Source: Cutibacterium porci (lineage in GTDB: Bacteria; Actinomycetota; Actinomycetes; Propionibacteriales; Propionibacteriaceae). Taken from it: 64,000 nt of DNA. How positions within the stretch are numbered: the first letter of the stretch is position 1; every line of letters begins with the position of its first letter. The notes under the pieces are model-generated. The model worked only from the letters and a program-made list of their open reading frames with translations, was not told the origin of the DNA and ran no database searches. This document shows positions 1-64,000 of this stretch, one piece after another. The stretch covers positions 124,001 through 188,000 of the forward strand of contig NZ_VUMG01000004.1 of the NCBI RefSeq assembly GCF_009696315.1, written 5' to 3'. The translations under genes and the position numbers were made by a program.

Positions 1-2
1 GG

Positions 3-827
3 TATCGAGCCGATCTCATAGACCTCATGGAGCACGCCCACTCCCACGGCAACGATGCCCTCAGCAAGATCGGTACATCTCAGGTGCGAGGTTGGTTGGC
101 CGACACCCGGCTTGCTGGCGCCTCACCCGCTACCATGCAGCGCCACTGGTCAGCTGCGCGAGTGTTTTTTCGCTGGGCAGCCAATGAGGGGCTCATTCGC
201 TCTGATCCGACAGCGGGCCTGGCTTCGGCAAAAACACCCAAACGCCTGCCCGCGACACTCGGCGTCGATCAGGCTCGTCATATCCTCGATGAGGCGGTCG
301 CCCAGGCTCGCAGCGATGAATCCCCCCAAGGCGCTCGCGACGCCGCCATCCTCGAAGTGCTCTACGGTGGCGGGCTGCGGGTAGGCGAGCTGTGTAGTCT
401 CGACCTGGACGACGTCGACCGGTCTCGTCAAACTGTGACAGTTACGGGAAAGGGAGATAAGCAACGCACCGTACCCTTGGGGGCACCTGCGCTGCGTGCC
501 ATCGACATGTGGCTGCCTCGCCGTGAGGAATGGGTGGGACCAGGCTCCGGGCGGGCACTATTTTTGGGAGCGCGGGGCGGTCGAATCGACCAGCGCGTCG
601 TTCGACGCGTCGTCCACGCCCACTTGCGTGCTGAGCCAGACTCCCCTGATCTTGGCCCTCATGGGTTACGCCACGCCATGGCAACTCATCTCTTGGAGGG
701 CGGGGCAGACCTGCGCACCGTCCAGGACATATTAGGCCATGAGTCCTTAGCCACTACGCAGATTTACACCCACGTCTCCACAGAACGGCTGCGTACCGCT
801 TTTCGTCAAGCCCATCCCCGCGCTTGA
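3..827 (+). CDS. xerC: Tyrosine recombinase XerC, 5'-truncated by the window
   Basis: Site-specific recombinase of the XerC/XerD type, which resolves chromosome dimers at dif. The frame is open to the left edge and the first codons read YRADLIDLM, a usual XerC N-terminal core, so the true start lies outside. Numbering from the Met at 27, the catalytic set is complete: Arg118 in GGGLRVGEL, Lys142 in GKGDKQR, His212/Arg215 in HGLRHAMATHLL, His238 in LGHESL and the nucleophile Tyr247 in QIYTHVS. An intact catalytic domain and a chromosomal context favour the housekeeping XerC over a phage integrase. Its 3' end overlaps the convergent M23-like gene by 81 bases. Confidence 0.9.
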   Translation, partial: YRADLIDLMEHAHSHGNDALSKIGTSQVRGWLADTRLAGASPATMQRHWSAARVFFRWAANEGLIRSDPTAGLASAKTPKRLPATLGVDQARHILDEAVAQARSDESPQGARDAAILEVLYGGGLRVGELCSLDLDDVDRSRQTVTVTGKGDKQRTVPLGAPALRAIDMWLPRREEWVGPGSGRALFLGARGGRIDQRVVRRVVHAHLRAEPDSPDLGPHGLRHAMATHLLEGGADLRTVQDILGHESLATTQIYTHVSTERLRTAFRQAHPRA

Positions 828-1496
828 GCCATCTGAAATGACGTCGGCAATCACGTCGTCAACGGCTGCCGCGAACTCCTTTCCAGCTCCACGCCATGGA
901 GGCATCACAGAGCCTGGTCTCTTCCCGCTGCTTCCCGGCAAGGTTACCGGCCGCATGAGTGGCCTTCGCCCCGACGTTGAGTGTGGCCGATCCTTCAAAG
1001 GCAACAGCCTCACCTGACGTTGCAGCAACGTCATGGGATTCTGATACTCATCGCCCTTCTTCAGCCCCCAGTGCAAGCAAATACGGGTGCATGGTGGCCC
1101 CATCCCGACAACCCCGATCACCTGACCAGGCACCACTACCTGGCCGACGGCAACGCTGGGCACAACAGGCATATGTGTTGTGCGACGACCGTCGGGAAGC
1201 ATGACGCTCACCACCCCGGCTCCAGCAACTTGGCCAGCGAACACGACTACTCCAGCCGTCACAGTTGTCACTGGTTCTCCCACGGTTGCCGCGAACTCGA
1301 TTCCCCTGCTACCAGGCAGCCATCTTTCGACGGGTGGAGCAAACCCCTTAATGACAGGGCCTGGAACCGGCGGGGTTGGACGATTCGTCACACTTCGCGC
1401 CGGAGGGGCGGCAACACTACGACTGGGCGCGGGCAAGACGAGCAAGCAGGTTCCCACCACGATAATTAATAGGCTGATGCAGGCAGATCTCCTCAT
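747..1496 (-). CDS. Secreted M23 (LytM-type) peptidase-like protein with degenerate metal site
   Basis: 249 residues with a signal peptide (residues 1-30, ending SVAAPP) followed by an M23/LytM-like beta domain (about 48-155: GVVVFAGQVAG, VVPGQVIGVVG, CLHWGLKKG). In active family members the metal ligands sit in HxxxD and HxH motifs. Here the first reads GSRGIEF (Ser63, Glu67) and the second CLHWG (one His, residue 142), so at least the His and Asp ligands are replaced. This suggests a non-catalytic wall-binding or regulatory protein rather than a hydrolase. An actinobacterial M23 gene beside xerC is a familiar arrangement. The about 70-residue C-terminal extension overlaps xerC antisense by 81 bases. 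The start is an ATG with only a weak, close AAGG before it. Confidence 0.75.
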   Translation of the reverse strand: MRRSACISLLIIVVGTCLLVLPAPSRSVAAPPARSVTNRPTPPVPGPVIKGFAPPVERWLPGSRGIEFAATVGEPVTTVTAGVVVFAGQVAGAGVVSVMLPDGRRTTHMPVVPSVAVGQVVVPGQVIGVVGMGPPCTRICLHWGLKKGDEYQNPMTLLQRQVRLLPLKDRPHSTSGRRPLMRPVTLPGSSGKRPGSVMPPWRGAGKEFAAAVDDVIADVISDGSSAGMGLTKSGTQPFCGDVGVNLRSG

Positions 1497-1546
1497 ACCT
1501 TCAGTTGTCGTCAGAAGTCATGATTTCCGCCAACAAATTCTCTCCC

Positions 1547-1625
1547 TGTGGATAACACAACTCATGAGGTGTTCTTCCCTGTGGACAACTATCCAACCTT
1601 CACCATTCCGCGTTGTGGACCACCG
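1547..1625. promoter_or_regulatory. Cluster of DnaA-box-like nonamers
   Basis: Three 9-mers of the DnaA-box type in the same orientation: TGTGGATAA at 1547-1555 (complement of the consensus TTATCCACA), TGTGGACAA at 1580-1588 (complement of TTGTCCACA, the form favoured in high-G+C actinobacteria) and a poorer TTGTGGACC near 1614. They sit in the divergent intergenic region between the M23-like gene and the lactonase. Seen in the sequence; that DnaA binds here is inference. Confidence 0.4.
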
Positions 1626-1646
1626 ATCCTGGCTAGGCTTCTGGCC

Positions 1647-2723
1647 ATGGCCATCACCCCAGTTCTCGCGTGTCACCGCACCACCGACACCGCAACCGGC
1701 GGCATTACAGCGTGGCAACTGACGACAGACCCCGATGGGACTCGTACCGACGTCATAGGCAGTTCCTCCTTGGGTGATGCGTCCTGGGTCACGCCGCTGC
1801 ATAACGTCGTCGTTGTGCTGTGCGAGCGCGATGGCACCCTGTACGTAGTCCACCCAGCTGGCGGATTCCAGGTCGTCGGAACCGTGCAGCTCAAGGGTGA
1901 ATGGCCTTGCCACAGCGCCGTCGACCCCACTGGGCATCTCATGGCCGTCGCCGATTACGCCTCAGGCCAAGTGGAATTCGTGGATCTAGCCGACCCCACC
2001 CAACCGATAGTCCGAAACATCCTCGACCTTGGCCAGGGCTGCGTATTTCCCGGACCAGTGGCAGACCGCCAAGAAGGCCCCCATGCCCACCAGGTGACGT
2101 GGCTGGATCGCGCCCATCTTGCCGTCACAGATCTAGGATCCGACCGCATCTACTTCTTACGCTGGAGCGAAGCCGGCCCCGAGATCATTGGCTCTCTCGA
2201 AACTCCTGCAGGGTGTGGCCCACGCCATCTCACCCTCACTGAAGACGGTCACAAGCAGATCTTGACGGTCAGCGGAGAGTTGTCAGGCACTGTGAGTACC
2301 TGGTCACGTCCGACTGGCCACGACATGTGGGCTCGCGAGTGGCGTTTCGTTCAGGAGACGGCATCATCGCGCTGGTCACGTACCGACACGCCTCACTCAA
2401 CTCAAGCACCAAATGCGCCGTCAGCAATCGTCACGACTCCGAGTGGTCGCCATTTCGTCGCCAATAGGTTTGTCGGCAGTATTGGGGTATTAGAAGGACG
2501 ATTTGGACGCCTCAATCTGGTGGACGAATTCGACACCACCGGAGCGAATCCGCGCGATATCACCGTCACCACTCAAAACGGCACGCGAGTGTGGGTAGCG
2601 CTACCCGAGGAAGGCCACATCGCCGTTCATGTACGCGACGAGGACACCGGCGACTGGCAGGTAGAGACAACCATCGATCAGCCCGGCGTCATGCGCGTCA
2701 TCGTCGGCCCGACAATCGGATGA
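1647..2723 (+). CDS. Seven-bladed beta-propeller lactonase-family protein (YbhE-type Pgl fold)
   Basis: 358 residues in repeated beta-propeller blades resembling the lactonase family that includes 6-phosphogluconolactonase YbhE. Family-like stretches are GEWPCHSAVDPTGHLMAVADY, FPGPVADRQEGPHAHQVTW, CGPRHLTLTEDG and GANPRDITVTTQNG; the conserved His/Arg/Glu side chains of the lactonase pocket appear in the PHAHQV and GPRHLT segments. I chose the ATG at 1647 because homology begins there. An in-frame GTG at 1548 lies inside the DnaA-like boxes and adds non-conserved sequence. Substrate is uncertain: a DevB-type 6-phosphogluconolactonase is encoded at 41762-42496, so this enzyme may act on another lactone or be redundant. 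Confidence 0.75.
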   Translation: MAITPVLACHRTTDTATGGITAWQLTTDPDGTRTDVIGSSSLGDASWVTPLHNVVVVLCERDGTLYVVHPAGGFQVVGTVQLKGEWPCHSAVDPTGHLMAVADYASGQVEFVDLADPTQPIVRNILDLGQGCVFPGPVADRQEGPHAHQVTWLDRAHLAVTDLGSDRIYFLRWSEAGPEIIGSLETPAGCGPRHLTLTEDGHKQILTVSGELSGTVSTWSRPTGHDMWAREWRFVQETASSRWSRTDTPHSTQAPNAPSAIVTTPSGRHFVANRFVGSIGVLEGRFGRLNLVDEFDTTGANPRDITVTTQNGTRVWVALPEEGHIAVHVRDEDTGDWQVETTIDQPGVMRVIVGPTIG

Positions 2724-2790
2724 TCCCAACTCGTCGGCCGTGCGTGACACAATCAGCTACAGATAGATTACCGACCCCAGGAGATCAGCC

Positions 2791-3393
2791 ATGCGCAAGC
2801 ACACCCCCAATGACAACCCCCGCTGGGAGGATCTGTTCACAGGTGGGGCTCTGCGTCGGGTGACTCGTTGGGGCGAACCCATCCTCCACGCCCAGACCCG
2901 TCCTGTCACAGATTTTGACGACGACCTGACTATCCTCATCCGTGACATGTTTGCGACGATGGACGCCGCCGATGGTGTCGGCCTAGCCGCCACCCAGGTC
3001 GGAGTCGACCTGTCTTTATTTGTCTACGTGTGCCCTGACGCCGACAACGTCGTCCACCACGGCGCCTTCTGCAATCCGGTGGTCACCCTGCCTCAGGGGC
3101 GAGACCGTCACTTAGAGGCAGCCGACGAGGGCTGTTTGTCCTGGCCAGGCGGATTCCAGTCCCTAGCTCGCCCGGATCTGGCTACATGTACCGGCCAGGA
3201 TCCTTGGGGCGAGGACATCACCGTCACCGGGACCGGGTTTTTCGCCCGTTGCTTGCAACACGAGACCGACCACTGCAATGGCGTTGTCTTCGGCGACCGT
3301 CTATCTAAGCGCGGCCGTCGCAAGCTCGACGAACAGCACGACGCTGTGGCTCACTTGTACCCCGATGATTGGCCCCTCACTCCGAAAGGCTGA
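2791..3393 (+). CDS. def: Peptide deformylase
   Basis: Cytosolic metalloenzyme removing the N-formyl group from nascent proteins. All three family motifs are present in 200 residues: GVGLAATQ (62-69), EGCLS (113-117, metal-ligand Cys115) and QHETDH (156-161, the HExxH helix). The ATG is preceded by AGGAGATCAGCC, a good ribosome site. The last 43 bases overlap the 3' end of the convergent SpoU methyltransferase gene. Slightly longer than minimal deformylases because of N- and C-terminal tails, as usual in actinobacteria. Confidence 0.95.
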   Translation: MRKHTPNDNPRWEDLFTGGALRRVTRWGEPILHAQTRPVTDFDDDLTILIRDMFATMDAADGVGLAATQVGVDLSLFVYVCPDADNVVHHGAFCNPVVTLPQGRDRHLEAADEGCLSWPGGFQSLARPDLATCTGQDPWGEDITVTGTGFFARCLQHETDHCNGVVFGDRLSKRGRRKLDEQHDAVAHLYPDDWPLTPKG

Positions 3394-4205
3394 TCCGCCT
3401 CCCGTAACTCATAGCAGGCGACCGCAGCCGCCGCCGCAACGTTGAGCGAGTCGACGCCGCCGGCCATCGGGATGCGAACTACGACGTCTGCCTGGCTGAT
3501 CCAGTGGGCCGATAGACCTGTCCCCTCAGTACCCATGAGTAAGGCGACCTTCCGAGGGTTGTGCCTCAGGTCGGCAGCGAACTCGTCGAGGCTGACTGAA
3601 TCGTCGCTCAATGCCATCGCCGCCACCGTGAAGCCGTAGTCGCGCAGTTCATGAAGGCCCCCTGCCCAATCGTCAAGACGAGCCCAGGGCAGCTGAAAAA
3701 CGGTCCCCATAGAGGTCTTGATGGCGCGACGATAAAGCGGATCAGCCGCGCGTGGAGCCAACAAGACACCGTCCCATCCGATTCCGGCCGCGCAACGAAT
3801 GATGGCCCCCACGTTGGTGTGATCGACGATGTCTTCACAGACCACCAGGCGCCGAGCCTCCATGAGATCAGCGGCGCTCCACCGAATCTGGCGGCACATT
3901 GAGGCCAACGCACCACGGTGAACATGAAAGCCGGTCACCTGCTCGGCGAGAGCCTCGGAGACGACAAAGACCTCGACGTCAAGGCCGTCAAACAGATCCC
4001 GCAAACCGTCGATCCAACGAGGAGCCAAGAGGAAAGAACGGGGCGGGTAGCCCGCCTCGCACGCACGCCGAATAACCTTTGCACCTTCCGCGATGAACAA
4101 TCCATGCTCAGCCTCCAGAGATTTGCGCAGGTTGACGTCGCGCAGACTCACGTAGTCGGCCAGCCGTGGATCAGCTGGATCGCCGATATCGATGAACGTT
4201 GCCAC
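3351..4205 (-). CDS. SpoU/TrmH-family RNA 2'-O-methyltransferase
   Basis: 284 residues. The N-terminal substrate-binding domain (about 20-105, with GLFIAEGAKVI) is followed by a SPOUT knotted methyltransferase domain with its three motifs: DHTNVGAIIRCAA (about 128-140), LLMGTEGTGLS (222-232) and IPMAGGVDSLNVAAAAAV (245-262). It uses S-adenosylmethionine to methylate a ribose in rRNA or tRNA; the exact nucleotide cannot be told from sequence. Convergent with def, with a 43-base 3' overlap. Confidence 0.88.
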   Translation of the reverse strand: MATFIDIGDPADPRLADYVSLRDVNLRKSLEAEHGLFIAEGAKVIRRACEAGYPPRSFLLAPRWIDGLRDLFDGLDVEVFVVSEALAEQVTGFHVHRGALASMCRQIRWSAADLMEARRLVVCEDIVDHTNVGAIIRCAAGIGWDGVLLAPRAADPLYRRAIKTSMGTVFQLPWARLDDWAGGLHELRDYGFTVAAMALSDDSVSLDEFAADLRHNPRKVALLMGTEGTGLSAHWISQADVVVRIPMAGGVDSLNVAAAAAVACYELREADQPFGVRGQSSGYK

Positions 4206-4237
4206 CCTTCCAACCTACCGGTGGCTATCGTGGACAG

Positions 4238-5224
4238 ATGAGCTCAGCCAAGCCACACCGCAAGCTACCTATCGACGGGTTCGTTATCGCCATCGTTGTG
4301 ACGGCGGTGATCGGATCGGTTCTGCCTGCTAGTGGTCCGGCAATCCCCGTTGTCACGCATGGTGTAACCGTCCTCATCTTCATCCTTTTCTTCCTATACG
4401 GCGTCCGGCTGGAGCCTCGTGAAACCCTCGACGGACTCAAGAACTGGAAATTGCAAGGTGCGATTCTGGCATCCACTTTCGTCGTTTTCCCACTCATCGG
4501 ATTGGCGATGCGCGGCCTCGTTCCGTGGGCAATACCCAGCACTCTGTACGTCGGCATGTTGTGGATTTGTCTGGTGCCATCCACGGTGCAGTCGTCAATT
4601 AATTTCACCTCGATCGCCCACGGCAACGTCGCTGGAGCCATCGTCGCAGCTACCACATCAAATCTCTTAGGGACGTTCCTCACGCCGCTCTTGGCCCTCT
4701 TCTTGATGTCGACGAGCGGCGGGCTCAAGATTCAACCATCGAGCTTTCTCGACGTCATTATCCAGTTGCTGTTGCCCTTCGTACTCGGCCAGCTGTCACG
4801 ACGCTGGACGGCCGACTTCGTACACAAGCATCACAAGCAGCTGAAGTACGTCGACCAAGGATCGATCATTCTCGTCGTCTATTCGGCATTCTCAGAAGGT
4901 ATGCATGAGCATATGTGGTCCCTCGTGTCACCGTCCTCGATGGCCGTCCTGACCCTCATATGCCTGGCACTATTGTTCTTCATGCTATGGCTGACGTGGG
5001 CAGGGGCCGGGTGGCTCAGTTTTGGCCGTGACGACCGCATCGCCATCCAGTTTTGCGGCACCAAAAAATCATTGGCAACCGGTCTACCGATGGCGACCGT
5101 TCTCTTTGCTGGCCAACCAGTCGGGCTCATCGTGCTACCCCTCATGATTTTCCATCTGGCCCAGCTCATCGCCTGCGGGGTGTTGGCAGGACGCTATGCC
5201 CGCCAGTGGGAAGCCATGCCATGA
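4238..5224 (+). CDS. Bile acid:sodium symporter (SBF)-like membrane transporter
   Basis: 328-residue integral membrane protein of the SBF-like/CPA-AT superfamily (YfeH type) with about ten hydrophobic segments. Family hallmarks are FILFFLYGVRLEPRE after the second helix, CLVPSTVQSSINFTSIAHGN in the middle, and CGTKKSLATGLPMA near the C-terminus, the crossed-helix substrate region. The ligand is unknown; bile acids are not implied in a bacterium like this. The ATG at 4238 is chosen over the upstream in-frame 4199 because 4199 would overlap the divergent methyltransferase and add no family sequence. Confidence 0.85.
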   Translation: MSSAKPHRKLPIDGFVIAIVVTAVIGSVLPASGPAIPVVTHGVTVLIFILFFLYGVRLEPRETLDGLKNWKLQGAILASTFVVFPLIGLAMRGLVPWAIPSTLYVGMLWICLVPSTVQSSINFTSIAHGNVAGAIVAATTSNLLGTFLTPLLALFLMSTSGGLKIQPSSFLDVIIQLLLPFVLGQLSRRWTADFVHKHHKQLKYVDQGSIILVVYSAFSEGMHEHMWSLVSPSSMAVLTLICLALLFFMLWLTWAGAGWLSFGRDDRIAIQFCGTKKSLATGLPMATVLFAGQPVGLIVLPLMIFHLAQLIACGVLAGRYARQWEAMP

Positions 5225-5236
5225 CGCCACCATGTC

Positions 5237-5260
5237 GGCGTTGAGATGATGCTCAACGCC
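5237..5260 (+). terminator. Hairpin after the SBF symporter
   Basis: Perfect 9-bp inverted repeat GGCGTTGAG / CTCAACGCC with a 6-nt loop, 12 bases after the stop codon and before the convergent SPFH gene. No T-run follows, so it may be a weak terminator or an mRNA 3' stabiliser. The rest of 5261-5417 shows no supported gene. Confidence 0.45.
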
Positions 5261-5417
5261 ACGAGCCACGATGCAGTCTCGGCAACGCAACCAAGCATCA
5301 CCTGCTGTGAAAGCACGAAAATCCCGTTCTCACAGATACGATACGCCACAGCCGAGTGGGCAGATCATCTCCCGATAGTCAAGGGCCGAGACCATCACGG
5401 TCCCGGCCCCGATTACT

Positions 5418-6677
5418 TCACTGACCTTGTGAAGGCCACTGCTGTCCAAAGTGCTGACCGGCGATGGGTTGATCAGCCTGACCGTCAGGTGCTGTCAGTT
5501 GCCCCTGATCAGCAGCGATCGACTCGGGCTGATCCTCAATCTGGGCACGCGCGGCAGGTTGAGCGCCAGGGACCTCGTCGCGCTCCTTATGGTGCTTGCC
5601 GGACAATCCGGGATTCTCCAACTTGGCGGCCTCTTGGATTGCCTGCTGGACGGTCGCCTCAGAGGCCTCTTTCTCCTGCACCTTCTGAGCCTCGATCTCG
5701 GCAAAAACATCAACCTTTTCGGGTGCGACAAACTGCGACGGATCAGCTGCCGCAAAACCGCCATTACTCGGCTCAGGCTCGCCCTTACCCGTCAGGGAAC
5801 CAAGACCTTTCAGAGCATCGTTCAGCTCAGACGGCACCACCCACACCTTGTTAGAGTCGCCACGGGCGAGGGTAGGCAGCATCTGCATGTACTGGTAAGC
5901 CAGCAGGCCCTGATCAGGCTGACCAGCATGAATAGCATTGAACACCGTCGTAATGGCCTGAGCCTCGCCCTCTGCACGCAGCATCTGAGCCTGACGATCA
6001 GCTTGGGCACGCAGCACCGCGGCCTCACGGTCACCTTGGGCACGCAGAATCGCCGACTCACGATCGCCACCAGCCGACAGAATCTGGGACTGACGCTGAC
6101 CTTCCGCCAACAAGATCGCGGCCCGCTTGTCGCGCTCTGCCCGTGCCCCCTTTTCCATCGCATCACGAATGGTAGGCGGAGGCTCAATGGCCCGCAGCTC
6201 GACGCGATTGACCTTGATACCCCACTTGCCGGTTGCCTCATCGAGGACTGATCGAAGCTTCTGGTTAATCTCCTCACGGCTGGTCAGAGCCGCCTCCATA
6301 TCCATTCCACCGATGATGTTTCGCAAAGTCGTCATCGTCAGCTGCTCGATGGCAGTCTTGTAGGATTGCGCCTCATAGGCGGCACGTTCCGGATCAACGA
6401 TCTGAAAGTAAATCACCGAGTCGATGTTGACCATGAGGTTGTCCTCGGTGATAACCCCTTGCGGCGGGAACGGAACAACCTGCTCACGCATGTCGAGGTT
6501 ATACTGCACCCGATCAATGATCGGAATAAGCAAATGTGGACCAGGGTTGAGACGCCGGTTGAACTTTCCGAGTCGTTCAACGAGACCAATCTTCTGCTGA
6601 TGAATGATCTTGATGCTCGACGTCAACACGACGACAACCACAGCGATAATCACCAGGCTGACAATTAACTGGGACAT
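5418..6677 (-). CDS. SPFH/band 7 (stomatin-like) membrane protein
   Basis: 419 residues: one N-terminal membrane anchor (about 4-24), then a band-7 domain (GLVERLGKFNRRLNPGPHLLIPIIDRV onward to about 190), a long Ala/Glu/Arg-rich coiled coil (about 190-260, with repeats such as ILRAQGDREAAVLRAQ) and an acidic, low-complexity C-terminal tail rich in Gln and Pro. Such proteins scaffold membrane microdomains. The ATG at 6677 follows GCAGGAGTAGTC, a strong ribosome site, so the longer frame from 6731 is rejected. It lies just downstream of the NfeD gene, the usual partner of SPFH proteins. Confidence 0.88.
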   Translation of the reverse strand: MSQLIVSLVIIAVVVVVLTSSIKIIHQQKIGLVERLGKFNRRLNPGPHLLIPIIDRVQYNLDMREQVVPFPPQGVITEDNLMVNIDSVIYFQIVDPERAAYEAQSYKTAIEQLTMTTLRNIIGGMDMEAALTSREEINQKLRSVLDEATGKWGIKVNRVELRAIEPPPTIRDAMEKGARAERDKRAAILLAEGQRQSQILSAGGDRESAILRAQGDREAAVLRAQADRQAQMLRAEGEAQAITTVFNAIHAGQPDQGLLAYQYMQMLPTLARGDSNKVWVVPSELNDALKGLGSLTGKGEPEPSNGGFAAADPSQFVAPEKVDVFAEIEAQKVQEKEASEATVQQAIQEAAKLENPGLSGKHHKERDEVPGAQPAARAQIEDQPESIAADQGQLTAPDGQADQPIAGQHFGQQWPSQGQ

Positions 6678-6756
6678 GACTACTCCTGCGGTATTCGAGG
6701 TGCCGGTCAGGCTCCGGCACGTCCCTATCATCCCAGATCAGGGACACATGTCTATG

Positions 6757-7221
6757 TCAGGGACCAAGACTTCTAAAAACTGGGTAGACCACGAGGGTTG
6801 CACCGTCAACCTCGTAAACCTCTATTTTCTCCCCGGTGGCGATTGTTAATCCTGGTTCCAGCGTGCGCGCCGACCACTCCTCACCGTCGATCTTGACTTG
6901 GCCATGACCGTCGGTGATTTCACTGGTGGCAACGCCGTCAGAACCAACGAGCTTGTCAAAGGACGACCGGTATCCCGGAGCATCACGGACCCGGCGCAGC
7001 AACGTCGGGCGCAGCACTGCAAGCAATATCGCTGCCACGGCAACAGCGACGAGGACCTGCACCAACCACATACCGGGAACGATCGCCGCTGTAATCGCTC
7101 CCGCCCCTGCACCGGCAGCGAGCATAAGCAGGGTGAAATCTCCACTGAGCATCTCCGTGCACGCCATGACGGCTGACACGACGGCCCACAACAACCAGCG
7201 ATGTTCTTGGAAGGGTTCCAT
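6757..7221 (-). CDS. NfeD-like membrane protein (OB-fold)
   Basis: 154 residues with two or three hydrophobic helices (about 9-30, 33-50, 52-70) and a C-terminal OB-fold (about 88-150: LVGSDGVATSEI, GQVKIDGEEWSA, IEVYEVDGATLVVYP) typical of NfeD. NfeD proteins pair with SPFH proteins in membrane quality control, and the SPFH gene follows 79 bases downstream on the same strand, so the two are probably cotranscribed. The M. tuberculosis Rv1487-Rv1488 pair has, from memory, the same arrangement. Confidence 0.85.
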   Translation of the reverse strand: MEPFQEHRWLLWAVVSAVMACTEMLSGDFTLLMLAAGAGAGAITAAIVPGMWLVQVLVAVAVAAILLAVLRPTLLRRVRDAPGYRSSFDKLVGSDGVATSEITDGHGQVKIDGEEWSARTLEPGLTIATGEKIEVYEVDGATLVVYPVFRSLGP

Positions 7222-7249
7222 CTTGGTGCTCTCCGTCGTCGGTAAGGTG

Positions 7250-8035
7250 TCAATGAGCAGCGCGAGCGTTCCAACGCCCGTCAGCGTGGTTAACCGTCAG
7301 GGGCATATCGAAGGCACCAGAAAGGACCTCCGACGTCAGCGTCGTCTCCACTGGGCCAGCAGCCACAATGCGACCGCCCTTCATGACAAGGGCATGAGTA
7401 ACTCCGGCCGGAATCTCCTCGAGGTGGTGGGTGACAAGGACCGAGGCTGGAGCGTCGGGATCGGAAAAAATAGCCGACAGCACCTCGACCAATTGCTCAC
7501 GGCCAGCTAAGTCGAGACCAGCGGCGGGCTCATCCAGCAGCAACAATTCCGGATCAGTCATGAGAGCGCGGGCAATTTCGACCCGTTTACGTTCCCCTTC
7601 GCTCAGGGTTCCCCAGGTGCGATCGACCATCCCGACGAGTCCCATCTGCTCTAATAAGACGCCGGCACGGGCGAGGTCTTGATCGTCGTAAGCCTCACGC
7701 CAACGGCCCACGACGGCCCATGCTGCCGACACCACGATATTGCCGATGTGTTCCGATTCCGGAATGCGATGGGCGAGCGCAGAGGAGGCCATTCCGATCC
7801 TCGGGCGCAATTCGAACACGTCGACCGCACCGAGGATCTCGTCAAGGATCTCCACTAACCCTACAGTGGGATGAAGCTGGGCCCCCAGGACCTGCAAAAG
7901 GGTCGTCTTACCCGCCCCATTAGGCCCAACCAGCACCCAACGCTGACCGTCCACGACGTCGAGATCGACATTGTCGAGGATCCAACGATTCCCGCGACGA
8001 ACTCCTACGCCTGCCAACTGCGCCACTGCACTCAT
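7250..8035 (-). CDS. ABC transporter ATP-binding protein
   Basis: 261 residues from the ATG at 8035. Complete nucleotide-binding domain: Walker A GPNGAGKTT (about 37-45), signature LSEGERKRVEIARAL, Walker B ELLLLDEPAAGLD and the switch His in LVTHHLEEIP. The set LSEGERKR and THHLEEIP resembles ATPases of the YbbA/iron-ABC-like soluble type found without an adjacent permease. No membrane partner is encoded nearby, so the transported substrate, if any, is unknown. A start at 8065 is possible, but neither start has a clear ribosome site; 8035 puts the first beta strand at the usual distance from the N-terminus. Confidence 0.8.
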   Translation of the reverse strand: MSAVAQLAGVGVRRGNRWILDNVDLDVVDGQRWVLVGPNGAGKTTLLQVLGAQLHPTVGLVEILDEILGAVDVFELRPRIGMASSALAHRIPESEHIGNIVVSAAWAVVGRWREAYDDQDLARAGVLLEQMGLVGMVDRTWGTLSEGERKRVEIARALMTDPELLLLDEPAAGLDLAGREQLVEVLSAIFSDPDAPASVLVTHHLEEIPAGVTHALVMKGGRIVAAGPVETTLTSEVLSGAFDMPLTVNHADGRWNARAAH

Positions 8036-8036
8036 G

Positions 8037-8050
8037 GGTAAAAATTTACC
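8037..8050. promoter_or_regulatory. AT-rich palindrome at the start of the ABC ATPase gene
   Basis: GGTAAAAATTTACC is an inverted repeat (GGTAAA, two-base centre, TTTACC) immediately upstream of the ATG at 8035. It stands out in G+C-rich surroundings and could be an operator. No regulator is identified. Confidence 0.3.
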
Positions 8051-8138
8051 GTGTATCAACGACATCTATCAGCGGTCACGCAGAGGACGACTCGGCAACT
8101 TAGGGATCACCAACGAGTAGACGTCTAACCTTGGGCAA

Positions 8139-8876
8139 GTGCTCGAGATTTGCTGCCGTCTCACCTGCCTCCTAAACGACCTGTGTGCCAGTCGCACCAC
8201 TGCTCCCCATGCCGAGGCGGAGTTACTCACGATGGCAGCGGCTCACCACGTCCGTGACCCCGACGAGGTACTCGGTCTATCTGAGCATGATCCTTTGTCG
8301 TCTGTCCCGATCCGGATGGCGCTAGCCCGAATCTCCCACAACCCGCATGAGGCGCCCGTACTGTGGGGCCTATTGCTGCCTGTCCCTGGACACCTTGCCG
8401 GTCTGCGCGGTCCAGCCCAGGTTAACCGTGCTGCTCTCGACGCCGGTGCCGTCATCGTCTGTCATCAAGGCTCTGCCGCCATACCTGCCGGCACCGCGTG
8501 GATTCCCCATCCAGTGGGATCAGCGATGCAGTGGACCGTCGTTCGTGGAGCTGCCCCGTTACCGCCTCCGACGCCTGCCGACGTTACTCCGCTCCTGAGG
8601 TCAGCTATCTCCACAACGGCTGCCCAGCTCGCTGACCCGGGTATGGTCTCCGGGGATCGTCCTGACATCGTGGTGCCGCACCTCACCGGTCACCGTCCAG
8701 CCGATCAGCGTCTCCTCGACTCGGCATGGACTGTCATGGTGGCCTGCGATACCGGGCGACAGCCAACCATGATTACCGCTCACGGGGCACAGAAAAGGGA
8801 AACGGCGTTACGCACATTGCGCAACGCCGCGTCCCACGCCATTACCGCAGCGACCTCATGGCCGCTTGTCTCATAA
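8139..8876 (+). CDS. Conserved actinobacterial protein, possible Rv1486c counterpart
   Basis: 245 residues, soluble, no recognised catalytic motif; an Ala/Pro-rich mixed alpha/beta protein with a conserved-looking core (HEAPVLWGLLLPVPGHLAGLRGP, then AGAVIVCHQGS). It lies between the fabG-inhA pair and the NfeD/SPFH pair on the opposite strand. As I remember, that is the position and relative orientation of Rv1486c in M. tuberculosis; this is the main basis for the call. The GTG at 8139 is used. An ATG at 8232 with GGAG nine bases upstream is a reasonable shorter start. Its 3' end is 9 bases from the convergent inhA stop. Confidence 0.6.
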   Translation: MLEICCRLTCLLNDLCASRTTAPHAEAELLTMAAAHHVRDPDEVLGLSEHDPLSSVPIRMALARISHNPHEAPVLWGLLLPVPGHLAGLRGPAQVNRAALDAGAVIVCHQGSAAIPAGTAWIPHPVGSAMQWTVVRGAAPLPPPTPADVTPLLRSAISTTAAQLADPGMVSGDRPDIVVPHLTGHRPADQRLLDSAWTVMVACDTGRQPTMITAHGAQKRETALRTLRNAASHAITAATSWPLVS

Positions 8877-8885
8877 CCCGGGTGG

Positions 8886-9659
8886 TCAGGCCCCCGTCGA
8901 GCCCATGCCGCCGTCAACGTGGATCATTTCACCGGTGGTGGCAGGGAACCAGTCAGACAAGAGAGCGACGATTCCCTTCGCCGCTGGTGTGGTGTCCTTG
9001 GTATCCCAGCCAAGCGGAGCACGCTCGCCCCACAAATCGTTAAAAGCATCAGCACCGGGAATGGCCGTCTTTGCCATAGTGTCCAGCGGTCCAGCAGCCA
9101 CGAGGTTACAGCGCACGCCCTTGGGCCCCAAGTAGCGAGCCAGATAACGGTTGGCTGATTCTAATCCCGCCTTGGCCACTCCCATCCAGTCGTAGAACGG
9201 CCACGAGACAGTCGCGTCAAAGGTCAAACCGACAACCGCAGCACGCTCGGCAAGCAAGCCGTCTAAGGCAGTAATCAACGACACATAGGAGTACGTGGAG
9301 GTATGGACAGCGACCGAGACATCGTCCCATTGTGTCTCAAGGAACTTGCCGCCCAAGGCCGTCTTGGGGTTAGCAAACGCGATGGCATGGACGACTCCGT
9401 CAAGCTTTTCGACACCGAGGTCGCGCAACTGCTGAGGCAATGCGGCGAGTTGGTCAGCGTCAGTGACATCGAGTTCGAGCACTTCTGGCACAGGATCGAG
9501 CTTACGAACAGCTCGACGGGTGACGCCGACTGCGCGCGGCAGGTTCGAAACAATGACGCGGGCGCCCTCATCCTGAGCGATCTGGGCCGTCTTAAAAGCG
9601 ATTGAGGTATGCATCGTCACACCTGTGACGAGGACTGTACGTCCTTCAAGAAGTCCCAC
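8886..9659 (-). CDS. fabI: NADH-dependent enoyl-ACP reductase (InhA/FabI type)
   Basis: Last reductive step of type II fatty-acid elongation in the cytosol. 257 residues of the short-chain dehydrogenase fold. The segment YDWMGVAK (Tyr156, Lys163) with Phe147 upstream matches the InhA active-site spacing and sequence (YNWMTVAK in InhA) better than E. coli FabI. The C-terminal GEMIHVDGGMGSTGA is family-typical. It lies 55 bases downstream of fabG on the same strand, giving the fabG-inhA order known from mycobacteria. The organism need not make mycolic acids; an InhA-like enzyme can serve ordinary fatty-acid synthesis. Confidence 0.92.
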   Translation of the reverse strand: MGLLEGRTVLVTGVTMHTSIAFKTAQIAQDEGARVIVSNLPRAVGVTRRAVRKLDPVPEVLELDVTDADQLAALPQQLRDLGVEKLDGVVHAIAFANPKTALGGKFLETQWDDVSVAVHTSTYSYVSLITALDGLLAERAAVVGLTFDATVSWPFYDWMGVAKAGLESANRYLARYLGPKGVRCNLVAAGPLDTMAKTAIPGADAFNDLWGERAPLGWDTKDTTPAAKGIVALLSDWFPATTGEMIHVDGGMGSTGA

Positions 9660-9714
9660 GGTGATGTCCTTCCGGTCGATGTGGGTGGGTGTAAGAGAAT
9701 GGGTGTAAGAGGGG

Positions 9715-10434
9715 TCAGTGACCCATTCCGAGTCCGCCGTCGACGGGGATCACAGCCCCAGAGACGTAACCAGCGGAGTCAGAAACGAGGAAGCGGACGG
9801 TCGCAACGACGTCGTCGACCGATCCCAACCGCTTGGCAGGAATGCGCTCAAGATAACCCTCGACAACTTTCTGCGGCAATGCGTCGGTCATATCTGTAGA
9901 TATGAAACCGGGAGCGACAAGGTTGCACGTAATGCCACGGGACCCTAGTTCGCGCGTGATAGAGCGAGCCATGCCAAGCATCCCTGCCTTCGACGCTGCA
10001 TAGTTGACCTGCCCAGGAGAACCCAGCAGACCGACGACCGACGAGGTTAAGACGATGCGACCAAAACGAGCCCGCGTCATTGCCCTGGCAGCTCGACGAA
10101 TGACGCGGTAAGCGCCGGTGAGATTCGTGTCGAGGACCTCAGTAAAATCCTCTTCCTTCATACGGGCTAGAAGCCCGTCCCGAGTAATACCAGCATTAGC
10201 AACCAGCACCTCGACCGGGCCAAGCTCCTGCTCAACCTGGCAGAACGCGGCATCAACGGAGTCGGCATCGGTGACGTCGCAGGACACCGGCAGCACCCCA
10301 TCGGGTGCGGTGCCCGAGCGACTCGTTGCAGCCACACGGTATCCATGTGCGTGCAGATCTGCGGCGATCGCGGCACCGATACCGCGCGATCCGCCGGTGA
10401 CGAGGGCGACGCGCCCTGGGGTGTCTGGACTCAT
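9715..10434 (-). CDS. fabG: 3-oxoacyl-ACP reductase FabG
   Basis: NADPH-dependent beta-ketoacyl-ACP reductase, 239 residues. Rossmann motif TGGSRGIG (13-20), NAG motif at 80-82, and catalytic Asn104, Ser132, Tyr145 and Lys149 (VNYAASK). The C-terminal PVDGGLGMGH is typical of FabG. It is the first gene of the leftward fabG-fabI unit. The 79-bp region to the divergent DUF3099 gene contains TATAAT at 10434-10439 on the plus strand, but no convincing -35 element. Confidence 0.92.
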   Translation of the reverse strand: MSPDTPGRVALVTGGSRGIGAAIAADLHAHGYRVAATSRSGTAPDGVLPVSCDVTDADSVDAAFCQVEQELGPVEVLVANAGITRDGLLARMKEEDFTEVLDTNLTGAYRVIRRAARAMTRARFGRIVLTSSVVGLLGSPGQVNYAASKAGMLGMARSITRELGSRGITCNLVAPGFISTDMTDALPQKVVEGYLERIPAKRLGSVDDVVATVRFLVSDSAGYVSGAVIPVDGGLGMGH

Positions 10435-10513
10435 ATAATGAACCTATCGCACATCACCACCAGGAATCGGGGAAGGTTAGGCCTCATTGACGCGACGGAC
10501 CTAGGCTAGTCCG

Positions 10514-10852
10514 GTGAGCGACGCAGCACGGGTTCGGCAGAGTCGGAGGCATCATGACGCCCGGCATTCGATCACGTCTGCCAAGAGATCAGCAAGCGAA
10601 GATTTGGAGATGCGCCAACGGCGCTACCTTTGGTCGATGCTCGTGCGGACGGTGTGCTTCATCGGGCTCGTCATCACCCCAAGCCCGTGGCGGTGGAGTT
10701 TTCTAGTGGGTGCCGCCGTCATTCCCGCCATCGCCGTCGTGCTCGGCAATGCCGCCGACCGTCGCACTACTGACACCCTGCCGTCCCGTGATGAGTCCCA
10801 CAGCGCAATAGGCCCCGCTATGACGATTCATGGTGACGTCGACGAAGACTGA
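10514..10852 (+). CDS. DUF3099 small membrane protein
   Basis: 112 residues from a GTG. The core [33 protein letters not shown] is the DUF3099 signature found across actinobacteria; two hydrophobic helices follow (about 44-60 and 67-82), then an acidic tail. Function unknown. Here it is followed by SURF1 after 42 bases on the same strand. Confidence 0.8.
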
Positions 10853-10894
10853 TCCCGCACAGGACAACTGCTAGGCCGAGAATGGGGCACCACC

Positions 10895-11743
10895 GTGAGC
10901 CGACCAACTAGGCTCGGCAGGGTGAAGAAGCTGTGGGTGAGATGGGTGACGATGACCCTCCTCGTCATCGTGCTAGGTCTGGTCATGATCCGGCTTGGCC
11001 AGTGGCAGCTGCACCGGTTATCAGGTCGTCGCGAAGCCAACGACATCATCCGCACTAACCACGCCAAACCGCCGGTCGAGTGGTCGACTCTCATGGGCGA
11101 CCGTCACGCGACCGCGACATACCAGTGGCGACCGGTCACCATTACGGGCACGTTTGATACCGCCCACGAACTCCAAGTGCGTTACCGCAGCAATGGCGAC
11201 GACGACGGGTCGGAAGTCGTCACCCCTATCGTCACGAAGGACGGCCACCACGTCCTCGTTGACCGTGGTTTCCTCAAACGCTCCTCACAGCAGGGCGACA
11301 TGCAAGCCTTGCCTCCTGCCCCCGCTGGAACCGTGACGGTGACTGGCTTTGTCAGAGGCAACGAGAATGGAAAACCTACCGCTACCGATCCCGTCGCGGG
11401 AAAGGTCCGCCTTATTAACTCTGACGCTATTGGTAGGGCACACAAGATTGACTACGCCAGCGGATATATCTCAGCAACGTCGATGACACCAGCGCAACAT
11501 GGCTTGGTCCCCAAAGACCTTCCGCACCTCGATGATGGCCCCCACCTGTCCTACGCCATCCAATGGTTTTGTTTCACCGCCATCGCGGTCGTTGGGTTAT
11601 TCGTCCTCATTCGTGGAGATGTTAAAGATCGACGCAAACGCCGAGCCAAGCGCGGTATTGCACAGCAGTCTGCCTCAAATCATGCGGCCAGACCCGACGT
11701 GCCATCTGGCGATGGCCCTAAGACACCAGAGGATCATGCATGA
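10895..11743 (+). CDS. SURF1-family cytochrome oxidase assembly protein
   Basis: 282 residues from a GTG. Two transmembrane helices flank an extracytoplasmic domain: TM1 about 13-33 ending in the family signature RLGQWQLHRL, and TM2 about 230-250. Inner SURF1 motifs include VTITGTFD and LVDRGFLKR. The family assists heme insertion into cytochrome c oxidase, in line with ctaA and ctaB elsewhere in the window. The basic C-terminal tail ends with a 4-base overlap into the next gene. Confidence 0.85.
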   Translation: MSRPTRLGRVKKLWVRWVTMTLLVIVLGLVMIRLGQWQLHRLSGRREANDIIRTNHAKPPVEWSTLMGDRHATATYQWRPVTITGTFDTAHELQVRYRSNGDDDGSEVVTPIVTKDGHHVLVDRGFLKRSSQQGDMQALPPAPAGTVTVTGFVRGNENGKPTATDPVAGKVRLINSDAIGRAHKIDYASGYISATSMTPAQHGLVPKDLPHLDDGPHLSYAIQWFCFTAIAVVGLFVLIRGDVKDRRKRRAKRGIAQQSASNHAARPDVPSGDGPKTPEDHA

Positions 11744-12561
11744 CATCGGCGCTATCCATGGTGCTGCCGTGGCTCATCTGCCCCACCTGCCAGCGGCGCG
11801 ACCGCGAAAGCCCTCTCACCCTTGACGGCAGGTCCCTTCAGTGCCCGGAACACCACTGTCTTGACATCGCGAAGCAGGGCTACGTCACCATGACTAGTGC
11901 CGCGCCTGGGGCCAACGCTGATACCGCTGAGATGCTCACCGCCCGCCAGAATGTGTTAGACGCCGGGCTATTTTGTGACCTCGACGCCCTCTTAGCTGAG
12001 ATTTTCACTAACCGTCACCGCATCGTGGAAGTCGGTGCCGGGACAGGTCACCACCTAGCCAAGGTTCTCTACGCTCATCGTGGATCACAGGGTCTGGCAT
12101 CTGACGTTTCGAAGGCGGCAATCCGGCGAGCAGCACGAGCTCATCCTCGGATGGCCGCCGTGGTTGCCGATACCTGGGCTGGGCTGCCTATCCGCACCAG
12201 TTATGTGGATGCAGTGTTGTGTGTCTTTGCACCTCGCAACCGCGACGAATTCGCGCGCATCATAAGACCCGACGGGATCCTTGTCGTCGTCACCCCACTA
12301 CCTGATCATTTACATCAGCTACGTGAGCGCACCGGAATGATCGGCATTCAGCCCCATAAGCACGATGAGCTTGTCGCTTCATTGACGTCACGGTTCAGTG
12401 TTGTCAGCCACGAGGAAGTGCGAGCCACTATTTCTCTCGGTGCAGCGACGGCTTCTGACGCCGTGGCAATGGGACCAAGCGCCCATCACGTCAGCTCGAC
12501 CCGCGTCGAGGCTATGCCTGTCACATCAGCAGTCGAGGTGACGGTTCTTTCACCCCGCTGA
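11740..12561 (+). CDS. RlmA-type 23S rRNA guanine N1-methyltransferase-like protein
   Basis: 273 residues. An N-terminal zinc site (Cys14, Cys17, Cys35, His39 or Cys40 in ICPTC and CPEHHC) followed by FDIA-like LDIAKQGYV and a class I SAM domain (motif I VEVGAGTGHHL, about 92-102) gives the RlmA/TlrB layout, enzymes that methylate G745 or G748 of 23S rRNA. Which position is modified here is not visible; TlrB-type enzymes give tylosin resistance. The ATG overlaps the SURF1 stop by ATGA, indicating translational coupling. Confidence 0.78.
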   Translation: MTSALSMVLPWLICPTCQRRDRESPLTLDGRSLQCPEHHCLDIAKQGYVTMTSAAPGANADTAEMLTARQNVLDAGLFCDLDALLAEIFTNRHRIVEVGAGTGHHLAKVLYAHRGSQGLASDVSKAAIRRAARAHPRMAAVVADTWAGLPIRTSYVDAVLCVFAPRNRDEFARIIRPDGILVVVTPLPDHLHQLRERTGMIGIQPHKHDELVASLTSRFSVVSHEEVRATISLGAATASDAVAMGPSAHHVSSTRVEAMPVTSAVEVTVLSPR

Positions 12562-12588
12562 GCAGGTCCTACCTCGGACAACCAGCCC

Positions 12589-13158
12589 TTAGAATTGAGG
12601 GTTATCTGCGCCGTGCTCGGCTTTATCAAGCTGACGGCGTGCTTTACGCACTTTGCGCTCAGCCTTTTCAGCCTTCGCGCGACGTTTGTTGAGCGTCGCC
12701 TTGGCTTTCTTGCGACGAGATTTCCCTGCCCCTGTGCGTCTCAGCTTGCGCAATGCCTTCTCCGCCTTGCGTGCCTTACGATCGGCTTTCTCGGCTCGAA
12801 CAACTGCGGCCTCAACCGCCAATTTCAAGGCATCAACGTCGGAGGGTTCGGGGGATGAGGACGGACCATCACCCTCATCGAGATCAACTGGGTCTTTTTG
12901 ACGGGCCTCCTGGGATGCAGCAGGCGTCTCAACCATGTCGCGCTCAGCCTTCGTTTCTGGGGACGCCGGGTCAGCACCGCCGCGAGGACGAAACTCGACG
13001 CCGACTTCCTGCAGCAGCTTTTGCACCAGGCCGTAAGATCGTCCCGACTCGCGCGCCAGAGACCGGATGGACGCACCATCGTTGTAGCGACTTGCCAATT
13101 CCTCGGCCATCGCTCGTCTGGCCTCACCGACCAGTCTGGGCGCGCGCACGACCATCAC
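12589..13158 (-). CDS. HTH protein with long basic coiled-coil tail
   Basis: 189 residues. Residues about 14-62 form a helix-turn-helix of the kind seen in small actinobacterial proteins (ELASRYNDGASIRSLARESGRSYGLVQKLLQEVGVEFRPRGG). An acidic linker follows (about 65-110), then a very Lys/Arg/Ala-rich predicted coiled coil to the C-terminus (KAEKAERKVRKARRQL). The HTH suggests DNA binding; the tail resembles nucleoid-associated proteins, but the role is unknown. It lies 65 bases downstream of the ABC-F gene. Confidence 0.65.
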   Translation of the reverse strand: MMVVRAPRLVGEARRAMAEELASRYNDGASIRSLARESGRSYGLVQKLLQEVGVEFRPRGGADPASPETKAERDMVETPAASQEARQKDPVDLDEGDGPSSSPEPSDVDALKLAVEAAVVRAEKADRKARKAEKALRKLRRTGAGKSRRKKAKATLNKRRAKAEKAERKVRKARRQLDKAEHGADNPQF

Positions 13159-13223
13159 CCCTCCTCGACGCCGTTCTTCGCGTCCTCATGCTACGGCATG
13201 GCGAGGCTCGGTGCGTCGCGTTA

Positions 13224-14822
13224 TCACGCCAAACTAATCAGTTCGGCGTAGTCAGCACTCCACATGTCCTCGGTGCCATCGGGTAGGACGAGCACACGAT
13301 CGGGGTTCAGAGCGTGTACCGCTCCCTCATCGTGGGTAACGAGGACAATAGCTCCGCCGAAGTTTCCAATCGCGTCGAGGACCTGTGCTCGGCTAGCCGG
13401 ATCGAGGTTATTCGTTGGCTCGTCAAGGAGCAGAACATTAGCCGAGGAAACGACGAGAGTCGCCAACGCCAGACGGGTTTTTTCGCCACCTGAAAGCACA
13501 CCGGCAGGTTTATGCACGTCGTCACCGGTAAAAAGGAAAGACCCGAGTATCTTGCGCATCTCGGTCTCGTTAAGGTCAACCGCAGAACTGGCCATATTTT
13601 CCAGCACTGTGCGGTCCATGTCGAGCAGATCGTGCTCCTGGGCGAAATATCCAAGCTTGAGGCCATGCCCGGCAATGACCTCTCCGGTGTCGGGGGTTTC
13701 CTTGCCTGCCAAAATACGTAGCAGGGTCGTCTTTCCAGCACCGTTAAGTCCCAGGACAACGACCTGGGAGCCACGGTCGATATTGAGGTCAACCCCGGTG
13801 AACACTTCCAGTGACCCGTACGTCTTGGTGAGGTTTCGTGCGGTAAGTGGGGTTTTGCCGCACGGGGCCGGATCAGGGAATCGGATGGCGGCTACCTTGT
13901 CGACGGCCCTCTCCCCCTCGACTCCTGCAAGAAGTTTCTCGGCACGTCGAGCCATTTGCTGTGCCGCGACGGCCTTGGTCGCCTTCGCATGCAATTTGTC
14001 GGCCTGGGCTTGCAGAGCAGCTGCCTTACGCTCAGCGTTAATTCTTTCCTTGTGGCGACGCTTCTCGTCAGCAGCTCGCTGCGTGAGATAAAGCTTCCAA
14101 CCCATGGAATAGATGTCGAGAGTGGCACGATTAGCGTCAAGGTGAAAAACCTTATTAACGGTGGCCTCGACGAGCTCGGTGTCGTGGGAAATCATGAGGA
14201 TTCCACCCGAGTAGGACTGTAGGAAGTTGCGTAGCCACACAATGGAGTCTGCATCCAGGTGGTTAGTGGGCTCGTCAAGGAGCAGGGTGTCAGCTCCAGA
14301 AAAGAGGATGCGCGCCAGCTCGACGCGACGGCGCTGACCGCCCGAAAGGTTCTTTAAGGGTTGCGAAAGAACGCGATCGTCAAGCCCCAGGTTCGACGCG
14401 ATGCGGGCTGCCTCGGCAGAGGCGCCATAGCCACCGGCCGCAATGAGGCGGTCCTCAGCCTTCGCGTATTTGTCCATCGCGACAGCGCGGTCTTCCTCAG
14501 AACCGTTCGCCATCTGGTCTTCCAATGCGCGCATCCGCTCTAGCATGTGATCTAGGCCGCGCGCTGACAAAACCCGTGCCCTCGCGATCGTCTCCATATC
14601 AGGATCGCGAGGATCCTGCGGCAAATAGCCGAGCTCGCCGGTGCGACGCACTGAACCCGCTGCGGGGAGAGCCTCACCAGCCAGAATACGCGTCAGAGTC
14701 GTTTTACCGGCACCGTTACGGCCCACCAAACCGATCTTGTCCCCGGTAGCTACCTGAAAACTCACCGGGTTGAGCAGGAGCCGGGCTCCGACTCGCACCT
14801 CCACATCCTTGACCTGCAGCAC
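13224..14822 (-). CDS. ABC-F family ribosome-associated ATPase
   Basis: 532 residues with two nucleotide-binding domains and no membrane segment. Domain 1 has GRNGAGKTT, LSGGQRRRVELAR and DEPTNHLD; a charged Ala/Lys linker (P-site tip region) follows; domain 2 has GLNGAGKTT, LSGGEKTRLALA and DEPTNNLD. ABC-F proteins act on the ribosome as translation factors or target protectors; with an ordinary chromosomal context a housekeeping role is more likely than resistance. I prefer the GTG at 14822, preceded by GGGGGAAG at good spacing, over a TTG at 14858 with a poor site. It probably shares a transcript with the acetyltransferase gene upstream. Confidence 0.88.
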   Translation of the reverse strand: MLQVKDVEVRVGARLLLNPVSFQVATGDKIGLVGRNGAGKTTLTRILAGEALPAAGSVRRTGELGYLPQDPRDPDMETIARARVLSARGLDHMLERMRALEDQMANGSEEDRAVAMDKYAKAEDRLIAAGGYGASAEAARIASNLGLDDRVLSQPLKNLSGGQRRRVELARILFSGADTLLLDEPTNHLDADSIVWLRNFLQSYSGGILMISHDTELVEATVNKVFHLDANRATLDIYSMGWKLYLTQRAADEKRRHKERINAERKAAALQAQADKLHAKATKAVAAQQMARRAEKLLAGVEGERAVDKVAAIRFPDPAPCGKTPLTARNLTKTYGSLEVFTGVDLNIDRGSQVVVLGLNGAGKTTLLRILAGKETPDTGEVIAGHGLKLGYFAQEHDLLDMDRTVLENMASSAVDLNETEMRKILGSFLFTGDDVHKPAGVLSGGEKTRLALATLVVSSANVLLLDEPTNNLDPASRAQVLDAIGNFGGAIVLVTHDEGAVHALNPDRVLVLPDGTEDMWSADYAELISLA

Positions 14823-14871
14823 CGGGCCATCTTCCCCCGTTCCGGCCGCCAGGGACAAATAACCACCAGTT

Positions 14872-15381
14872 TCACGACTCTGAGCGACGCAACATCATCG
14901 GGACGTGGTCGATTCCGGCCTCCTCGAAATGCGGGCCGATGACGACAAATCCGAAATCGCGGTACCAGTTCTCTAAATACGACTGGGCGTGCAGAGTAAT
15001 GTCTCGGCCGTCGGCATGAGCAATCTCAAGGGCGAGGTTCACCATCCGGCGGCCAATGTGTAGACCTCGATAAGCAGTATCGACGGCCACCCGGCCGATG
15101 ACGATGCTCTCTGCGTTGGAGAGAATGCGGAGAGTGCCGACGCAGCGGCCATCTACTGACGCCCACACCAGAATCGTGGTGGGTTCAAGTTCGCGGCCAT
15201 CGAGGTCCGGCTCAGTGCACTGCTGCTCCTCATTGAACACGACACTGCGCAACCATAAACACGCGTAGAGCGTGGTCGCGTCCATGTCGATGGTGTGCGC
15301 GTAATGAAGGTCAACATCGCCGTGCTGAAGGTCTGCACCACTCGTGTCGCCACCATTTCGCCGCGTCGAAGAAGACATCAT
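14872..15381 (-). CDS. GNAT-family N-acetyltransferase, ElaA-like
   Basis: 169 residues. The ElaA-like features are LYACLWLRSVVFNEEQQCTEPDLDGRELEPTT, the acetyl-CoA loop IGRVAVDTAYRGLHIGRRM and the ending LENWYRDFGFVVIGPHFEEAGIDHVPM. It transfers acetyl groups to an unknown amine substrate. Two consecutive ATGs (15381 and 15378) make the exact start ambiguous. Only 18 bases separate it from the divergent small membrane protein. Confidence 0.8.
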   Translation of the reverse strand: MMSSSTRRNGGDTSGADLQHGDVDLHYAHTIDMDATTLYACLWLRSVVFNEEQQCTEPDLDGRELEPTTILVWASVDGRCVGTLRILSNAESIVIGRVAVDTAYRGLHIGRRMVNLALEIAHADGRDITLHAQSYLENWYRDFGFVVIGPHFEEAGIDHVPMMLRRSES

Positions 15382-15399
15382 GGCCTATATCTTGACAGA

Positions 15400-15759
15400 A
15401 TGTCTGACATGAGTACGCCACGGCGAGCAGCACCAGAAGACGACACCGATCTGGCGGATATCACCCGTTCGTGGCGTCGGTACCTTGTCCTTGTCATATG
15501 TGGCGTCATCGTCGCAGTCCTCGGGCTAGGCATTTTCGGGTATCTAGCGTGGTGGTCGCTGTGCGATCAAGCTGCCGGAGTCTGCCAGCGTGGTGAACCC
15601 GTCATGTACTGGTGTTCGGTGGTCGCCCTGGCCATTCTCGGACTCATCATCGGGGTCTTGGCCCAGATCTGGCTAGAGAAGCGCTGGTGGCACATACTCG
15701 CCATCGTCATCCCGGTTGTTTTCATCGCTGCGGGTGTCGTTTTCTGGCTGGCCGTCTAA
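15400..15759 (+). CDS. Small membrane protein of unknown function
   Basis: 119 residues. After an acidic N-terminus (about 1-28) there are three hydrophobic helices, about 30-50, 68-90 and 97-118, with two Cys in the first external loop (LCDQAAGVCQRG) that could form a disulfide. No family recognised. The ATG at 15400 avoids overlap with the divergent acetyltransferase; a second ATG at 15409 is also possible. Confidence 0.6.
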   Translation: MSDMSTPRRAAPEDDTDLADITRSWRRYLVLVICGVIVAVLGLGIFGYLAWWSLCDQAAGVCQRGEPVMYWCSVVALAILGLIIGVLAQIWLEKRWWHILAIVIPVVFIAAGVVFWLAV

Positions 15760-15794
15760 AAAGAGCCCGGGTGATCTTCCTGACCACCCGGGCT
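15756..15794 (-). terminator. Rho-independent terminator of the suf operon
   Basis: Inverted repeat AGCCCGGGTG / CACCCGGGCT (10-bp stem, 11-nt loop, 15764-15794). On the minus strand the stem is followed by CTTTTTAG, a proper T-tract, just past the sufT stop at 15805. It therefore terminates the leftward suf operon and may also serve the convergent small membrane gene. Confidence 0.8.
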
Positions 15795-15804
15795 ATGCGT
15801 CAGT

Positions 15805-16161
15805 TCAGACGTTAAAACCAATCGCCTGAAGCTGCGCCCGACCATCGTCGGTAATGCGTTCTAGACCCCACGGCGGCAACCATACCCAGTTGATCGTCAC
15901 GGACTTCACAATCCCTTCCAACACGGTCTGGGTGTCGTATTCCAGTCGATCAGTCAGCGGGCAGGTGGGGCTCGTCAACGTCATATCAATCGTGACATTG
16001 CCCTCGTCATCGATATTGACTCCGTAGACGAGACCGAGGTCAACGACGTTAACCATGAGTTCAGGGTCGATGACATCCTTCATCGCCTCGATGACGTCAT
16101 CGACGGTAGGCATCGCCGTCAGCGTCACCTCTTGGGCGGGAAGTGCGTTCTCCTCGCTCAT
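15805..16161 (-). CDS. sufT: SufT-like MIP18/DUF59 Fe-S assembly factor
   Basis: 118 residues, DUF59 fold: VDDVIEAMKDVIDPELMVNVVDLGLVYGV, then MTLTSPTCPLTDRL with the conserved Cys, and WLPPWGLERITDDGRAQLQAIGF at the end. SufT/MIP18 proteins help mature Fe-S proteins. The ATG at 16161 overlaps the sufU stop (ATGA) and follows GGAGGAGAGCCG, so longer frames are rejected. Last gene of the suf operon. Confidence 0.88.
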   Translation of the reverse strand: MSEENALPAQEVTLTAMPTVDDVIEAMKDVIDPELMVNVVDLGLVYGVNIDDEGNVTIDMTLTSPTCPLTDRLEYDTQTVLEGIVKSVTINWVWLPPWGLERITDDGRAQLQAIGFNV

Positions 16162-16658
16162 CGGCTCTCCTCCTTCGTCTCTGTGCTGCCAGTTCCTGCG
16201 CCAGAACCAACCTTGGCTGGGGAGCCCTCGGTCGCCTTGAGCAGACTGTCCTCCAAGGCGGACCAGCCGAGCATGGCGCATTTCACCCGGGCCATAAGTT
16301 TGGCGACTCCTTCAAAGGCGATGGCGTCCTCGTAGGTGTCCTCGTCGAGTTCAACAGTCCCGCGCGAGCGCATCATCTCTTGGAACCCTCTGTAGAGGTC
16401 CTGAGCTTCGTCGATGGTTTTGCCAATGACAAGGTCGGTCATGACTGAGGTCGATGCCTGAGAAATTGAGCAACCGACGGCGTCGTAGGACACGTCTGTG
16501 ATGACATCTCCATCTAAGTGCACGCGTAGCAGCAACTCGTCTCCACACGACGGGTTGACTTGACTTACCTCGGCGTCATAATCCTCACGCAGCCCGCTGT
16601 GATGTTTTTCCCGGTAGTGGTCCAGGATGATTTGCTGGTACATCTCTTCGACGTTCAT
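16158..16658 (-). CDS. sufU: SufU Fe-S assembly / sulfur-transfer protein
   Basis: 166 residues of the NifU/IscU-like fold, SufU type. Zinc/sulfur ligands are Cys38 and Asp40 (NPSCGDE), Cys63 (GCSISQAS) and Cys127 (VKCAMLGW). The 18-21 residue insertion before the last Cys that separates SufU from IscU is present. SufU receives persulfide from SufS. The Gly/Ser/Thr-rich C-terminus is disordered. Overlaps sufS and sufT by 4 bases each. Confidence 0.92.
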   Translation of the reverse strand: MNVEEMYQQIILDHYREKHHSGLREDYDAEVSQVNPSCGDELLLRVHLDGDVITDVSYDAVGCSISQASTSVMTDLVIGKTIDEAQDLYRGFQEMMRSRGTVELDEDTYEDAIAFEGVAKLMARVKCAMLGWSALEDSLLKATEGSPAKVGSGAGTGSTETKEESR

Positions 16659-17896
16659 GACACACCTCCGGCGAAGAAACTTCGAGCGTACTCGACGGAT
16701 TCGACGAGGCGATCCACCTCGTCAGCCGTGGAGTACAAGTATGACGACGCACGAAGAGAGGATTGTATTCCCAGCCTCTCGTGCAAGGGCCTGGCGCAAT
16801 GGTGCCCACCTCGCACCGCCACACCGTGGCCATCCATGATGCTCATGGCGTCGTGCGGATGTACCCCCTTGATGGTGAAGGACACCGTTCCAGTACGGGC
16901 GGTGGCGTCAATCGGTCCCAGGATCCGCACCCCCTTGACGGTCTGGAGTCCCTCAAGCATCCGAGCAGCCAGGTCATGCTCGTGCTCGGCAATGGCTTCT
17001 CTCCCGATGCCGTCTATGTAGTCGGCAGCTACCCCGAGCGCGGCGAGCTGTGCAATTGGCGGGGTGCCGGCCTCGAAACGGTGCGGGGGCTCAGCGTACG
17101 TCGAGCCTTCCATGCGCACGACCTCAATCATTTCGCCACCGCCAAGAAATGGCGGCAACTCAGCGAGCAGATCGTAGCGTCCCCACAGGATGCCAATGCC
17201 GGTGGGACCACACATCTTGTGACCGGTGAAAGCCACCAAGTCAGCGCCCAAGGTCGTCACGTCGACGGGCATTTGGGGCACGGCCTGGGATGCATCGACG
17301 ACCATGACGGCACCCACCGAATGGGCCCACGTAGCGATCTTCTCTATGGGGTTAATCGTGCCCAACACGTTGGAGGCTAATGTCAGCGAAACAACCTTGG
17401 TGTGCTCGTTAATGAGCCCCTCAGCGTCGGCCTTTTCGAGATCGAGAAAACCGTCTTCAGTGATGTCGAACCATCTCAGAGTGGCACCCGTGTGCTGACA
17501 GACGATCTGCCAAGGAACCAGGTTGGAATGGTGCTCCATCACCGAAATGACGACCTCATCTCCTGGCCCGAGACGCTCACCGAGCGTGTGGGCACACAAG
17601 TTGAGGGCCTCCGAAGCGTTCGACAGGGCCACGACTTCCTCCGGACGCGCCGCCCCGATAAAACGCGCTATGCGTTCCCGTCCGCCCTCATACGCTTGGG
17701 TGGACTCCAACCCAAGCCGGTGCATGGCTCGGGCGACATTGGCGTTGTGACGCGCATAGTGCTCGCTCAAAGCGTCAATGACGACTTGAGGTTTCTGAGA
17801 GGTATTAGCCGAGTCGAGGTACGTCAATGGGTATTCCCCCACCCTCGTTGACAAGATGGGGAAATCTTTTCTGATTTTCTCGACGTCGTAATGCAT
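16655..17896 (-). CDS. sufS: Cysteine desulfurase SufS
   Basis: 413 residues, group II PLP-dependent desulfurase that releases sulfur from cysteine for cluster assembly. PLP lysine is Lys227 in FTGHKMCGPTG; PLP-phosphate and ring contacts are in SNASEALNL, VMEHHSNLVPW and DASQAVPQM; the catalytic Cys367 lies in RGGHHCARP, the short-loop group II form. Stop overlaps the sufU start by 4 bases, and the start is 3 bases after the sufC stop. Confidence 0.94.
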   Translation of the reverse strand: MHYDVEKIRKDFPILSTRVGEYPLTYLDSANTSQKPQVVIDALSEHYARHNANVARAMHRLGLESTQAYEGGRERIARFIGAARPEEVVALSNASEALNLCAHTLGERLGPGDEVVISVMEHHSNLVPWQIVCQHTGATLRWFDITEDGFLDLEKADAEGLINEHTKVVSLTLASNVLGTINPIEKIATWAHSVGAVMVVDASQAVPQMPVDVTTLGADLVAFTGHKMCGPTGIGILWGRYDLLAELPPFLGGGEMIEVVRMEGSTYAEPPHRFEAGTPPIAQLAALGVAADYIDGIGREAIAEHEHDLAARMLEGLQTVKGVRILGPIDATARTGTVSFTIKGVHPHDAMSIMDGHGVAVRGGHHCARPLHERLGIQSSLRASSYLYSTADEVDRLVESVEYARSFFAGGVS

Positions 17897-17898
17897 AA

Positions 17899-18660
17899 TC
17901 AGGCGTTGACCTTGGACACGTACTTCTCGTAGCCCTCGGCCTCGAGTTCCTCACCCAACTCCGGACCACCCGTTGCGGCAACGCGGCCATCCACATAGAC
18001 GTGAACCTGAGTGGGCTTCACATAACGCAGGATTCGGGTGTAGTGGGTGATGAGCATCAGACCATGCTCGGGGTCGGTCATGTAGCGGTTGACCGTATTA
18101 GCAACGACCTTGAGGGCGTCAATATCCAAACCAGAGTCGGTCTCGTCAAGGATGGCGAACTTCGGGTGCAGCAGCTCCAACTGAGCCATCTCCGAGCGCT
18201 TCTTCTCGCCACCGGAGAATCCTTCGTTGACGGACCGCTCAGCAAAGTCGGGATCAAGTTCCTGACGGGTCAAGGCCTCGTTGACCTCCTTAACCCAGGT
18301 GCGCAATTTCGGGGCCTGGCCCTCGATAGCAGTGCGGGCGGTGCGCAGAAAGTTAGCGACGGAGACGCCGGGTACCTCAACGGGGTACTGCATCGACAAG
18401 AACAGGCCGGCACGAGCACGCTCGTCGACGGTCATCGCCAGGAGATCTTCACCATCGAGAGTGACGGAACCACCTGTGACGGTGTACTTAGGGTGACCGG
18501 CCAGGGTGTATGCCAGGGTCGACTTACCCGAACCATTCGGGCCCATGATGGCGTGGACTTCCCCGGAATTGATGGTGAGGTCAACTCCCTTAAGGATCTG
18601 TTTGGGACCGGCCTCGGTTTCAACGTCAACGTGGAGGTCATTGATCTGCAGGGTTGCCAT
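17899..18660 (-). CDS. sufC: Fe-S cluster assembly ATPase SufC
   Basis: 253 residues, soluble ABC ATPase of the SufBCD scaffold. Walker A MGPNGSGKST, Q-loop SMQYPVEVPGV, signature FSGGEKKRSEM, Walker B AILDETDSGLD and switch His in LITHYTRIL are all present. The FSGGEKKR and DETDSGLD variants are specific to SufC. Confidence 0.95.
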   Translation of the reverse strand: MATLQINDLHVDVETEAGPKQILKGVDLTINSGEVHAIMGPNGSGKSTLAYTLAGHPKYTVTGGSVTLDGEDLLAMTVDERARAGLFLSMQYPVEVPGVSVANFLRTARTAIEGQAPKLRTWVKEVNEALTRQELDPDFAERSVNEGFSGGEKKRSEMAQLELLHPKFAILDETDSGLDIDALKVVANTVNRYMTDPEHGLMLITHYTRILRYVKPTQVHVYVDGRVAATGGPELGEELEAEGYEKYVSKVNA

Positions 18661-18666
18661 AGTGAT

Positions 18667-18990
18667 TCAGGACTCCTTGGTGATGGGGTTAGCAACGTCG
18701 ACGAGGATGTCGTCGCCGTCAATAGTCACGGGATAGACAGGAAGTGGTTCAGTGGCGGGGAGGCTCCGTGGTTCCCCTGTGCGCAAGTCAAAAAAGGAGC
18801 CATGCATATAGCACTCCAGGCCACAATCAACGACATCTCCGTCGACCATCGGCACCTCTGCATGGGTACACGTAGCTCCGACGGCGAATACCTCACCGGC
18901 GGTGCGCACCAAGACGATGTCGGTGCCGTCAACCTCGAACTCTTGGGGAGAATCCTCCTCGAGGGCTGACAGAGTAGTAACGACGGACAT
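18667..18990 (-). CDS. Rieske-type [2Fe-2S] ferredoxin inside the suf operon
   Basis: 107 residues, soluble small Rieske domain. Cluster ligands Cys41-Thr-His43 and Cys60-Tyr-Met-His63 (CTH and CYMH) have normal spacing, and FDLRTGEP follows as in oxygenase-type Rieske ferredoxins. The ATG overlaps the sufD stop (TGATG), so it is translationally coupled to sufD. Its placement between sufD and sufC is common in actinobacteria. The likely role is electron supply during assembly, but this is not established here. Confidence 0.9.
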   Translation of the reverse strand: MSVVTTLSALEEDSPQEFEVDGTDIVLVRTAGEVFAVGATCTHAEVPMVDGDVVDCGLECYMHGSFFDLRTGEPRSLPATEPLPVYPVTIDGDDILVDVANPITKES

Positions 18991-20198
18991 CAGCCCTCCT
19001 CTACAGCAGTCGAGGAGCCGAGGTTCTCGACGAGTTCGGCCTCGATGCGAGCCACAAGCTCTTCCGAAATTTCGGGCACGCCGATCTTGCGGACAATGTC
19101 GGTAAAGAAACCGTGGACAACGAGGCGGCGCGCCTCAGCCTCCTCAATACCGCGCGCCTGCAGGTAGAACAGCTGTTCGGCGTCGAAACGTCCGGTGGAT
19201 GCGGAGTGTCCAGCTCCACGAATATTGCCAGTCTGGATCTCCAGATTTGGTACCGCGTCGGCACGACAGCCCTCGGTGAGGACGAGATTCTTGTTGGACT
19301 CGTAGGTGTCGATGTCTTGCGCCACGGGACGAATAAGTACGTCACCGATCCACACAGAATGTGCGTCCTTGCCCTGCAAGCAGCCGCGGAAGTCCACGTG
19401 GGATTCGGTACTGGGAGCGTTGTGATCGACGAACAGACGGTGCTCAATGTGCTGGCCGGCATCAGCGAAGTACGCGCCGAGCTGAGTCAGGTTACCACCG
19501 GGGCCAGTGTAGGAAGCTGTCTGACTAATGCGTACCGCCTTGCCACCGAAGCTGGCCTGGGCGGTGCGGACGGTGGCGTCGCGACCGATCTCAAAAGAGA
19601 TCTGAGCACCATGGATAGCAGCGTCATCCCATTCCTGGACGAACAGCACAGTGACCTGCGCACCGTCACCAATACGGAACGTCCAGTTCTCACCCAGGTG
19701 AGCCACGCCACGGTGACGCACAATGAGTGTGGATTCAGCGTGGTTGCCAATTTCGACGACGACATTATGGTGACAGGAAACTTCGTCGTTACGGCCTGTG
19801 ACGGTGACCTCGACTGGAGCCTTGAAGGTAGCTTCGGCTGGTATGACGACGCGGCGATTCACCGCGTGCGGATCTGCCGCGGCCAGGGCCGATAGACGAT
19901 CCTGCGGGGTTTCTGCCAGTTCTTGTAGCTCGCCTGCTGCAAGGTCGGTGACGGTAACGCCGTCTGCCCCCTTGATGTCAACGTCGATGACGCTGGCCTG
20001 CTGGCTCGACTCAGGCGCAACCTCGGACAAAACCGGCTTGAACGTCTTAATTGGGGTGAACCGCCATATCTCTTCGCGCCCAGTGGGCATGGGGTGGTCG
20101 GCGATCTCCCACGATGGGGACGGGTGAAGATGGGATTCGACGTCGTTTTCGATGGCGACGTTGTGGCCCTTGTGGGGCGTGGCGACTGGTGCGCTCAA
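18990..20198 (-). CDS. sufD: Fe-S scaffold subunit SufD
   Basis: 402 residues, SufB/SufD beta-helix family. The N-terminal region has PMPTGREEIWRFTPIK, and the C-terminal half has CLQGKDAHSVWIGDV, NLVLTEGCRADAVPNLEIQTG, HSASTGRFDAEQLFYLQARGI and VVHGFF, all typical of SufD. I place the start at the TTG at 20198, preceded by GAAAGAGAG. Longer frames would run into sufB, and no ATG fits the family N-terminus. Confidence 0.9.
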   Translation of the reverse strand: MSAPVATPHKGHNVAIENDVESHLHPSPSWEIADHPMPTGREEIWRFTPIKTFKPVLSEVAPESSQQASVIDVDIKGADGVTVTDLAAGELQELAETPQDRLSALAAADPHAVNRRVVIPAEATFKAPVEVTVTGRNDEVSCHHNVVVEIGNHAESTLIVRHRGVAHLGENWTFRIGDGAQVTVLFVQEWDDAAIHGAQISFEIGRDATVRTAQASFGGKAVRISQTASYTGPGGNLTQLGAYFADAGQHIEHRLFVDHNAPSTESHVDFRGCLQGKDAHSVWIGDVLIRPVAQDIDTYESNKNLVLTEGCRADAVPNLEIQTGNIRGAGHSASTGRFDAEQLFYLQARGIEEAEARRLVVHGFFTDIVRKIGVPEISEELVARIEAELVENLGSSTAVEEG

Positions 20199-20250
20199 CG
20201 CGGTGTCTCTCTTTCTCGAAAAAGTAGGGGTCGTGGAGGCTCGGGCCGGA

Positions 20251-21699
20251 TCAGCCGACCGCACCCTCCATCTGCAGTTCGATGAGTCGGTTGAGCTCCA
20301 GGGCATATTCCATCGGTAGCTCCTTGGCGATGGGCTCGATGAATCCGCGCACAATCATGGCCATTGCCTCTTCCTCAGTGAGACCACGCTGCATGAGGTA
20401 AAACAGCTGATCCTCACTGACTTTCGAGACTGTGGCCTCATGAGCCATTGACACCTCATCAGTACGAATGTCGTTGTAGGGGTAGGTGTCCGACCTTGAG
20501 ATGTCATCGACAAGGAGGGCGTCACAGCGCACCGCCGACGAGGAGTGATGGGCGTCCTTACCCACGGAAATCAGGCCGCGGTAGGCCGAGCGTCCCCCGC
20601 CCTGGGAGATCGACTTGGAGACGATTGTCGATGAGGTATACGGGGCGTTGTGGATCATCTTGGCGCCGGTGTCCTGATGCTGTCCTTCGGCAGCAAAAGC
20701 GACTGACAGTGCCTCGCCCTTGGCATGAGCGCCCATGAGGTAGCAGGCTGGGTACTTCATGTTCGACTTGGAGCCGATGTTGCCGTCGATCCACTCCATC
20801 GTGCCCCCTTCCTCAACGTAGGCACGCTGAGTGACGAGGTTGTACACGTTGTTCGACCAGTTCTGGATAGTTGTGTATCGGCACCGCGCATTTTTCTTGA
20901 CGACGATCTCGACGACTGCGGCATGCAAGGAATCCGACTTGTAAATCGGGGCGGTGCAGCCCTCGACATAGTGAACGTATGCGCCTTCATCGACGATAAT
21001 CAAGGTCCGCTCAAACTGTCCGAGATTCTCGGTATTCATACGGAAGTAAGCCTGCAGCGGAATGGTGCAGTGAACTCCCTTTGGCACATAGATGAAGGAG
21101 CCGCCCGACCACACCGCCGAGTTGAGGGCCGAGAACTTGTTGTCACCTAGCGGCACAACACTGGCGAAGTGCTCACGGAAAAGCTCAGGCTCCTCCTTGA
21201 GTGCAGTGTCGGTGTCGAGGAAGACGACACCTTGCTTGCCGAGCTCTTCGTTGATCTTGTGATAGACCACCTCAGACTCGTACTGTGCCGCAACTCCGGC
21301 GACCAGACGGTCTTTTTCGGCCTCCGGGATGCCCAAACGGTCGTAGGTGTTCTTAATGTCAGATGGCAGGTCCTCCCACGACGCCGCCTGACGCTCTTGG
21401 GCACGCACGAAGTATTTGATCTGGTCAAAGTCGATCGTGCTGAGGTCGACGCCCCAGGTTGGCATCGGTTTGCGTTGGAAGAGCCTGAGAGCTTTGAGAC
21501 GCATATCAAGCATCCATTGCGGCTCGTGCTTCATCGCCGAGATACCGCGCACGACATCCTCGGATAGTCCGCGCTGGGATGCAGCAGCGTAAGCGTCGGA
21601 ATCATGCCAGCCATATTTGTAACCGCTCAAAGCAGCCAGGTGTTCATCTTGGCTAGCGCCGGCGCCCGGGACGCTCGTAGGGGTGTCAACCTGGGTCAT
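20251..21699 (-). CDS. sufB: Fe-S scaffold subunit SufB
   Basis: 482 residues, main cluster-building subunit of SufBCD. Conserved stretches: [13 protein letters not shown] near the N-terminus, [39 protein letters not shown] with the conserved Cys, and [20 protein letters not shown]. The ATG at 21699 overlaps the sufR stop and follows AAAGGACCATTC; the longer frame from 21789 lies inside sufR. 52 bases separate it from sufD. Confidence 0.94.
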
Positions 21700-22460
21700 G
21701 AATGGTCCTTTCGGATGGATGGACGCTGGGACGGCTCGGAAAGTGCCCGGCGGGTGATTTCGACGTCGACGGGAACATGGGTGGTGCATACCCCATCGCC
21801 GTGTGCGATCGTCGCCAACCGCTGGACGTGGGACCCGAGGAGTTCAGAAAACAGCTGAGTCTCAACCTCGCATAGCTGCGGGAAGACCTTAGCCACTTCG
21901 GCGACGGGGCAATTGTGTTGGCAAATCTGCTGCCCGGCACCGGCAGGTTGGATAGTGGCGACGTATCCGTCAGCCGACAGGGCCTCAGCGAGCAACTGGG
22001 CTGGGACGTCGTCGGGGTGCATCTGACGCAGCGCGCGGTAACGCAACTCGATGTCGTCGACTCGCGCCTTAGCTACTGCGTCAAGGGCGGACGGGCCCGC
22101 CGCGTCAGCAAGCTGCCGGAGGGCCGATATCGCAAGATCGTCGTAGGCGGTGTAATAGTCAGCCCGCCCGTGATCGGTCAAGAAAAACACCCGGGACGGG
22201 CGACCCCTTCCGCGAGCACCAAAGACTTTCTTTTCACGGGAATCCACCAGGCCCTGACTCACCAGGGTACTGAGATGACGACGTACTGCTGCTGCTGTCA
22301 AGCCGAGACGATCAGCTAGTTCACCGGCCGTCGACGGGCCATTGTGCAGGATGGACGACATCACACGATCCCTCGTGGACCTGTCCGTAGCTTCCTGCTT
22401 GTGCTCGCCGACGACGTCGAGACCTGTAGCGGCCACCTCGGTGTCGGTCGAATTTTTCAC
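21696..22460 (-). CDS. sufR: SufR-type Fe-S-sensing transcriptional repressor
   Basis: 254 residues from a GTG. N-terminal winged helix (about 32-80: [37 protein letters not shown]) and a C-terminal cluster-binding region with [11 protein letters not shown], a Cys about 13 residues later in QLCEVE, and a further DGVCTTH. That pattern is the SufR Cys set holding an Fe-S cluster. SufR represses suf operons when clusters are plentiful. As first gene it overlaps sufB by ATGA. A partial second copy of its 5' end lies at 24211-24374. Confidence 0.88.
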
Positions 22461-22501
22461 AACACCATTGTTACCTAAACCGACTCCGATGCAAATTAGG
22501 T
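22460..22501. promoter_or_regulatory. Candidate SufR operator region upstream of sufR
   Basis: CAAC-ACCATT-GTTA (22460-22473) is one mismatch from the CAAC-N6-GTTG element described for cyanobacterial SufR, and it overlaps the sufR start. A second inverted pair, ACCTAA (22473-22478) and TTAGGT (22496-22501), spans the probable promoter. Binding by SufR is inferred, not shown. Confidence 0.4.
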
Positions 22502-22828
22502 CATCCTATGTCGGTGGCAGCCCACCGATGGGCACCCCGAGCAACACAACGAGGCCGAGACCATGCGTGGCTCGGCCTCACTGATGCAAAGCCGGACCAC
22601 CTGCACAGCCTCATGCCCTTTGACCGAATCAACATTCGAGGTGGTGAGTTTCTCCGCCCGCGACATGACGCTGGTGTCCTGACATGCGGAGCAGACGAGG
22701 TCACCTTGATACGACGAGGTCACCTTGATACTCGGAGAAGGAGAGACCTCGCCCCGAGAGTCGCCACATCCAAACAGGCCGACGAGACTAACCATCAGAA
22801 CTGGCAGCACAGCAAGTCTTCTCACCAC
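22496..22828 (-). pseudogene. Decayed paralogue of the small lipoprotein
   Basis: From a GTG pair at 22828/22825 the frame encodes a lipoprotein signal (LVGLFGC lipobox) and a short protein sharing AEKLTTSN---VKGHEA with the lipoprotein at 24375-24815 (AQELTTSN---IKGHKA). The rest does not match: the C-terminal half is lost, and the middle contains a perfect 19-bp tandem duplication that cannot preserve frame. It reads through to a stop at 22496, overlapping the sufR promoter. A shortened but expressed protein cannot be excluded. Confidence 0.6.
22694..22731. repeat. 19-bp perfect tandem duplication
   Basis: GACGAGGTCACCTTGATAC occurs twice without a gap (22694-22712 and 22713-22731) inside the decayed lipoprotein gene. 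Nineteen is not a multiple of three, so it changes the reading frame. It looks like a recent replication slippage. Confidence 0.9.
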
Positions 22829-22868
22829 GTCACCGACTTCTTCCACGCGCGAAGGCCACTCAACTGGG

Positions 22869-23849
22869 TCACGTAATAAGTACACCGATATTGCGTGCCT
22901 GCCTTTTTCTCCCATGACCTGTGACGACGCCAGCATAAATCATCTTGCCAGATCCATTGTTGCAATACACTGACCCTCCAGAATCACCACCCCTGAAGCC
23001 ATTACATCCATGCGTATTGATACGATCTTCATTCTTCGCAAGTTTTGTGACATGACCAGTCCTTACATTATTTCCCATACGTCGCCTGGACCACAAAACA
23101 ACAGATCTGTGCGGCCGTCCTTCTGGACGCACACAACTGGCGGTCACCTGTCAAGGACCCACAATTCGCCCCTGCACCGCGATGCCGAGACGAGGATGAC
23201 TATCCGGAATTGTAGACGTCAGCAGAATAAGATTTTTCTGACAGCATCTTCCAATCACCTTAAATAGCTGCGTTTCCTGGATGCGACGTGGTGTATTTGT
23301 TACCAACAGCTTCACCCTGCGGCGTATAGTGTGTTCCGCCTGAACAGGCCCCGCAGTGAGCATGACATAGTGGCCGTTGTAACGGGCTCGCGGCCCCAAC
23401 GAGCACATGAATCCCTTGGCCCTGATATCTGCACCGGAAGTGATTTGAGTCGACTTCAAGTCCAACGACGAAAGCTCCACCTCAACGACATAGATGGGAG
23501 GGATGCTTCCGTTGGACCGCCCCAGCCAATCACACACTCGAAGGGCCTTGATGTAAATCCTCAAGCCCGATTAATCACGATAAAACTCGCCCCCACCCCA
23601 TACGTCGCGATGCCGATCAAAAACGCTCGTCAATTTATCACTGGCATCATTGGCTTGTCTGAAAGGAGAGCCATCAAAAGAATACAGACCGAGGACTCTC
23701 ACAGATCGCACGGACCGGCTCCCCCTCTTCCGGTGCCGCTTGGGACGCCCCTGCCTGAAATACAACAGCAGAGAATCCCCACAAGACCCAAAGACGACCA
23801 TGAATTGTTGTTCATAGCCATCACCATTCTCTGAACGAGGTAACAGCAC
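22869..23849 (-). pseudogene. Decayed copy of the secreted S1 serine protease
   Basis: Read right to left, several frames keep pieces of the protease at 24847-26086: LYSFDGSP and HRDVWGGGEFYRD (propeptide), SGADIRAKGFMCSLGP---YVMLTAG (before the catalytic His), CSGGTHYTPQGEAVGNKYTTSHPGN, GDWKMLSEKSYS, and HGCNGFRGGDSGGSVY (around the catalytic Ser). The AGHC codons have lost a base, destroying the active-site His and shifting the frame; a TAA replaces the Tyr before GDW; GDSGGP has become GDSGGS. Several independent lesions mean a dead gene. The signal peptide is no longer recognisable. Confidence 0.75.
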
Positions 23850-24210
23850 TAGCAGACGTAGGTGTCATCGATGACAAAAGGGCGTCGTTATCCTTTTCCC
23901 GAAATTAAATGCCGCAACACCAGAACACCCACTCGGTCAAGCCTGCGACAACACTCACATAAAGTCCCCGCGTGGCAAGAATCCGTACCTCACACATTTT
24001 CCCCGAGAAGTGAGTGTCGGCCACGATGGGGTGTGACCGCCAAGGACATGTCAATGGCTGCCCGATGAAGGCCCGTCTGCGACAGGTCCCAGGTCGCGCC
24101 AGCGCCACGGTCGCGGTCATCGACCGACGTCACACCAAGGCCTACACGATGCCCGCAAGGTCCTCCAGCAGGTGTGGGCAGTCTCGGGGGGATTGTGTGG
24201 CACATATCCG
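23850..24210. other. Unassigned spacer between the duplicated units
   Basis: No supported gene. This stretch lies between the remnant N-terminus of the left protease copy and the sufR fragment, and it matches neither unit by eye. Open frames occur on both strands (for example 24014-24304 plus and 23905-24120 minus), but none has a recognisable product or a good ribosome site. It may be foreign sequence or the scrambled junction of the duplication. Confidence 0.5.
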
Positions 24211-24374
24211 GCCGGCCGCGGTAAGACCGAGAAGATCAGCCAAGTCGCTTGCCGTCGACGGGCCGTTGTGCAGGATGGACGACCTCACGCGATCCCTCGT
24301 GTAGCTGTCACCACTGGCCTGCTGGTGTCCGCCGACGACATCGCGATCCGCGACTGTCAGGTGGCTCTCGGTCG
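24211..24374 (-). pseudogene. Truncated duplicate of the sufR 5' end
   Basis: Encodes DRDVVGGHQQASGDSYTRD followed by [27 protein letters not shown], clearly homologous to SufR residues about 14-58. Similarity stops abruptly at about 24211, in the middle of the recognition helix, and the frame then reads unrelated sequence to a stop near 24142. Without the rest of the HTH and the cluster-binding Cys it cannot act as SufR. It lies directly after the lipoprotein gene, as sufR does in the left unit. Confidence 0.75.
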
Positions 24375-24815
24375 TCAGCTCAAGTTCTCTCCGCACTCCA
24401 CGATCCGATGCCACCACACCTGTCCATCGTCAGTCAGTATGTACACCTTGCCTGGCGCGACGTGGCAGTCCGCTTCAGTGGGAACGGGTGTGTCGCCCAG
24501 GATTCCGGACTTGCGGATCTCACGCATATCGGCGTCACTGTAAGGGCCTTGTGGCACGACTTCCTCCGCTTGACCTGACGGTTTTACCCAGCACACCCAG
24601 GCCTTGTGTCCCTTGATGTGGGCAAGATTGGATGTGGTCAGTTCTTGAGCGCGGTCAAGCTGATCTCGGTCTCGGCACATAGCCAGTGCCGCTGATGATG
24701 TCGTCGCGACGGGTGGTGAGGCCTGGTCGTCGGGCTTCGGGGTCGAGGTGCACGCTGTAACCATCAGTACCATCGCGACGATGGCACCCCACCATGCCGA
24801 GCTTCTCCTTACCAT
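24375..24815 (-). CDS. Small secreted lipoprotein of unknown function
   Basis: 146 residues with a clear lipoprotein signal: basic MVRRSS, hydrophobic WGAIVAMVLMV and lipobox VTAC (Cys22). The mature part has a Pro/Ser/Thr-rich stretch, then CRDRDQLDRAQELTTSNLAHIKGHKAWVCWV and DCHVAPGKVYILTDDGQVWWHRIVECGENLS; four Cys could form two disulfides. No family recognised. It starts 32 bases after the protease stop, so protease and lipoprotein were probably one transcript, suggesting a functional link such as inhibitor, foldase or anchor. The paralogue at 22496-22828 is decayed. Confidence 0.65.
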   Translation of the reverse strand: MVRRSSAWWGAIVAMVLMVTACTSTPKPDDQASPPVATTSSAALAMCRDRDQLDRAQELTTSNLAHIKGHKAWVCWVKPSGQAEEVVPQGPYSDADMREIRKSGILGDTPVPTEADCHVAPGKVYILTDDGQVWWHRIVECGENLS

Positions 24816-24846
24816 CCGACTGAGCTTTTCCACGCGCGAACTCCAC

Positions 24847-26086
24847 TCAATTGCGTGGCGTAGTAGGTGCATCGTTTTGTGTCCCCGGCTTCCACCACGA
24901 GTAACCTCTAACCAAGCCGACATAGACCATCTTTCCGGATCCATTGTTATAATACATTGGGCCGCCCGAATCTCCCCCTCTAGTACCATTACAACCATGG
25001 GAATTCCATCTACCCTCTTGCTTGGCAAGCTTTATTTGATGACCAGCCGTAACACCATCAAGCTTGCTGCGACCAAAATTGCCTTGCACGATATATCCGC
25101 AGATCTGCCCCGTAGTTCTACCCGAGCTGCACAGCTGACGGCCAACAGCGAGACCACCAAAAAAGAGCCCAGCGCCAGGATGGCGTGATGACGAGGAATT
25201 CCCTGCGTTATACACGTTTGGCGAGTACGATTTTCCCGCAATCAACTTCCAGTCACCATAGACGTTCGCATTCCCCGGATACGCGGTAGTGTATTCCAAC
25301 TGGCCTTTTTGTCGGGGTGTAGTGAGTGCCACCAGAGCAATGACCTGCCGTGAGCATCATATACTTATCCCCCTAGACGAGCACGGGGCCAAGTGAACAC
25401 ATCAGCCCTTCTGCCCGAATATCCGCACCAGCAGAAAATGGCGGCGCATCATTTCCACGTGTCGCAGCATTCCTCCCTTCGATGCCGGTACGAATATATA
25501 CAATAGAAACTTCGACCGGACCATTGACCTTCCGAGCCACGCGAGGAACCGAGGACATGACCCGTACCGAGGCTTGCTTACCCAATCGACTCGACGTCAC
25601 CCCCGACGACTCAACGACCACTCGACCGTTTTCAGGATCCGAGTTAGCCGACATGACCGGAGATGGATCGCGATCAAGCGCAGCCTGCTCCGCGGCCTCA
25701 AATTCAAGGGACGAGAACCGGGATTTATAGACATGAATTCCCACTTTGGGATAATGAGCCGATACATCTCCGATAGCCTTCTTGGACGCATCATCCTGAT
25801 AGGCGATGTAGACTGCAAGACCACTGTAATCGCGACAGAAATGCACCCCAGCCCAACTGTCACGATGCTCAGAGAAATAGTTCGACAGTTCTTCACTGGC
25901 CGCCAATGCATCACGGCCAGGAGAGCCGATGAACTCATAGGATCCCGGTTCAGTCTGGGCGCTTTCGCAGGCAGGCTTCGAATCCTCGGAAGGAGGTTCA
26001 GCTGATGCACTCGGCCCTGTCCCCGCTATCGCACCCACAACGAGAGCAGATGCCAGACACACTCCCATAGTTCTTCGCAGTTTCAT
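24847..26086 (-). pseudogene. Secreted S1-family serine protease interrupted by one stop and one frameshift
   Basis: Starts at ATG 26086 after GGGAGAAGCATC. Signal peptide about 1-31 (ending SASA), a propeptide-like region with SNYFSEHRDSWAGVHFCRDY, then the chymotrypsin-like domain. The frame stops at TAG (25373-25375) right after AEGLMCSLGPVLV. Read past it, the same frame continues GDKYMMLTAGHCSGGTHYTP with the catalytic His. A frameshift in an A-rich run near 25310 is then needed to continue to LEYTTAYPGNANVYGDWKLIAGKSY (probable catalytic Asp in GDW) and GCNGTRGGDSGGPMYYNNGSGKM (catalytic Ser), ending at 24847. All catalytic motifs are intact, so inactivation looks recent. Confidence 0.75.
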
Positions 26087-26111
26087 GATGCTTCTCCCAT
26101 CAGTCGCTGAT

Positions 26112-26133
26112 ATCCAGTCACCGATGACTGGAT
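26112..26133. promoter_or_regulatory. Inverted repeat in the protease leader
   Basis: ATCCAGTCA-CCGA-TGACTGGAT, a perfect 9-bp inverted repeat 26 bases upstream of the protease ATG. It could be an operator or an mRNA hairpin. The divergent mal operon starts about 400 bp away. Confidence 0.45.
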
Positions 26134-26305
26134 GATGTCGTGTAGCATCACCGTGGTGGAACATCACACGACGCCGTAGGCCGACGATCTTTACGGCAAG
26201 TAAAACATACCTGCAAACGCGACACAAGACCCCCTCCGGTGTCCGCGATGCCGCTGCCCGCAGCGCCCAACCGAGCAACGGAACGCCCAGCCCCATGCAG
26301 ACCAT

Positions 26306-26319
26306 CGCAAACTTTTGCG
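26306..26319. promoter_or_regulatory. Palindrome CGCAAA-CT-TTTGCG upstream of malE
   Basis: Perfect 6-bp arms with a 2-bp centre in the 451-bp intergenic region between the protease and the sugar importer. The TTTGCG half-sites resemble LacI-family operators, and the window encodes a LacI regulator at the end of the importer operon. Confidence 0.4.
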
Positions 26320-26422
26320 TGACATCACCCGAAACGGCAGCGGACGTCAATGAACCACCGCCCAGCCCACACCGCCAAGCGCAAAATGTGGGCAAACTCA
26401 CACTGTAGACCCTGGACAGCGA

Positions 26423-26458
26423 TGCAAAAACTTGCAAGGATTGCAGCAGCTTGCAAAA
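26423..26458. promoter_or_regulatory. CTTGCAA-type operator array upstream of malE
   Basis: TGCAAAAACTTGCA (26423-26436) overlaps the palindrome CTTGCAAG (26431-26438), followed by ATTGCAGC at 26440 and CTTGCAAA at 26450, so half-sites recur every 9-10 bp, one helical turn. Streptomyces MalR, a LacI-family maltose repressor, is reported to bind repeated CTTGCAG-like sites, so this is a good candidate operator for the regulator at 30440-31459. Confidence 0.55.
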
Positions 26459-26496
26459 GAGTGACACCGACATGTCCTCCTGATGCAGAACCACGT

Positions 26497-26517
26497 GCTC
26501 GACAATGATCGTCGAGC
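26497..26517 (+). promoter_or_regulatory. Hairpin just before the malE ribosome site
   Basis: GCTCGAC-AATGATC-GTCGAGC, perfect 7-bp stem, ending 9 bases before the GAAAGG ribosome site of the binding-protein gene. It may protect the 5' end of the mRNA or act as another operator half-site. Confidence 0.35.
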
Positions 26518-26537
26518 TGCCTTGAAAGGTGTGACCC

Positions 26538-27803
26538 ATGTCCGATATCACCCGTCGCTCGATGCTCCTTGGAAGCCTCGGCGTCGCTGCCGTCGGCGTC
26601 CTGTCCGCATGCGGCGGCAATGACTCCCCCTCGTCATCCACGTCGTCAGCATCCGGTGCGGCATCCTCGGCCGCCGGAGCTGCCGGCTCAATCCTGGTGT
26701 GGACTGACTCCAACCGTGAACCCGTCCTGCGCAAGGTCGCCGAACAGTTCAAGTCCGACACCGGCGTTACCGTCAAGCTGGCTGTCAAGGACTTCGCCAA
26801 GATCCCCGACGATTTCATCACCCAAGTCCCGACTGGTAAGGGTCCTGACGCCGCCATCACTGCCCACGACAACACCGGCCGTATGGTTCAAAATGGCGTC
26901 GTCGCCCCGCTAGAACTTGGTGACACCTCTGCCTACCAGGACGTCGCCATCCAGGCCTTTACCGTCAACGGCAGAATCTACGGCGTCCCCTACGCCACCG
27001 AGAACATTGCCCTGGTTCGCAACACCAAGTTCGTCAAGGACGCCCCAAAGACCTTCGATGAGATGATCGAGATGGGCAAGAAGTCCGGCGCGAAGTACCC
27101 CTTCCTCGTCGGCCTTGACCCCAAGCAGTCCGATCCGTACCACCTGTACCCGTTCCAAGCCTCGTTCGGTGCCCCGGTCTTCGAGCTCAAGGACAACGGC
27201 TTCGACGCCAGCAAGGTCACCATGGGCGGCGCTAACGGCGAAAAATTCGCAACCTGGCTGGCTGAGCAGGGCAAGACCAAGAACCTCAACCTCAACATCT
27301 CTCAAGACATCTCCAAAGATCTATTCGGCAAGGGACAGGCTGCCTTCATCCTCACCGGACCGTGGAGCCTCGATGGCTTCAAGAAGGCTGGCATCACGTA
27401 CGAGATCAGCGAGGTTCCCTCCGCCGGTGGCCAGCCTGCCACCCCGTTCGTCGGTGTCCAGGGATTCTGGATGAGCGCCAAGACTAAGAACGCCGTCGCC
27501 ACCCAGAAATTCCTCGTCGAGTACGTCGGTAACCCGGACGTTCAGGCCGAGCTGTTCAAGGTCGGCAACCGCCCGCCGGCCAACAAGCAGGCCTTCGAGA
27601 AGGCCAAGGCAGACAAGGATGTCGCTGCATTCGGGGCCGTCGGCCAGAAGGCCGTCCCGATGCCGAACATCCCCGCCATGGGCTCGGTGTGGGCTGACTG
27701 GGGCGTCGCCGAGGCCCAGATCATCAGTGGCAAGGCCTCTGACCCCAAGGCCACCTGGGACAAGGCCGTGACGTCCATCAACGACAAGATCACGAAGGGC
27801 TGA
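26538..27803 (+). CDS. malE: Maltose/maltodextrin-type ABC sugar-binding lipoprotein
   Basis: 421 residues. The N-terminus MSDITRRSMLLGS has twin arginines and the lipobox LSAC (Cys25), suggesting a Tat-exported lipoprotein anchored outside the membrane. The mature part is a family 1 solute-binding protein: ILVWTDSNREPVLRKVAEQF, FITQVPTGKGPDA, VNGRIYGVPYATENIALVRNT, FILTGPWSLDGFKKAG and the C-terminal AQIISGKASDPKATWDKAVTSIN, all close to MalE of E. coli. The exact oligosaccharide is not determined. A strong GAAAGG site precedes the ATG. First gene of the importer operon. Confidence 0.9.
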   Translation: MSDITRRSMLLGSLGVAAVGVLSACGGNDSPSSSTSSASGAASSAAGAAGSILVWTDSNREPVLRKVAEQFKSDTGVTVKLAVKDFAKIPDDFITQVPTGKGPDAAITAHDNTGRMVQNGVVAPLELGDTSAYQDVAIQAFTVNGRIYGVPYATENIALVRNTKFVKDAPKTFDEMIEMGKKSGAKYPFLVGLDPKQSDPYHLYPFQASFGAPVFELKDNGFDASKVTMGGANGEKFATWLAEQGKTKNLNLNISQDISKDLFGKGQAAFILTGPWSLDGFKKAGITYEISEVPSAGGQPATPFVGVQGFWMSAKTKNAVATQKFLVEYVGNPDVQAELFKVGNRPPANKQAFEKAKADKDVAAFGAVGQKAVPMPNIPAMGSVWADWGVAEAQIISGKASDPKATWDKAVTSINDKITKG

Positions 27804-27811
27804 GCTCAACC

Positions 27812-27839
27812 TGGGGGCGCACGAGATCGTGTGCCCCCA
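27812..27839 (+). promoter_or_regulatory. Strong hairpin between malE and malF
   Basis: TGGGGGCGCACGA / TCGTGTGCCCCCA, a 13-bp stem (one G-T wobble) with a very small loop, 9 bases after the malE stop. By analogy with E. coli, such a structure can stabilise the upstream mRNA or reduce read-through, giving excess binding protein over permease. No T-run follows. Confidence 0.6.
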
Positions 27840-27902
27840 CCTCCCACAACGCCCATGACGGCGTTATCTCACCTGGCTCGTTGAACCGGAGAACCCCACA
27901 TC

Positions 27903-29507
27903 ATGTCATCATCGCCAACCATTGATCACGAGGCTCGGGAAAGGCGTATCGCCGCAGCCAGCGGCAAGTACTCCGGGTCGCTGTGGGCCTGGATCATCAA
28001 GATCGCACTTCTTGGCGTCCTTGATGCGATCGCCGTCTACGGCGTCATGACCGCCATCGCCCATGGATCCACTGTGATGGCCATCGGTATCGGTGCCGTC
28101 GCCGTCATCATTACTGTCATCTATCTGCCGCCCAACCGGATATTGCCGGCCAAATACCTGGCGCCCGGCATCGTCTTCATGCTCATCTTCTCGGTGGGCG
28201 TTATGGCCTACACGATCTACGTGGGCTTCACGAATTACGGCGATGGCCACAACGGCAGTCGCGACGACGCCGTCGCAGCCATCCAGCGCAACAATCAGGA
28301 ACGAGTACCGAACGCCCCGGTGTACGACTCCACCGTTGCCCAGAAGGACGGCAAGCTCGCCCTCATCGTCATTGATCCGCAAACCAAGAAGGTGCAGGCC
28401 GGCACCTCCGATGAAGCCTTGGAACCGGTCGAGGGAGCTGAACTCAATTCACTGGGCAAGATCAAGGCCGTTCCCGGCTACCGCATCCTCCCCTTTTCCG
28501 AGGTCTCCCAGCGCAGCGATGAGATCTCCACGCTCCAGGTCCCCGTGTCCAAGGATTCGTCGGCAGGCTTCATTCGTACCACCACCGGCTCCCAAGCCTT
28601 CGATTTCATCTCGACGATGACCTATGACGAGAAGACCGGAACGATGACCGACAAGAAAGGCACCGTCTACAAGGACAACGGCCGTGGCAATTTCGTCTCA
28701 GCGTCCGGAAAGGTATTGGAGCCCGGGTGGAAGGTCACCGTCGGATTCGAGAACTTCAAGAAGGCTCTCACTGATCACGACGTCCGTGGGCCGTTCCTTC
28801 GAGTGACGGCGTGGACCTTCGCCTTCGCCGTGCTGTCGGTGCTCACCACCTTCGCCCTCGGGCTAGCCCTGGCCCTGTTGTTCAACGACACGTCCATGAA
28901 GGGCCACAAGTTCTATCGCATCCTCATGCTCCTGCCCTATGCCTTCCCAGGGTTCCTGTCAGCCCTGGTGTGGTCGGGCATGTTCAACCAGGAGTTCGGA
29001 TTCATCAACCAAGTCCTGTTGGGTGGGGCATCCATCCCCTGGCTGACGGATCCCTGGATCGCCAAGGCAGCCGTCCTCATCGTCAACCTGTGGCTGGGCT
29101 TCCCTTATATGTTCATCGTCTCGACGGGTGCTCTGCAATCCATTCCTGGCGACATCCTCGAGGCCTCTCGGATTGACGGGGCGAGCACCTGGCGGACGTT
29201 CACGAAGATCAAGCTGCCGCTGCTCATGGTGCCGCTGGCGCCGCTGCTCATCAGCTCCTTCGCCTTCAACTTCAACAACTTCGTCCTCATCTACATGCTG
29301 ACTCTCGGTGGCCCCCGGTTTACCGACACCAGCCTCGACGTCGGTGCCACCGACATCCTCATCTCGATGGTTTACAAAATCGCCTTCTCTGGCGCCGATC
29401 GGGATTACGGCCTGGCGAGCGCCTTCTCGGTCATCATCTTCATCATCGTCGGCGTGATCTCCTGGCTCGGATTCCGCCAGACCAAGGCCCTTGAGGAGGT
29501 CAACTGA
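27903..29507 (+). CDS. malF: Maltose-type ABC permease MalF
   Basis: 534 residues, MalF length and layout: three N-terminal helices (about 25-115), a large extracytoplasmic domain of about 170 residues (MalF P2-like; TDKKGTVYKDNGRGNFVSASGKVL), then five helices. The ATPase-docking EAA loop is EASRIDGASTWRTFTKIKLPLL near residue 420. It forms a heterodimer with MalG. Stop overlaps the malG start by one base (TGATG). Confidence 0.9.
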   Translation: MSSSPTIDHEARERRIAAASGKYSGSLWAWIIKIALLGVLDAIAVYGVMTAIAHGSTVMAIGIGAVAVIITVIYLPPNRILPAKYLAPGIVFMLIFSVGVMAYTIYVGFTNYGDGHNGSRDDAVAAIQRNNQERVPNAPVYDSTVAQKDGKLALIVIDPQTKKVQAGTSDEALEPVEGAELNSLGKIKAVPGYRILPFSEVSQRSDEISTLQVPVSKDSSAGFIRTTTGSQAFDFISTMTYDEKTGTMTDKKGTVYKDNGRGNFVSASGKVLEPGWKVTVGFENFKKALTDHDVRGPFLRVTAWTFAFAVLSVLTTFALGLALALLFNDTSMKGHKFYRILMLLPYAFPGFLSALVWSGMFNQEFGFINQVLLGGASIPWLTDPWIAKAAVLIVNLWLGFPYMFIVSTGALQSIPGDILEASRIDGASTWRTFTKIKLPLLMVPLAPLLISSFAFNFNNFVLIYMLTLGGPRFTDTSLDVGATDILISMVYKIAFSGADRDYGLASAFSVIIFIIVGVISWLGFRQTKALEEVN

Positions 29508-30412
29508 TGAGCACCGCAACGGTATCCTCTGCTATCACAGAAGCGAACCGCCGCACCCCGTTTTCCAAGCGGCTCAAGTCGCAGTGGTGGCGTCACGTGC
29601 TCGGCATCATCGCTGTCGTCTTCGCGGCCTTCCCGCTGGTCTACGTCCTGTCCGCGTCCCTGTCGCCGGGTGGCACCCTTACCGGATCCAATCAGCTGTT
29701 TTCGAAGATCGACTTGTCGAACTACACCAAGCTCATGAGCGATCCGGTGCGCCCATACGGCCAGTGGTACCTCAACACCATCGTCATCGCCGCAATCACC
29801 GCACTGTTCACCGTCTTCCTAGGGGCCTTGGCCGCCTACAGCTTCTCCCGGATGCGCTTCAAGGGGCGTCGCGGTGGTCTGTTGGCTCTCATGTTGGTGC
29901 AGATGTTCCCCCAACTGCTGACGGTGGTCGCCATCTTCCTGCTTCTCACCTGGCTCGGTGACGTCTACCCAGTGCTGGGCATCGGGTCCCGGTTGGCACT
30001 CATCATGGTGTACCTGGGCGGAGCCCTAGGAGCGAACACCTACCTCATGTACGGCTTCTTCAACACCGTGCCGCAGTCCCTCGATGAGGCTGCCAGGGTG
30101 GACGGTGCCGGCCACGCCCGTATCTTCTTCACCCTCATCCTGCCGCTGGTGGCCCCGATCCTGGCGGTGGTCGGTCTGCTAAGCTTCATCGGCTCCTTCA
30201 CCGAGTACGTGGTGGCCTCGGTTATCCTCGGCGCCGATCCGCACACGTCGACCCTGGCCATCGGTCTGTACCAGTACGTCTCCACGGAAACCAGCTCCAA
30301 CTGGGGAGTTTTCGCAGCCGGCGCAGTGCTCGCCGCTCTCCCTCCGATGGTGCTGTTCCTCTGGCTTCAGAAGTACATCGTCTCCGGTCTGACCGGCGGC
30401 GCAGTGAAGTGA
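29507..30412 (+). CDS. malG: Maltose-type ABC permease MalG
   Basis: 301 residues, six helices, with EAA loop EAARVDGAGHARIFFTLILPLV near residue 200 and the extracytoplasmic region LSASLSPGGTLTGSN after the first helix. Typical MalG. No ATP-binding subunit is encoded in the operon, so a shared MsiK/MalK-type ATPase encoded elsewhere must energise it, as is common in actinobacteria. Confidence 0.9.
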   Translation: MSTATVSSAITEANRRTPFSKRLKSQWWRHVLGIIAVVFAAFPLVYVLSASLSPGGTLTGSNQLFSKIDLSNYTKLMSDPVRPYGQWYLNTIVIAAITALFTVFLGALAAYSFSRMRFKGRRGGLLALMLVQMFPQLLTVVAIFLLLTWLGDVYPVLGIGSRLALIMVYLGGALGANTYLMYGFFNTVPQSLDEAARVDGAGHARIFFTLILPLVAPILAVVGLLSFIGSFTEYVVASVILGADPHTSTLAIGLYQYVSTETSSNWGVFAAGAVLAALPPMVLFLWLQKYIVSGLTGGAVK

Positions 30413-30439
30413 CGTGACACGCTGCCAGGAGAAGAAGAG

Positions 30440-31459
30440 ATGAACGGACCAACCCTTGCCGAGATCGCCGACCAGGCAGGCGTCAGTCAAGCTACCGTCT
30501 CCCGAGTTCTCAATGACAAACCGGGGGTCTCAGACTCCACCCGGCAGTGTGTCCTCACGGCCCTTGACGTTCTGGGATACCAGCGCCCCACCCACCTCAA
30601 GCCTGTCACGACGGGGCTCGTGGGGCTCATCGTCCCTGAGCTCACCAACCCCGTCTTCGCCAGTCACGCCCAAGACATCGAAACCCTGCTATCCAAGGAA
30701 GGCTATGCCACCGCGGTGTGCACCCAGGCTCCCGGCGGTATGCGCGAGGACGACTACATCGAGGTACTGAGGTCGCGTCAGGTGTCGGGGATCATCGTCA
30801 TCTCCGGATCTCACGCCGACACCACGGCAGACATGTCGACCTACCGGGAGCTGGTCGATATCGGGCTACCCCTGGTGCTCGTCAATGGGTACGCCCCTGG
30901 CGTCGCTACCCCGCAGATCAGCGACGACGACGTGTCGGCCATGGATCAGGCAGTCGCCCATCTCGTCGGCCTTGGGCACGAGCGCATCGGCCTCGCGGTG
31001 GGTCCGCGTCGATACGTCCCGGTGCAGCGCAAGGAACAGGGCCTGCACGCAGCCATGGATCGTCGTCTCGACGGGCGCGGCAGCGTCACCGTCAGTCATA
31101 CTGTTTTCTCTGTTGACGGCGGGGCCCGTGCCACCGTTGATCTGCTCAATAATGGGGTCAGCGCCATCATCTGCGGGTCTGATCTCATGGCCCTGGGAGC
31201 TATCCGGGCTGTCCGAGCGCAAGGATTGTCAGTTCCCCACGATGTATCAATCATCGGGTGTGACGACTCCGCCCTTATGAGGTATACCGATCCACCGCTA
31301 ACGAGTCTTCACCAAAACGTTGGGCTTATTTCCGCAATGGCAGTCCAATCTCTGATGGGACTCATTCGAGGAGAAACCGTCGCGCTCGGTGAGCGTCTCG
31401 TGAGACCGGAACTGGTCATCCGGGCCACTACGGCTCGAGCGGCGACGGCGAATCTCTAG
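30440..31459 (+). CDS. LacI-family transcriptional regulator, probable maltose-operon repressor
   Basis: 339 residues. N-terminal HTH and hinge (1-60: TLAEIADQAGVSQATVSRVLNDKPGVSDSTRQCVLTALDVLGY) and a periplasmic-binding-protein-like effector domain (LVGLIVPELTNPVFASHAQ, GVSAIICGSDLMALGAIRAV, SIIGCDDSALMRYTDPPLTSLHQ). It starts 27 bases after malG with GGAGAAGAAGAG before the ATG, so it belongs to the operon. Effector and sites are inferred; the CTTGCAA array at 26423-26458 is the best candidate target. Confidence 0.88.
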   Translation: MNGPTLAEIADQAGVSQATVSRVLNDKPGVSDSTRQCVLTALDVLGYQRPTHLKPVTTGLVGLIVPELTNPVFASHAQDIETLLSKEGYATAVCTQAPGGMREDDYIEVLRSRQVSGIIVISGSHADTTADMSTYRELVDIGLPLVLVNGYAPGVATPQISDDDVSAMDQAVAHLVGLGHERIGLAVGPRRYVPVQRKEQGLHAAMDRRLDGRGSVTVSHTVFSVDGGARATVDLLNNGVSAIICGSDLMALGAIRAVRAQGLSVPHDVSIIGCDDSALMRYTDPPLTSLHQNVGLISAMAVQSLMGLIRGETVALGERLVRPELVIRATTARAATANL

Positions 31460-31547
31460 GCGAGGGGCTGCGTATACCGAGCCGCGCTGTACCTATGAGC
31501 GATATCTGCCTTGTCAGGTGATATTCGGCACATCCTGGCACCGAGTG

Positions 31548-31576
31548 CTGACAACGGAACGACCACGTCATACGGT
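31548..31576 (+). promoter_or_regulatory. Candidate sigma-70-type promoter of hppA
   Basis: CTGACA (31548-31553), 17-bp spacer, TACGGT (31571-31576), about 90 bases before the chosen hppA start. Both hexamers are moderate matches with ideal spacing. Confidence 0.4.
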
Positions 31577-31666
31577 TAGAGGCAAGGCTTGCACGAAGGC
31601 AGGCACACGAGAGGTTCTCAGGGAAGAGACAGCATCGTGAACACGACTGACAAGGGGGTTTCCCCC

Positions 31667-34150
31667 ATGAAACGTCTACTAGGCAGTGTACTGCCCGTAC
31701 TTCTCACCACGCTCGCTTTGGCTGGATGCGGCTCCGGCGGGGAAGCCAAAGGAGGTGGTGGCGGTGAGGCCAATCTGAAACTGCCCCCTCTCAATGAACA
31801 CGTTGGAAATGTCTCCGGGACCACCCTCCTGTGGATCGGATTAGTGATCTGCCTATTCGGTCTGGGATTCGGTCTGGTGACGTATTCCAAGCTGCAAAAA
31901 TTGCCCGTCCACGAAGCAATGCATGAGGTTTCTGAGCTCATTTACGAGACCTGTAAGACCTACCTCAAGCAGCAAGCGAAATTCCTCATGCTCTTGTGGG
32001 CGTTCATCGCCGCCGTTATCGTCGTGTATTTCCTATTCCTGGAGCATATGGGTGCCAAGGTGCTCATTATCTTGCTTTTTAGCCTCATCGGCATGGCAGG
32101 GTCATTTGGAGTCGCCTGGTACGGCATTCGCGTCAACACTTTCGCGAACTCCCGCACCGCCCACGCCTCACTGCGCGGCTCCCCATGGGAAACCTTCGAC
32201 ATCCCCATGCGTTCTGGCATGAGCATTGGCATGGTCCTCATCAGCGTCGAGCTGACCCTTATGCTTTTCATTATGCTGGTGTTGCCCGGTGATCTCGCTG
32301 GCCCGTGTTTCATCGGCTTCGCCATCGGCGAATCCCTCGGAGCGGCCTGCTTGCGTATCGCTGGGGGTATCTTCACCAAGATCGCTGACGTCGGCGCTGA
32401 CCTCATGAAGATCGCCTTCCACATCAAGGAAGACGACGCCCGTAACCCCGGTGTCATCGCTGACTGCACCGGCGACAATGCTGGCGATTCCGTCGGACCA
32501 TCTGCTGATGGATTCGAAACCTACGGCGTCACAGGCGTGGCCCTCATTACCTTCGTGTTGGGAGCTGTGCCAGATCAGACGGAACAGGTCCAACTATTGG
32601 TGTGGATTTTCGTAGTCCGCGTCGTCATGCTCATTGCGTCATTCGTGTCCTACCTCATCAATAACGCCGTCGCCAAAGCCCGCTACGGCGCAGTGGCGGA
32701 GATGGACTTTGAAAAGCCACTGAGTTCACTGGTGTGGATTACCTCGGTGATATCCATTCTGCTGACCGTCCTGACCACCTGGTGGATGCTCAGCTCCATG
32801 GGAGATGGAACGATGTGGTGGAAGCTGTCCATCATCATCTCCTGTGGCACCCTAGCTGGCGCTCTCATCCCGGAACTTGTCAAGGCCTTCACGTCAACAA
32901 ATTCCCGTCACGTTCGTGAGGTTGTGACGAGTGCCCGCGAGGGAGGCGCATCCCTGGACATCCTGTCTGGTCTGGTCGCCGGTAACTTCTCAGGCTTCTG
33001 GCTAGGAATCATCATCGTCGCCCTCATGGGCGCGTCCTTCCTCGTATCGGGAACCGGATCAGGCCTGGGCGATATGGGATCGATGAGTGAGGTCAAGTGG
33101 GCAGTCTTCGCCTTCGGCCTCGTCGCTTTTGGCTTCCTCGGCATGGGTGCAGTGACGATCGCTGTCGACTCCTATGGTCCGGTGACCGATAACGCTCAGA
33201 GCGTCTACGAGTTGTCGACGATCGAGGAGATCCCCAATGTCTCCGACGACATCGAGAAGCACTACGGATTCGCGCCGCGTTGGGACGTCGCCAAGCACAT
33301 TTTGGAAGCTCAGGATGGCGCTGGCAACACCTTCAAGGCCACTGCCAAGCCCGTCCTCATCGGTACTGCCGTCGTCGGCGCGACAACGATGATCTTCTCG
33401 ATCATCATGATGCTCACCGAGGGCTTATCGAATGCCGCTGAAGTCAACAAGCTTGGCCTGACCCACGCCCCATTCCTGCTTGGCCTTATCGCCGGTGGTG
33501 CCGTCATCTATTGGTTCTCTGGAGCCTCAATGCAGGCCGTCACAACTGGCGCCTACCGCGCTGTTGAGTTCATCAAGAACAATATGCAGCTCGACGAGAA
33601 CGCCACGAAGGCATCAACCGACGACTCTAAGAAAGTCGTCCAGATCTGTACCGAGTATGCCCAAAAGGGAATGCTCAACATCTTCCTTGGTGTGTTCTTC
33701 GCGGCTCTGGGATTTGCCTTCGTCGATCCCTACTTCTTCATTGGGTATCTCATCTCGATCGCCATCTTCGGCCTTTACCAAGCCATCTTCATGGCCAACG
33801 CTGGTGGCGCGTGGGACAACGCGAAGAAAATCGTTGAGGTCGACCTCGACGCCAAGGGTACCGAATTGCATGACGCCTCAGTGGTTGGCGATACCGTCGG
33901 CGACCCATTCAAGGACACGTCGTCGGTAGCCCTCAATCCTGTCATTAAATTCACGACTCTCTTCGGTCTGCTGGCTGTGGAGTTGGCGGTGTCGATTGGC
34001 GCCGGTCTGCTGACCTACATTCTTGCCGCGATGTTCGTCCTCATCGCCTGCTACTTCGTGTATCGCTCGTTCTACGGCATGCGAATCGACTCGACGAAGG
34101 GGCCCGACGAGTTCGACACCGTCGCGAAGGAGGCCGGCACCGGATTGTGA
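31667..34150 (+). CDS. hppA: Membrane-bound cation-translocating pyrophosphatase, divergent clade
   Basis: 827 residues, about 16 helices; couples PPi hydrolysis to H+ (or Na+) export. Substrate motifs are present in variant form: EDDARNPGVIADCTGDNAGDSVGPSADGFETYG, DSYGPVTDNAQSVYEL, and the C-terminal GDTVGDPFKDTSSVALN. The K+-dependence site reads GNTFKAT; Lys at this place marks the K+-independent type. Unusual points: the N-terminus is a lipoprotein-like signal (MKRLLGSVLPVLLTTLALAGCGSGG) followed by a Gly-rich linker, and about 35 residues separate DNAQSVYEL from GNTFKA. ATG 31667 has AAGGGGG upstream inside a GGGGG/CCCCC hairpin; GTG 31637 with GGGAAGAG is an alternative adding 10 residues. 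Confidence 0.88.
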   Translation: MKRLLGSVLPVLLTTLALAGCGSGGEAKGGGGGEANLKLPPLNEHVGNVSGTTLLWIGLVICLFGLGFGLVTYSKLQKLPVHEAMHEVSELIYETCKTYLKQQAKFLMLLWAFIAAVIVVYFLFLEHMGAKVLIILLFSLIGMAGSFGVAWYGIRVNTFANSRTAHASLRGSPWETFDIPMRSGMSIGMVLISVELTLMLFIMLVLPGDLAGPCFIGFAIGESLGAACLRIAGGIFTKIADVGADLMKIAFHIKEDDARNPGVIADCTGDNAGDSVGPSADGFETYGVTGVALITFVLGAVPDQTEQVQLLVWIFVVRVVMLIASFVSYLINNAVAKARYGAVAEMDFEKPLSSLVWITSVISILLTVLTTWWMLSSMGDGTMWWKLSIIISCGTLAGALIPELVKAFTSTNSRHVREVVTSAREGGASLDILSGLVAGNFSGFWLGIIIVALMGASFLVSGTGSGLGDMGSMSEVKWAVFAFGLVAFGFLGMGAVTIAVDSYGPVTDNAQSVYELSTIEEIPNVSDDIEKHYGFAPRWDVAKHILEAQDGAGNTFKATAKPVLIGTAVVGATTMIFSIIMMLTEGLSNAAEVNKLGLTHAPFLLGLIAGGAVIYWFSGASMQAVTTGAYRAVEFIKNNMQLDENATKASTDDSKKVVQICTEYAQKGMLNIFLGVFFAALGFAFVDPYFFIGYLISIAIFGLYQAIFMANAGGAWDNAKKIVEVDLDAKGTELHDASVVGDTVGDPFKDTSSVALNPVIKFTTLFGLLAVELAVSIGAGLLTYILAAMFVLIACYFVYRSFYGMRIDSTKGPDEFDTVAKEAGTGL

Positions 34151-34178
34151 TGAGCTGAGGAGTTCTACACTGGCCGTC

Positions 34179-34928
34179 GTGCCGGAAACCCCTTTGACTC
34201 TGGACCCTCACGTTCCTCACGAAGCCCTGCTTCTCGAGGACGTGAGGGTCACCTTTGGTCACGTCACCGCCCTCGATGGGCTCAGTCTCACTGCCGCCTC
34301 TGGCGCTATCACCGCTGTGCTAGGCCCCAATGGTGCCGGTAAGACGACGATGATGCGCTGCTGCACGTCTCTGGTCTCCCCCGACTCTGGACACATCAGC
34401 GTGCTTGGTCAGGCTCCCGGCAGCCCTGAAGCCGTCGCCGCTACCGGTCTTATGCCGCAAAGTGCCGGGGCCTGGAGCGGCATCCGAGCCGGCGAGCTCT
34501 TGCATTACATGGCGGGCCTGCACGCCAATCCCATCGACCCAGACCTTCTCATCGACGCGCTTGCAATTACCCCCTTTGCGCGCACCACGTATCGACGCCT
34601 CTCCGGCGGCCAGCAACAGGCCGTCAACCTCGCCGCCGCCTTGGTAGGCCGTCCCCGATTGGTCTTCCTCGACGAACCAACCTCGGGGATGGACCCTCAC
34701 GCGCGCCACCACACCTGGGACATTGTCGAGCACATGCGCCACGACGGAGTCTCTGTCGTCCTCACCACCCATAACATGGACGAGGCTCAACAGTTAGCCG
34801 ATCATGTCTGGATCGTCGATCGCGGCAGGGTCGCGACCCACGGCACTGTGCCGGAACTGACAGCTGAGTCGAGCCTGGAAGATGTGTTCCTCACCCACAC
34901 CAGTGACCGCGCAGCAGGGAGGAATTGA
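34179..34928 (+). CDS. ABC exporter ATP-binding protein (ABC-2 type)
   Basis: 249 residues. Walker A LGPNGAGKTT, signature LSGGQQQAVNLAAAL, Walker B LVFLDEPTSGMD and switch His in LTTHNMDEAQ, with a short C-terminus (VPELTAESSLEDVFLTHT) as in DrrA-type exporters. It forms an exporter with the permease beginning 2 bases later. The start is uncertain: GTG 34179 is used, but GAGGAG lies 17 bases upstream, and a CTG at 34170 would have better spacing. The neighbouring ctaA suggests a respiratory or heme-related link, as for the Rv1456c-Rv1458c group remembered from M. tuberculosis. Confidence 0.85.
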   Translation: MPETPLTLDPHVPHEALLLEDVRVTFGHVTALDGLSLTAASGAITAVLGPNGAGKTTMMRCCTSLVSPDSGHISVLGQAPGSPEAVAATGLMPQSAGAWSGIRAGELLHYMAGLHANPIDPDLLIDALAITPFARTTYRRLSGGQQQAVNLAAALVGRPRLVFLDEPTSGMDPHARHHTWDIVEHMRHDGVSVVLTTHNMDEAQQLADHVWIVDRGRVATHGTVPELTAESSLEDVFLTHTSDRAAGRN

Positions 34929-34929
34929 C

Positions 34930-35694
34930 ATGACGGCACTCGATCTTCGCCCCGCCCCGCAGGCCGCACCGGCTGCTGCACGCGTACTCAACCACGCCGC
35001 AACAGAGATACGTCTCGTCATGCGCAACGGGGAGCAACTGCTACTAGCCCTCGTCATTCCCATCGGTATCCTCGTTGCCGGGCGCTTCCTTGGCGACCGG
35101 GTCGGACTCACGATGGACGCGTTAGCACCCTCGATCTTGGCACTCGCCATCTGGTCGACGTGCTTCACCTCTCAGGCGATCATGACCGGTTTTGAGCGCC
35201 GTTACGGCGTGCTTGAGCGACTATCCGCCACCCCATTGGGCCGGTCGGGTCTGCTGGCTGGCAAAGCGATCACCTACGCCGCTATCAGCCTCGCCCAGGT
35301 GATATTGCTTGTCATGGTGGCATTGGCACTGGGCTGGCATCCTCGCGCCTCCCCCCTGGCCTGGCTACCGGCCCTGCTGAGCGTCGCGCTCGCCATGCTG
35401 GCGTTCGGACTCGGTGCCCTCGCCATGGCTGGCTCCCTTAAAGCCGAAGTCACGCTCGGATTGGCAAACTTGGTATACATCGTCGGTGTGGTTGTTGGCG
35501 CCGTGGTGTGGCCGCTGGCGGATTATCCAAGGGCTATTCGCCCCGTCATCGCCGCCCTACCCACCACCGCTCTTGGAGAATCGCTCCGTGCCTGGGGACT
35601 CGGACAGCCGCTGTGGTGGCCGCTACTGAGCCTGGCGATCTGGGCGGTTGCGCTCGGACTGTTGGCACGAAAGGTATTCACGTGGATCTCATGA
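34930..35694 (+). CDS. ABC-2 type transporter permease
   Basis: 254 residues with six hydrophobic helices. ABC-2 motif region: ERRYGVLERLSATPLGRSGLLAGKAI before the third helix, and VVGAVVWPLADYPRAIRPVIAALPTTALGESLRAW. ATG 34930 follows GGGAGGAATTGAC, an excellent ribosome site. Partner of the preceding ATPase; substrate unknown. Stop overlaps the ctaA ATG by 3 bases (ATGA). Confidence 0.85.
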   Translation: MTALDLRPAPQAAPAAARVLNHAATEIRLVMRNGEQLLLALVIPIGILVAGRFLGDRVGLTMDALAPSILALAIWSTCFTSQAIMTGFERRYGVLERLSATPLGRSGLLAGKAITYAAISLAQVILLVMVALALGWHPRASPLAWLPALLSVALAMLAFGLGALAMAGSLKAEVTLGLANLVYIVGVVVGAVVWPLADYPRAIRPVIAALPTTALGESLRAWGLGQPLWWPLLSLAIWAVALGLLARKVFTWIS

Positions 35695-36572
35695 CTGCCC
35701 GCGATCGTCGTCTATGGGGCTGGTGCATCGCAGCTCTCGTAGCCAATATGAGCATCATCGTCACCGGCGCGGTAGTGCGTCTGACCGGATCAGGGCTGGG
35801 ATGCGATACCTGGCCCCACTGCACCGCCGGATCGTTCACGCCACGCGCGGCGACGGGAATCCATTCCTACGTTGAGTTCGGTAACCGACTGCTCACTTTC
35901 GTGCTTGTGGCGGTGGCTATCGGAGCTCTCGCCCGCTGTTACCGGGTCAAAGCGAGAGCCCAGATCATGGCGCTGGCCTGGATCAACCTGGTCTCCATTG
36001 CCATGCAGGCCGTCATTGGCGGTATCTCGGTGCTCGTAGGCCTCAATCCCTTCATGGTCGCCCTGCACCTGCTGCTATCGGTGGCAATCATCCTTGTCAA
36101 CGTCAAGATGGTGTGGCTGGCTGGCCCACATTCCAGCGAAGCCGTTGACGGACTCACGATGGGCTTGGTACGAGCGACAGTGGCAATGATGTGCGTCGTC
36201 ATGTGGCTGGGAACTGTGGTGACGGGGTCGGGACCCAATGCTGGTGACGCCGGGTCGGCGCGTACTGGGTTCGCTATTGAAACCGTCGCCCGGCTGCACG
36301 GCATCTCTGTGTGGATCACGGTGGCTCTGACGATCGCGTGCCTCGTCATTGCCACGACCCGTCATCTAGCTATGATGCGCCGCTGGAGTATCTTCGTGCT
36401 GGCCGTCGAGATGTACCAGGCCGTCATCGGATATTCACAGTACTTCGCCCACCTCAATCCCTGGCTCGTCATCTGGCATATGGTGGGTGTGTCGTTGGCT
36501 GCAGCGTCCGTCGGGGCATTGTGGTGCAGTGTGCGCCCTACTCCGTCCCCCGTTGTGACGCGGCAATCCTGA
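35691..36572 (+). CDS. ctaA: Heme A synthase CtaA (COX15 family)
   Basis: 293 residues, eight helices in two pseudo-repeats. After helix 1 comes TGAVVRLTGSGLGCDTWPHCTAGS with the conserved Cys pair, and four heme-ligand His candidates are visible (HSYVEFGNRLLTF, VALHLLLSV, RLHGISVW, IWHMVGVSL). It oxidises heme O to heme A for cytochrome aa3 oxidase in the membrane. Translationally coupled to the upstream permease. ctaB lies 1.5 kb away on the other strand. Confidence 0.92.
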   Translation: MTARDRRLWGWCIAALVANMSIIVTGAVVRLTGSGLGCDTWPHCTAGSFTPRAATGIHSYVEFGNRLLTFVLVAVAIGALARCYRVKARAQIMALAWINLVSIAMQAVIGGISVLVGLNPFMVALHLLLSVAIILVNVKMVWLAGPHSSEAVDGLTMGLVRATVAMMCVVMWLGTVVTGSGPNAGDAGSARTGFAIETVARLHGISVWITVALTIACLVIATTRHLAMMRRWSIFVLAVEMYQAVIGYSQYFAHLNPWLVIWHMVGVSLAAASVGALWCSVRPTPSPVVTRQS

Positions 36573-36594
36573 ATTTTCATGACGGTAGAGCACC

Positions 36595-36621
36595 GCGGGT
36601 TGAGGTCATGCCCCAACCCGC
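36595..36621. terminator. Hairpin between convergent ctaA and the P450 gene
   Basis: GCGGGTTG / CAACCCGC, 8-bp stem extendable to 11 with one mismatch, between the two converging stop codons. No T-run on either strand; probably a bidirectional transcript-end structure. Confidence 0.45.
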
Positions 36622-36633
36622 CCGATGCGCCAG

Positions 36634-37929
36634 TCAGCTGCGGTGGACGCGACCACCACTGCGCGGTCGCGTCGGCATCACCGTTGGATCATAATCGAGG
36701 TCACCCGCGTCAATGGTGATTCCGGGCTGGCTCAGTGCCGAGACAGTAGCGGCTAATTCTGTGACAGCCACCTTCTCTCCCGGACAGCGGTGGCCGGTAG
36801 CGACATCACCACCACCCTGCGGGATGAATGCCTTAATCGTCTCGGTGTCCTCAACTCCCAAGAAACGCTCCGGCTTGAAACGCAGCGGCTCTTCCCACTC
36901 GCTGGGATCGGTGTTGGTGCCCATGACGTCAATGATGACACGCTGACCTTTTTGGATCTGGTGCCCATCCCATTCGAAATCGTCGCGGGCGAACGCTGGA
37001 AGCATGGGCACGAAGGGGCTTATACGGCGAACCTCCTGAGCGAAAGCAATAGCGTGCTCATTATCGACCAAACTCCCAGAGGACTCTACCTCGGCGGCGA
37101 TGTCGCGACGGTATTGCGGGTACAACACCAGGTATCGCGCTGCGAAAGCCGCAAACCGGCTCACCGCGATAGCCGGGCGGGTGGAATTCTGCAGCTCGAT
37201 GCCGGCCAGTTTGGCGTCAAGGAGCTTGCCGTCAATACCACGGAAGCGCGCCCACTCGTACAACGCGGTGCCTTCAGGTGCGCTGATGGCACCGCTGCGC
37301 TGTTTTTCGATGAGGCCTGCAGCCCACTTGTCGCAGCGGGCACGATTTACCCAAGCCAGGGTATGCCCAGCAGGCATGTGCCCGAATCCCTCGACGATCT
37401 GGCCGAGACGCTCAGCCCAGGGATCAAGGTCGGCATCGTCACCAGGGATCCCGGCCCACTTAAGCACTGCTCGACCGTATGCCACCACGGTGTCGTCGTA
37501 GACATTGCCGGTGCGATGGCCCCACGTTTGAACCATCTTGCGCAGCTCGTCCTCGATGATCGGCTTAAAGCGCTCGACCTGAGCGTCGTCGTAAACCACC
37601 CTGACGAAGGTGGCCTTGCGTGCTAAATGGACGTCATCATCAGTGCCGTGAATAGCGCCGGCGCCGAAAAGCGGACCGCGCACCGGAAGCGGCATCGCCT
37701 GCTCACGTTTTACCCGCTTGGTGTCGTAGAACAAATCGATTCCCTTGCTGCCACGAACCAAAGTGGCAGGCTTACCCATGAAGGTGAAATCGAGGGGGCA
37801 TCCGTCACTAGCTTTACGTCCCCTTGACGCCCTCAGCCTCTCTTGAAACAAGTAGCCGTCGACCAACAGCTTGGCCGCCTGGTCGACTTTTGTACCCAGG
37901 GCCGATCGAATGGTTGACATGGTGGTCAT
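36634..37929 (-). CDS. CYP152-type cytochrome P450 fatty-acid peroxygenase
   Basis: 431 residues. Heme-ligand Cys382 lies in QGGGDVATGHRCPGE, very like P450-BSbeta and OleT. The I-helix reads GIELQNSTRPAIAVSRF: the usual acid-alcohol pair is replaced by Arg251-Pro252, the CYP152 hallmark that binds the substrate carboxylate and lets H2O2 drive the reaction without a reductase. Expected chemistry is alpha or beta hydroxylation or decarboxylation of fatty acids. The residue corresponding to the OleT/BSbeta distal His/Gln near 80-86 (REQAMPLPVRGPLFG) appears to be Gln or Leu rather than His, so hydroxylation is more likely than alkene formation. ATG 37929 follows GAGGAGCATTT. 98 bases downstream of ctaB. 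Confidence 0.88.
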   Translation of the reverse strand: MTTMSTIRSALGTKVDQAAKLLVDGYLFQERLRASRGRKASDGCPLDFTFMGKPATLVRGSKGIDLFYDTKRVKREQAMPLPVRGPLFGAGAIHGTDDDVHLARKATFVRVVYDDAQVERFKPIIEDELRKMVQTWGHRTGNVYDDTVVAYGRAVLKWAGIPGDDADLDPWAERLGQIVEGFGHMPAGHTLAWVNRARCDKWAAGLIEKQRSGAISAPEGTALYEWARFRGIDGKLLDAKLAGIELQNSTRPAIAVSRFAAFAARYLVLYPQYRRDIAAEVESSGSLVDNEHAIAFAQEVRRISPFVPMLPAFARDDFEWDGHQIQKGQRVIIDVMGTNTDPSEWEEPLRFKPERFLGVEDTETIKAFIPQGGGDVATGHRCPGEKVAVTELAATVSALSQPGITIDAGDLDYDPTVMPTRPRSGGRVHRS

Positions 37930-38027
37930 AAATGCTCCTCGGATCGTGACGCCATAGCAGCGCCGCTGATTCCGACGTTACCTGACATCGTGGCACGGCG
38001 GCGCCAAACGGTGCCATCAAGTAACAA

Positions 38028-39008
38028 TCACAATGCAATGAGGGGATCAACCGCGATAGCCAAAAAGAGCAACGACAGGTATGTATTTGACCAATGAAAT
38101 AGACGCATTGGTTTGAGTAGAGCATCACGCAAGCCGGCATAAGCGCGATGCAACAATTGAATTGCCTCGAAGATAAAGATGGCGCCAGAGAATATCGTCA
38201 CGACACCATAGACCCATCCCATACCGGCCACCGGCCACAACACCAGGGATGTCGCTACCGTGGCACAGGTATAGATGAGGATCTGCACGGCGACTTCGGG
38301 GGCTCCCTTCACCACTGGAAGCATGGGTACGCCAGCGGCCTCGTAGTCCTCGCGATACCGAAAGGAAAGCGCCCAGGTATGCGGTGGAGTCCACCAGAAC
38401 ACGATAAGAAAGAGCACCAACGGCTCCCATCCCACCCGTCCGGTGACGGCGGTCCAACCGATAAGCGGCGGGAAACATCCCGCAATGCCACCCCAAATAG
38501 TATTTTGCCAGGTACGACGCTTCAGCAGCATCGAGTACACAAAAACGTAAAACAGATTAGCAAACAGCGCTAGGACAGCTGATAACCAGTTTGCACCGAA
38601 TCCCAAAATGATAGTGGCAATAATCCCCAGCACGATTCCGTAGATCAGGGCACTGCGGCGTGGCACTTGGTGACGAGGAAGGGGACGGCGACGGGTCCGA
38701 CGCATCTTCTCATCAATATCGACGTCAATGACGCAATTAAATACGTTCGCGCTAGCAGCGGCGAAAAGCCCCCCAACCATCGTCGCAATCGCCAAACCGA
38801 GTTTCGGCACACTGTGGGATGCCAGGAACATGACCGGTAGAGTCGTCACCAAAAGCAACTCGATGATCCGCGGCTTCGTCAGGGCAACATAAGCACCGAC
38901 CACGTCGCGAGTCGACAGTTGACATTCCTCCTGCTCGACCTTGGTCTCGACGGGGTCGGGACGTTGAGAGGCTGGCGCCGTCGCCACGTGCGTCGTCTGA
39001 TTGCTCAC
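38028..39008 (-). CDS. ctaB: Protoheme IX farnesyltransferase CtaB (COX10)
   Basis: 326 residues, about nine helices; makes heme O from heme B and farnesyl-PP. UbiA-family Asp motifs: NVFNCVIDVDIDEKMRRTRRRPLPR and YREDYEAAGVPMLPVVKG. I use the GTG at 39008 with AAGGACACC before it; upstream in-frame ATGs to 39179 lack support and reach toward zwf. An acidic, variable N-terminal 30 residues precede the first helix. Together with ctaA and SURF1 this completes a cytochrome oxidase heme-maturation set. Confidence 0.92.
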   Translation of the reverse strand: MSNQTTHVATAPASQRPDPVETKVEQEECQLSTRDVVGAYVALTKPRIIELLLVTTLPVMFLASHSVPKLGLAIATMVGGLFAAASANVFNCVIDVDIDEKMRRTRRRPLPRHQVPRRSALIYGIVLGIIATIILGFGANWLSAVLALFANLFYVFVYSMLLKRRTWQNTIWGGIAGCFPPLIGWTAVTGRVGWEPLVLFLIVFWWTPPHTWALSFRYREDYEAAGVPMLPVVKGAPEVAVQILIYTCATVATSLVLWPVAGMGWVYGVVTIFSGAIFIFEAIQLLHRAYAGLRDALLKPMRLFHWSNTYLSLLFLAIAVDPLIAL

Positions 39009-39251
39009 GGTGTCCTTCGAAATCGAGAAAGGTAGTGCGACCACCATAAGGCACGACACATCCACAAAGTGAGGAGTGCCACACATGGCCGTCCTCACGA
39101 TTTTAGGCTTTCTGACGGCTGATGTCCTCATCACTGGCCATCCAACGAGTGTTCTCGCTGTCAGCCCGTCGCTGAACACGATCGATAGTGGTTCGACGGG
39201 CTACCGTTGGGCAGGTGGAATAACGGTTCCGCACGACAAGGAAGGACCGGT
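39009..39251. promoter_or_regulatory. Divergent ctaB / zwf intergenic region
   Basis: 243 bp that must hold both promoters. A 69-codon frame (ATG 39085, GTGAGGAG upstream) runs to 39294 across the zwf start and could be a leader ORF, but it encodes nothing recognisable. In many actinobacteria tkt and tal sit here between ctaB and zwf; they are absent. Confidence 0.4.
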
Positions 39252-40829
39252 GAGGTGGCAGGTCGAGACGCTTCAGGAAACACCACCAGAGTGACTAACA
39301 GGCTGCGTGGCGACCGCGTTAACCCGTTACGCGACCCCTCAGATCGCAGATTGCCACGCGTCGCCGGCCCCTGCGTTCTGGTCATGTTTGGAGTCACCGG
39401 TGACCTTTCGCGTAAGAAACTCATGCCGGCTGTCTACGATCTGGCGAACCGCGGTCTACTGCCACCAGGCTTTGGTCTAGTGGGTTTTGCTCGTCGAGAT
39501 TGGGCAGACGAAGATTTCGCCAAGGTCGTTCACGACGCCGTGGCCGAACATGCCCGCACCCCTTTCCGCGAAGAGGTCTGGGAACAACTGCTTGAAGGAA
39601 TTCGGTTTGTCCGGGGCGAATTTGACGACAACGACGCCTTCGAGAGATTGGCCAACACCATTCGCGAACTTGACGAAGAACGAGGCACGGGTGGCAACCA
39701 CGCCTTCTACCTGTCAATCCCGCCACGATCATTTGAGGCGGTCGTCAGCCAGCTCAAGCGTCACGGCATGACCGGCCACGACGCCTCCCACTGGAGCAGA
39801 GTTGTCATTGAAAAACCCTTCGGACACGATCTGGACAGCGCCCGCGACCTCGACGAAATCATCAGTAGCGCATTTACCCCGGAATCGGTCTTCCGCATTG
39901 ACCACTATCTGGGTAAGGAGACTGTCCAGAACATCATGGCATTCCGGTTCGCCAATCAAATTTTCGAACCGATTTGGAATAACCACTATGTGTCACACGT
40001 CCAGATCACCATGGCCGAAGACATCGGAATTGCTGGTCGTGCGGGTTATTACGACGGTATCGGAGCTGCCCGTGATGTCGTCCAGAACCACTTGTTGCAG
40101 CTCATGGCACTGACGGCTATGGAGGAGCCTACGAGTTTTGGTGCCGAGCAGTTGCGTGCAGAGAAAACCAAGGTTTTGGCCGCTATTCAACCCCCCGAGG
40201 ACATGTCCACGCAGACGTGCCGCGGTCAATATGTGGCTGGCCGTCAGGGTGGCGAAAGGGTGCGCGGCTACCTTGAGGAAGACGGCGTGGATCCTCACTC
40301 CCGCACCGAAACTTATGCCGCGGTGCGGCTCACCATCGACAATCGACGCTGGGCTGGAGTGCCGTTCTACTTGCGCACGGCGAAACGGATGCCTCGACGA
40401 GTCACCGAGGTCGCCCTGAACCTGCAGCGCGCCCCTCACCTACCTTTCTCAGACACCGCCGCCCTGGGCACCAATGCCCTCGTATTGCGCATCCAGCCTG
40501 ACGAGGGAGTCACTCTGAGGTTCGGCGCCAAAGTGCCAAGTACCCAAATGGAGCTTCGAGACGTCACGATGGACTTCGCCTATGGATCTTCCTTCACTGA
40601 GGCCAGCCCAGAGGCCTACGAGAGGCTCATTCTCGACGTTCTGTTAGGCGATCCGCCGCTATTCCCGCAGCATGAAGAGGTCGAATTGGCCTGGAAGATC
40701 CTTGATCCAGTGCTGGACTTCTGGGCTGATTCAGATACTCCCCCGTGCGAATATCCGGCCGGCAGCTGGGGACCACCAGAGGCTGACGAGATGATTGCCC
40801 GCGACGGGTTTGTCTGGCGCAGGCCCTGA
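39252..40829 (+). CDS. zwf: Glucose-6-phosphate 1-dehydrogenase
   Basis: 525 residues; first oxidative step of the pentose phosphate pathway, making NADPH. Dinucleotide motif FGVTGDLSRKKLMPA, substrate/catalytic motif RIDHYLGKE with the conserved Asp-His, and EKPFGHDL. The C-terminal ESPEAYERLILDVL-type stretch (EASPEAYERL) is complete. GTG 39252 follows AAGGAAGGACC; GTG 39291 is also possible and would begin nearer the conserved NPLRDPSDRRLPRVAGP. Operon with opcA and pgl. Confidence 0.94.
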   Translation, partial: EVAGRDASGNTTRVTNRLRGDRVNPLRDPSDRRLPRVAGPCVLVMFGVTGDLSRKKLMPAVYDLANRGLLPPGFGLVGFARRDWADEDFAKVVHDAVAEHARTPFREEVWEQLLEGIRFVRGEFDDNDAFERLANTIRELDEERGTGGNHAFYLSIPPRSFEAVVSQLKRHGMTGHDASHWSRVVIEKPFGHDLDSARDLDEIISSAFTPESVFRIDHYLGKETVQNIMAFRFANQIFEPIWNNHYVSHVQITMAEDIGIAGRAGYYDGIGAARDVVQNHLLQLMALTAMEEPTSFGAEQLRAEKTKVLAAIQPPEDMSTQTCRGQYVAGRQGGERVRGYLEEDGVDPHSRTETYAAVRLTIDNRRWAGVPFYLRTAKRMPRRVTEVALNLQRAPHLPFSDTAALGTNALVLRIQPDEGVTLRFGAKVPSTQMELRDVTMDFAYGSSFTEASPEAYERLILDVLLGDPPLFPQHEEVELAWKILDPVLDFWADSDTPPCEYPAGSWGPPEADEMIARDGFVWRRP

Positions 40830-40838
40830 GGAGGAATC

Positions 40839-41765
40839 ATGATAATCACGCTCAACGACACATCCGCATCGAAGATCGGTGCGGCCATTGTCGAGGCTCG
40901 TCGCACCGTCGGCTCCGGGTCTGGGCTGGTCCATACTCTCATTTGTATTTGCGATTCCTCCCACTTCGATGCCGCCTTTGACGCCGCCAGGGATGCCGCC
41001 CGGCAGCATCCGTCACGCCTTCTCATGGTGGTGATGACGCGTTCCCGCAAGGACAAGCTCGACGCCGAGGTGCACGCCGGTGAAGGCACCCCTGGGGATG
41101 TCATCGTGCTGCGGTTTTCCGGAGCGATGGCGAATCACCCCGCATCGGTCATCCTCCCCTTACTTCTGCCTGACTCCCCCGTCATCGCGTGGTGGCCATA
41201 TTCCGGGCCTGCCGACCTCGCCACTGATCCCATTGGGGCCCTGGCAGACCGTCGCATCACGGATTCGGCAGCAGACAACGACCCCTGCAAAGCTCTCGTA
41301 CGCCGGGCGACCCACCTCACCGAGGGCGACTCTGACCTGTGTTGGGCCCGGACGACTGGCTGGAGGGCGCTAGCGGCAGCCGCTTTGGACCAGCACCCAG
41401 CAACCGTCAAGTCCGCGAGGGTGGAGTCGGCCGCCAATAATGCACCGGCAATGCTGCTGACGGCGTGGCTGAGATTGTGTCTTCGCGTTCCGGTTGACCG
41501 GGTAACAACCGATGCACCCGGAATCTCTGCGATCGTCATGTCAACCCCAGGTGGCGACATCGAGATTCGCCGGCGCAGTGGCAGATATGCCGTCTACCGG
41601 ATTCCGGGAGAACCAGCGCGCGGAGTGGCCCTGGATCGCCGCAACGTACAGATGCTGATCGGTGAAGAGCTTCGTCGGCTCGACTCTGACAAAATCTTCA
41701 CCGCTGTCATGGCTGAAATCCATGATGAGGGCATCGCAACGACACGTGATGAGGATCAGTCATGA
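40839..41765 (+). CDS. opcA: OpcA, glucose-6-phosphate dehydrogenase assembly protein
   Basis: 308 residues; OpcA activates or assembles Zwf. Family stretches: the RLLMVVMTRSRK strand, the middle LPLLLPDSPVIAWWPYSGPADLATDPIGALADRRITDS, and the C-terminal LIGEELRRLDSDKIFTAVM. It begins 9 bases after zwf with GAGGAATC before the ATG, and its stop overlaps pgl by ATGA, so it sits in a tight operon. Confidence 0.9.
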   Translation: MIITLNDTSASKIGAAIVEARRTVGSGSGLVHTLICICDSSHFDAAFDAARDAARQHPSRLLMVVMTRSRKDKLDAEVHAGEGTPGDVIVLRFSGAMANHPASVILPLLLPDSPVIAWWPYSGPADLATDPIGALADRRITDSAADNDPCKALVRRATHLTEGDSDLCWARTTGWRALAAAALDQHPATVKSARVESAANNAPAMLLTAWLRLCLRVPVDRVTTDAPGISAIVMSTPGGDIEIRRRSGRYAVYRIPGEPARGVALDRRNVQMLIGEELRRLDSDKIFTAVMAEIHDEGIATTRDEDQS

Positions 41766-42496
41766 CCAACCGACGTCTCATGCGGTACCAATCCGTCCAG
41801 GGTCTGGCCGAAGGGGTCGCTCACCGCTTGGTCCAGATGATCGTCAGAATCCAGGCTGCACAAGAGCGTATTGACCTGTGTCTGACCGGCGGGAGAATCG
41901 CCAATATTGTATATGCCGCGATGGGTGACGTTCCTGAATGCAGCAATATTCGTCCTAACCAGCTACATGTTTGGTGGGGTGACGACCGATTCGTCCCCAC
42001 CGGTCATCCTGACCGCAATTCCCTGCAAGCCTTGCCACTGTTGTCAGCAGCCCTCCGACTGGATCCCTCCACAACCCACGTCATGCCCGCCGCCGACGGC
42101 AAGGCCGACCCCGACGAGGCCGCATATTCCTATGCCCAGGAGCTTGGCGACGTCGTCTTCGACATTTGCTTGCTCGGGATGGGGGCCGACGGCCACGTCG
42201 CATCACTTTTCCCAGGCCATCCGTCTTTTAACCCAACAACTGCCGCACTGGCCGTTGGAGTTACCGATGCCCCCAAGCCTCCGCCAGATCGCCTTTCAGT
42301 GACGATGCCCGTCATCAACCGCTCGAAGCGAGTCTGGTTCCTTGTCAGCGGTTCCGAAAAAGCTGAGGCCGTCCAGAAAGTGTTCGCTGGAGACGAATCC
42401 CTGCCAGCGACCTGGGCCAGCGGCACTATCGAAACGAGTTGGATGGTCGACCAGGACGCTTCGATCGGTCTGCCACGGTACAACTGCTCGTTGTGA
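41762..42496 (+). CDS. pgl: 6-Phosphogluconolactonase (DevB/NagB-fold)
   Basis: 244 residues. NagB/DevB fold with IDLCLTGGRIANIVYAAM, HVWWGDDRFVPTGHPDRNS, the catalytic-region DICLLGMGADGHVASLFPGHP, and VTMPVINRSKRVWFLVSGSEKAE. Second step of the oxidative pentose phosphate branch. It overlaps opcA by 4 bases. A structurally unrelated beta-propeller lactonase is encoded at 1647-2723. Confidence 0.92.
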   Translation: MTNRRLMRYQSVQGLAEGVAHRLVQMIVRIQAAQERIDLCLTGGRIANIVYAAMGDVPECSNIRPNQLHVWWGDDRFVPTGHPDRNSLQALPLLSAALRLDPSTTHVMPAADGKADPDEAAYSYAQELGDVVFDICLLGMGADGHVASLFPGHPSFNPTTAALAVGVTDAPKPPPDRLSVTMPVINRSKRVWFLVSGSEKAEAVQKVFAGDESLPATWASGTIETSWMVDQDASIGLPRYNCSL

Positions 42497-42661
42497 AACG
42501 GCGCGGGCATGGCGGCGCCGAACACTTATGGTTGTCCGCTGTGCGGCACGCGATTTCACAGGCTGGGCAGACGACCAGGCAGCAGTCCACGTCAGCAGAT
42601 CGCGCATCCGCCACCGACAATGTATATGACGTATCAATTATCGTAACGAGGACTAGCTACT

Positions 42662-43165
42662 ATGGCTGCTATGGACTCTCAACCATCGCCGCGCTCCACG
42701 ACAGTGCGCGACTGGGTCGGTTTGGCGGCCCGGATCATCCTCGGCGGCACCCTGCTCGTTGCAGGGATCATCAAAGCCACCGACATAGACTCCGCCATTT
42801 GGTCGGTACGGACGTATCAGATCATTCCATGGAACCTCGCCCCCATCGTCGGTTGGACGATGCCGATTCTCGAGATCATCGTCGGGCTACTACTCATCTT
42901 TGGCATCGCGACGCGATGGTCCGGTCTTCTCGGCACCCTCGCTATGGTCGTCTTTATCGCCGCAATCGCATCAGCGTGGGCACGCCATATCTCGCTGGAC
43001 TGCGGCTGCTTTGGCGACGGTGGCCCGGTAGATCAGGCGTGGCCAGAGACCGTGCGTAGCTACATTCTCGACATGCTGCGTGATCTTGGTCTTGCCTTAT
43101 GCGGAATATGGCTTGTGATCCGACCCCGCTCGGCGCTTTCCGTAGACCGCTGGATAGTCAGATAA
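42662..43165 (+). CDS. DoxX/MauE-like membrane redox protein
   Basis: 167 residues, four helices, MauE type: LAARIILGGTLLVAGIIKATD, MPILEIIVGLLLIFG and the loop ARHISLDCGCFGDGGPVDQ with a Cys-Gly-Cys pair. MauE-like proteins handle electrons for extracytoplasmic disulfide chemistry, and a DsbA-like gene follows 85 bases downstream, suggesting a pair replacing DsbB/VKOR. The 165 bp upstream, after pgl, hold no supported gene; the ribosome site is weak. Confidence 0.8.
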   Translation: MAAMDSQPSPRSTTVRDWVGLAARIILGGTLLVAGIIKATDIDSAIWSVRTYQIIPWNLAPIVGWTMPILEIIVGLLLIFGIATRWSGLLGTLAMVVFIAAIASAWARHISLDCGCFGDGGPVDQAWPETVRSYILDMLRDLGLALCGIWLVIRPRSALSVDRWIVR

Positions 43166-43209
43166 GGCATAGAGACTCGGTCGGACCACGCGCCCGACCG
43201 GCTACCATC

Positions 43210-43222
43210 ATGTGTGACACAT
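43210..43222. promoter_or_regulatory. Palindrome upstream of the DsbA-like gene
   Basis: ATGTGT-G-ACACAT, perfect 13-nt palindrome 29 bases before the ATG. A second inverted pair CGGTCGG / CCGACCG lies at about 43174-43199 after the MauE-like stop and may be a terminator. Confidence 0.35.
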
Positions 43223-43250
43223 CATCTATAACACAAGGAAACATGAACTG

Positions 43251-44048
43251 ATGGCTGACAAAAAAACAACTGCAACCACGTCTAAACGGGCTGCTCTGCG
43301 CGCCCAACAAGAGGCTCAGGAATTAGCTAAGAAGCGCCGTCGAATCATCGGCGTCGTCGCAGGCGTCGTTGTCATCGCACTGGTGGTCGTCGCCGTCATC
43401 GTCGGGCTAAACCACAAATCCGACGACACACCCACCAGCGGCCAGATCACACCACCGTCAGCCACGAAAGACGGCGTGTACACCATCAATCCCGACAAGG
43501 TGAAGGACGGGGCCATCACCGTCACAGTATTCCAAGATTACCAGTGCCCCATATGCAAAGATGCTGAAAATGCGTTGGGTAAACAGCTCAACCAGTTATC
43601 AACTGATGGCAAAATCAAGTTGGAGTACCACACACTGACGTTCTTGGATAACAACTTGCGTAATGACGCTTCCACTCGCGCCGCGATGGCCGCTGCTGCC
43701 GCCGATTCTGTGGGTAAGCTCGAGGCTTACCACGACGTCATTTACCGCCACCAGCCTCAGAGAGAGGGCGAGGGCTACACCGACGATCAGCTGCGCAAGG
43801 ACTTCGCTTCCGAAGCTGGAATCACGGGCTCAGACCTGACCAAGTTCCAGCGCATCTACGACAACAAACAGACCGAACAGTTCGTCAAGAACAGCAACGA
43901 CAAGGGGCTGCAGGAATTGCAGAAATTCGGTAGTGCCGGCACCCCAACCTTTTTGATTAACGGAAAACCGTGGAATAGCTGGAACGCCTTCGTCCAGTCT
44001 CCCCCTTCCGCCGACCAACTGCTCCAGGCCATCAAGGCCGTCAACTGA
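43251..44048 (+). CDS. Membrane-anchored DsbA-family thiol oxidoreductase
   Basis: 265 residues. Basic cytoplasmic N-terminus (1-30), one helix (about 32-52), then an extracytoplasmic thioredoxin fold with active site CPIC (about residues 99-102 in VFQDYQCPICKDAE), a helical insertion, and cis-Pro motif GTPTFLINGK. It introduces or isomerises disulfides in secreted proteins and probably works with the MauE-like protein upstream. AAGGAAAC precedes the ATG. Confidence 0.88.
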   Translation: MADKKTTATTSKRAALRAQQEAQELAKKRRRIIGVVAGVVVIALVVVAVIVGLNHKSDDTPTSGQITPPSATKDGVYTINPDKVKDGAITVTVFQDYQCPICKDAENALGKQLNQLSTDGKIKLEYHTLTFLDNNLRNDASTRAAMAAAAADSVGKLEAYHDVIYRHQPQREGEGYTDDQLRKDFASEAGITGSDLTKFQRIYDNKQTEQFVKNSNDKGLQELQKFGSAGTPTFLINGKPWNSWNAFVQSPPSADQLLQAIKAVN

Positions 44049-44067
44049 CAGCGGGGCGTCGACGACC

Positions 44068-44114
44068 CATAGCGGCGAGGAGCCCTGGCATACTGCGGCC
44101 CCCTCGCCGCTATG
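44068..44114 (+). terminator. 13-bp inverted repeat after the DsbA-like gene
   Basis: CATAGCGGCGAGG / CCTCGCCGCTATG, perfect 13-bp stem with a 21-nt loop, 20 bases after the stop. No T-run. Either the 3' end of the DsbA transcript or part of a valS leader. Confidence 0.5.
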
Positions 44115-44117
44115 ATC

Positions 44118-44147
44118 CCAGACGACTGGCGAACGCCGTTCGTCTGG
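44118..44147 (+). promoter_or_regulatory. Second hairpin in the valS leader
   Basis: CCAGACGA / TCGTCTGG, perfect 8-bp stem around a 14-nt loop that can itself fold, 35 bases before the valS ATG. Two consecutive stems ahead of a tRNA-synthetase gene suggest attenuation, but I see no T-box sequence. Confidence 0.35.
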
Positions 44148-44181
44148 TGACCTGTCCGAGTCGAACACTAGAGTTTGGAAT

Positions 44182-46794
44182 ATGACCTCACAGACCTCTG
44201 TCCCCTCATCCGCCACGCCTCCGACGCGCGGTGTCGTACCCGATAAGCCGGCCCTGGAGGGCCTGGAGGAAAAGTGGGGCACAGTGTGGGAGGACGAGCA
44301 GCTCTACGCGTTCGACGCCACATCGGTTGATTCGCGCGAGCAGGTGTTTTCTATCGACACCCCGCCGCCCACTGTCTCCGGCCACCTGCACCCTGGACAC
44401 GTCTTCTCTTACACCCATACCGACACCGTCGCGCGGTATCAGCGGATGCGCGGCAAGAAGGTTTTTTATCCGATGGGCTGGGATGACAACGGCCTACCAA
44501 CTGAGCGGCGCGTCCAGAATTACTACGGCGTACGCTGTGATCCTTCGTTGCCCTACGATCCCGACTTCACCCCGCCGAGTAAACCCGATCCCAAACGTCA
44601 GGTGCCGATTAGCCGCCGCAACTTCGTTGAGCTGTGCGTCGAGCTGACCACCGTCGACGAGAAAGCATTCCAAGACCTATGGCGTTCTGTTGGGCTGTCT
44701 GTGGACTGGAACCAGCTCTACACGACGATCTCGCCGGAGTCGCAGCGCATTGCCCAGTTGGCCTTTCTTCGTAACTATGCCCGCGGCGAGGCATACCTGT
44801 CTGACGCGCCCACCCTGTGGGACGTCACCTTCTCTACTGCGGTAGCCCAGGCAGAGCTTGAGGCCCGCGACTACCCTGGCGCCTACCACCGCCTCGGTTT
44901 CCATCGCCCCGACGGCCAGGACGTCTTCATCGAGACCACCCGCCCGGAGCTGCTGGCCGCCTGCTGTGCCCTCATCGCGCACCCCGACGACGAGCGCTAC
45001 CAGCACCTGTTCGGCACCACCGTCATCACTCCGCTATACGGCGTCGAGGTGCCAGTGCTAGCTCACCCGGCTGCCGAGATGGACAAGGGCGCTGGTATCG
45101 CTATGTGCTGTACTTTCGGCGACCTCACCGACGTCGCATGGTGGCGTGAATTGCAGCTGCCCACCCGGACCATTATCGGTCGCGACGGACGGATCCTCTC
45201 TGATACCCCACAGTGGATTGTGGATGCCGGATCCGCCGAAAAATACGAAGAGATCGCAGGTAAGACCACCTTCACCGCCCGCAAACTCGTCGTTGAGGCC
45301 CTCATAGCCTCCGGCGAGATGGACGGCGATCCCAAGCCCACCGAGCGCAAGGCTAACTTCTATGAGAAGGGCGATAAGCCGCTAGAGATTATTGGAACGC
45401 GGCAGTGGTATATCCGCAATGGTGGTCGTGACGCAGAGTTGCGCAGTGCGCTGCTCAAGCGCGGCCAGGAACTCGAGTGGGTTCCTGAGCATATGCGGCA
45501 TCGCTACGAAAACTGGGTTGAGGGGCTCAACGGCGACTGGCTCATCAGTCGTCAGCGCTTCTTCGGCGTCCCCTTCCCGGTGTGGTATCCGCTCGACGCC
45601 GATGGAGAACCGGACTATGACCACCCGCTGCTACCCGACGAATCCGCTCTCCCGGTGGATCCGGCATCCCAGACGCCTCCTGGATACCAGGAGTCCCAGC
45701 GCGGAATCTCCGGCGGATTTATTGGAGACCCTGACGTCATGGACACCTGGGCCACGTCCTCTCTGACTCCCCAGATTGTCACCGGCTGGGAGCGCGACGC
45801 GGACTTGTTCGCCAAGACCTTCCCCATGGACTTTGCACCCGAGGCTCACGACATCATCCGTACCTGGGTGTTTTCCCGCGTGGTGCGGGCACATCTGGAA
45901 AACGGCGTGCTGCCGTGGAAGCGAGCCGCAATTTCCGGGTTCGTCACCGACCCTGACCGCAAAAAGATGTCAAAGTCGAAGGGCAACACAGTTGTCCCGA
46001 CCGAAATCATTGATCAGTTCGGTGCCGACGCGGTGCGTTGGCGTGCCGCTATGGCCCGTCCGGGTATGGACTCCCCCTTTGACAAGGCTCAGATGAAGGT
46101 TGGCCGCCGCCTGGCTATGAAGATCCTCAACGCTTCGAAGTTCGTGCTTGGCTTTGGTGAAGGCGGTCAGCTCGCTGACATCATTAACCCGGCAGATTTG
46201 TCGATGCTCGCTGGGCTGCGTCAACTCATCATTGAGGCAACCAAGGCATTCGATAAGTTCAACTACACCGCTGCTCTGGAGGTCTGTGAGCAGTTCTTTT
46301 GGACCTTCTGTGACGATTACCTTGAGCTGGTCAAGGAGCGCGCGTACAACTCCGAGGGGGCTGACGATGCCGGCGCGCTAAGTGCCAGGACGGCATTACG
46401 TCTCGCCCTCGACGTCATGCTTCGACTGTTTGCGCCTTTCCTGCCCTTCGTCACCGAGGAGGTGTGGAGTTGGTGGAAGGATGGCTCTGTTCACACGTCG
46501 TGCTGGCCGATCGCAGACGAGGTTCCCGCCACCGGCGACGTCGATCTCATGACTGATGTCTCGGCTGCCTTGGTTGAGTTGCGTGGCGTGAAATCGACCC
46601 ATAAGGTTCCGATGCGCACCCCGATTTTGGTGGCCCACATCAGCGCACCGACACCAGTTATCACGAATCTCAAAGCCGTCGAGTCCGACTTAGCCAAGGT
46701 GTCAAAGACTGAACAGTTTGTGTGGTCTGAGGATGGGCAAACCTTGACTCTTGAGGCGACGTTGGGAGAGCCCCCAGCTAAAAAGAAGCGCTAA
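44182..46794 (+). CDS. valS: Valyl-tRNA synthetase, archaeal-type without C-terminal coiled coil
   Basis: 870 residues; charges tRNA-Val. HIGH motif as HLHPGH (about 72-77), editing domain with FIETTRPELLAACCALIAHP, KMSKS in DRKKMSKSKGN (about 595), and an anticodon-binding domain with LRLFAPFLPFVTEEVWSWW. The ending lacks the roughly 65-residue coiled-coil arm of ordinary bacterial ValS and stops at EPPAKKKR. The RRNFVELCVELTTVDEKAF insertion also matches the archaeal-like bacterial subgroup as I know it. Confidence 0.93.
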   Translation: MTSQTSVPSSATPPTRGVVPDKPALEGLEEKWGTVWEDEQLYAFDATSVDSREQVFSIDTPPPTVSGHLHPGHVFSYTHTDTVARYQRMRGKKVFYPMGWDDNGLPTERRVQNYYGVRCDPSLPYDPDFTPPSKPDPKRQVPISRRNFVELCVELTTVDEKAFQDLWRSVGLSVDWNQLYTTISPESQRIAQLAFLRNYARGEAYLSDAPTLWDVTFSTAVAQAELEARDYPGAYHRLGFHRPDGQDVFIETTRPELLAACCALIAHPDDERYQHLFGTTVITPLYGVEVPVLAHPAAEMDKGAGIAMCCTFGDLTDVAWWRELQLPTRTIIGRDGRILSDTPQWIVDAGSAEKYEEIAGKTTFTARKLVVEALIASGEMDGDPKPTERKANFYEKGDKPLEIIGTRQWYIRNGGRDAELRSALLKRGQELEWVPEHMRHRYENWVEGLNGDWLISRQRFFGVPFPVWYPLDADGEPDYDHPLLPDESALPVDPASQTPPGYQESQRGISGGFIGDPDVMDTWATSSLTPQIVTGWERDADLFAKTFPMDFAPEAHDIIRTWVFSRVVRAHLENGVLPWKRAAISGFVTDPDRKKMSKSKGNTVVPTEIIDQFGADAVRWRAAMARPGMDSPFDKAQMKVGRRLAMKILNASKFVLGFGEGGQLADIINPADLSMLAGLRQLIIEATKAFDKFNYTAALEVCEQFFWTFCDDYLELVKERAYNSEGADDAGALSARTALRLALDVMLRLFAPFLPFVTEEVWSWWKDGSVHTSCWPIADEVPATGDVDLMTDVSAALVELRGVKSTHKVPMRTPILVAHISAPTPVITNLKAVESDLAKVSKTEQFVWSEDGQTLTLEATLGEPPAKKKR

Positions 46795-46857
46795 GGGTTC
46801 TCGGGGTCAGCAGTATCAGCCGTGCTCCTACCCGCGAGCACGTCGTTGCTGTCGTCG

Positions 46858-46894
46858 GCACGCATGAGGGCGGTTTTCACGGCCTCATGCGTGC
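46858..46894. terminator. Terminator hairpin between convergent valS and tricorn genes
   Basis: GCACGCATGAGG / CCTCATGCGTGC, perfect 12-bp stem with a 13-nt loop that contains TTTT. It lies between the two converging stops and is likely bidirectional. Confidence 0.55.
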
Positions 46895-46907
46895 ACACGA
46901 CCCCGGC

Positions 46908-49900
46908 TCAGTCCTGCTTCGGCACGAACATCGGCCCCGGCAGCTCCGGCGGTGTGGCTGCCGGCGTGTGGTCGAGTTGACGCAGGCACTCAGCAATCGC
47001 AGCATCAAGCTGAACGTCGCGGTCAGACTCCCAATCCTCCGGAGACACGGTCACGACGATGTCAGGATCGACACCGTGATTCTCCACCCCCCAGCCGTAG
47101 CTGCCATACCAACCGGCGTAGCGCGGCTGGGTCACTGACGTGCCATCGACAAGGTCAAACCTGCCGTCGATGCCGATGACGCCGCCCCACGACCGTTCAC
47201 CAATGACCTTGGCGTATCCCATTGCTTGGGTAGCAGCTGCGACGATGTCACCGTCAGAGCCTGCCCACTGGTTGGTGACCATGACGATCGGTCCGCGCAC
47301 CGCATTCTGCGGATATGTGTCCGCTGTGGCATACCACCGGCTGTAGTCCCATCCGACGACTTTGCGGGCGAGCCTTTCGACGACGAGCTGCGAGGTGTGG
47401 CCACCATGGTTAAACCTCACGTCGGCAATGACGCCTTCGTGAGTCGTCGCCTGACCGATTTGACGGTGCAGCTCGGCCCAGCCATCGGAGACCATATCGG
47501 GTACGTGTAGGTAACCGAGTCGCCCGCCAGAATGCTCCTCGACGTAGCGGCGACGCGACGCCACCCAGTCGTGATACCGCAGCGGGGCCTCATCAGCCAT
47601 AGGCACGACAGCTACTCGACGCTCATCGTCGCCTCGACGCACCGTTAGCTCGACGACTCGTCCCGCTGATCCTTCCAAGAGTTCCCCAAGGCTGCCGTCG
47701 GCACCAACTCTTCGTCCATCCACTGCGACGATGACATCCCCATGAGTCACTGCAACCCCAGCAGCACGAAGCGGGGACCACGCACGCGGATCCGACGACT
47801 CGCCGGGAATGACTCGGACGACCTTGGCCCCGTCAGCTTCGCTGCTGATATCGGCACCTAGCAGGCCTGCGCGCATATCCGCGTCTCCGCTGGCTTCGGG
47901 TGCCGACACGTAGGAATGGGAGGTATTGAGCTCGGCAACAGTCTCCCAGAGAATGTCGCGCAGATCGTCAACGGTGTGGCACAGATCGACCAGAGGGCGG
48001 TATCGATTGAGGACGCCGTCCCAGTCGACACCATTCATGTCCTCGCGCCAATAGTGACTCGCCATCAAGCGCCCGTTTTCATCGAACATCTGACGCCACT
48101 CAGCGCGCGGATTGATCGTGCGGCGCAGTCGCGTCAGATCGACGTGAATGCATGCCGGATCATCGTCATCGACCTTGTGGGATGACGGAATGACGATGAC
48201 GTCGTCGCGATGCCGCACGACGAGACGCTCACCGTCACCTGAAACGGAGAAGGTGTCAACGCGTTCACACAATTTGTCGAGGTGACGTGCGGACAGGTTG
48301 TAGTGCCACAAGACGTCACTGGGCGCGTCACCCGTGACTCCAGCACGGGTAGCACCGAGTTCGCCACCGCGATCGGCCACCTCGATCCACACCACACCAT
48401 CCTTGACGGCTGCCAGATTCCGGTAGGAGCCCGACGGCACTGGGAATGGCACCATCCGCTCCTCGAACCCGTCGGCAGCAAGCTGGCAGACGACGTCAGA
48501 GGTGTCGTCGGCGTTGTCACTTCCGGCCTCTGTGGTGGCCTTAGCCTTAGCGTCTTGCACCTCGCTGACGCGCCATCCCTGGGAGGACGGGCCAAACGGG
48601 GATGATTCGGTTGCGCTGAGTGGGACCAGCCATGGACGCTGTGTGTGTCCGAAGGATAAATCAAACGTCTGACCGTCATAGTTTGGGTCAAAGGTGCGTG
48701 CTGACAGCATCACCAGATACTTGCCATCGGCGGTAAAGACCGGCGACGAATCGTCGAAGGCACCACGGGTGAGGGCAAATGACTCCCCCATCCCTTGCTC
48801 ATCCCAGCATCGGATCTGGCCGATCATGGCCTCGCCATGTGCCATCGGCGAACGCCACACCAAGTATCGGGAATCCGGTGACCACGTCAGTCCATTCGCC
48901 TCACCTTCGAGAGACTTTCCAACCTCACGAATGGCCCCGTTAGCAATAGTGACGATCAAGATACGACCGTCATGGCTAATGACGGCGACCTTGTTACCGT
49001 CGGGAGACGGTGCGCTGTGCAGTACACGACCGATCCGCCCCTGGGCAATACGGCGAACCTCGCCAGTGCCGTCGAGGTGAGCGACCTCAAGGCAATCGTC
49101 ACCATCGACGTCGCTAGCCCACACACCTTGGCCGGTCTGGCCAAGAACGCGCGGTTCACGAATGCGGACGCCATCGGCTGCCGAGAGGGCTCGCGCTGGG
49201 CCGGAGCGATGGGTAAGGAAATATGCGGCTCCTCGCCATTCGAGTAATGACCCGTCGCCGCCGTGATCAGAGATGATTGCTTCCAGACGGTCCGTAGGAT
49301 CCAGCGGTACCCGCGGCGGGGCTCCGATACCGAGGTCGACGTCGAGACGCTGCGGCTCTGCGTCGAGGCCAGCCATCGTCCACAGCGCACCGTGGGCGTG
49401 GTAGACGATCGTTGCACCGTCAGTGCGTGGATCGCGGACATAACCCTCAGCCTCACTGTGACGGGTGTGTTGACGCAGGTCGTGCCCAGCTGAGTCAACA
49501 GACCATATCTGCGCCTGAGCCTGTGGGCTATCATCGTCGCTCATATCAGACGTGAACATGAGACGACCGTCAATCCAGCCGACGCTGTAGCGTCCGGCTG
49601 ACGCGAATCGATCGTCGTTGCCATCACGCAGCAGGCGCACGAAGTGATCTGCCCCAGCTGGTCGCAGCCAAATCTGCGCGGCTGTTCCTCCGCGGTATCT
49701 CTTCCACCGCGAGCAGTCGCCAGAATTGGGGGTGACAACAGCGACGGCTCCGTCTGGCGTCACGGCCAAGTCCATCCCCGGCCCATATTCAAGACGCTCG
49801 ATGTGACCGTCGAGAGACACCGTGTACAACCACGTCAAGCCAATATCGTTGGTTTGGTGTGGGGACGAAAACACCACGTGTTCGTCGTCCTGCCAACCGA

Positions 49901-50174
49901 CGACAGCATTCTTTGCCGCTCCTAACCACGTGAGTCGACGCTGATCCCCGGTAGCCACGTCAATGACACATACTTCCGGTCGCTGACCTCGGTAGGAGGT
50001 CCATGCAATCTTGGTGCCATTGGGACTAAAACGAGGATTGCGAACCATGACATGATCGTTGCTGAGACGACTCGCCCGTCCTCCAGTGACGGGAACCAAC
50101 CACACGTCGTCGTCAGCGGTGAACACCACGAGGTCGCCGTGGACATCGGGGTATCGCAGGTATCCAGTTGCCAT
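46908..50174 (-). CDS. Tricorn-like protease (S41 family)
   Basis: 1088 residues, cytosolic. N-terminal six-bladed propeller (MATGYLRYPDVHGDLVVFTADDDVWLVPVTGG to about 300), a second seven-bladed propeller (about 320-640), a PDZ domain (about 760-850: GVAVTHGDVIVAVDGRRV) and the core protease with MVTNQWAGSDGDIVAAA (nucleophile Ser in WAGSDGD) and the C-terminal VENHGVDPDIVV. Tricorn degrades peptides released by the proteasome or Clp in archaea and some actinobacteria; clpX-clpP2-clpP1 lie next door. ATG 50174 is chosen over 50201 by family start. Confidence 0.9.
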   Translation of the reverse strand: MATGYLRYPDVHGDLVVFTADDDVWLVPVTGGRASRLSNDHVMVRNPRFSPNGTKIAWTSYRGQRPEVCVIDVATGDQRRLTWLGAAKNAVVGWQDDEHVVFSSPHQTNDIGLTWLYTVSLDGHIERLEYGPGMDLAVTPDGAVAVVTPNSGDCSRWKRYRGGTAAQIWLRPAGADHFVRLLRDGNDDRFASAGRYSVGWIDGRLMFTSDMSDDDSPQAQAQIWSVDSAGHDLRQHTRHSEAEGYVRDPRTDGATIVYHAHGALWTMAGLDAEPQRLDVDLGIGAPPRVPLDPTDRLEAIISDHGGDGSLLEWRGAAYFLTHRSGPARALSAADGVRIREPRVLGQTGQGVWASDVDGDDCLEVAHLDGTGEVRRIAQGRIGRVLHSAPSPDGNKVAVISHDGRILIVTIANGAIREVGKSLEGEANGLTWSPDSRYLVWRSPMAHGEAMIGQIRCWDEQGMGESFALTRGAFDDSSPVFTADGKYLVMLSARTFDPNYDGQTFDLSFGHTQRPWLVPLSATESSPFGPSSQGWRVSEVQDAKAKATTEAGSDNADDTSDVVCQLAADGFEERMVPFPVPSGSYRNLAAVKDGVVWIEVADRGGELGATRAGVTGDAPSDVLWHYNLSARHLDKLCERVDTFSVSGDGERLVVRHRDDVIVIPSSHKVDDDDPACIHVDLTRLRRTINPRAEWRQMFDENGRLMASHYWREDMNGVDWDGVLNRYRPLVDLCHTVDDLRDILWETVAELNTSHSYVSAPEASGDADMRAGLLGADISSEADGAKVVRVIPGESSDPRAWSPLRAAGVAVTHGDVIVAVDGRRVGADGSLGELLEGSAGRVVELTVRRGDDERRVAVVPMADEAPLRYHDWVASRRRYVEEHSGGRLGYLHVPDMVSDGWAELHRQIGQATTHEGVIADVRFNHGGHTSQLVVERLARKVVGWDYSRWYATADTYPQNAVRGPIVMVTNQWAGSDGDIVAAATQAMGYAKVIGERSWGGVIGIDGRFDLVDGTSVTQPRYAGWYGSYGWGVENHGVDPDIVVTVSPEDWESDRDVQLDAAIAECLRQLDHTPAATPPELPGPMFVPKQD

Positions 50175-50219
50175 GGCTGCCAGGGTACCGTCTGTCAACA
50201 AAACGCACAGGAGGAGCGC

Positions 50220-50603
50220 ATGGCAAAGACGCGGAAATCCACCACACCGGGACTCGTCAAAACGGTTATTGAGGCTGGGACGCCACTGGCACGGGATCTA
50301 TGGGATTCCATTAATGCTGACGGCCGCGCCGAAGCATGGGCGAAATCGGGCTACAGCAAAGCCCGCACATCGGTGACTTCCAAAATAGGTTTGGGGCGAG
50401 TCCAGCTCACCGTAGACCGTGTCCTTAAGTACGCTGACAACTCGTCGAATTCAAAGGCTCAACAATGGCGTGATGAAGCCCACGATATTGCCTCGCTCAT
50501 TCCGCTGGTCAAAGTGCAGCGAAGCAAAGAACGCCGCAAATCTACCGTAATACTGCAGCGGCGGGCTGATTCGCTCCTCGCTGACGTCTTGAACGAGCAT
50601 TGA
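50220..50603 (+). CDS. Conserved small basic protein, function unknown
   Basis: 127 residues, soluble, helical and basic: TPGLVKTVIEAGTPLARDLWDSINADGRAEAWAKSGYSKARTS, then a Lys/Arg-rich C-terminal half. AGGAGGAGCGC precedes the ATG, one of the best ribosome sites in the window, so it is surely translated. Divergent from the tricorn gene (45-bp gap) and convergent with clpX (2-bp gap). I do not recognise a family. Confidence 0.65.
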   Translation: MAKTRKSTTPGLVKTVIEAGTPLARDLWDSINADGRAEAWAKSGYSKARTSVTSKIGLGRVQLTVDRVLKYADNSSNSKAQQWRDEAHDIASLIPLVKVQRSKERRKSTVILQRRADSLLADVLNEH

Positions 50604-50605
50604 CC

Positions 50606-51895
50606 TCAAGCAGAGAGTCGGCCTCTGCCATGAAAGGCCGGCGAGGAGAAGTATTGGCATTTACCTTCCCCGGTGATGGCTTCCTCAGTTACCACGACTC
50701 GAGAAACATCGTCGCGGGAGGGGACGTCGAACATGACGTCCATCAGGGTCTCCTCGATGATAGCCCGTAGTCCACGCGCACCGGTCCCCCGCGCAACCGC
50801 TTTATCGGCGATCGCGCCCAAGGCTCCGTCGGTAAAGGTCAATTCCACCCCATCGAGTTCGAAAAGTTTCTCGAACTGGCGGGTCAGAGCATTGCGAGGC
50901 TCAGTCAGAATGCGAATCAGGGCTTCACGGTCGAGCGGATGCACGGTCGTCACCATCGGTAGGCGTCCAATAAACTCTGGAATAAGCCCAAACTGGTGAA
51001 GGTCTTCTGGGCACACCATGCTGAGAGCCTCGGGGCCTTCAACAACGTCGCGTTGTCCAGGATCGTTATTGAATCCCAACGGTCGGGTACCGATCCGCTT
51101 GGTGATGATGTCCTCAAGGCCAGCAAAAGCTCCACCCACAATGAACAAGATATTGGTGGTATCGATTTGGATGAAGTCTTGCTGGGGATGTTTACGTCCC
51201 CCCTGCGGAGGAACTGACGCTACCGTTCCCTCAAGGATTTTCAGCAAGGCTTGCTGGACACCTTCGCCGGAGACGTCGCGAGTAATTGACGGGTTCTCTG
51301 ATTTGCGAGCCACTTTGTCAATCTCGTCAATGTAAACAATTCCTCGCTCAGCCCGCTTGACGTCGAAATCAGCCGCTTGTAGCAGTTTCAGTAGAATGTT
51401 CTCGACGTCCTCACCGACGTAGCCAGCTTCGGTCAGCGCAGTCGCATCAGCCATTGCGAAGGGGACATTGAGCTGACGAGCCATCGTCTGGGCTAGGTAG
51501 GTCTTACCGCAACCGGTCGGCCCAAGCAGCAGGATGTTCGACTTGCCGAGTTCTACCCCGTCATCTTCGGCCCGACGGGCATGCGGCACATTAACCTCAG
51601 GCTGAATGCGCTTGTAATGGTTGTACACAGCTACTGAGAGGGTCCGCTTGGCTTCTTCCTGGCCGATAACCCAGGTGTCGAGGAATTCGCACAGCTCGCG
51701 CGGTCGGGGAAGGTCCTCAACGCCACCGACCTCGTCGGAGGACGAAAACTCCTCCTCAATGATCTCGTTGCACAGATCGATGCATTCGTCACAGATGTAG
51801 ACCCCGGGGCCCGCGATGAGCTTCTTGACCTGCTTCTGACTTTTTCCGCAGAAGGAACACTTGAAGAGGTCTCCGCTCTCACCAATTCGCGCCAT
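50606..51895 (-). CDS. clpX: ClpX, ATP-dependent unfoldase of ClpXP
   Basis: 429 residues. N-terminal zinc domain Cys13, Cys16, Cys35, Cys38 ([17 protein letters not shown]), AAA+ domain with Walker [14 protein letters not shown], Walker [10 protein letters not shown], pore loop and IGF-equivalent loop region, and sensor-2 GARGLRAI. It selects and feeds substrates into ClpP1P2, encoded just upstream on the same strand. 181 bp separate it from clpP2. Confidence 0.96.
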
Positions 51896-52005
51896 CCGGC
51901 TTCCCTCCTACTCGGCAGGCCTATCTCACTTCGTCTTCTCCGGGACGATCATCCTCCCGAGGTGTGCGCTGTCCACCTTAGCTGTGGACGATATCTATAT
52001 CGGGT

Positions 52006-52036
52006 GTCGTCGTCACCCGTGTCGGATGACGACGAC
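52006..52036 (-). terminator. Hairpin between clpP2 and clpX
   Basis: GTCGTCGTCA / TGACGACGAC, perfect 10-bp stem with an 11-nt loop, 40 bases after the clpP2 stop. Probably partial termination of the clpP transcript. A further pair GTCCAC / GTGGAC lies at about 51971-51989, close to the clpX start, and could be regulatory. Confidence 0.45.
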
Positions 52037-52076
52037 TAACCCTGCAGTGGCCCTCGAGGGTCACGATGCGTGATTC

Positions 52077-52766
52077 TCACAAAGAGGTCAAGATGTCATC
52101 AATGAGACCGTACTCCTTCGCCCCCTGGGCAGTGAGGTACTTGTCGCGATCAATATCTTTGGACACCTGTTCGACGCTCTGGCCAGTCGCGGTAGCAAGC
52201 ATGTTCTCCATGAGCTTGCGGATGCGCTGAATTTCGTCGTCCAGGATCTCAATATCGGTGGCCTGACCGTACGTAGCCTGACCCATCGCTGGCTGATGGA
52301 TGAGAATCGTCGAGTTTGGCAAGGACAACCGCTGACCCTTCGCGCCAGCAGCCAGCAAGACGGCCGCAGCCGACGCGGCCATACCCAGGCAAATCGTCTG
52401 TACGTCGGGACGCACGTAATTCATGGTGTCGTAGATCGCTGTCATGGCGGTGAATGAGCCGCCAGGAGAGTTGATGTACATGCTGATCTGGCGATCGGCA
52501 TCCATCGACTGCAGGCACAGCAGCTGGGCCATTACAGCGTTGGCGATGTCGTCAGTCACCGGAGTGCCGAGGAAGATGATGCGGTCCTCAAACAACTTCG
52601 TGTATGGGTCGACGCGACGCACACCGTAGGAGGTGCGCTCCTCCCACTGCGGGATGTAATAGTCGTTACGCGGACCTGCCGGGGCTAGCCCGCCGGGAGC
52701 AGCCTGCTCGGCCTGCTCGGCGTTGAAGGCGGCCAACCGATTCTTATCAAAGGCGTTGAATCCCAT
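52077..52766 (-). CDS. clpP2: ClpP2, ATP-dependent Clp protease proteolytic subunit
   Basis: 229 residues. Catalytic triad Ser132 (GMAASAAAVLLAAG), His157 (LIHQPA) and Asp204 (KDIDRDKY). The extended N-terminus (about 45 residues, Ala/Gln-rich) is usual for actinobacterial ClpP2, which docks ClpX. ATG 52766 is 8 bases after the clpP1 stop. Confidence 0.94.
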   Translation of the reverse strand: MGFNAFDKNRLAAFNAEQAEQAAPGGLAPAGPRNDYYIPQWEERTSYGVRRVDPYTKLFEDRIIFLGTPVTDDIANAVMAQLLCLQSMDADRQISMYINSPGGSFTAMTAIYDTMNYVRPDVQTICLGMAASAAAVLLAAGAKGQRLSLPNSTILIHQPAMGQATYGQATDIEILDDEIQRIRKLMENMLATATGQSVEQVSKDIDRDKYLTAQGAKEYGLIDDILTSL

Positions 52767-52773
52767 GGTCACC

Positions 52774-53412
52774 TCACTGATTAGGAGCGTCGCCACGAAG
52801 CTGCGACGCATTGCTGTAGACATGGTCAATAAGTCCGTAGTCGAGGGCCTCCTGAGCGGTAAACCAATGGTCCCGATCGGAGTCCTCGAGGATCTGCTCA
52901 AGGGTGTGGCCAGAGTGATCGGCGTTGAGCTGAGACAGCTCACGCTTGGTGTCCTTGAGCATCTTGGCGTTAATGGCGATCTCAGTAGCAGTACCACCAA
53001 CACCGCCGAGCGGCTGGTGCATAAGGATCTTGGCGTGCGGCAGGGCGTACCTCTTGCCGGGAGTACCAGCAGTCAGCAAAAACTGGCCCATAGACGCTGC
53101 CATGCCCATCGTCACCGTCGCGACATCGTTGGAGATCCACTGCATGGTGTCGTAGATCGCCATTCCCCCGGTGACTGAACCGCCTGGGGAATTAATGTAG
53201 AGGTAAATATCGGCCTCGGGATCCTCAGCGTTGAGCAGCAACATCTGGGCGCACAGCGCATTCGCGTTCTCGTCCTTAACCTCTGATCCGAGGAAGACGA
53301 TCCGGTTGCGCAGTAGCGACTGGTAGACGTTGTCGGTCATCCCGGCACCGCCGGTCTCGGGGCCGGCCATGGCGGGCATGCCCTGGGAAGTGATCGAAGT
53401 ATTTTGATTCAC
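52774..53412 (-). CDS. clpP1: ClpP1, ATP-dependent Clp protease proteolytic subunit
   Basis: 212 residues from a GTG. Triad Ser107 ([14 protein letters not shown]), His132 (LMHQPLGG) and Asp177 (EDSDRDHWF). Actinobacteria need both ClpP1 and ClpP2, which form a mixed tetradecamer. Start is supported by family alignment; a shorter start at Met25 (MTDNVYQSL) cannot be excluded. Confidence 0.94.
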
Positions 53413-53487
53413 GAACTCGAATTTACCGTGTGGACACGACAGTTCCAGAGCCTTTCGCGGTCAGCACTGCCGAACACCGTCGTCACG

Positions 53488-54789
53488 CTACTCGTCAGGG
53501 TCATCTTCTAAGCCTTCTGTAGGCCGAGAGGAGATGAGCGCATTGACCCACCGAGCACCCGGGTCGTGGTCGATCAGGGTCGCCTTGATGAGCAGGGAGC
53601 ACGGCAGAGCAATGAGTGTTCCCAACGCTCCAAATACCCAGCCCCATAAGAGCAAAGATACGAAAGACATCGTCGGAGTCAGCCCGACAGCATCGCCCGC
53701 AAATTTCGGCTGAATAATCGACTGGATGACGAAGTTCAGTACCGAATAGGAGACGACGACAGCGACCGCTGCTACCCAACCGTCGTCGAAAAGCGCCAAC
53801 AAGGCTGGCGGGATAACGCCGACAATGAAACCAATATTGGGGATGTAGTTAGTCAGGAAGCTAAACAGTGCCCACACCCCAGCCAGCGGAACTCCGATGA
53901 TGAGCAAAGCCGCCCAGTCAAACAGCGCAACGATCAGGCCGAATACTGTCGTCACCAACCAATACTTACGAATTCCGCTAGCAAAGGACTCTAAGGCCAC
54001 AACGACATCCGGCTTGCGGTTCCCGGCCATCCGTAGCCGATCATGCATCTGCGGGGTATCCATGACCATAAAGATCATTCCGGTGAGAATGACGATAATC
54101 ATCGTCACAATGCTGGTGGTATCGGATGCCACTGACGTCACGACCGACATTACTTGTTGAGGGTCAATCTTCTTGAGCCTATCGGTGATGACGTCCTGGG
54201 AATACCCAATCTGGCTAGACCAGTGCAGTAGCTGGGTATAGATCTTTTCCATCTGTGGGATGTAACTCTGCAGCTGGCCAATCATCGCGGCCACCGACCA
54301 CACCATGCCGGCGACACCAGCAGCCAGCACAATAATGACGGCGGTGCCAGCTGTGGTAGCCGAGATCCACCTCGGGCACTTGTGCTTCACGAGCCAGGTA
54401 TGAATCGGGTATGCCGTAATAAGGAGGTTTAAACCGAAAAACAATGGCGCGATGACACTCGACAGCTCGTGTAGGAAACTCAGCCCCAACCACGCTGCTG
54501 CCACTGTAATGAGGACAACAGTCAGCTTAGGCAAGCCGTGTTTGCTGGTGGCTGTCTCAGCTTTTTCTTGATCGCTCGGCTGGGGTTGAAGCCCGGTTTC
54601 AGCCGCCTTTTGCGCGCTTGTTGCGCCATGAATGGGCTGTTCCTCGGCTTGCAATTCACCGCGCTCGACCGCACGGGCTGTTGCGATATCGTCAGCCATC
54701 ATTTGACGCACATTGCGCAATTGACGAGTGGCGGGGGCAACAGAGATCCGACGTCGAGGTCGTGGGGGGCGCGCGGGGCGTTTAGTCAT
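53488..54789 (-). CDS. AI-2E family (TqsA/PerM-like) membrane protein
   Basis: 433 residues. A basic/charged N-terminal region of about 90 residues, then about eight helices with the family features FFGLNLLITAYPIHTWLVKH, LFSFLTNYIPNIGFIVGVIPPALLALF, FVIQSIIQPKFAGDAVGLTPTMSFVSLLLWGWVFGALG and IALPCSLLIKATL. Substrate unknown; some members are Na+/H+ antiporters, others autoinducer exporters. ATG 54789 follows GAGGAAGCTCA. Confidence 0.85.
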   Translation of the reverse strand: MTKRPARPPRPRRRISVAPATRQLRNVRQMMADDIATARAVERGELQAEEQPIHGATSAQKAAETGLQPQPSDQEKAETATSKHGLPKLTVVLITVAAAWLGLSFLHELSSVIAPLFFGLNLLITAYPIHTWLVKHKCPRWISATTAGTAVIIVLAAGVAGMVWSVAAMIGQLQSYIPQMEKIYTQLLHWSSQIGYSQDVITDRLKKIDPQQVMSVVTSVASDTTSIVTMIIVILTGMIFMVMDTPQMHDRLRMAGNRKPDVVVALESFASGIRKYWLVTTVFGLIVALFDWAALLIIGVPLAGVWALFSFLTNYIPNIGFIVGVIPPALLALFDDGWVAAVAVVVSYSVLNFVIQSIIQPKFAGDAVGLTPTMSFVSLLLWGWVFGALGTLIALPCSLLIKATLIDHDPGARWVNALISSRPTEGLEDDPDE

Positions 54790-54816
54790 TGAGCTTCCTC
54801 GGGATTGATGTGAAAC

Positions 54817-54847
54817 CGGCGTCGCGCGGAATACCCGCACGACGCCG
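54817..54847 (-). terminator. Trigger factor terminator
   Basis: CGGCGTCG...CGACGCCG with inner GCGG / CCGC: a 12-bp interrupted stem 34 bases after the tig stop. On the minus strand it is followed by a short TTT run. Confidence 0.5.
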
Positions 54848-54880
54848 ATCATCAACGGATCATGTCGATCCTACGGGACA

Positions 54881-56500
54881 TCACTCAGCTTTATCGCCTT
54901 TGGTGGCCGTCTTCTTGGCAGCGGGCTTCTTAGCGGGGGCCTTCTTAGCTGCCGGTTTGTCGTCAGCCTTTGCCTCGCCAGCCTTCTTCGTGGCTGTCTT
55001 CTTGGCGGCGGGCTTCTTAGCAGCAGCCTTCTTCGTGGTCGTCTTCTTGGAGGCTTCGTCCTCGGCCTTGGTCTCCTCGTCGGCCTCGTCCTCAGTCGTG
55101 TCGGCGGAGCCCTTACCGGCCTTATCTGAATCCTCAGCCGCAGCGTCCTCAGCGGGCTCGTCGGCGATCGTGCCGTCAGGCTGGATGCGGTCAAGCTCGA
55201 GGGTGTTGCCCTTGGAATCAGTGACGGTAGCGGCACCAACCATGGAAGCCAACGCCTTGCCGCGACGGATCTCCTGCATCCAGTCGGGCAGGTGGTTGTG
55301 CTGCATCATGTGCTGCGCCTCCTCCTCGGGGGAGGTGCCATTCTGCTGAGCCTTGCGGAACAGCAGCTCGGTCAGCTCGTCTTGCTCAACACCGATCTCG
55401 TCGTCATCGGCCATCTTGTCGAGGACGATCTGAGCCTTGAGGGCATCGAGAGAACGCTTCTCGATCTCGGCCCAGAAGTCATCGGCGTTATCCACCTCTT
55501 CCTCGGATTCCTCGAGGTACTCCTCAACGGTCATACCCGCTTGGGCCAGCTGCTGATTAACCTGCTGACGGCGAGCCTCAAGTTCAGAGTCGATGAGGCG
55601 AGTTGGTAGCTCGATGTCAATCTTGGAAATGACTTCTTCAAGTACCTTGTCTCGGGCATCAGCAGCCTGATCGAGGCGAGCCATGTTCTCCAGAGCGGTG
55701 CGCAAGTCGGCACGCATCTCCTCGACGGTGTCGAATTGGCTCACCAGCTGGGCGAAGTCGTCGTCAACGGCCGGAAGCTCCTGCTCGCACACCTTGGTGA
55801 CGGTGACCTTAATGTCGGCATCCTGGCCACGCAGCGGGCCACCGACGAGCGTGGAGTGGAACTCGGCGGACTCGCCGGCTTTGAGACCGGTAACGGCCTC
55901 ATCAAGACCTTCAAGCATGCCCTCAGAGCCAACTTTGTAGGTGACACCCGACGCAGTGGCGTCGTCAAGAGCTTCGCCGTCACGGCTTCCAGCAAGGTCA
56001 ATGGTGACGAGATCGCCCTTAGCAGCAGCGCGCTCGACCTCCGTATTCGTGGCAAAACGCTGACGAAGGGTCTCGACGCGCTCGTTGACGTCTTCGTCGG
56101 GCACCTCAACGGCGGGCACCTCAACGGAGATCGCGGAAACGTCAGGCAGGTCAAAGTCGGGGCGGACGTCAACCTCGGCAGTGAACTCGACGACCTCACC
56201 GTCCTCCAGCTTGGTCACCTCGATCTCGGGCTGGCCCAGGGGAACGACTGTGTTCTCCTCGATGGCCTTGCCGTAAGCAGCTGGGAGGGCGTCGTTAATA
56301 GCCTCCTGAAGGACGACTCCACGGCCAAAACGCTGGTCGATGACCGGAGCGGGCACCTTCCCCTTGCGGAAGCCGGGAACGTTCACCTGATTGGCGATGT
56401 CCTTATAGGCCTTGTCAAGGCTGGGCTTCAGTTCATCGAAAGGCATCTCAATCGTGAGCTTCACACGGTTGGTGCTGAGCTTCTCAAGGGTGCTGGGCAC
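54881..56500 (-). CDS. tig: Trigger factor with Lys/Ala-rich C-terminal tail
   Basis: 539 residues; ribosome-bound chaperone and prolyl isomerase. N-terminal ribosome-binding domain with the signature GFRKGKVPAPVI (about 45-56), PPIase domain (about 160-245), and a helical chaperone arm (EMRADLRTALENMARLDQAADARD). The usual protein ends near residue 430-450; here about 100 further residues are acidic, then a histone-H1-like tail of repeats such as AAKKPAAKKTATKK. GTG 56500 follows AGGAGAAACTTC. Confidence 0.92.
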   Translation of the reverse strand: MPSTLEKLSTNRVKLTIEMPFDELKPSLDKAYKDIANQVNVPGFRKGKVPAPVIDQRFGRGVVLQEAINDALPAAYGKAIEENTVVPLGQPEIEVTKLEDGEVVEFTAEVDVRPDFDLPDVSAISVEVPAVEVPDEDVNERVETLRQRFATNTEVERAAAKGDLVTIDLAGSRDGEALDDATASGVTYKVGSEGMLEGLDEAVTGLKAGESAEFHSTLVGGPLRGQDADIKVTVTKVCEQELPAVDDDFAQLVSQFDTVEEMRADLRTALENMARLDQAADARDKVLEEVISKIDIELPTRLIDSELEARRQQVNQQLAQAGMTVEEYLEESEEEVDNADDFWAEIEKRSLDALKAQIVLDKMADDDEIGVEQDELTELLFRKAQQNGTSPEEEAQHMMQHNHLPDWMQEIRRGKALASMVGAATVTDSKGNTLELDRIQPDGTIADEPAEDAAAEDSDKAGKGSADTTEDEADEETKAEDEASKKTTTKKAAAKKPAAKKTATKKAGEAKADDKPAAKKAPAKKPAAKKTATKGDKAE

Positions 56501-56684
56501 GAAGTTTCTCCTGTGGTTCCGATTCTGTCGTCCCCGGTGAGGGGAACACACATTCCACCCGATTCTAGCGATGCAGTAGCCCCCAAGCCAGTGGAAGGTT
56601 TCTACCCAGAGACGGCACCCGCTCAGGGGCAAGGTCCACTATCCCGAAAAACTACCTCTAGCAGCGCGTTATGGCCTCGTCGAT

Positions 56685-56716
56685 CTCACCCAAACCCATG
56701 CTCACCCAAACCCATG
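56685..56716. repeat. 16-bp perfect tandem repeat upstream of tig
   Basis: CTCACCCAAACCCATG twice without a gap, in the 291-bp region between tig and the DinB-like gene. On the minus strand about 36 codons (56658-56790, VYEVDRLLLTIRVDGLTRIIGDRQ) look gene-like but have no start support or known family; nothing else is seen in this interval. Confidence 0.8.
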
Positions 56717-56791
56717 GAGAACACCGGCTGCCGGTCACCGATGATGCGGGTGAGGCCATCGACACGAATCGTGAGCAATAACCGATCCACC

Positions 56792-57307
56792 TCATACACC
56801 GGCCTGTTTCTTCCACTTCCTCATCTTGGTGCGAAACGTCGTAAACGGCGCAACTGTGTTGATATGCACCCATTTCCACACTGGCCACGCTGACGGCGTC
56901 GATGATGCCCAAGCCCGCCGCCCTGGCTCAAATAACTCTTCCTCCGTAAGACTATTAACAAGGTGGACGACCTCGCCAAGCATAGTTGTAAACCGATCAA
57001 TTAATTCTTCAGCTGAGCTCTCCTCCCAGCGCTGATAAAATGCGTCATACAAATCACCCAACTGATTCCATCGAAAACCGGGGGCAGGAGTCACCACCTC
57101 AGCGCCAGCGTGTTCCTCACGTTCCCAGCTGAGCAGCAGCCCCATCCAGCCAAGCTGATACGCAATCATTTGACGGGGCGTGCGATCAACACCATCCACC
57201 AGCCGATCCCAGCCGCCGACAGGAACATCCGCAAATTCACCTATAAAAAGATCGCCACGCTTGGCAATCTCGGCAGCCAGCTCAGCGCCAGACTCATAGG
57301 ATCTCAC
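56792..57307 (-). CDS. ClbS/DfsB-type (DinB-like) four-helix bundle protein
   Basis: 171 residues from GTG 57307 (GGGGGGAAG upstream); ATG 57337 would add 10. Family features: GRDRTPRQMIAYQLGWMGLLLSWE-like helix (DRTPRQMIAYQLGW), PGFRWNQLGDLYDAFYQRW, and the C-terminal WPVWKWVHINTVAPFTTFRTKMRKWKK, which closely match ClbS/DfsB proteins. ClbS hydrolyses or shields against colibactin; most homologues have unknown roles. Confidence 0.8.
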   Translation of the reverse strand: MRSYESGAELAAEIAKRGDLFIGEFADVPVGGWDRLVDGVDRTPRQMIAYQLGWMGLLLSWEREEHAGAEVVTPAPGFRWNQLGDLYDAFYQRWEESSAEELIDRFTTMLGEVVHLVNSLTEEELFEPGRRAWASSTPSAWPVWKWVHINTVAPFTTFRTKMRKWKKQAGV

Positions 57308-57491
57308 CGTACACACTTCCCCCCGAACGCGAGCCATTCTTAGTGAGCTAATTCTAACGTGAAGTCCTGCGGGTCGGAAAGATTCTTGAAAATGGGACTA
57401 TAGGACAAAAGGTGTTGCTCTCGTGCGTGGTTTTCGTTGTGTTTGCACCGGATTAGCAGTGTTGACGTTGGTGGGGCCAGGTTTGGGCGGG

Positions 57492-57710
57492 ATGAACACT
57501 CCCGAATGTCCGGTATGCGCGGCGGTGATGACCCGGCATGGCAAGACCCGTGGTGGGGCCAAGCGGTGGCGCGGTCGTAGTTGTCACGTCTCCCGGGTTG
57601 GTCATGTTAACTCAAGCGCCAAACATCTTGGACTGGCTGTTGGGCGCGGGTCGTCAGGCTGATATGTCTGGAGCTAGTAGGACCTTTCGGCCGCAGCCTT
57701 TTTTCTCAAA
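57492..57710 (+). pseudogene. IS1249-like transposase remnant (5' end)
   Basis: Starts with a zinc-ribbon typical of IS1249-type transposases: CPVCAAVMTRHGKTRGGAKRWRGRSC (the third Cys of a normal CxxC...CxxC is replaced by Gly). After a frameshift near 57600 the next frame gives NILDWLLGAGRQADMSGASRTFR, the following conserved block. The catalytic DDE part is absent. Insertion-sequence ends were not found. Confidence 0.6.
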
Positions 57711-57715
57711 TCTAC

Positions 57716-57853
57716 ATGCTCAAATTTCTGCACCCGGATCGAGACCGGTGGCGGAAGCATGTAGCGCACCTCGATGATCTTTTCGCACGATACGCAGACT
57801 CGATCAACTTATCCCGAATGCCCACCAACTGGCGCGACGTGTTCGAAGCCTAG
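57716..57853 (+). pseudogene. Possible Abi-family protein C-terminal fragment
   Basis: 45 codons: LHPDRDRWRKHVAHLDDLFARYADSINLSRMPTNWRDVFEA then stop. The ending resembles the INLSxMGFPxxW close of Abi_2 (AbiD/AbiF-like) abortive-infection proteins. Too short for certainty; 57854-58066 shows nothing further. Confidence 0.3.
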
Positions 57854-58066
57854 CGGCATGCACTCCAGCGCGCTCATTAATCCATCATGTAGAAGCCGCA
57901 TTCGTAGCCGTCTGCGTCGAGGGCCGATGCGTCACATGCGGGTTTTGGACCTGGATAAGCCTGTCGATGAAGCGTCCTGTCCTGCGCCCATGTATTGGAT
58001 CAGTCCGCGCCCGACCATCCTGCTACGTGGAGCATGGCTTGGTATTTCTTCACCGAGGACGTTGAG

Positions 58067-58137
58067 AGCGGATGACGGGAATCGAACCCGCGTAGCCAGT
58101 TTGGAAGACTGGGGCTCTACCATTGAGCTACATCCGC
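58067..58137 (-). tRNA. tRNA-Gly(TCC)
   Basis: Complete cloverleaf on the minus strand: acceptor GCGGATG / CATCCGC, D-arm GCTC-AATGGTA-GAGC, anticodon stem CCAGT / ACTGG around CTTCCAA (anticodon TCC), T-arm CGGG-TTCGATT-CCCG, discriminator T, no encoded CCA. Its 3' side faces the transposase and Abi remnants, its 5' side the tandem repeats and the helicase-methylase genes. Confidence 0.95.
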
Positions 58138-58204
58138 GCATCCCCGAAGGGACCTCGACAGCATACATGGAATGACCGTCGGCGTCACATTAGCAGCGAA
58201 AGGG

Positions 58205-58304
58205 TGTACCACCGAGCAGCGCGACGATCTACCACTGCGCAGCGCGACGATGTACCACTGCGCAGCGCGACGATGTACCACTGCGCAGCGCGACGATGTG
58301 CCAC
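58205..58304. repeat. 23-bp tandem repeat array, about five copies
   Basis: TACCAC recurs at 58207, 58230, 58253 and 58276, and TGCCAC at 58299, exactly 23 bp apart. The consensus is TGTACCACTGCGCAGCGCG plus ACGA. Central copies are identical; the outer ones vary. There are no spacers, so it is not CRISPR. The interval 58138-58648 otherwise holds only the palindrome at 58528-58551. Confidence 0.9.
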
Positions 58305-58527
58305 AACCACCCGTCAGCGTGCGACATATCACCAGGCCACACGATTCCCATGATGTGACCTCACCATGGTGAAGAGACGTGCAATCTGCGAGTCATCGAC
58401 GTGCCTGTCGGCCTCGTCTGCCTCATGGTGACCGGGGTCACATCACGTCGGCCGAGCACGGATCAACTCGCAACCAATCATTGACCCCCGACAAGCGGTT
58501 ACCCGCTGTTGATATATCGTACCCATG

Positions 58528-58551
58528 CGACCGCCGTCATGACGGCGGTCG
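58528..58551. promoter_or_regulatory. Perfect 24-bp palindrome upstream of the helicase operon
   Basis: Two 12-bp arms, CGACCGCCGTCA and TGACGGCGGTCG, with no centre spacer, ending about 97 bases before the helicase ATG. A dyad of this perfection suggests a dimeric repressor site, or a hairpin in the leader. Confidence 0.6.
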
Positions 58552-58648
58552 TCAGCGCAGAAAGTGGCCCGACTCCGCCCGACCGACGGTAGATGTGTTG
58601 TCATCAGTGCCGGAACAGGCGGTAGCAACCACAAGGATGGAGTTGACT

Positions 58649-61525
58649 ATGCCAATCACCGTCGCGCCAGGTTCGGTCGTGCTGGTGCGTGACGAAGAGT
58701 GGCTCGTCAGCACTGTTGAGCACACCGACGATGGACAACTCCTGACGGTGCAGGGCTTGTCAGACCTCGTCCGTGGCACTACGGCGACGTTTTATGACCA
58801 GCTGGACACCATCGTCCCGCTGGACCCGCATGACGCGACCCCGGTAGCCGACGCGTCCCCGCACTATCGGGACGCGCGACTCTGGTTGGAAGCGACGCTT
58901 CGCAAGACCCCGATTCCCCTCGGCGAGCCCACCTTGGCCGCCAGCCAGTATGCGTTGGCTAAGCGTCTGCGATACCAATACTCGGCGGTACAGCAGGCCC
59001 TCGATCCAAAGAACCTGCAACCACGCATCCTCCTGGCAGACGCGGTAGGCCTGGGCAAGACGATCGAGATTGGGATGATCCTCTCCGAACTCATCCGTCG
59101 GGGCCGTGGCGAACGCATCCTCATTGTGTGTCCCCGTCACGTGCTGGAACAGATGCAAAACGAAATGTGGAGTCGCTTCGCAATCCCCTTCGTGCGTCTC
59201 GACTCCGTCGGTCTGCAGCGCGTCAAGCAGAAGATACCCGCCAACCGCAACCCGTTTAGCTGGTACAAGCGCGTCATCATCTCGATGGACACCCTCAAGC
59301 AGGACCGCTTCGCCCACGACCTCCACCGTCACGAATGGAACGCCGTCGTCATCGACGAGTCCCACAATGTCACCGGTGACACCACCCAGAACAACCGTCT
59401 TGCCCGAACCCTGGCACCCAATACTGACGCCCTCATCTTGGCCTCCGCGACCCCACACAACGGCAACCGGAAATCCTTCGCCGAGCTCATTAGGCTGCTG
59501 GAGCCCACCGCCGTCAGCCCGCATGGTGACCTCGACAAAGACGACCTCAAGCGTCTCGTGAAGCGACGCCACCGCAACGACCCCGAAGTGTCCAGTGTCG
59601 CCGGGGCCGATTGGGCCGAACGTAAACCACCGCAAAACCTTCTGGTCAGCGCCACCGCAGCCGAGGACGCCGTCGCCGACGAATTAGACCGGGTCTGGCT
59701 GCATCCCGCCGGTTCGTCCCCCTACAGCGGCGCAGCCTCCGCCCTCTTCCCGTGGACTATCGCTAAGGCCTTTTTGTCCTCCCCAGCTGCGTTGCGTCAG
59801 ACCATCAGCGAGCGCCGCCGCCGCATCACTGCGCACCCCGTGACGCCGGATCAGCAGCTCGAAATCGAAGCGCTGGATCGATTGAACGACTTAAACGACG
59901 CCGCTTTCAATTCATCAGCCAAATACGACGAATTAGTGCGCTACCTACGCAGTATTGGCATAGATCGGCGTCGACCAGAGCGAGCCGTCGTCTTCGCTGA
60001 ACGAGTCGCCACCCTGCACTGGCTGCGTGATCGTCTCCTCGACGACCTCTCCCTGCCCGCCGACCACGTCGCCGTACTGCACGGTGGTCTCAGCGACACC
60101 GAACAACAGCAGATCGTCGAATCTTTCAAGCAGTCAAACTCCCCCATCCGCGTGCTCGTCACCGGCGACGTCGCCAGTGAGGGCGTCAACCTGCACCAGC
60201 AATGCCACGAGCTCATCCACTTCGACATCCCCTGGAGTCTCATCCGTATTGAGCAACGCAATGGCCGCATCGACCGATACGGGCAGCGTCACTCCCCACA
60301 CATCACGACGTTGCTGTTGGAGCCGTCGAGCCCGAGTTTCCGCGGTGATCTTCGGGTGCTGTCGCGTCTACTCAAGCGCGAGCAGGAGGCACACGAGGCA
60401 CTTGGCGACGCTGCCAGCCTCATGGGCCGCTACAGCGCCAGCGCCGAGGAGGAGGACATCAAACAGGTTCTGGCAGGCCACAGAGATTTCAACGACGTTG
60501 TCAAGAGCGTCGATGAGCTATCACCCGAGGATTCCCTAGCCTGCCTCCTGGCCACCCTCAACGCGCCGGTTGACGATGAGCCGCCGTCAGCCGAGTTCAC
60601 TGAGCCGAGCCCGCTGTACCCCCGGCCCGTCGACTTCCTGCGTGAAGCGTTGGAGGCCTACTACACCACACCGTCAGCAGCCCCGACGGATAGCGGTCGC
60701 GGTGGCGGAGTTTCGTGGCGAGATCACGGCGACGGCATCGTCGAGTTCGTCCCGCCTGCGGACCTGCGACAGCGCTTGGAAGTACTACCGCAAAGCTACC
60801 TGCGAGACCGCCACGTGCTTGAGCGGTTCTCGCTAGCTACAGACGAGACGGTCGCTCAGGAGCAGCTTGCCCGAGCTCTCACTGACGATTCCGACAGTTC
60901 CTGGCCTGAGGCTCACTACCTGAGCCCCCTGCACCCAGTGTTGGACTGGGCCGCTGATCGAGCGCTGTCGAAGCTGTCGCGCAACGCCGTCTATGTGGTG
61001 CGTGGCACGGTCGACTTACCTACTGTCTTGGCCGTTGGCACTGTCACGGATCGGCGCGGACTCGTGGTAGCGGCGAGCTGGATGTGCATCAGGTTCCTCA
61101 ATCCCGAAAAACTAACATCCCCGTACATCACCATGCACACCTCGTCAGCTGATATGCTCGCTGAGGTTGGCATTGGCGCTGATATGTCTAATCCCGGCCC
61201 CGTTGCGCGGCCCGATGATCTCAAACCCTTAGTGACACGCGCCATGAACGCAGCGGACGAGGAGCTGACGTCCATGTTCAAGGCTGCCAAAGAGAATACC
61301 CAAACCCGGATCGCCGCATGGAACCGTAAGACCGTCGCATGGCAGGAGGACTCGCAGACCCTCATCCCCAACCATGCCCTTCGTGTCCGGCGGACCTCCG
61401 TCGAGGAGGAGAAGCAGCTCATCGCCGACATGGAGCCACAGCAGAAGCTGGCGCGACCCTTGCTCGTCGTCGTGCCGCAGACCGTCCCGACCGTTCATGA
61501 GGAGCGTGCCCATGCCAAGCAGTGA
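58649..61525 (+). CDS. drmD: SNF2-like DEAD/DEAH helicase, probable DISARM DrmD
   Basis: 958 residues. A N-terminal domain (1-80), then Walker A GLGKT (124-128 in DAVGLGKTIE), DESH box (226-229), ASATPHNG, and a C-terminal helicase half with VLHGGLSDTEQQQI, ASEGVNLHQQCHELIHFDIPWS and motif VI RNGRIDRYGQ. This Swi2/Snf2 layout and size fit DrmD, the helicase of class 1 DISARM phage defence, and the overlapping methylase gene fits DrmMI. Related helicases occur in other defence systems, so the call depends on drmA/drmB/drmC, outside the window. ATG 58649 follows GGAGTTGACT; the longer frame from 58379 runs through the palindrome. Confidence 0.75.
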   Translation: MPITVAPGSVVLVRDEEWLVSTVEHTDDGQLLTVQGLSDLVRGTTATFYDQLDTIVPLDPHDATPVADASPHYRDARLWLEATLRKTPIPLGEPTLAASQYALAKRLRYQYSAVQQALDPKNLQPRILLADAVGLGKTIEIGMILSELIRRGRGERILIVCPRHVLEQMQNEMWSRFAIPFVRLDSVGLQRVKQKIPANRNPFSWYKRVIISMDTLKQDRFAHDLHRHEWNAVVIDESHNVTGDTTQNNRLARTLAPNTDALILASATPHNGNRKSFAELIRLLEPTAVSPHGDLDKDDLKRLVKRRHRNDPEVSSVAGADWAERKPPQNLLVSATAAEDAVADELDRVWLHPAGSSPYSGAASALFPWTIAKAFLSSPAALRQTISERRRRITAHPVTPDQQLEIEALDRLNDLNDAAFNSSAKYDELVRYLRSIGIDRRRPERAVVFAERVATLHWLRDRLLDDLSLPADHVAVLHGGLSDTEQQQIVESFKQSNSPIRVLVTGDVASEGVNLHQQCHELIHFDIPWSLIRIEQRNGRIDRYGQRHSPHITTLLLEPSSPSFRGDLRVLSRLLKREQEAHEALGDAASLMGRYSASAEEEDIKQVLAGHRDFNDVVKSVDELSPEDSLACLLATLNAPVDDEPPSAEFTEPSPLYPRPVDFLREALEAYYTTPSAAPTDSGRGGGVSWRDHGDGIVEFVPPADLRQRLEVLPQSYLRDRHVLERFSLATDETVAQEQLARALTDDSDSSWPEAHYLSPLHPVLDWAADRALSKLSRNAVYVVRGTVDLPTVLAVGTVTDRRGLVVAASWMCIRFLNPEKLTSPYITMHTSSADMLAEVGIGADMSNPGPVARPDDLKPLVTRAMNAADEELTSMFKAAKENTQTRIAAWNRKTVAWQEDSQTLIPNHALRVRRTSVEEEKQLIADMEPQQKLARPLLVVVPQTVPTVHEERAHAKQ

Positions 61526-64000
61526 CGCCCTGATCGTCGTCGAAGATTGGATCAGCGAGCACTTCTTTACCACTGACGCGCGCAAAGAATCCTTCCAGAA
61601 GCTCGTGCTGGATCGCCGCAAGCAGTGGGACGGCGAGGACATTGCGACGACACGGTCACGGTTCACCGGACAGGCCAGCAAGCTCGCGACGATGCTTGCC
61701 GCGCTGTACTCCGACGATCTCGACGAGGCAGCGAAGGCCGAGGCTACTGAGCAGGCCCACGAGGTGTTGCTGCGCGTGCTGGGGTACTTGACCGGTGAGT
61801 TCCGCATCCGCCGCGACGGGCCAGTGCGATGGTTCTCGACAGCGGGTGTCGAGCAGTCGGCACTGGCCGTCGTCACAGCCAAGCCGGTAGAGACCCCCGA
61901 CCAGCTCATGGTCAAGGACGCTCGAACTCTCTGGACACCGTGGCGGCCGTCGGAAGATGCCCCGGATAGCGAGGAGGTGCACTCGGCGAGCCGGCTGGTA
62001 AGCACCCTGTTCGCTCCCAAGGAGGGGCCAAGCTTCGCCCTCGTCATGGCCGGCCGCTGGCTCGTGGTTGCCGAAAAGGGGCGGTGGCCCGAGGGGCGGT
62101 ATCTAGCCGTCGACGTGCAGACCGTCGCGGAGCGGGCTGATCTCAAGAGGGGCGGCGAGGTCGACCGGGCTCTCACCTGCATTGAGGCGAGGTCGCTGGC
62201 TCCCGACGCCGACGGCAAGGTGTGGTGGACCGAGGCGCTGGAGGAGTCGATTAAGCACACCGTTGGGGTGAGCCAGGACCTGCGCGAAGGGGTCCGCGAA
62301 TCCATCGAGATCATCGCCAACGAAGTCGTGGACCGCCGTCGCCAGCAGGGACTCAGCCCGTTGCCCTCAGACCAGGCTCAGCCTTTGGCGATGCAGTCAC
62401 TACGCTTCCTCTACCGGATCCTCTTCCTACTCTATGCCGAGGCCTCCCCCGAGCTGGGAGTATTACCGGTAGGTGCCCCCGAGTACGACGCTGGGTATTC
62501 CCTTGACCGGCTGCGCGAGTTGGTGCAAGTGCCGTTGGTCACCGAGCAATCCATGCGCGGTACACATTTTTATGAAAGTTTGGGGACTCTCTTTCGGCTC
62601 GTCGACCAGGGGCATCTGGAGGACGCTCACGACGCTACGAGAGGGCTGTCATTCCACAGTTTGCGTGCTGATCTTTTCAGCTCAAAGGCCACTGCTCTCA
62701 TCGACGACGTCGGCCTGGGTAATCAGGCCCTTCAGCACGTGCTCCAGCGGCTGCTGCTGACCAAGGAGCAGCATGGCAAAAAGGGCCGGGAGCGCGGTTA
62801 CATTAGCTATGCCGAGCTGGGCATCAACCAGCTGGGCGCCGTGTACGAAAGCCTCATGAGCTACACCGGGTTCTTCGCCACCGAGGACCTCTACGAAGTC
62901 GCCCACGACGGCAACCCGGAGAAAGGCTCGTGGGTGGTGCCACTGGATCGAGCCTCCAGCGTCGCCGACAAGGACTTCGTACTGGTCGAAGACGACCAGG
63001 GCCGCCTAGAGCCGCGCATCTACCGGCGGGGACAGTTCGTCTTTCGGTTGTCGGGCCGGCAGCGTCAACAGTCGGCGAGCTACTACACCCCAGAAGTACT
63101 GACGAAGTTTACCGTCTCTCAGGCGTTGGAACAGCTCATCGACGACACCACCACCGCCGAGGAGATCCTGGGCTTGAGCGTCTGCGAGCCTGCCCTGGGG
63201 TCGGGGGCGTTCGCTATCGAGGCTGTGCGTCAGCTCGCAGCAGAGTACCTGAAGCGCAGGCAGGACGAGCGTGGCTGCACCATCGATCCCGAGGATTACC
63301 CCGCTGAGCTACAACGGGTCAAGGCCTACCTGGCGTTACACAACGTCTACGGGGTCGACCTCAATGCGACCGCAGTGGAGTTTGCCGAAATCACCCTGTG
63401 GCTCGACACCATGGCCAAAGGTTTGGACGCACCATGGTTCGGATTGCGGCTGCGTCGGGGCAATTCACTCATCGGTGCTCGCCGCGCCGTGTATCGAAAA
63501 GATGAGGTGACGTCGAAGGAGTGGCTGCGCACCCCGCCCACCGATGTGCCGCTTGACGATCTCAATCACCGCATCGAGGCCGACGACTATGGCCCCACGA
63601 AGGCGGACGGACGCATCCCGCACTGGCTGCTACCGGGGGCCGGGTGGGGCGCGACCGCTGATTCTCGCCAGGCCAAGCAGCTTGTTCCTGACCGCGTTGC
63701 CGCCGTCAAGAAGTGGCGCAAGCAGATGCGGACCAAGCCGACGAAAACTCAGCTGGAAACGCTGGTCGACATCGGTCGCCAGGCCGAGGAGTTGTGGGCG
63801 ATGGCGCTGCGTCGCCTTATGGTGGCCGAGCAGCAGACCCGACGCGAGATCACGGTGTGGGGACGAGAGGCGACGACGACGAAGTCGGCGGTCACTCGAG
63901 AGCAGGTCGAGCAGTCTCTTGCCGACTCCAATGGGGCGTATCGTCGGCTGCGGCGAGTCATGGATGCCTGGTGTGCCCTGTGGTTTTGGCCGCTGACGGC
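61512..64000 (+). CDS. drmMI: Large N6-adenine DNA methyltransferase, probable DISARM DrmMI, 3'-truncated by the window
   Basis: ATG 61512 overlaps the drmD stop by 14 bases. At least 829 codons are open to the window end. A long N-terminal region (1-540) precedes the SAM-binding motif CEPALGSGAFAIEA (about 557-570), followed by YGVDLNATAVEFAEITLWLDT and a specificity-like region with LLPGAGWG. The catalytic (N/D)PP(Y/F) motif is not reached. This matches Eco57I/DrmMI-like type methylases that mark self DNA in class 1 DISARM. A PglX-like BREX enzyme is the alternative. Confidence 0.72.
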   Translation, partial: MPSSDALIVVEDWISEHFFTTDARKESFQKLVLDRRKQWDGEDIATTRSRFTGQASKLATMLAALYSDDLDEAAKAEATEQAHEVLLRVLGYLTGEFRIRRDGPVRWFSTAGVEQSALAVVTAKPVETPDQLMVKDARTLWTPWRPSEDAPDSEEVHSASRLVSTLFAPKEGPSFALVMAGRWLVVAEKGRWPEGRYLAVDVQTVAERADLKRGGEVDRALTCIEARSLAPDADGKVWWTEALEESIKHTVGVSQDLREGVRESIEIIANEVVDRRRQQGLSPLPSDQAQPLAMQSLRFLYRILFLLYAEASPELGVLPVGAPEYDAGYSLDRLRELVQVPLVTEQSMRGTHFYESLGTLFRLVDQGHLEDAHDATRGLSFHSLRADLFSSKATALIDDVGLGNQALQHVLQRLLLTKEQHGKKGRERGYISYAELGINQLGAVYESLMSYTGFFATEDLYEVAHDGNPEKGSWVVPLDRASSVADKDFVLVEDDQGRLEPRIYRRGQFVFRLSGRQRQQSASYYTPEVLTKFTVSQALEQLIDDTTTAEEILGLSVCEPALGSGAFAIEAVRQLAAEYLKRRQDERGCTIDPEDYPAELQRVKAYLALHNVYGVDLNATAVEFAEITLWLDTMAKGLDAPWFGLRLRRGNSLIGARRAVYRKDEVTSKEWLRTPPTDVPLDDLNHRIEADDYGPTKADGRIPHWLLPGAGWGATADSRQAKQLVPDRVAAVKKWRKQMRTKPTKTQLETLVDIGRQAEELWAMALRRLMVAEQQTRREITVWGREATTTKSAVTREQVEQSLADSNGAYRRLRRVMDAWCALWFWPLT

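Follow-up and report, generated by a model that had tools for sequence, protein, structure and literature searches.

Read along the minus strand of the window, the 64,000-nucleotide stretch of Cutibacterium porci DNA analyzed here (genome, 2.61 Mb in 19 contigs), the gene order beside the suf operon is protease B, lipoprotein B, a 5' fragment of sufR, a probable insertion sequence (IS) remnant, protease A, lipoprotein A, sufR, and sufB (Table 1). The preliminary description had claimed that the order protease, lipoprotein, sufR 5' end occurs here twice, head to tail, and this was borne out: the stretches 22291-23825 and 24215-26086 are collinear old copies of one unit. Self-comparison of the locus by permissive BLASTN (21501-24140 against 24131-26140) revealed collinear similarity, the best block being 63% identical over 664 bp (E 2e-58), followed by a block of 160 bp at 74% (E 3e-28) and one of 124 bp at 65% (E 2e-8). 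The sufR portions, 22291-22450 and 24215-24374, are 74% identical at an offset of 1924, and the protease blocks of the two copies match at an offset of 1987. In control runs, the top score between the copies was 221 bits, compared with at most 35.4 bits in 200 dinucleotide shuffles and at most 29.7 bits in 27 other stretches of the window. Similarity between the units ends near the protease starts and the upstream edge of the duplicated unit is not visible, so that one clean event is something we infer. For comparison, nine genomes of the genus were used, the window's own (G000) included, with one genome per species.

Table 1. Features at and around the duplicated unit in the window, with the basis for each assignment
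Feature	Position	Strand	Basis or remark
sufR, complete, upstream of sufB	21696..22460	-	ORF of 254 aa; HTH Pfam hits; TIGR02702, 84.8 bits; C-terminal cysteines
sufR operator/promoter core overlapping the GTG start	22458..22473	-	window TAACAATGGTGTTGTG; other six ingroup genomes CAACAATGGAGTTGTG
Lipoprotein A remnant, truncated	22598..22835	-	alignment with G007 lipA; right edge placed by eye
Protease A remnant, with several frame changes and stops and the middle part missing	22850..23825	-	Trypsin PF00089 on one piece
Probable insertion sequence remnant, left end (N-terminus of an integrase-type transposase)	23937..24212	+	24144-24212 assigned by eye
sufR 5' fragment (about codons 4-57), lacking the sufR start codon and promoter	24215..24374	-	74% to 22291-22450; alignment; upstream sequence
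Lipoprotein B, open, 146 aa, lipobox VTAC	24375..24815	-	translation; dS 0.08 and 95% DNA identity to G003
Protease B (alpha-lytic-protease-like), broken, overlapping the lipoprotein B start	24812..26086	-	open orthologue in G007
Maltose-type ABC operon (presumed; named from its look)	from 26538	+	

The complete regulator gene was named sufR from gene order, the cysteines (at residues 180, 184, 197, and 225), and the operator, and its product is accordingly to be read as SufR-like. A HTH, C-terminal cysteines, a sufB neighbor, and CAAC-N6-GTTG plus AACAAT at the GTG start are features shared with SufR of TIGR02702 (SufR_cyano), Rv1460, and S. avermitilis SufR, whereas the score against TIGR02702 lies under the cut-off of 178.8 bits and the second copy covers the N-terminal part only. 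A passage of PMC11995493 describes a SufR motif of the CAAC-N6-GTTG / AACAAT type for S. avermitilis. The second copy begins directly behind the lipoprotein B stop, its similarity to sufR starting at about codon 4. It had been described as stopping inside its HTH while the other copy was functional; the first copy is indeed open and SufR homology of the second is lost inside the HTH at about codon 57, but its reading frame continues and the stop codon lies at 24142.

By catalytic-domain similarity, the protease is assigned to peptidase family S1 as an alpha-lytic-protease-like member. A profile of five relatives, the protease of G007 included, matched alpha-lytic protease (1qq4, 7.8e-9) and Streptomyces griseus protease A (SGPA, 2e-7) in the PDB over the catalytic domain; as a single sequence, the G007 protease reached 0.096 only. 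Neither this protease nor the lipoproteins matched Pfam up to an E of 1, and the best NCBIfam match of the protease, Rv1815_serprot, scored 21.5 bits, far below the cut-off of 175. The catalytic triad of alpha-lytic-type S1 proteases lies in the motifs TAGHC, D, and GDSGG, and the His, Asp, and Ser motifs are invariant among the five open relatives (H256, D287, and S382, which we take to be the catalytic residues). Like alpha-lytic protease and SGPA, the Cutibacterium-type protease keeps the triad motifs and carries a long N-terminal region ahead of the catalytic domain, as in pro-proteases, whose pro-region in the alpha-lytic type folds as a domain and assists folding. Unlike these enzymes, it has a lipoprotein gene directly behind it, is broken in both window copies, and gave no Pfam match (G007). 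The structure model of the protease had a mean pLDDT of 43, and 63-145 was its longest stretch outside the parts listed as below 50.

Decay of the two window copies is unequal. The Trypsin PF00089 match to a piece of protease A (E 9e-4, 19.5 bits) falls just below the cut-off of 20.6 bits, and the lipoprotein A remnant contains an exact 19-bp tandem repeat at 22694-22731. Protease B has a single premature stop, at 25373-25375, and changes frame twice, near 25290 and near 24880; lipoprotein B, whose N-terminus ends in VTAC on inspection of the translation, is open. The earlier statement that the copies are decaying at different rates thus pointed the right way: erosion has gone further in protease A and lipoprotein A, and protease B has fewer lesions.

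The probable IS remnant abuts the sufR fragment. Its DNA from 23937 to 24143 matches G003 DNA in two pieces (83% and 92%), and in the corresponding G003 stretch there is similarity to the N-terminal part of an integrase-type transposase (E 1.9e-6); at the protein level, the window's own copy gave no transposase match (0 in G000). The transposase used as query, an open frame from G008, has an rve domain, and eight copies in G008 were matched over 1-405 at 99 to 100% identity.

Among the relatives, G007 carries the same tandem in the same order and at the same place, with a self-alignment of 62% over 1920 bp, an open protease B of 434 aa, and a protease A with a frameshift close to its end. Over the protease C-terminal region, the DNA of A and B is 62.4% identical within the window and 66.2% within G007. 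G003 retains protease A and lipoprotein A as shortened remnants, together with a lipoprotein B gene and the final portion of protease B, and no sufR fragment was found in these eroded modules. sufR and malE are adjacent without the module in G001, G002, G006, and G008, and the stretches taken around sufR in G004 and G005 gave no malE or malF match. A protease match was absent in six of the nine genus genomes (G001, G002, G004, G005, G006, and G008). Outside the genus, 13 family genomes have a protease match, and a search of 396 genomes across the phylum, with the best four candidates scored in each, gave matches to the protease profile in at least 16, among them the window's own.

Three trees, built from the C-terminal and N-terminal regions of the protease and from the lipoprotein, each placed the A copies of the window and G007 together and likewise their B copies, and the split between A and B received 100% bootstrap in all of them (200 replicates each). 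This clustering by copy type places the duplication before the split between the window and G007, unless both units moved together later. The sufR fragments of the window and G007 fade at about the same codon in the alignment, which fits one original breakpoint. An old tandem duplication that took the start of sufR along, as originally proposed, is therefore supported by the G007 gene order, the grouping by copy type, and the common fade codon. Dating through relatives, also proposed, succeeded as far as an age greater than the window-G007 split, but a single-copy intact module at the sufR site was seen in none of the nine genus genomes (one per species). In a tree of rpoB, gyrB, and sufB, the window's genome groups with G005, then with G001 and G006; G007, and G002 with G003, lie outside this group, and G004 and G008 form a distant pair. 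Placed on this species tree, the presence of the module in the window, G007, and G003 calls either for a single old duplication and no fewer than three losses or for some recombinational spread.

The sufR fragment (sufR') has a different recent past in the two genomes. In G007, sufR and sufR' are identical at 141 of 150 positions (94%) over the promoter and roughly the first 30 to 35 codons, while over the same stretch G007 sufR has only 114 to 124 of 150 positions in common with the sufR genes of the remaining six ingroup genomes. The edges of this island are sharp, the two G007 units agreeing at 23 to 82% outside it (60-column windows), and G007 sufR' clusters with G007 sufR (UFBoot 98). The window fragment is 71 to 77% identical to each ingroup sufR, not specially near its own, and was poorly placed in the fragment tree (support 42 and lower). 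A bounded rise in identity between paralogues, together with grouping within one genome, is the picture left by gene conversion, and second copying gives the same picture; the island was evidently copied from sufR by either route after G007 had split off. This high identity between fragment and sufR in G007 cannot go back to the module duplication. With known cases of partial tandem duplication, pseudogene decay, and gene conversion, the locus shares a truncated neighbor gene at the junction, unequal decay, and local homogenization. It differs from them in that, in one species, the homogenized tract comprises the promoter and first codons of a regulator, and in that a neighboring piece has been exchanged between species.

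That piece is the lipoprotein B segment. Between the window and G003, lipoprotein B differs by 8 synonymous and 12 nonsynonymous changes, and its dS of 0.08 compares with values of 0.77, 0.81, and 0.54 for the neighboring SufR, SufB, and MalE. The tract common to both genomes covers at least 24066-24143 (92%) and 24374-24958 (95%), beside a 69% stretch, and is best read as the product of recent recombination between the window and G003 lineages.

As a kind of event, the tandem duplication next to sufR is ordinary, and its history is unusually easy to read; that history probably began with one ancestral duplication, followed by differential erosion, local overwriting, and exchange between species. 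The ancestral Cutibacterium locus would have held an alpha-lytic-type serine protease gene and then a lipoprotein gene, in the direction of sufR, between the maltose-type ABC operon and sufR. A tandem duplication whose downstream breakpoint fell near codon 57 of sufR would have generated protB-lipB-sufR'-protA-lipA-sufR-sufB, an array that was presumably inherited, eroded differently among lineages, and lost without a detected remnant in several ingroup species; G004 and G008, which are outgroup-like, may never have had it. In the window lineage, protA and lipA would have decayed and an IS fragment come between sufR' and protA, the gap between lipB and sufR' would have been deleted along with the sufR' promoter, and protB would have been broken by a stop and by changes of frame, with lipB remaining open. 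In the G007 lineage, sequence from sufR would have overwritten the beginning of sufR', and the window and G003 lineages would recently have exchanged the lipB segment. The order and number of these events, like the timing of the IS, are our reconstruction, and the single old duplication of the preliminary description proved too simple, the G007 island, the lipoprotein B exchange, and the probable IS remnant not having been foreseen. Counted against this history are the invisible upstream edge of the duplicated unit, the need for at least three losses or horizontal spread, the lack of sufR' in G003, the fit of the G007 island with second copying, the transposase remnant of the window without a protein match, and the poor placement of the window sufR' in the tree. 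The locus nevertheless affords a multispecies view of a tandem duplication beside a suf operon falling apart from a common breakpoint with unequal decay, as well as homogenization over a regulator promoter and first codons and the recent interspecies exchange of one piece.

Other origins for the paired units are conceivable. They could be xenologues, a divergent protease-lipoprotein-sufR 5' segment having recombined beside a resident unit and the tandem having then spread by recombination. The great divergence of A and B in the protease C-terminal region of both genomes would suit such an origin, as would the interspecies recombination seen at the locus for lipB and the patchy presence of the module. 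However, A and B have the same order and copy-type orthology in G007 and the window, so that the event would have to predate their split or have moved both units, and no genus genome has a single unit at the site; we consider xenology unlikely. Independent duplications giving the same order in the window and G007 lineages could draw on the clustering of the G007 sufR fragment with its own sufR, but they are contradicted by the grouping of protease and lipoprotein by copy type, and we regard them as scarcely credible.

The fragment itself might have been kept as a spare SufR operator/promoter that places the following protease copy under Fe-S control. Upstream of protA in G007, it retains the AACAAT and GTTG of the sufR core, inside the 94% island. 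Yet the -35-like TTGCAC of sufR (an element named from spacing) is changed to GTACGC there, G007 protA carries its frameshift, the window fragment has lost promoter, operator, and sufR start codon, and G003 has no fragment at all, which together make this use of the fragment highly improbable. With promoter and operator gone, a working Fe-S link of the protease module in the window is unlikely, and the link between the secreted protease and the Fe-S regulon drawn in the preliminary description was not upheld as a functional one.

On the reading of one ancestral duplication followed by erosion and exchange, the intact ancestral pair would have comprised an exported protease and an anchored partner that either acts together with it or holds it in check. 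The locus also points to a protease-lipoprotein gene pair for which keyword-level literature searches gave no match, and this is the part of the locus that may deserve a test. That protease and anchored protein form an undescribed actinobacterial pair, with the lipoprotein as a membrane-tethered inhibitor or immunity factor, and that lipoprotein B of the window and G003 was kept open and exchanged after its own protease died, like an orphan immunity gene, is a speculative idea that we consider unlikely to hold. The gene behind the protease was inspected at 17 loci, 4 from database matches and one from each of the 13 matching family genomes outside the genus, and the protease frame was resolved in 15 of them (all except L053 and L058). 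Judged by eye and with no control set, 12 of the 15 resolved proteases are then followed or overlapped by a frame with a lipobox (eight: L038, L039, L040, L049, L050, L052, L055, and L061) or an N-terminal membrane segment (four: L054, L056, L057, and L059), and at L041, L060, and L062 the protease has neither kind of frame behind it. Homology of the partners was compared for few of the loci: the Cutibacterium lipoproteins matched the combined lipoproteins of G068, G053, and Microbacteriaceae X2B with an hhalign probability of 62 (E 7.5e-5), and matched the Arcanobacterium lipoprotein in the signal region only. The partner frames are mostly small, that of L052 reaching 316 aa, and the protease of L050 is itself in two pieces.

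A predicted SufR-type operator, CAAC-N6-GTTG, is kept at the sufR starts of the related Cutibacterium genomes G001, G002, G003, G005, G006, and G007, and has a counterpart in the window that differs at two positions. The operator overlaps the GTG start of sufR, which is possibly leaderless in these Cutibacterium genomes.

Unlike G005, where no match to malE/malF, genes of a maltose-type ABC operon, was found beside sufR in the stretch taken around that gene (locus L030), G001, G002, and G006 carry malE/malF beside sufR. In G003 (locus L028), the remainder of protease B is swapped for unrelated sequence, whose open frame runs on into the protease B tail. The lipoprotein A remnant of the window contains an exact tandem repeat.

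Coordinates of features in the window and in G003
Feature	Location	Positions
Counterpart of the SufR-type operator	window	22458-22473
Tandem repeat, 19 bp	window	22694-22731
Unrelated sequence in place of the remainder of protease B	G003, L028	5745-6200

At the loci of more distant protease relatives outside the genus (L054, L056, L057, and L059), the frame behind the protease encodes a small protein that, as judged by eye, carries a membrane segment at its N-terminus in place of a lipobox. One Cutibacterium genome, G008, has eight full-length, near-identical copies of an rve-type transposase that is probably related to the putative IS remnant in the window.
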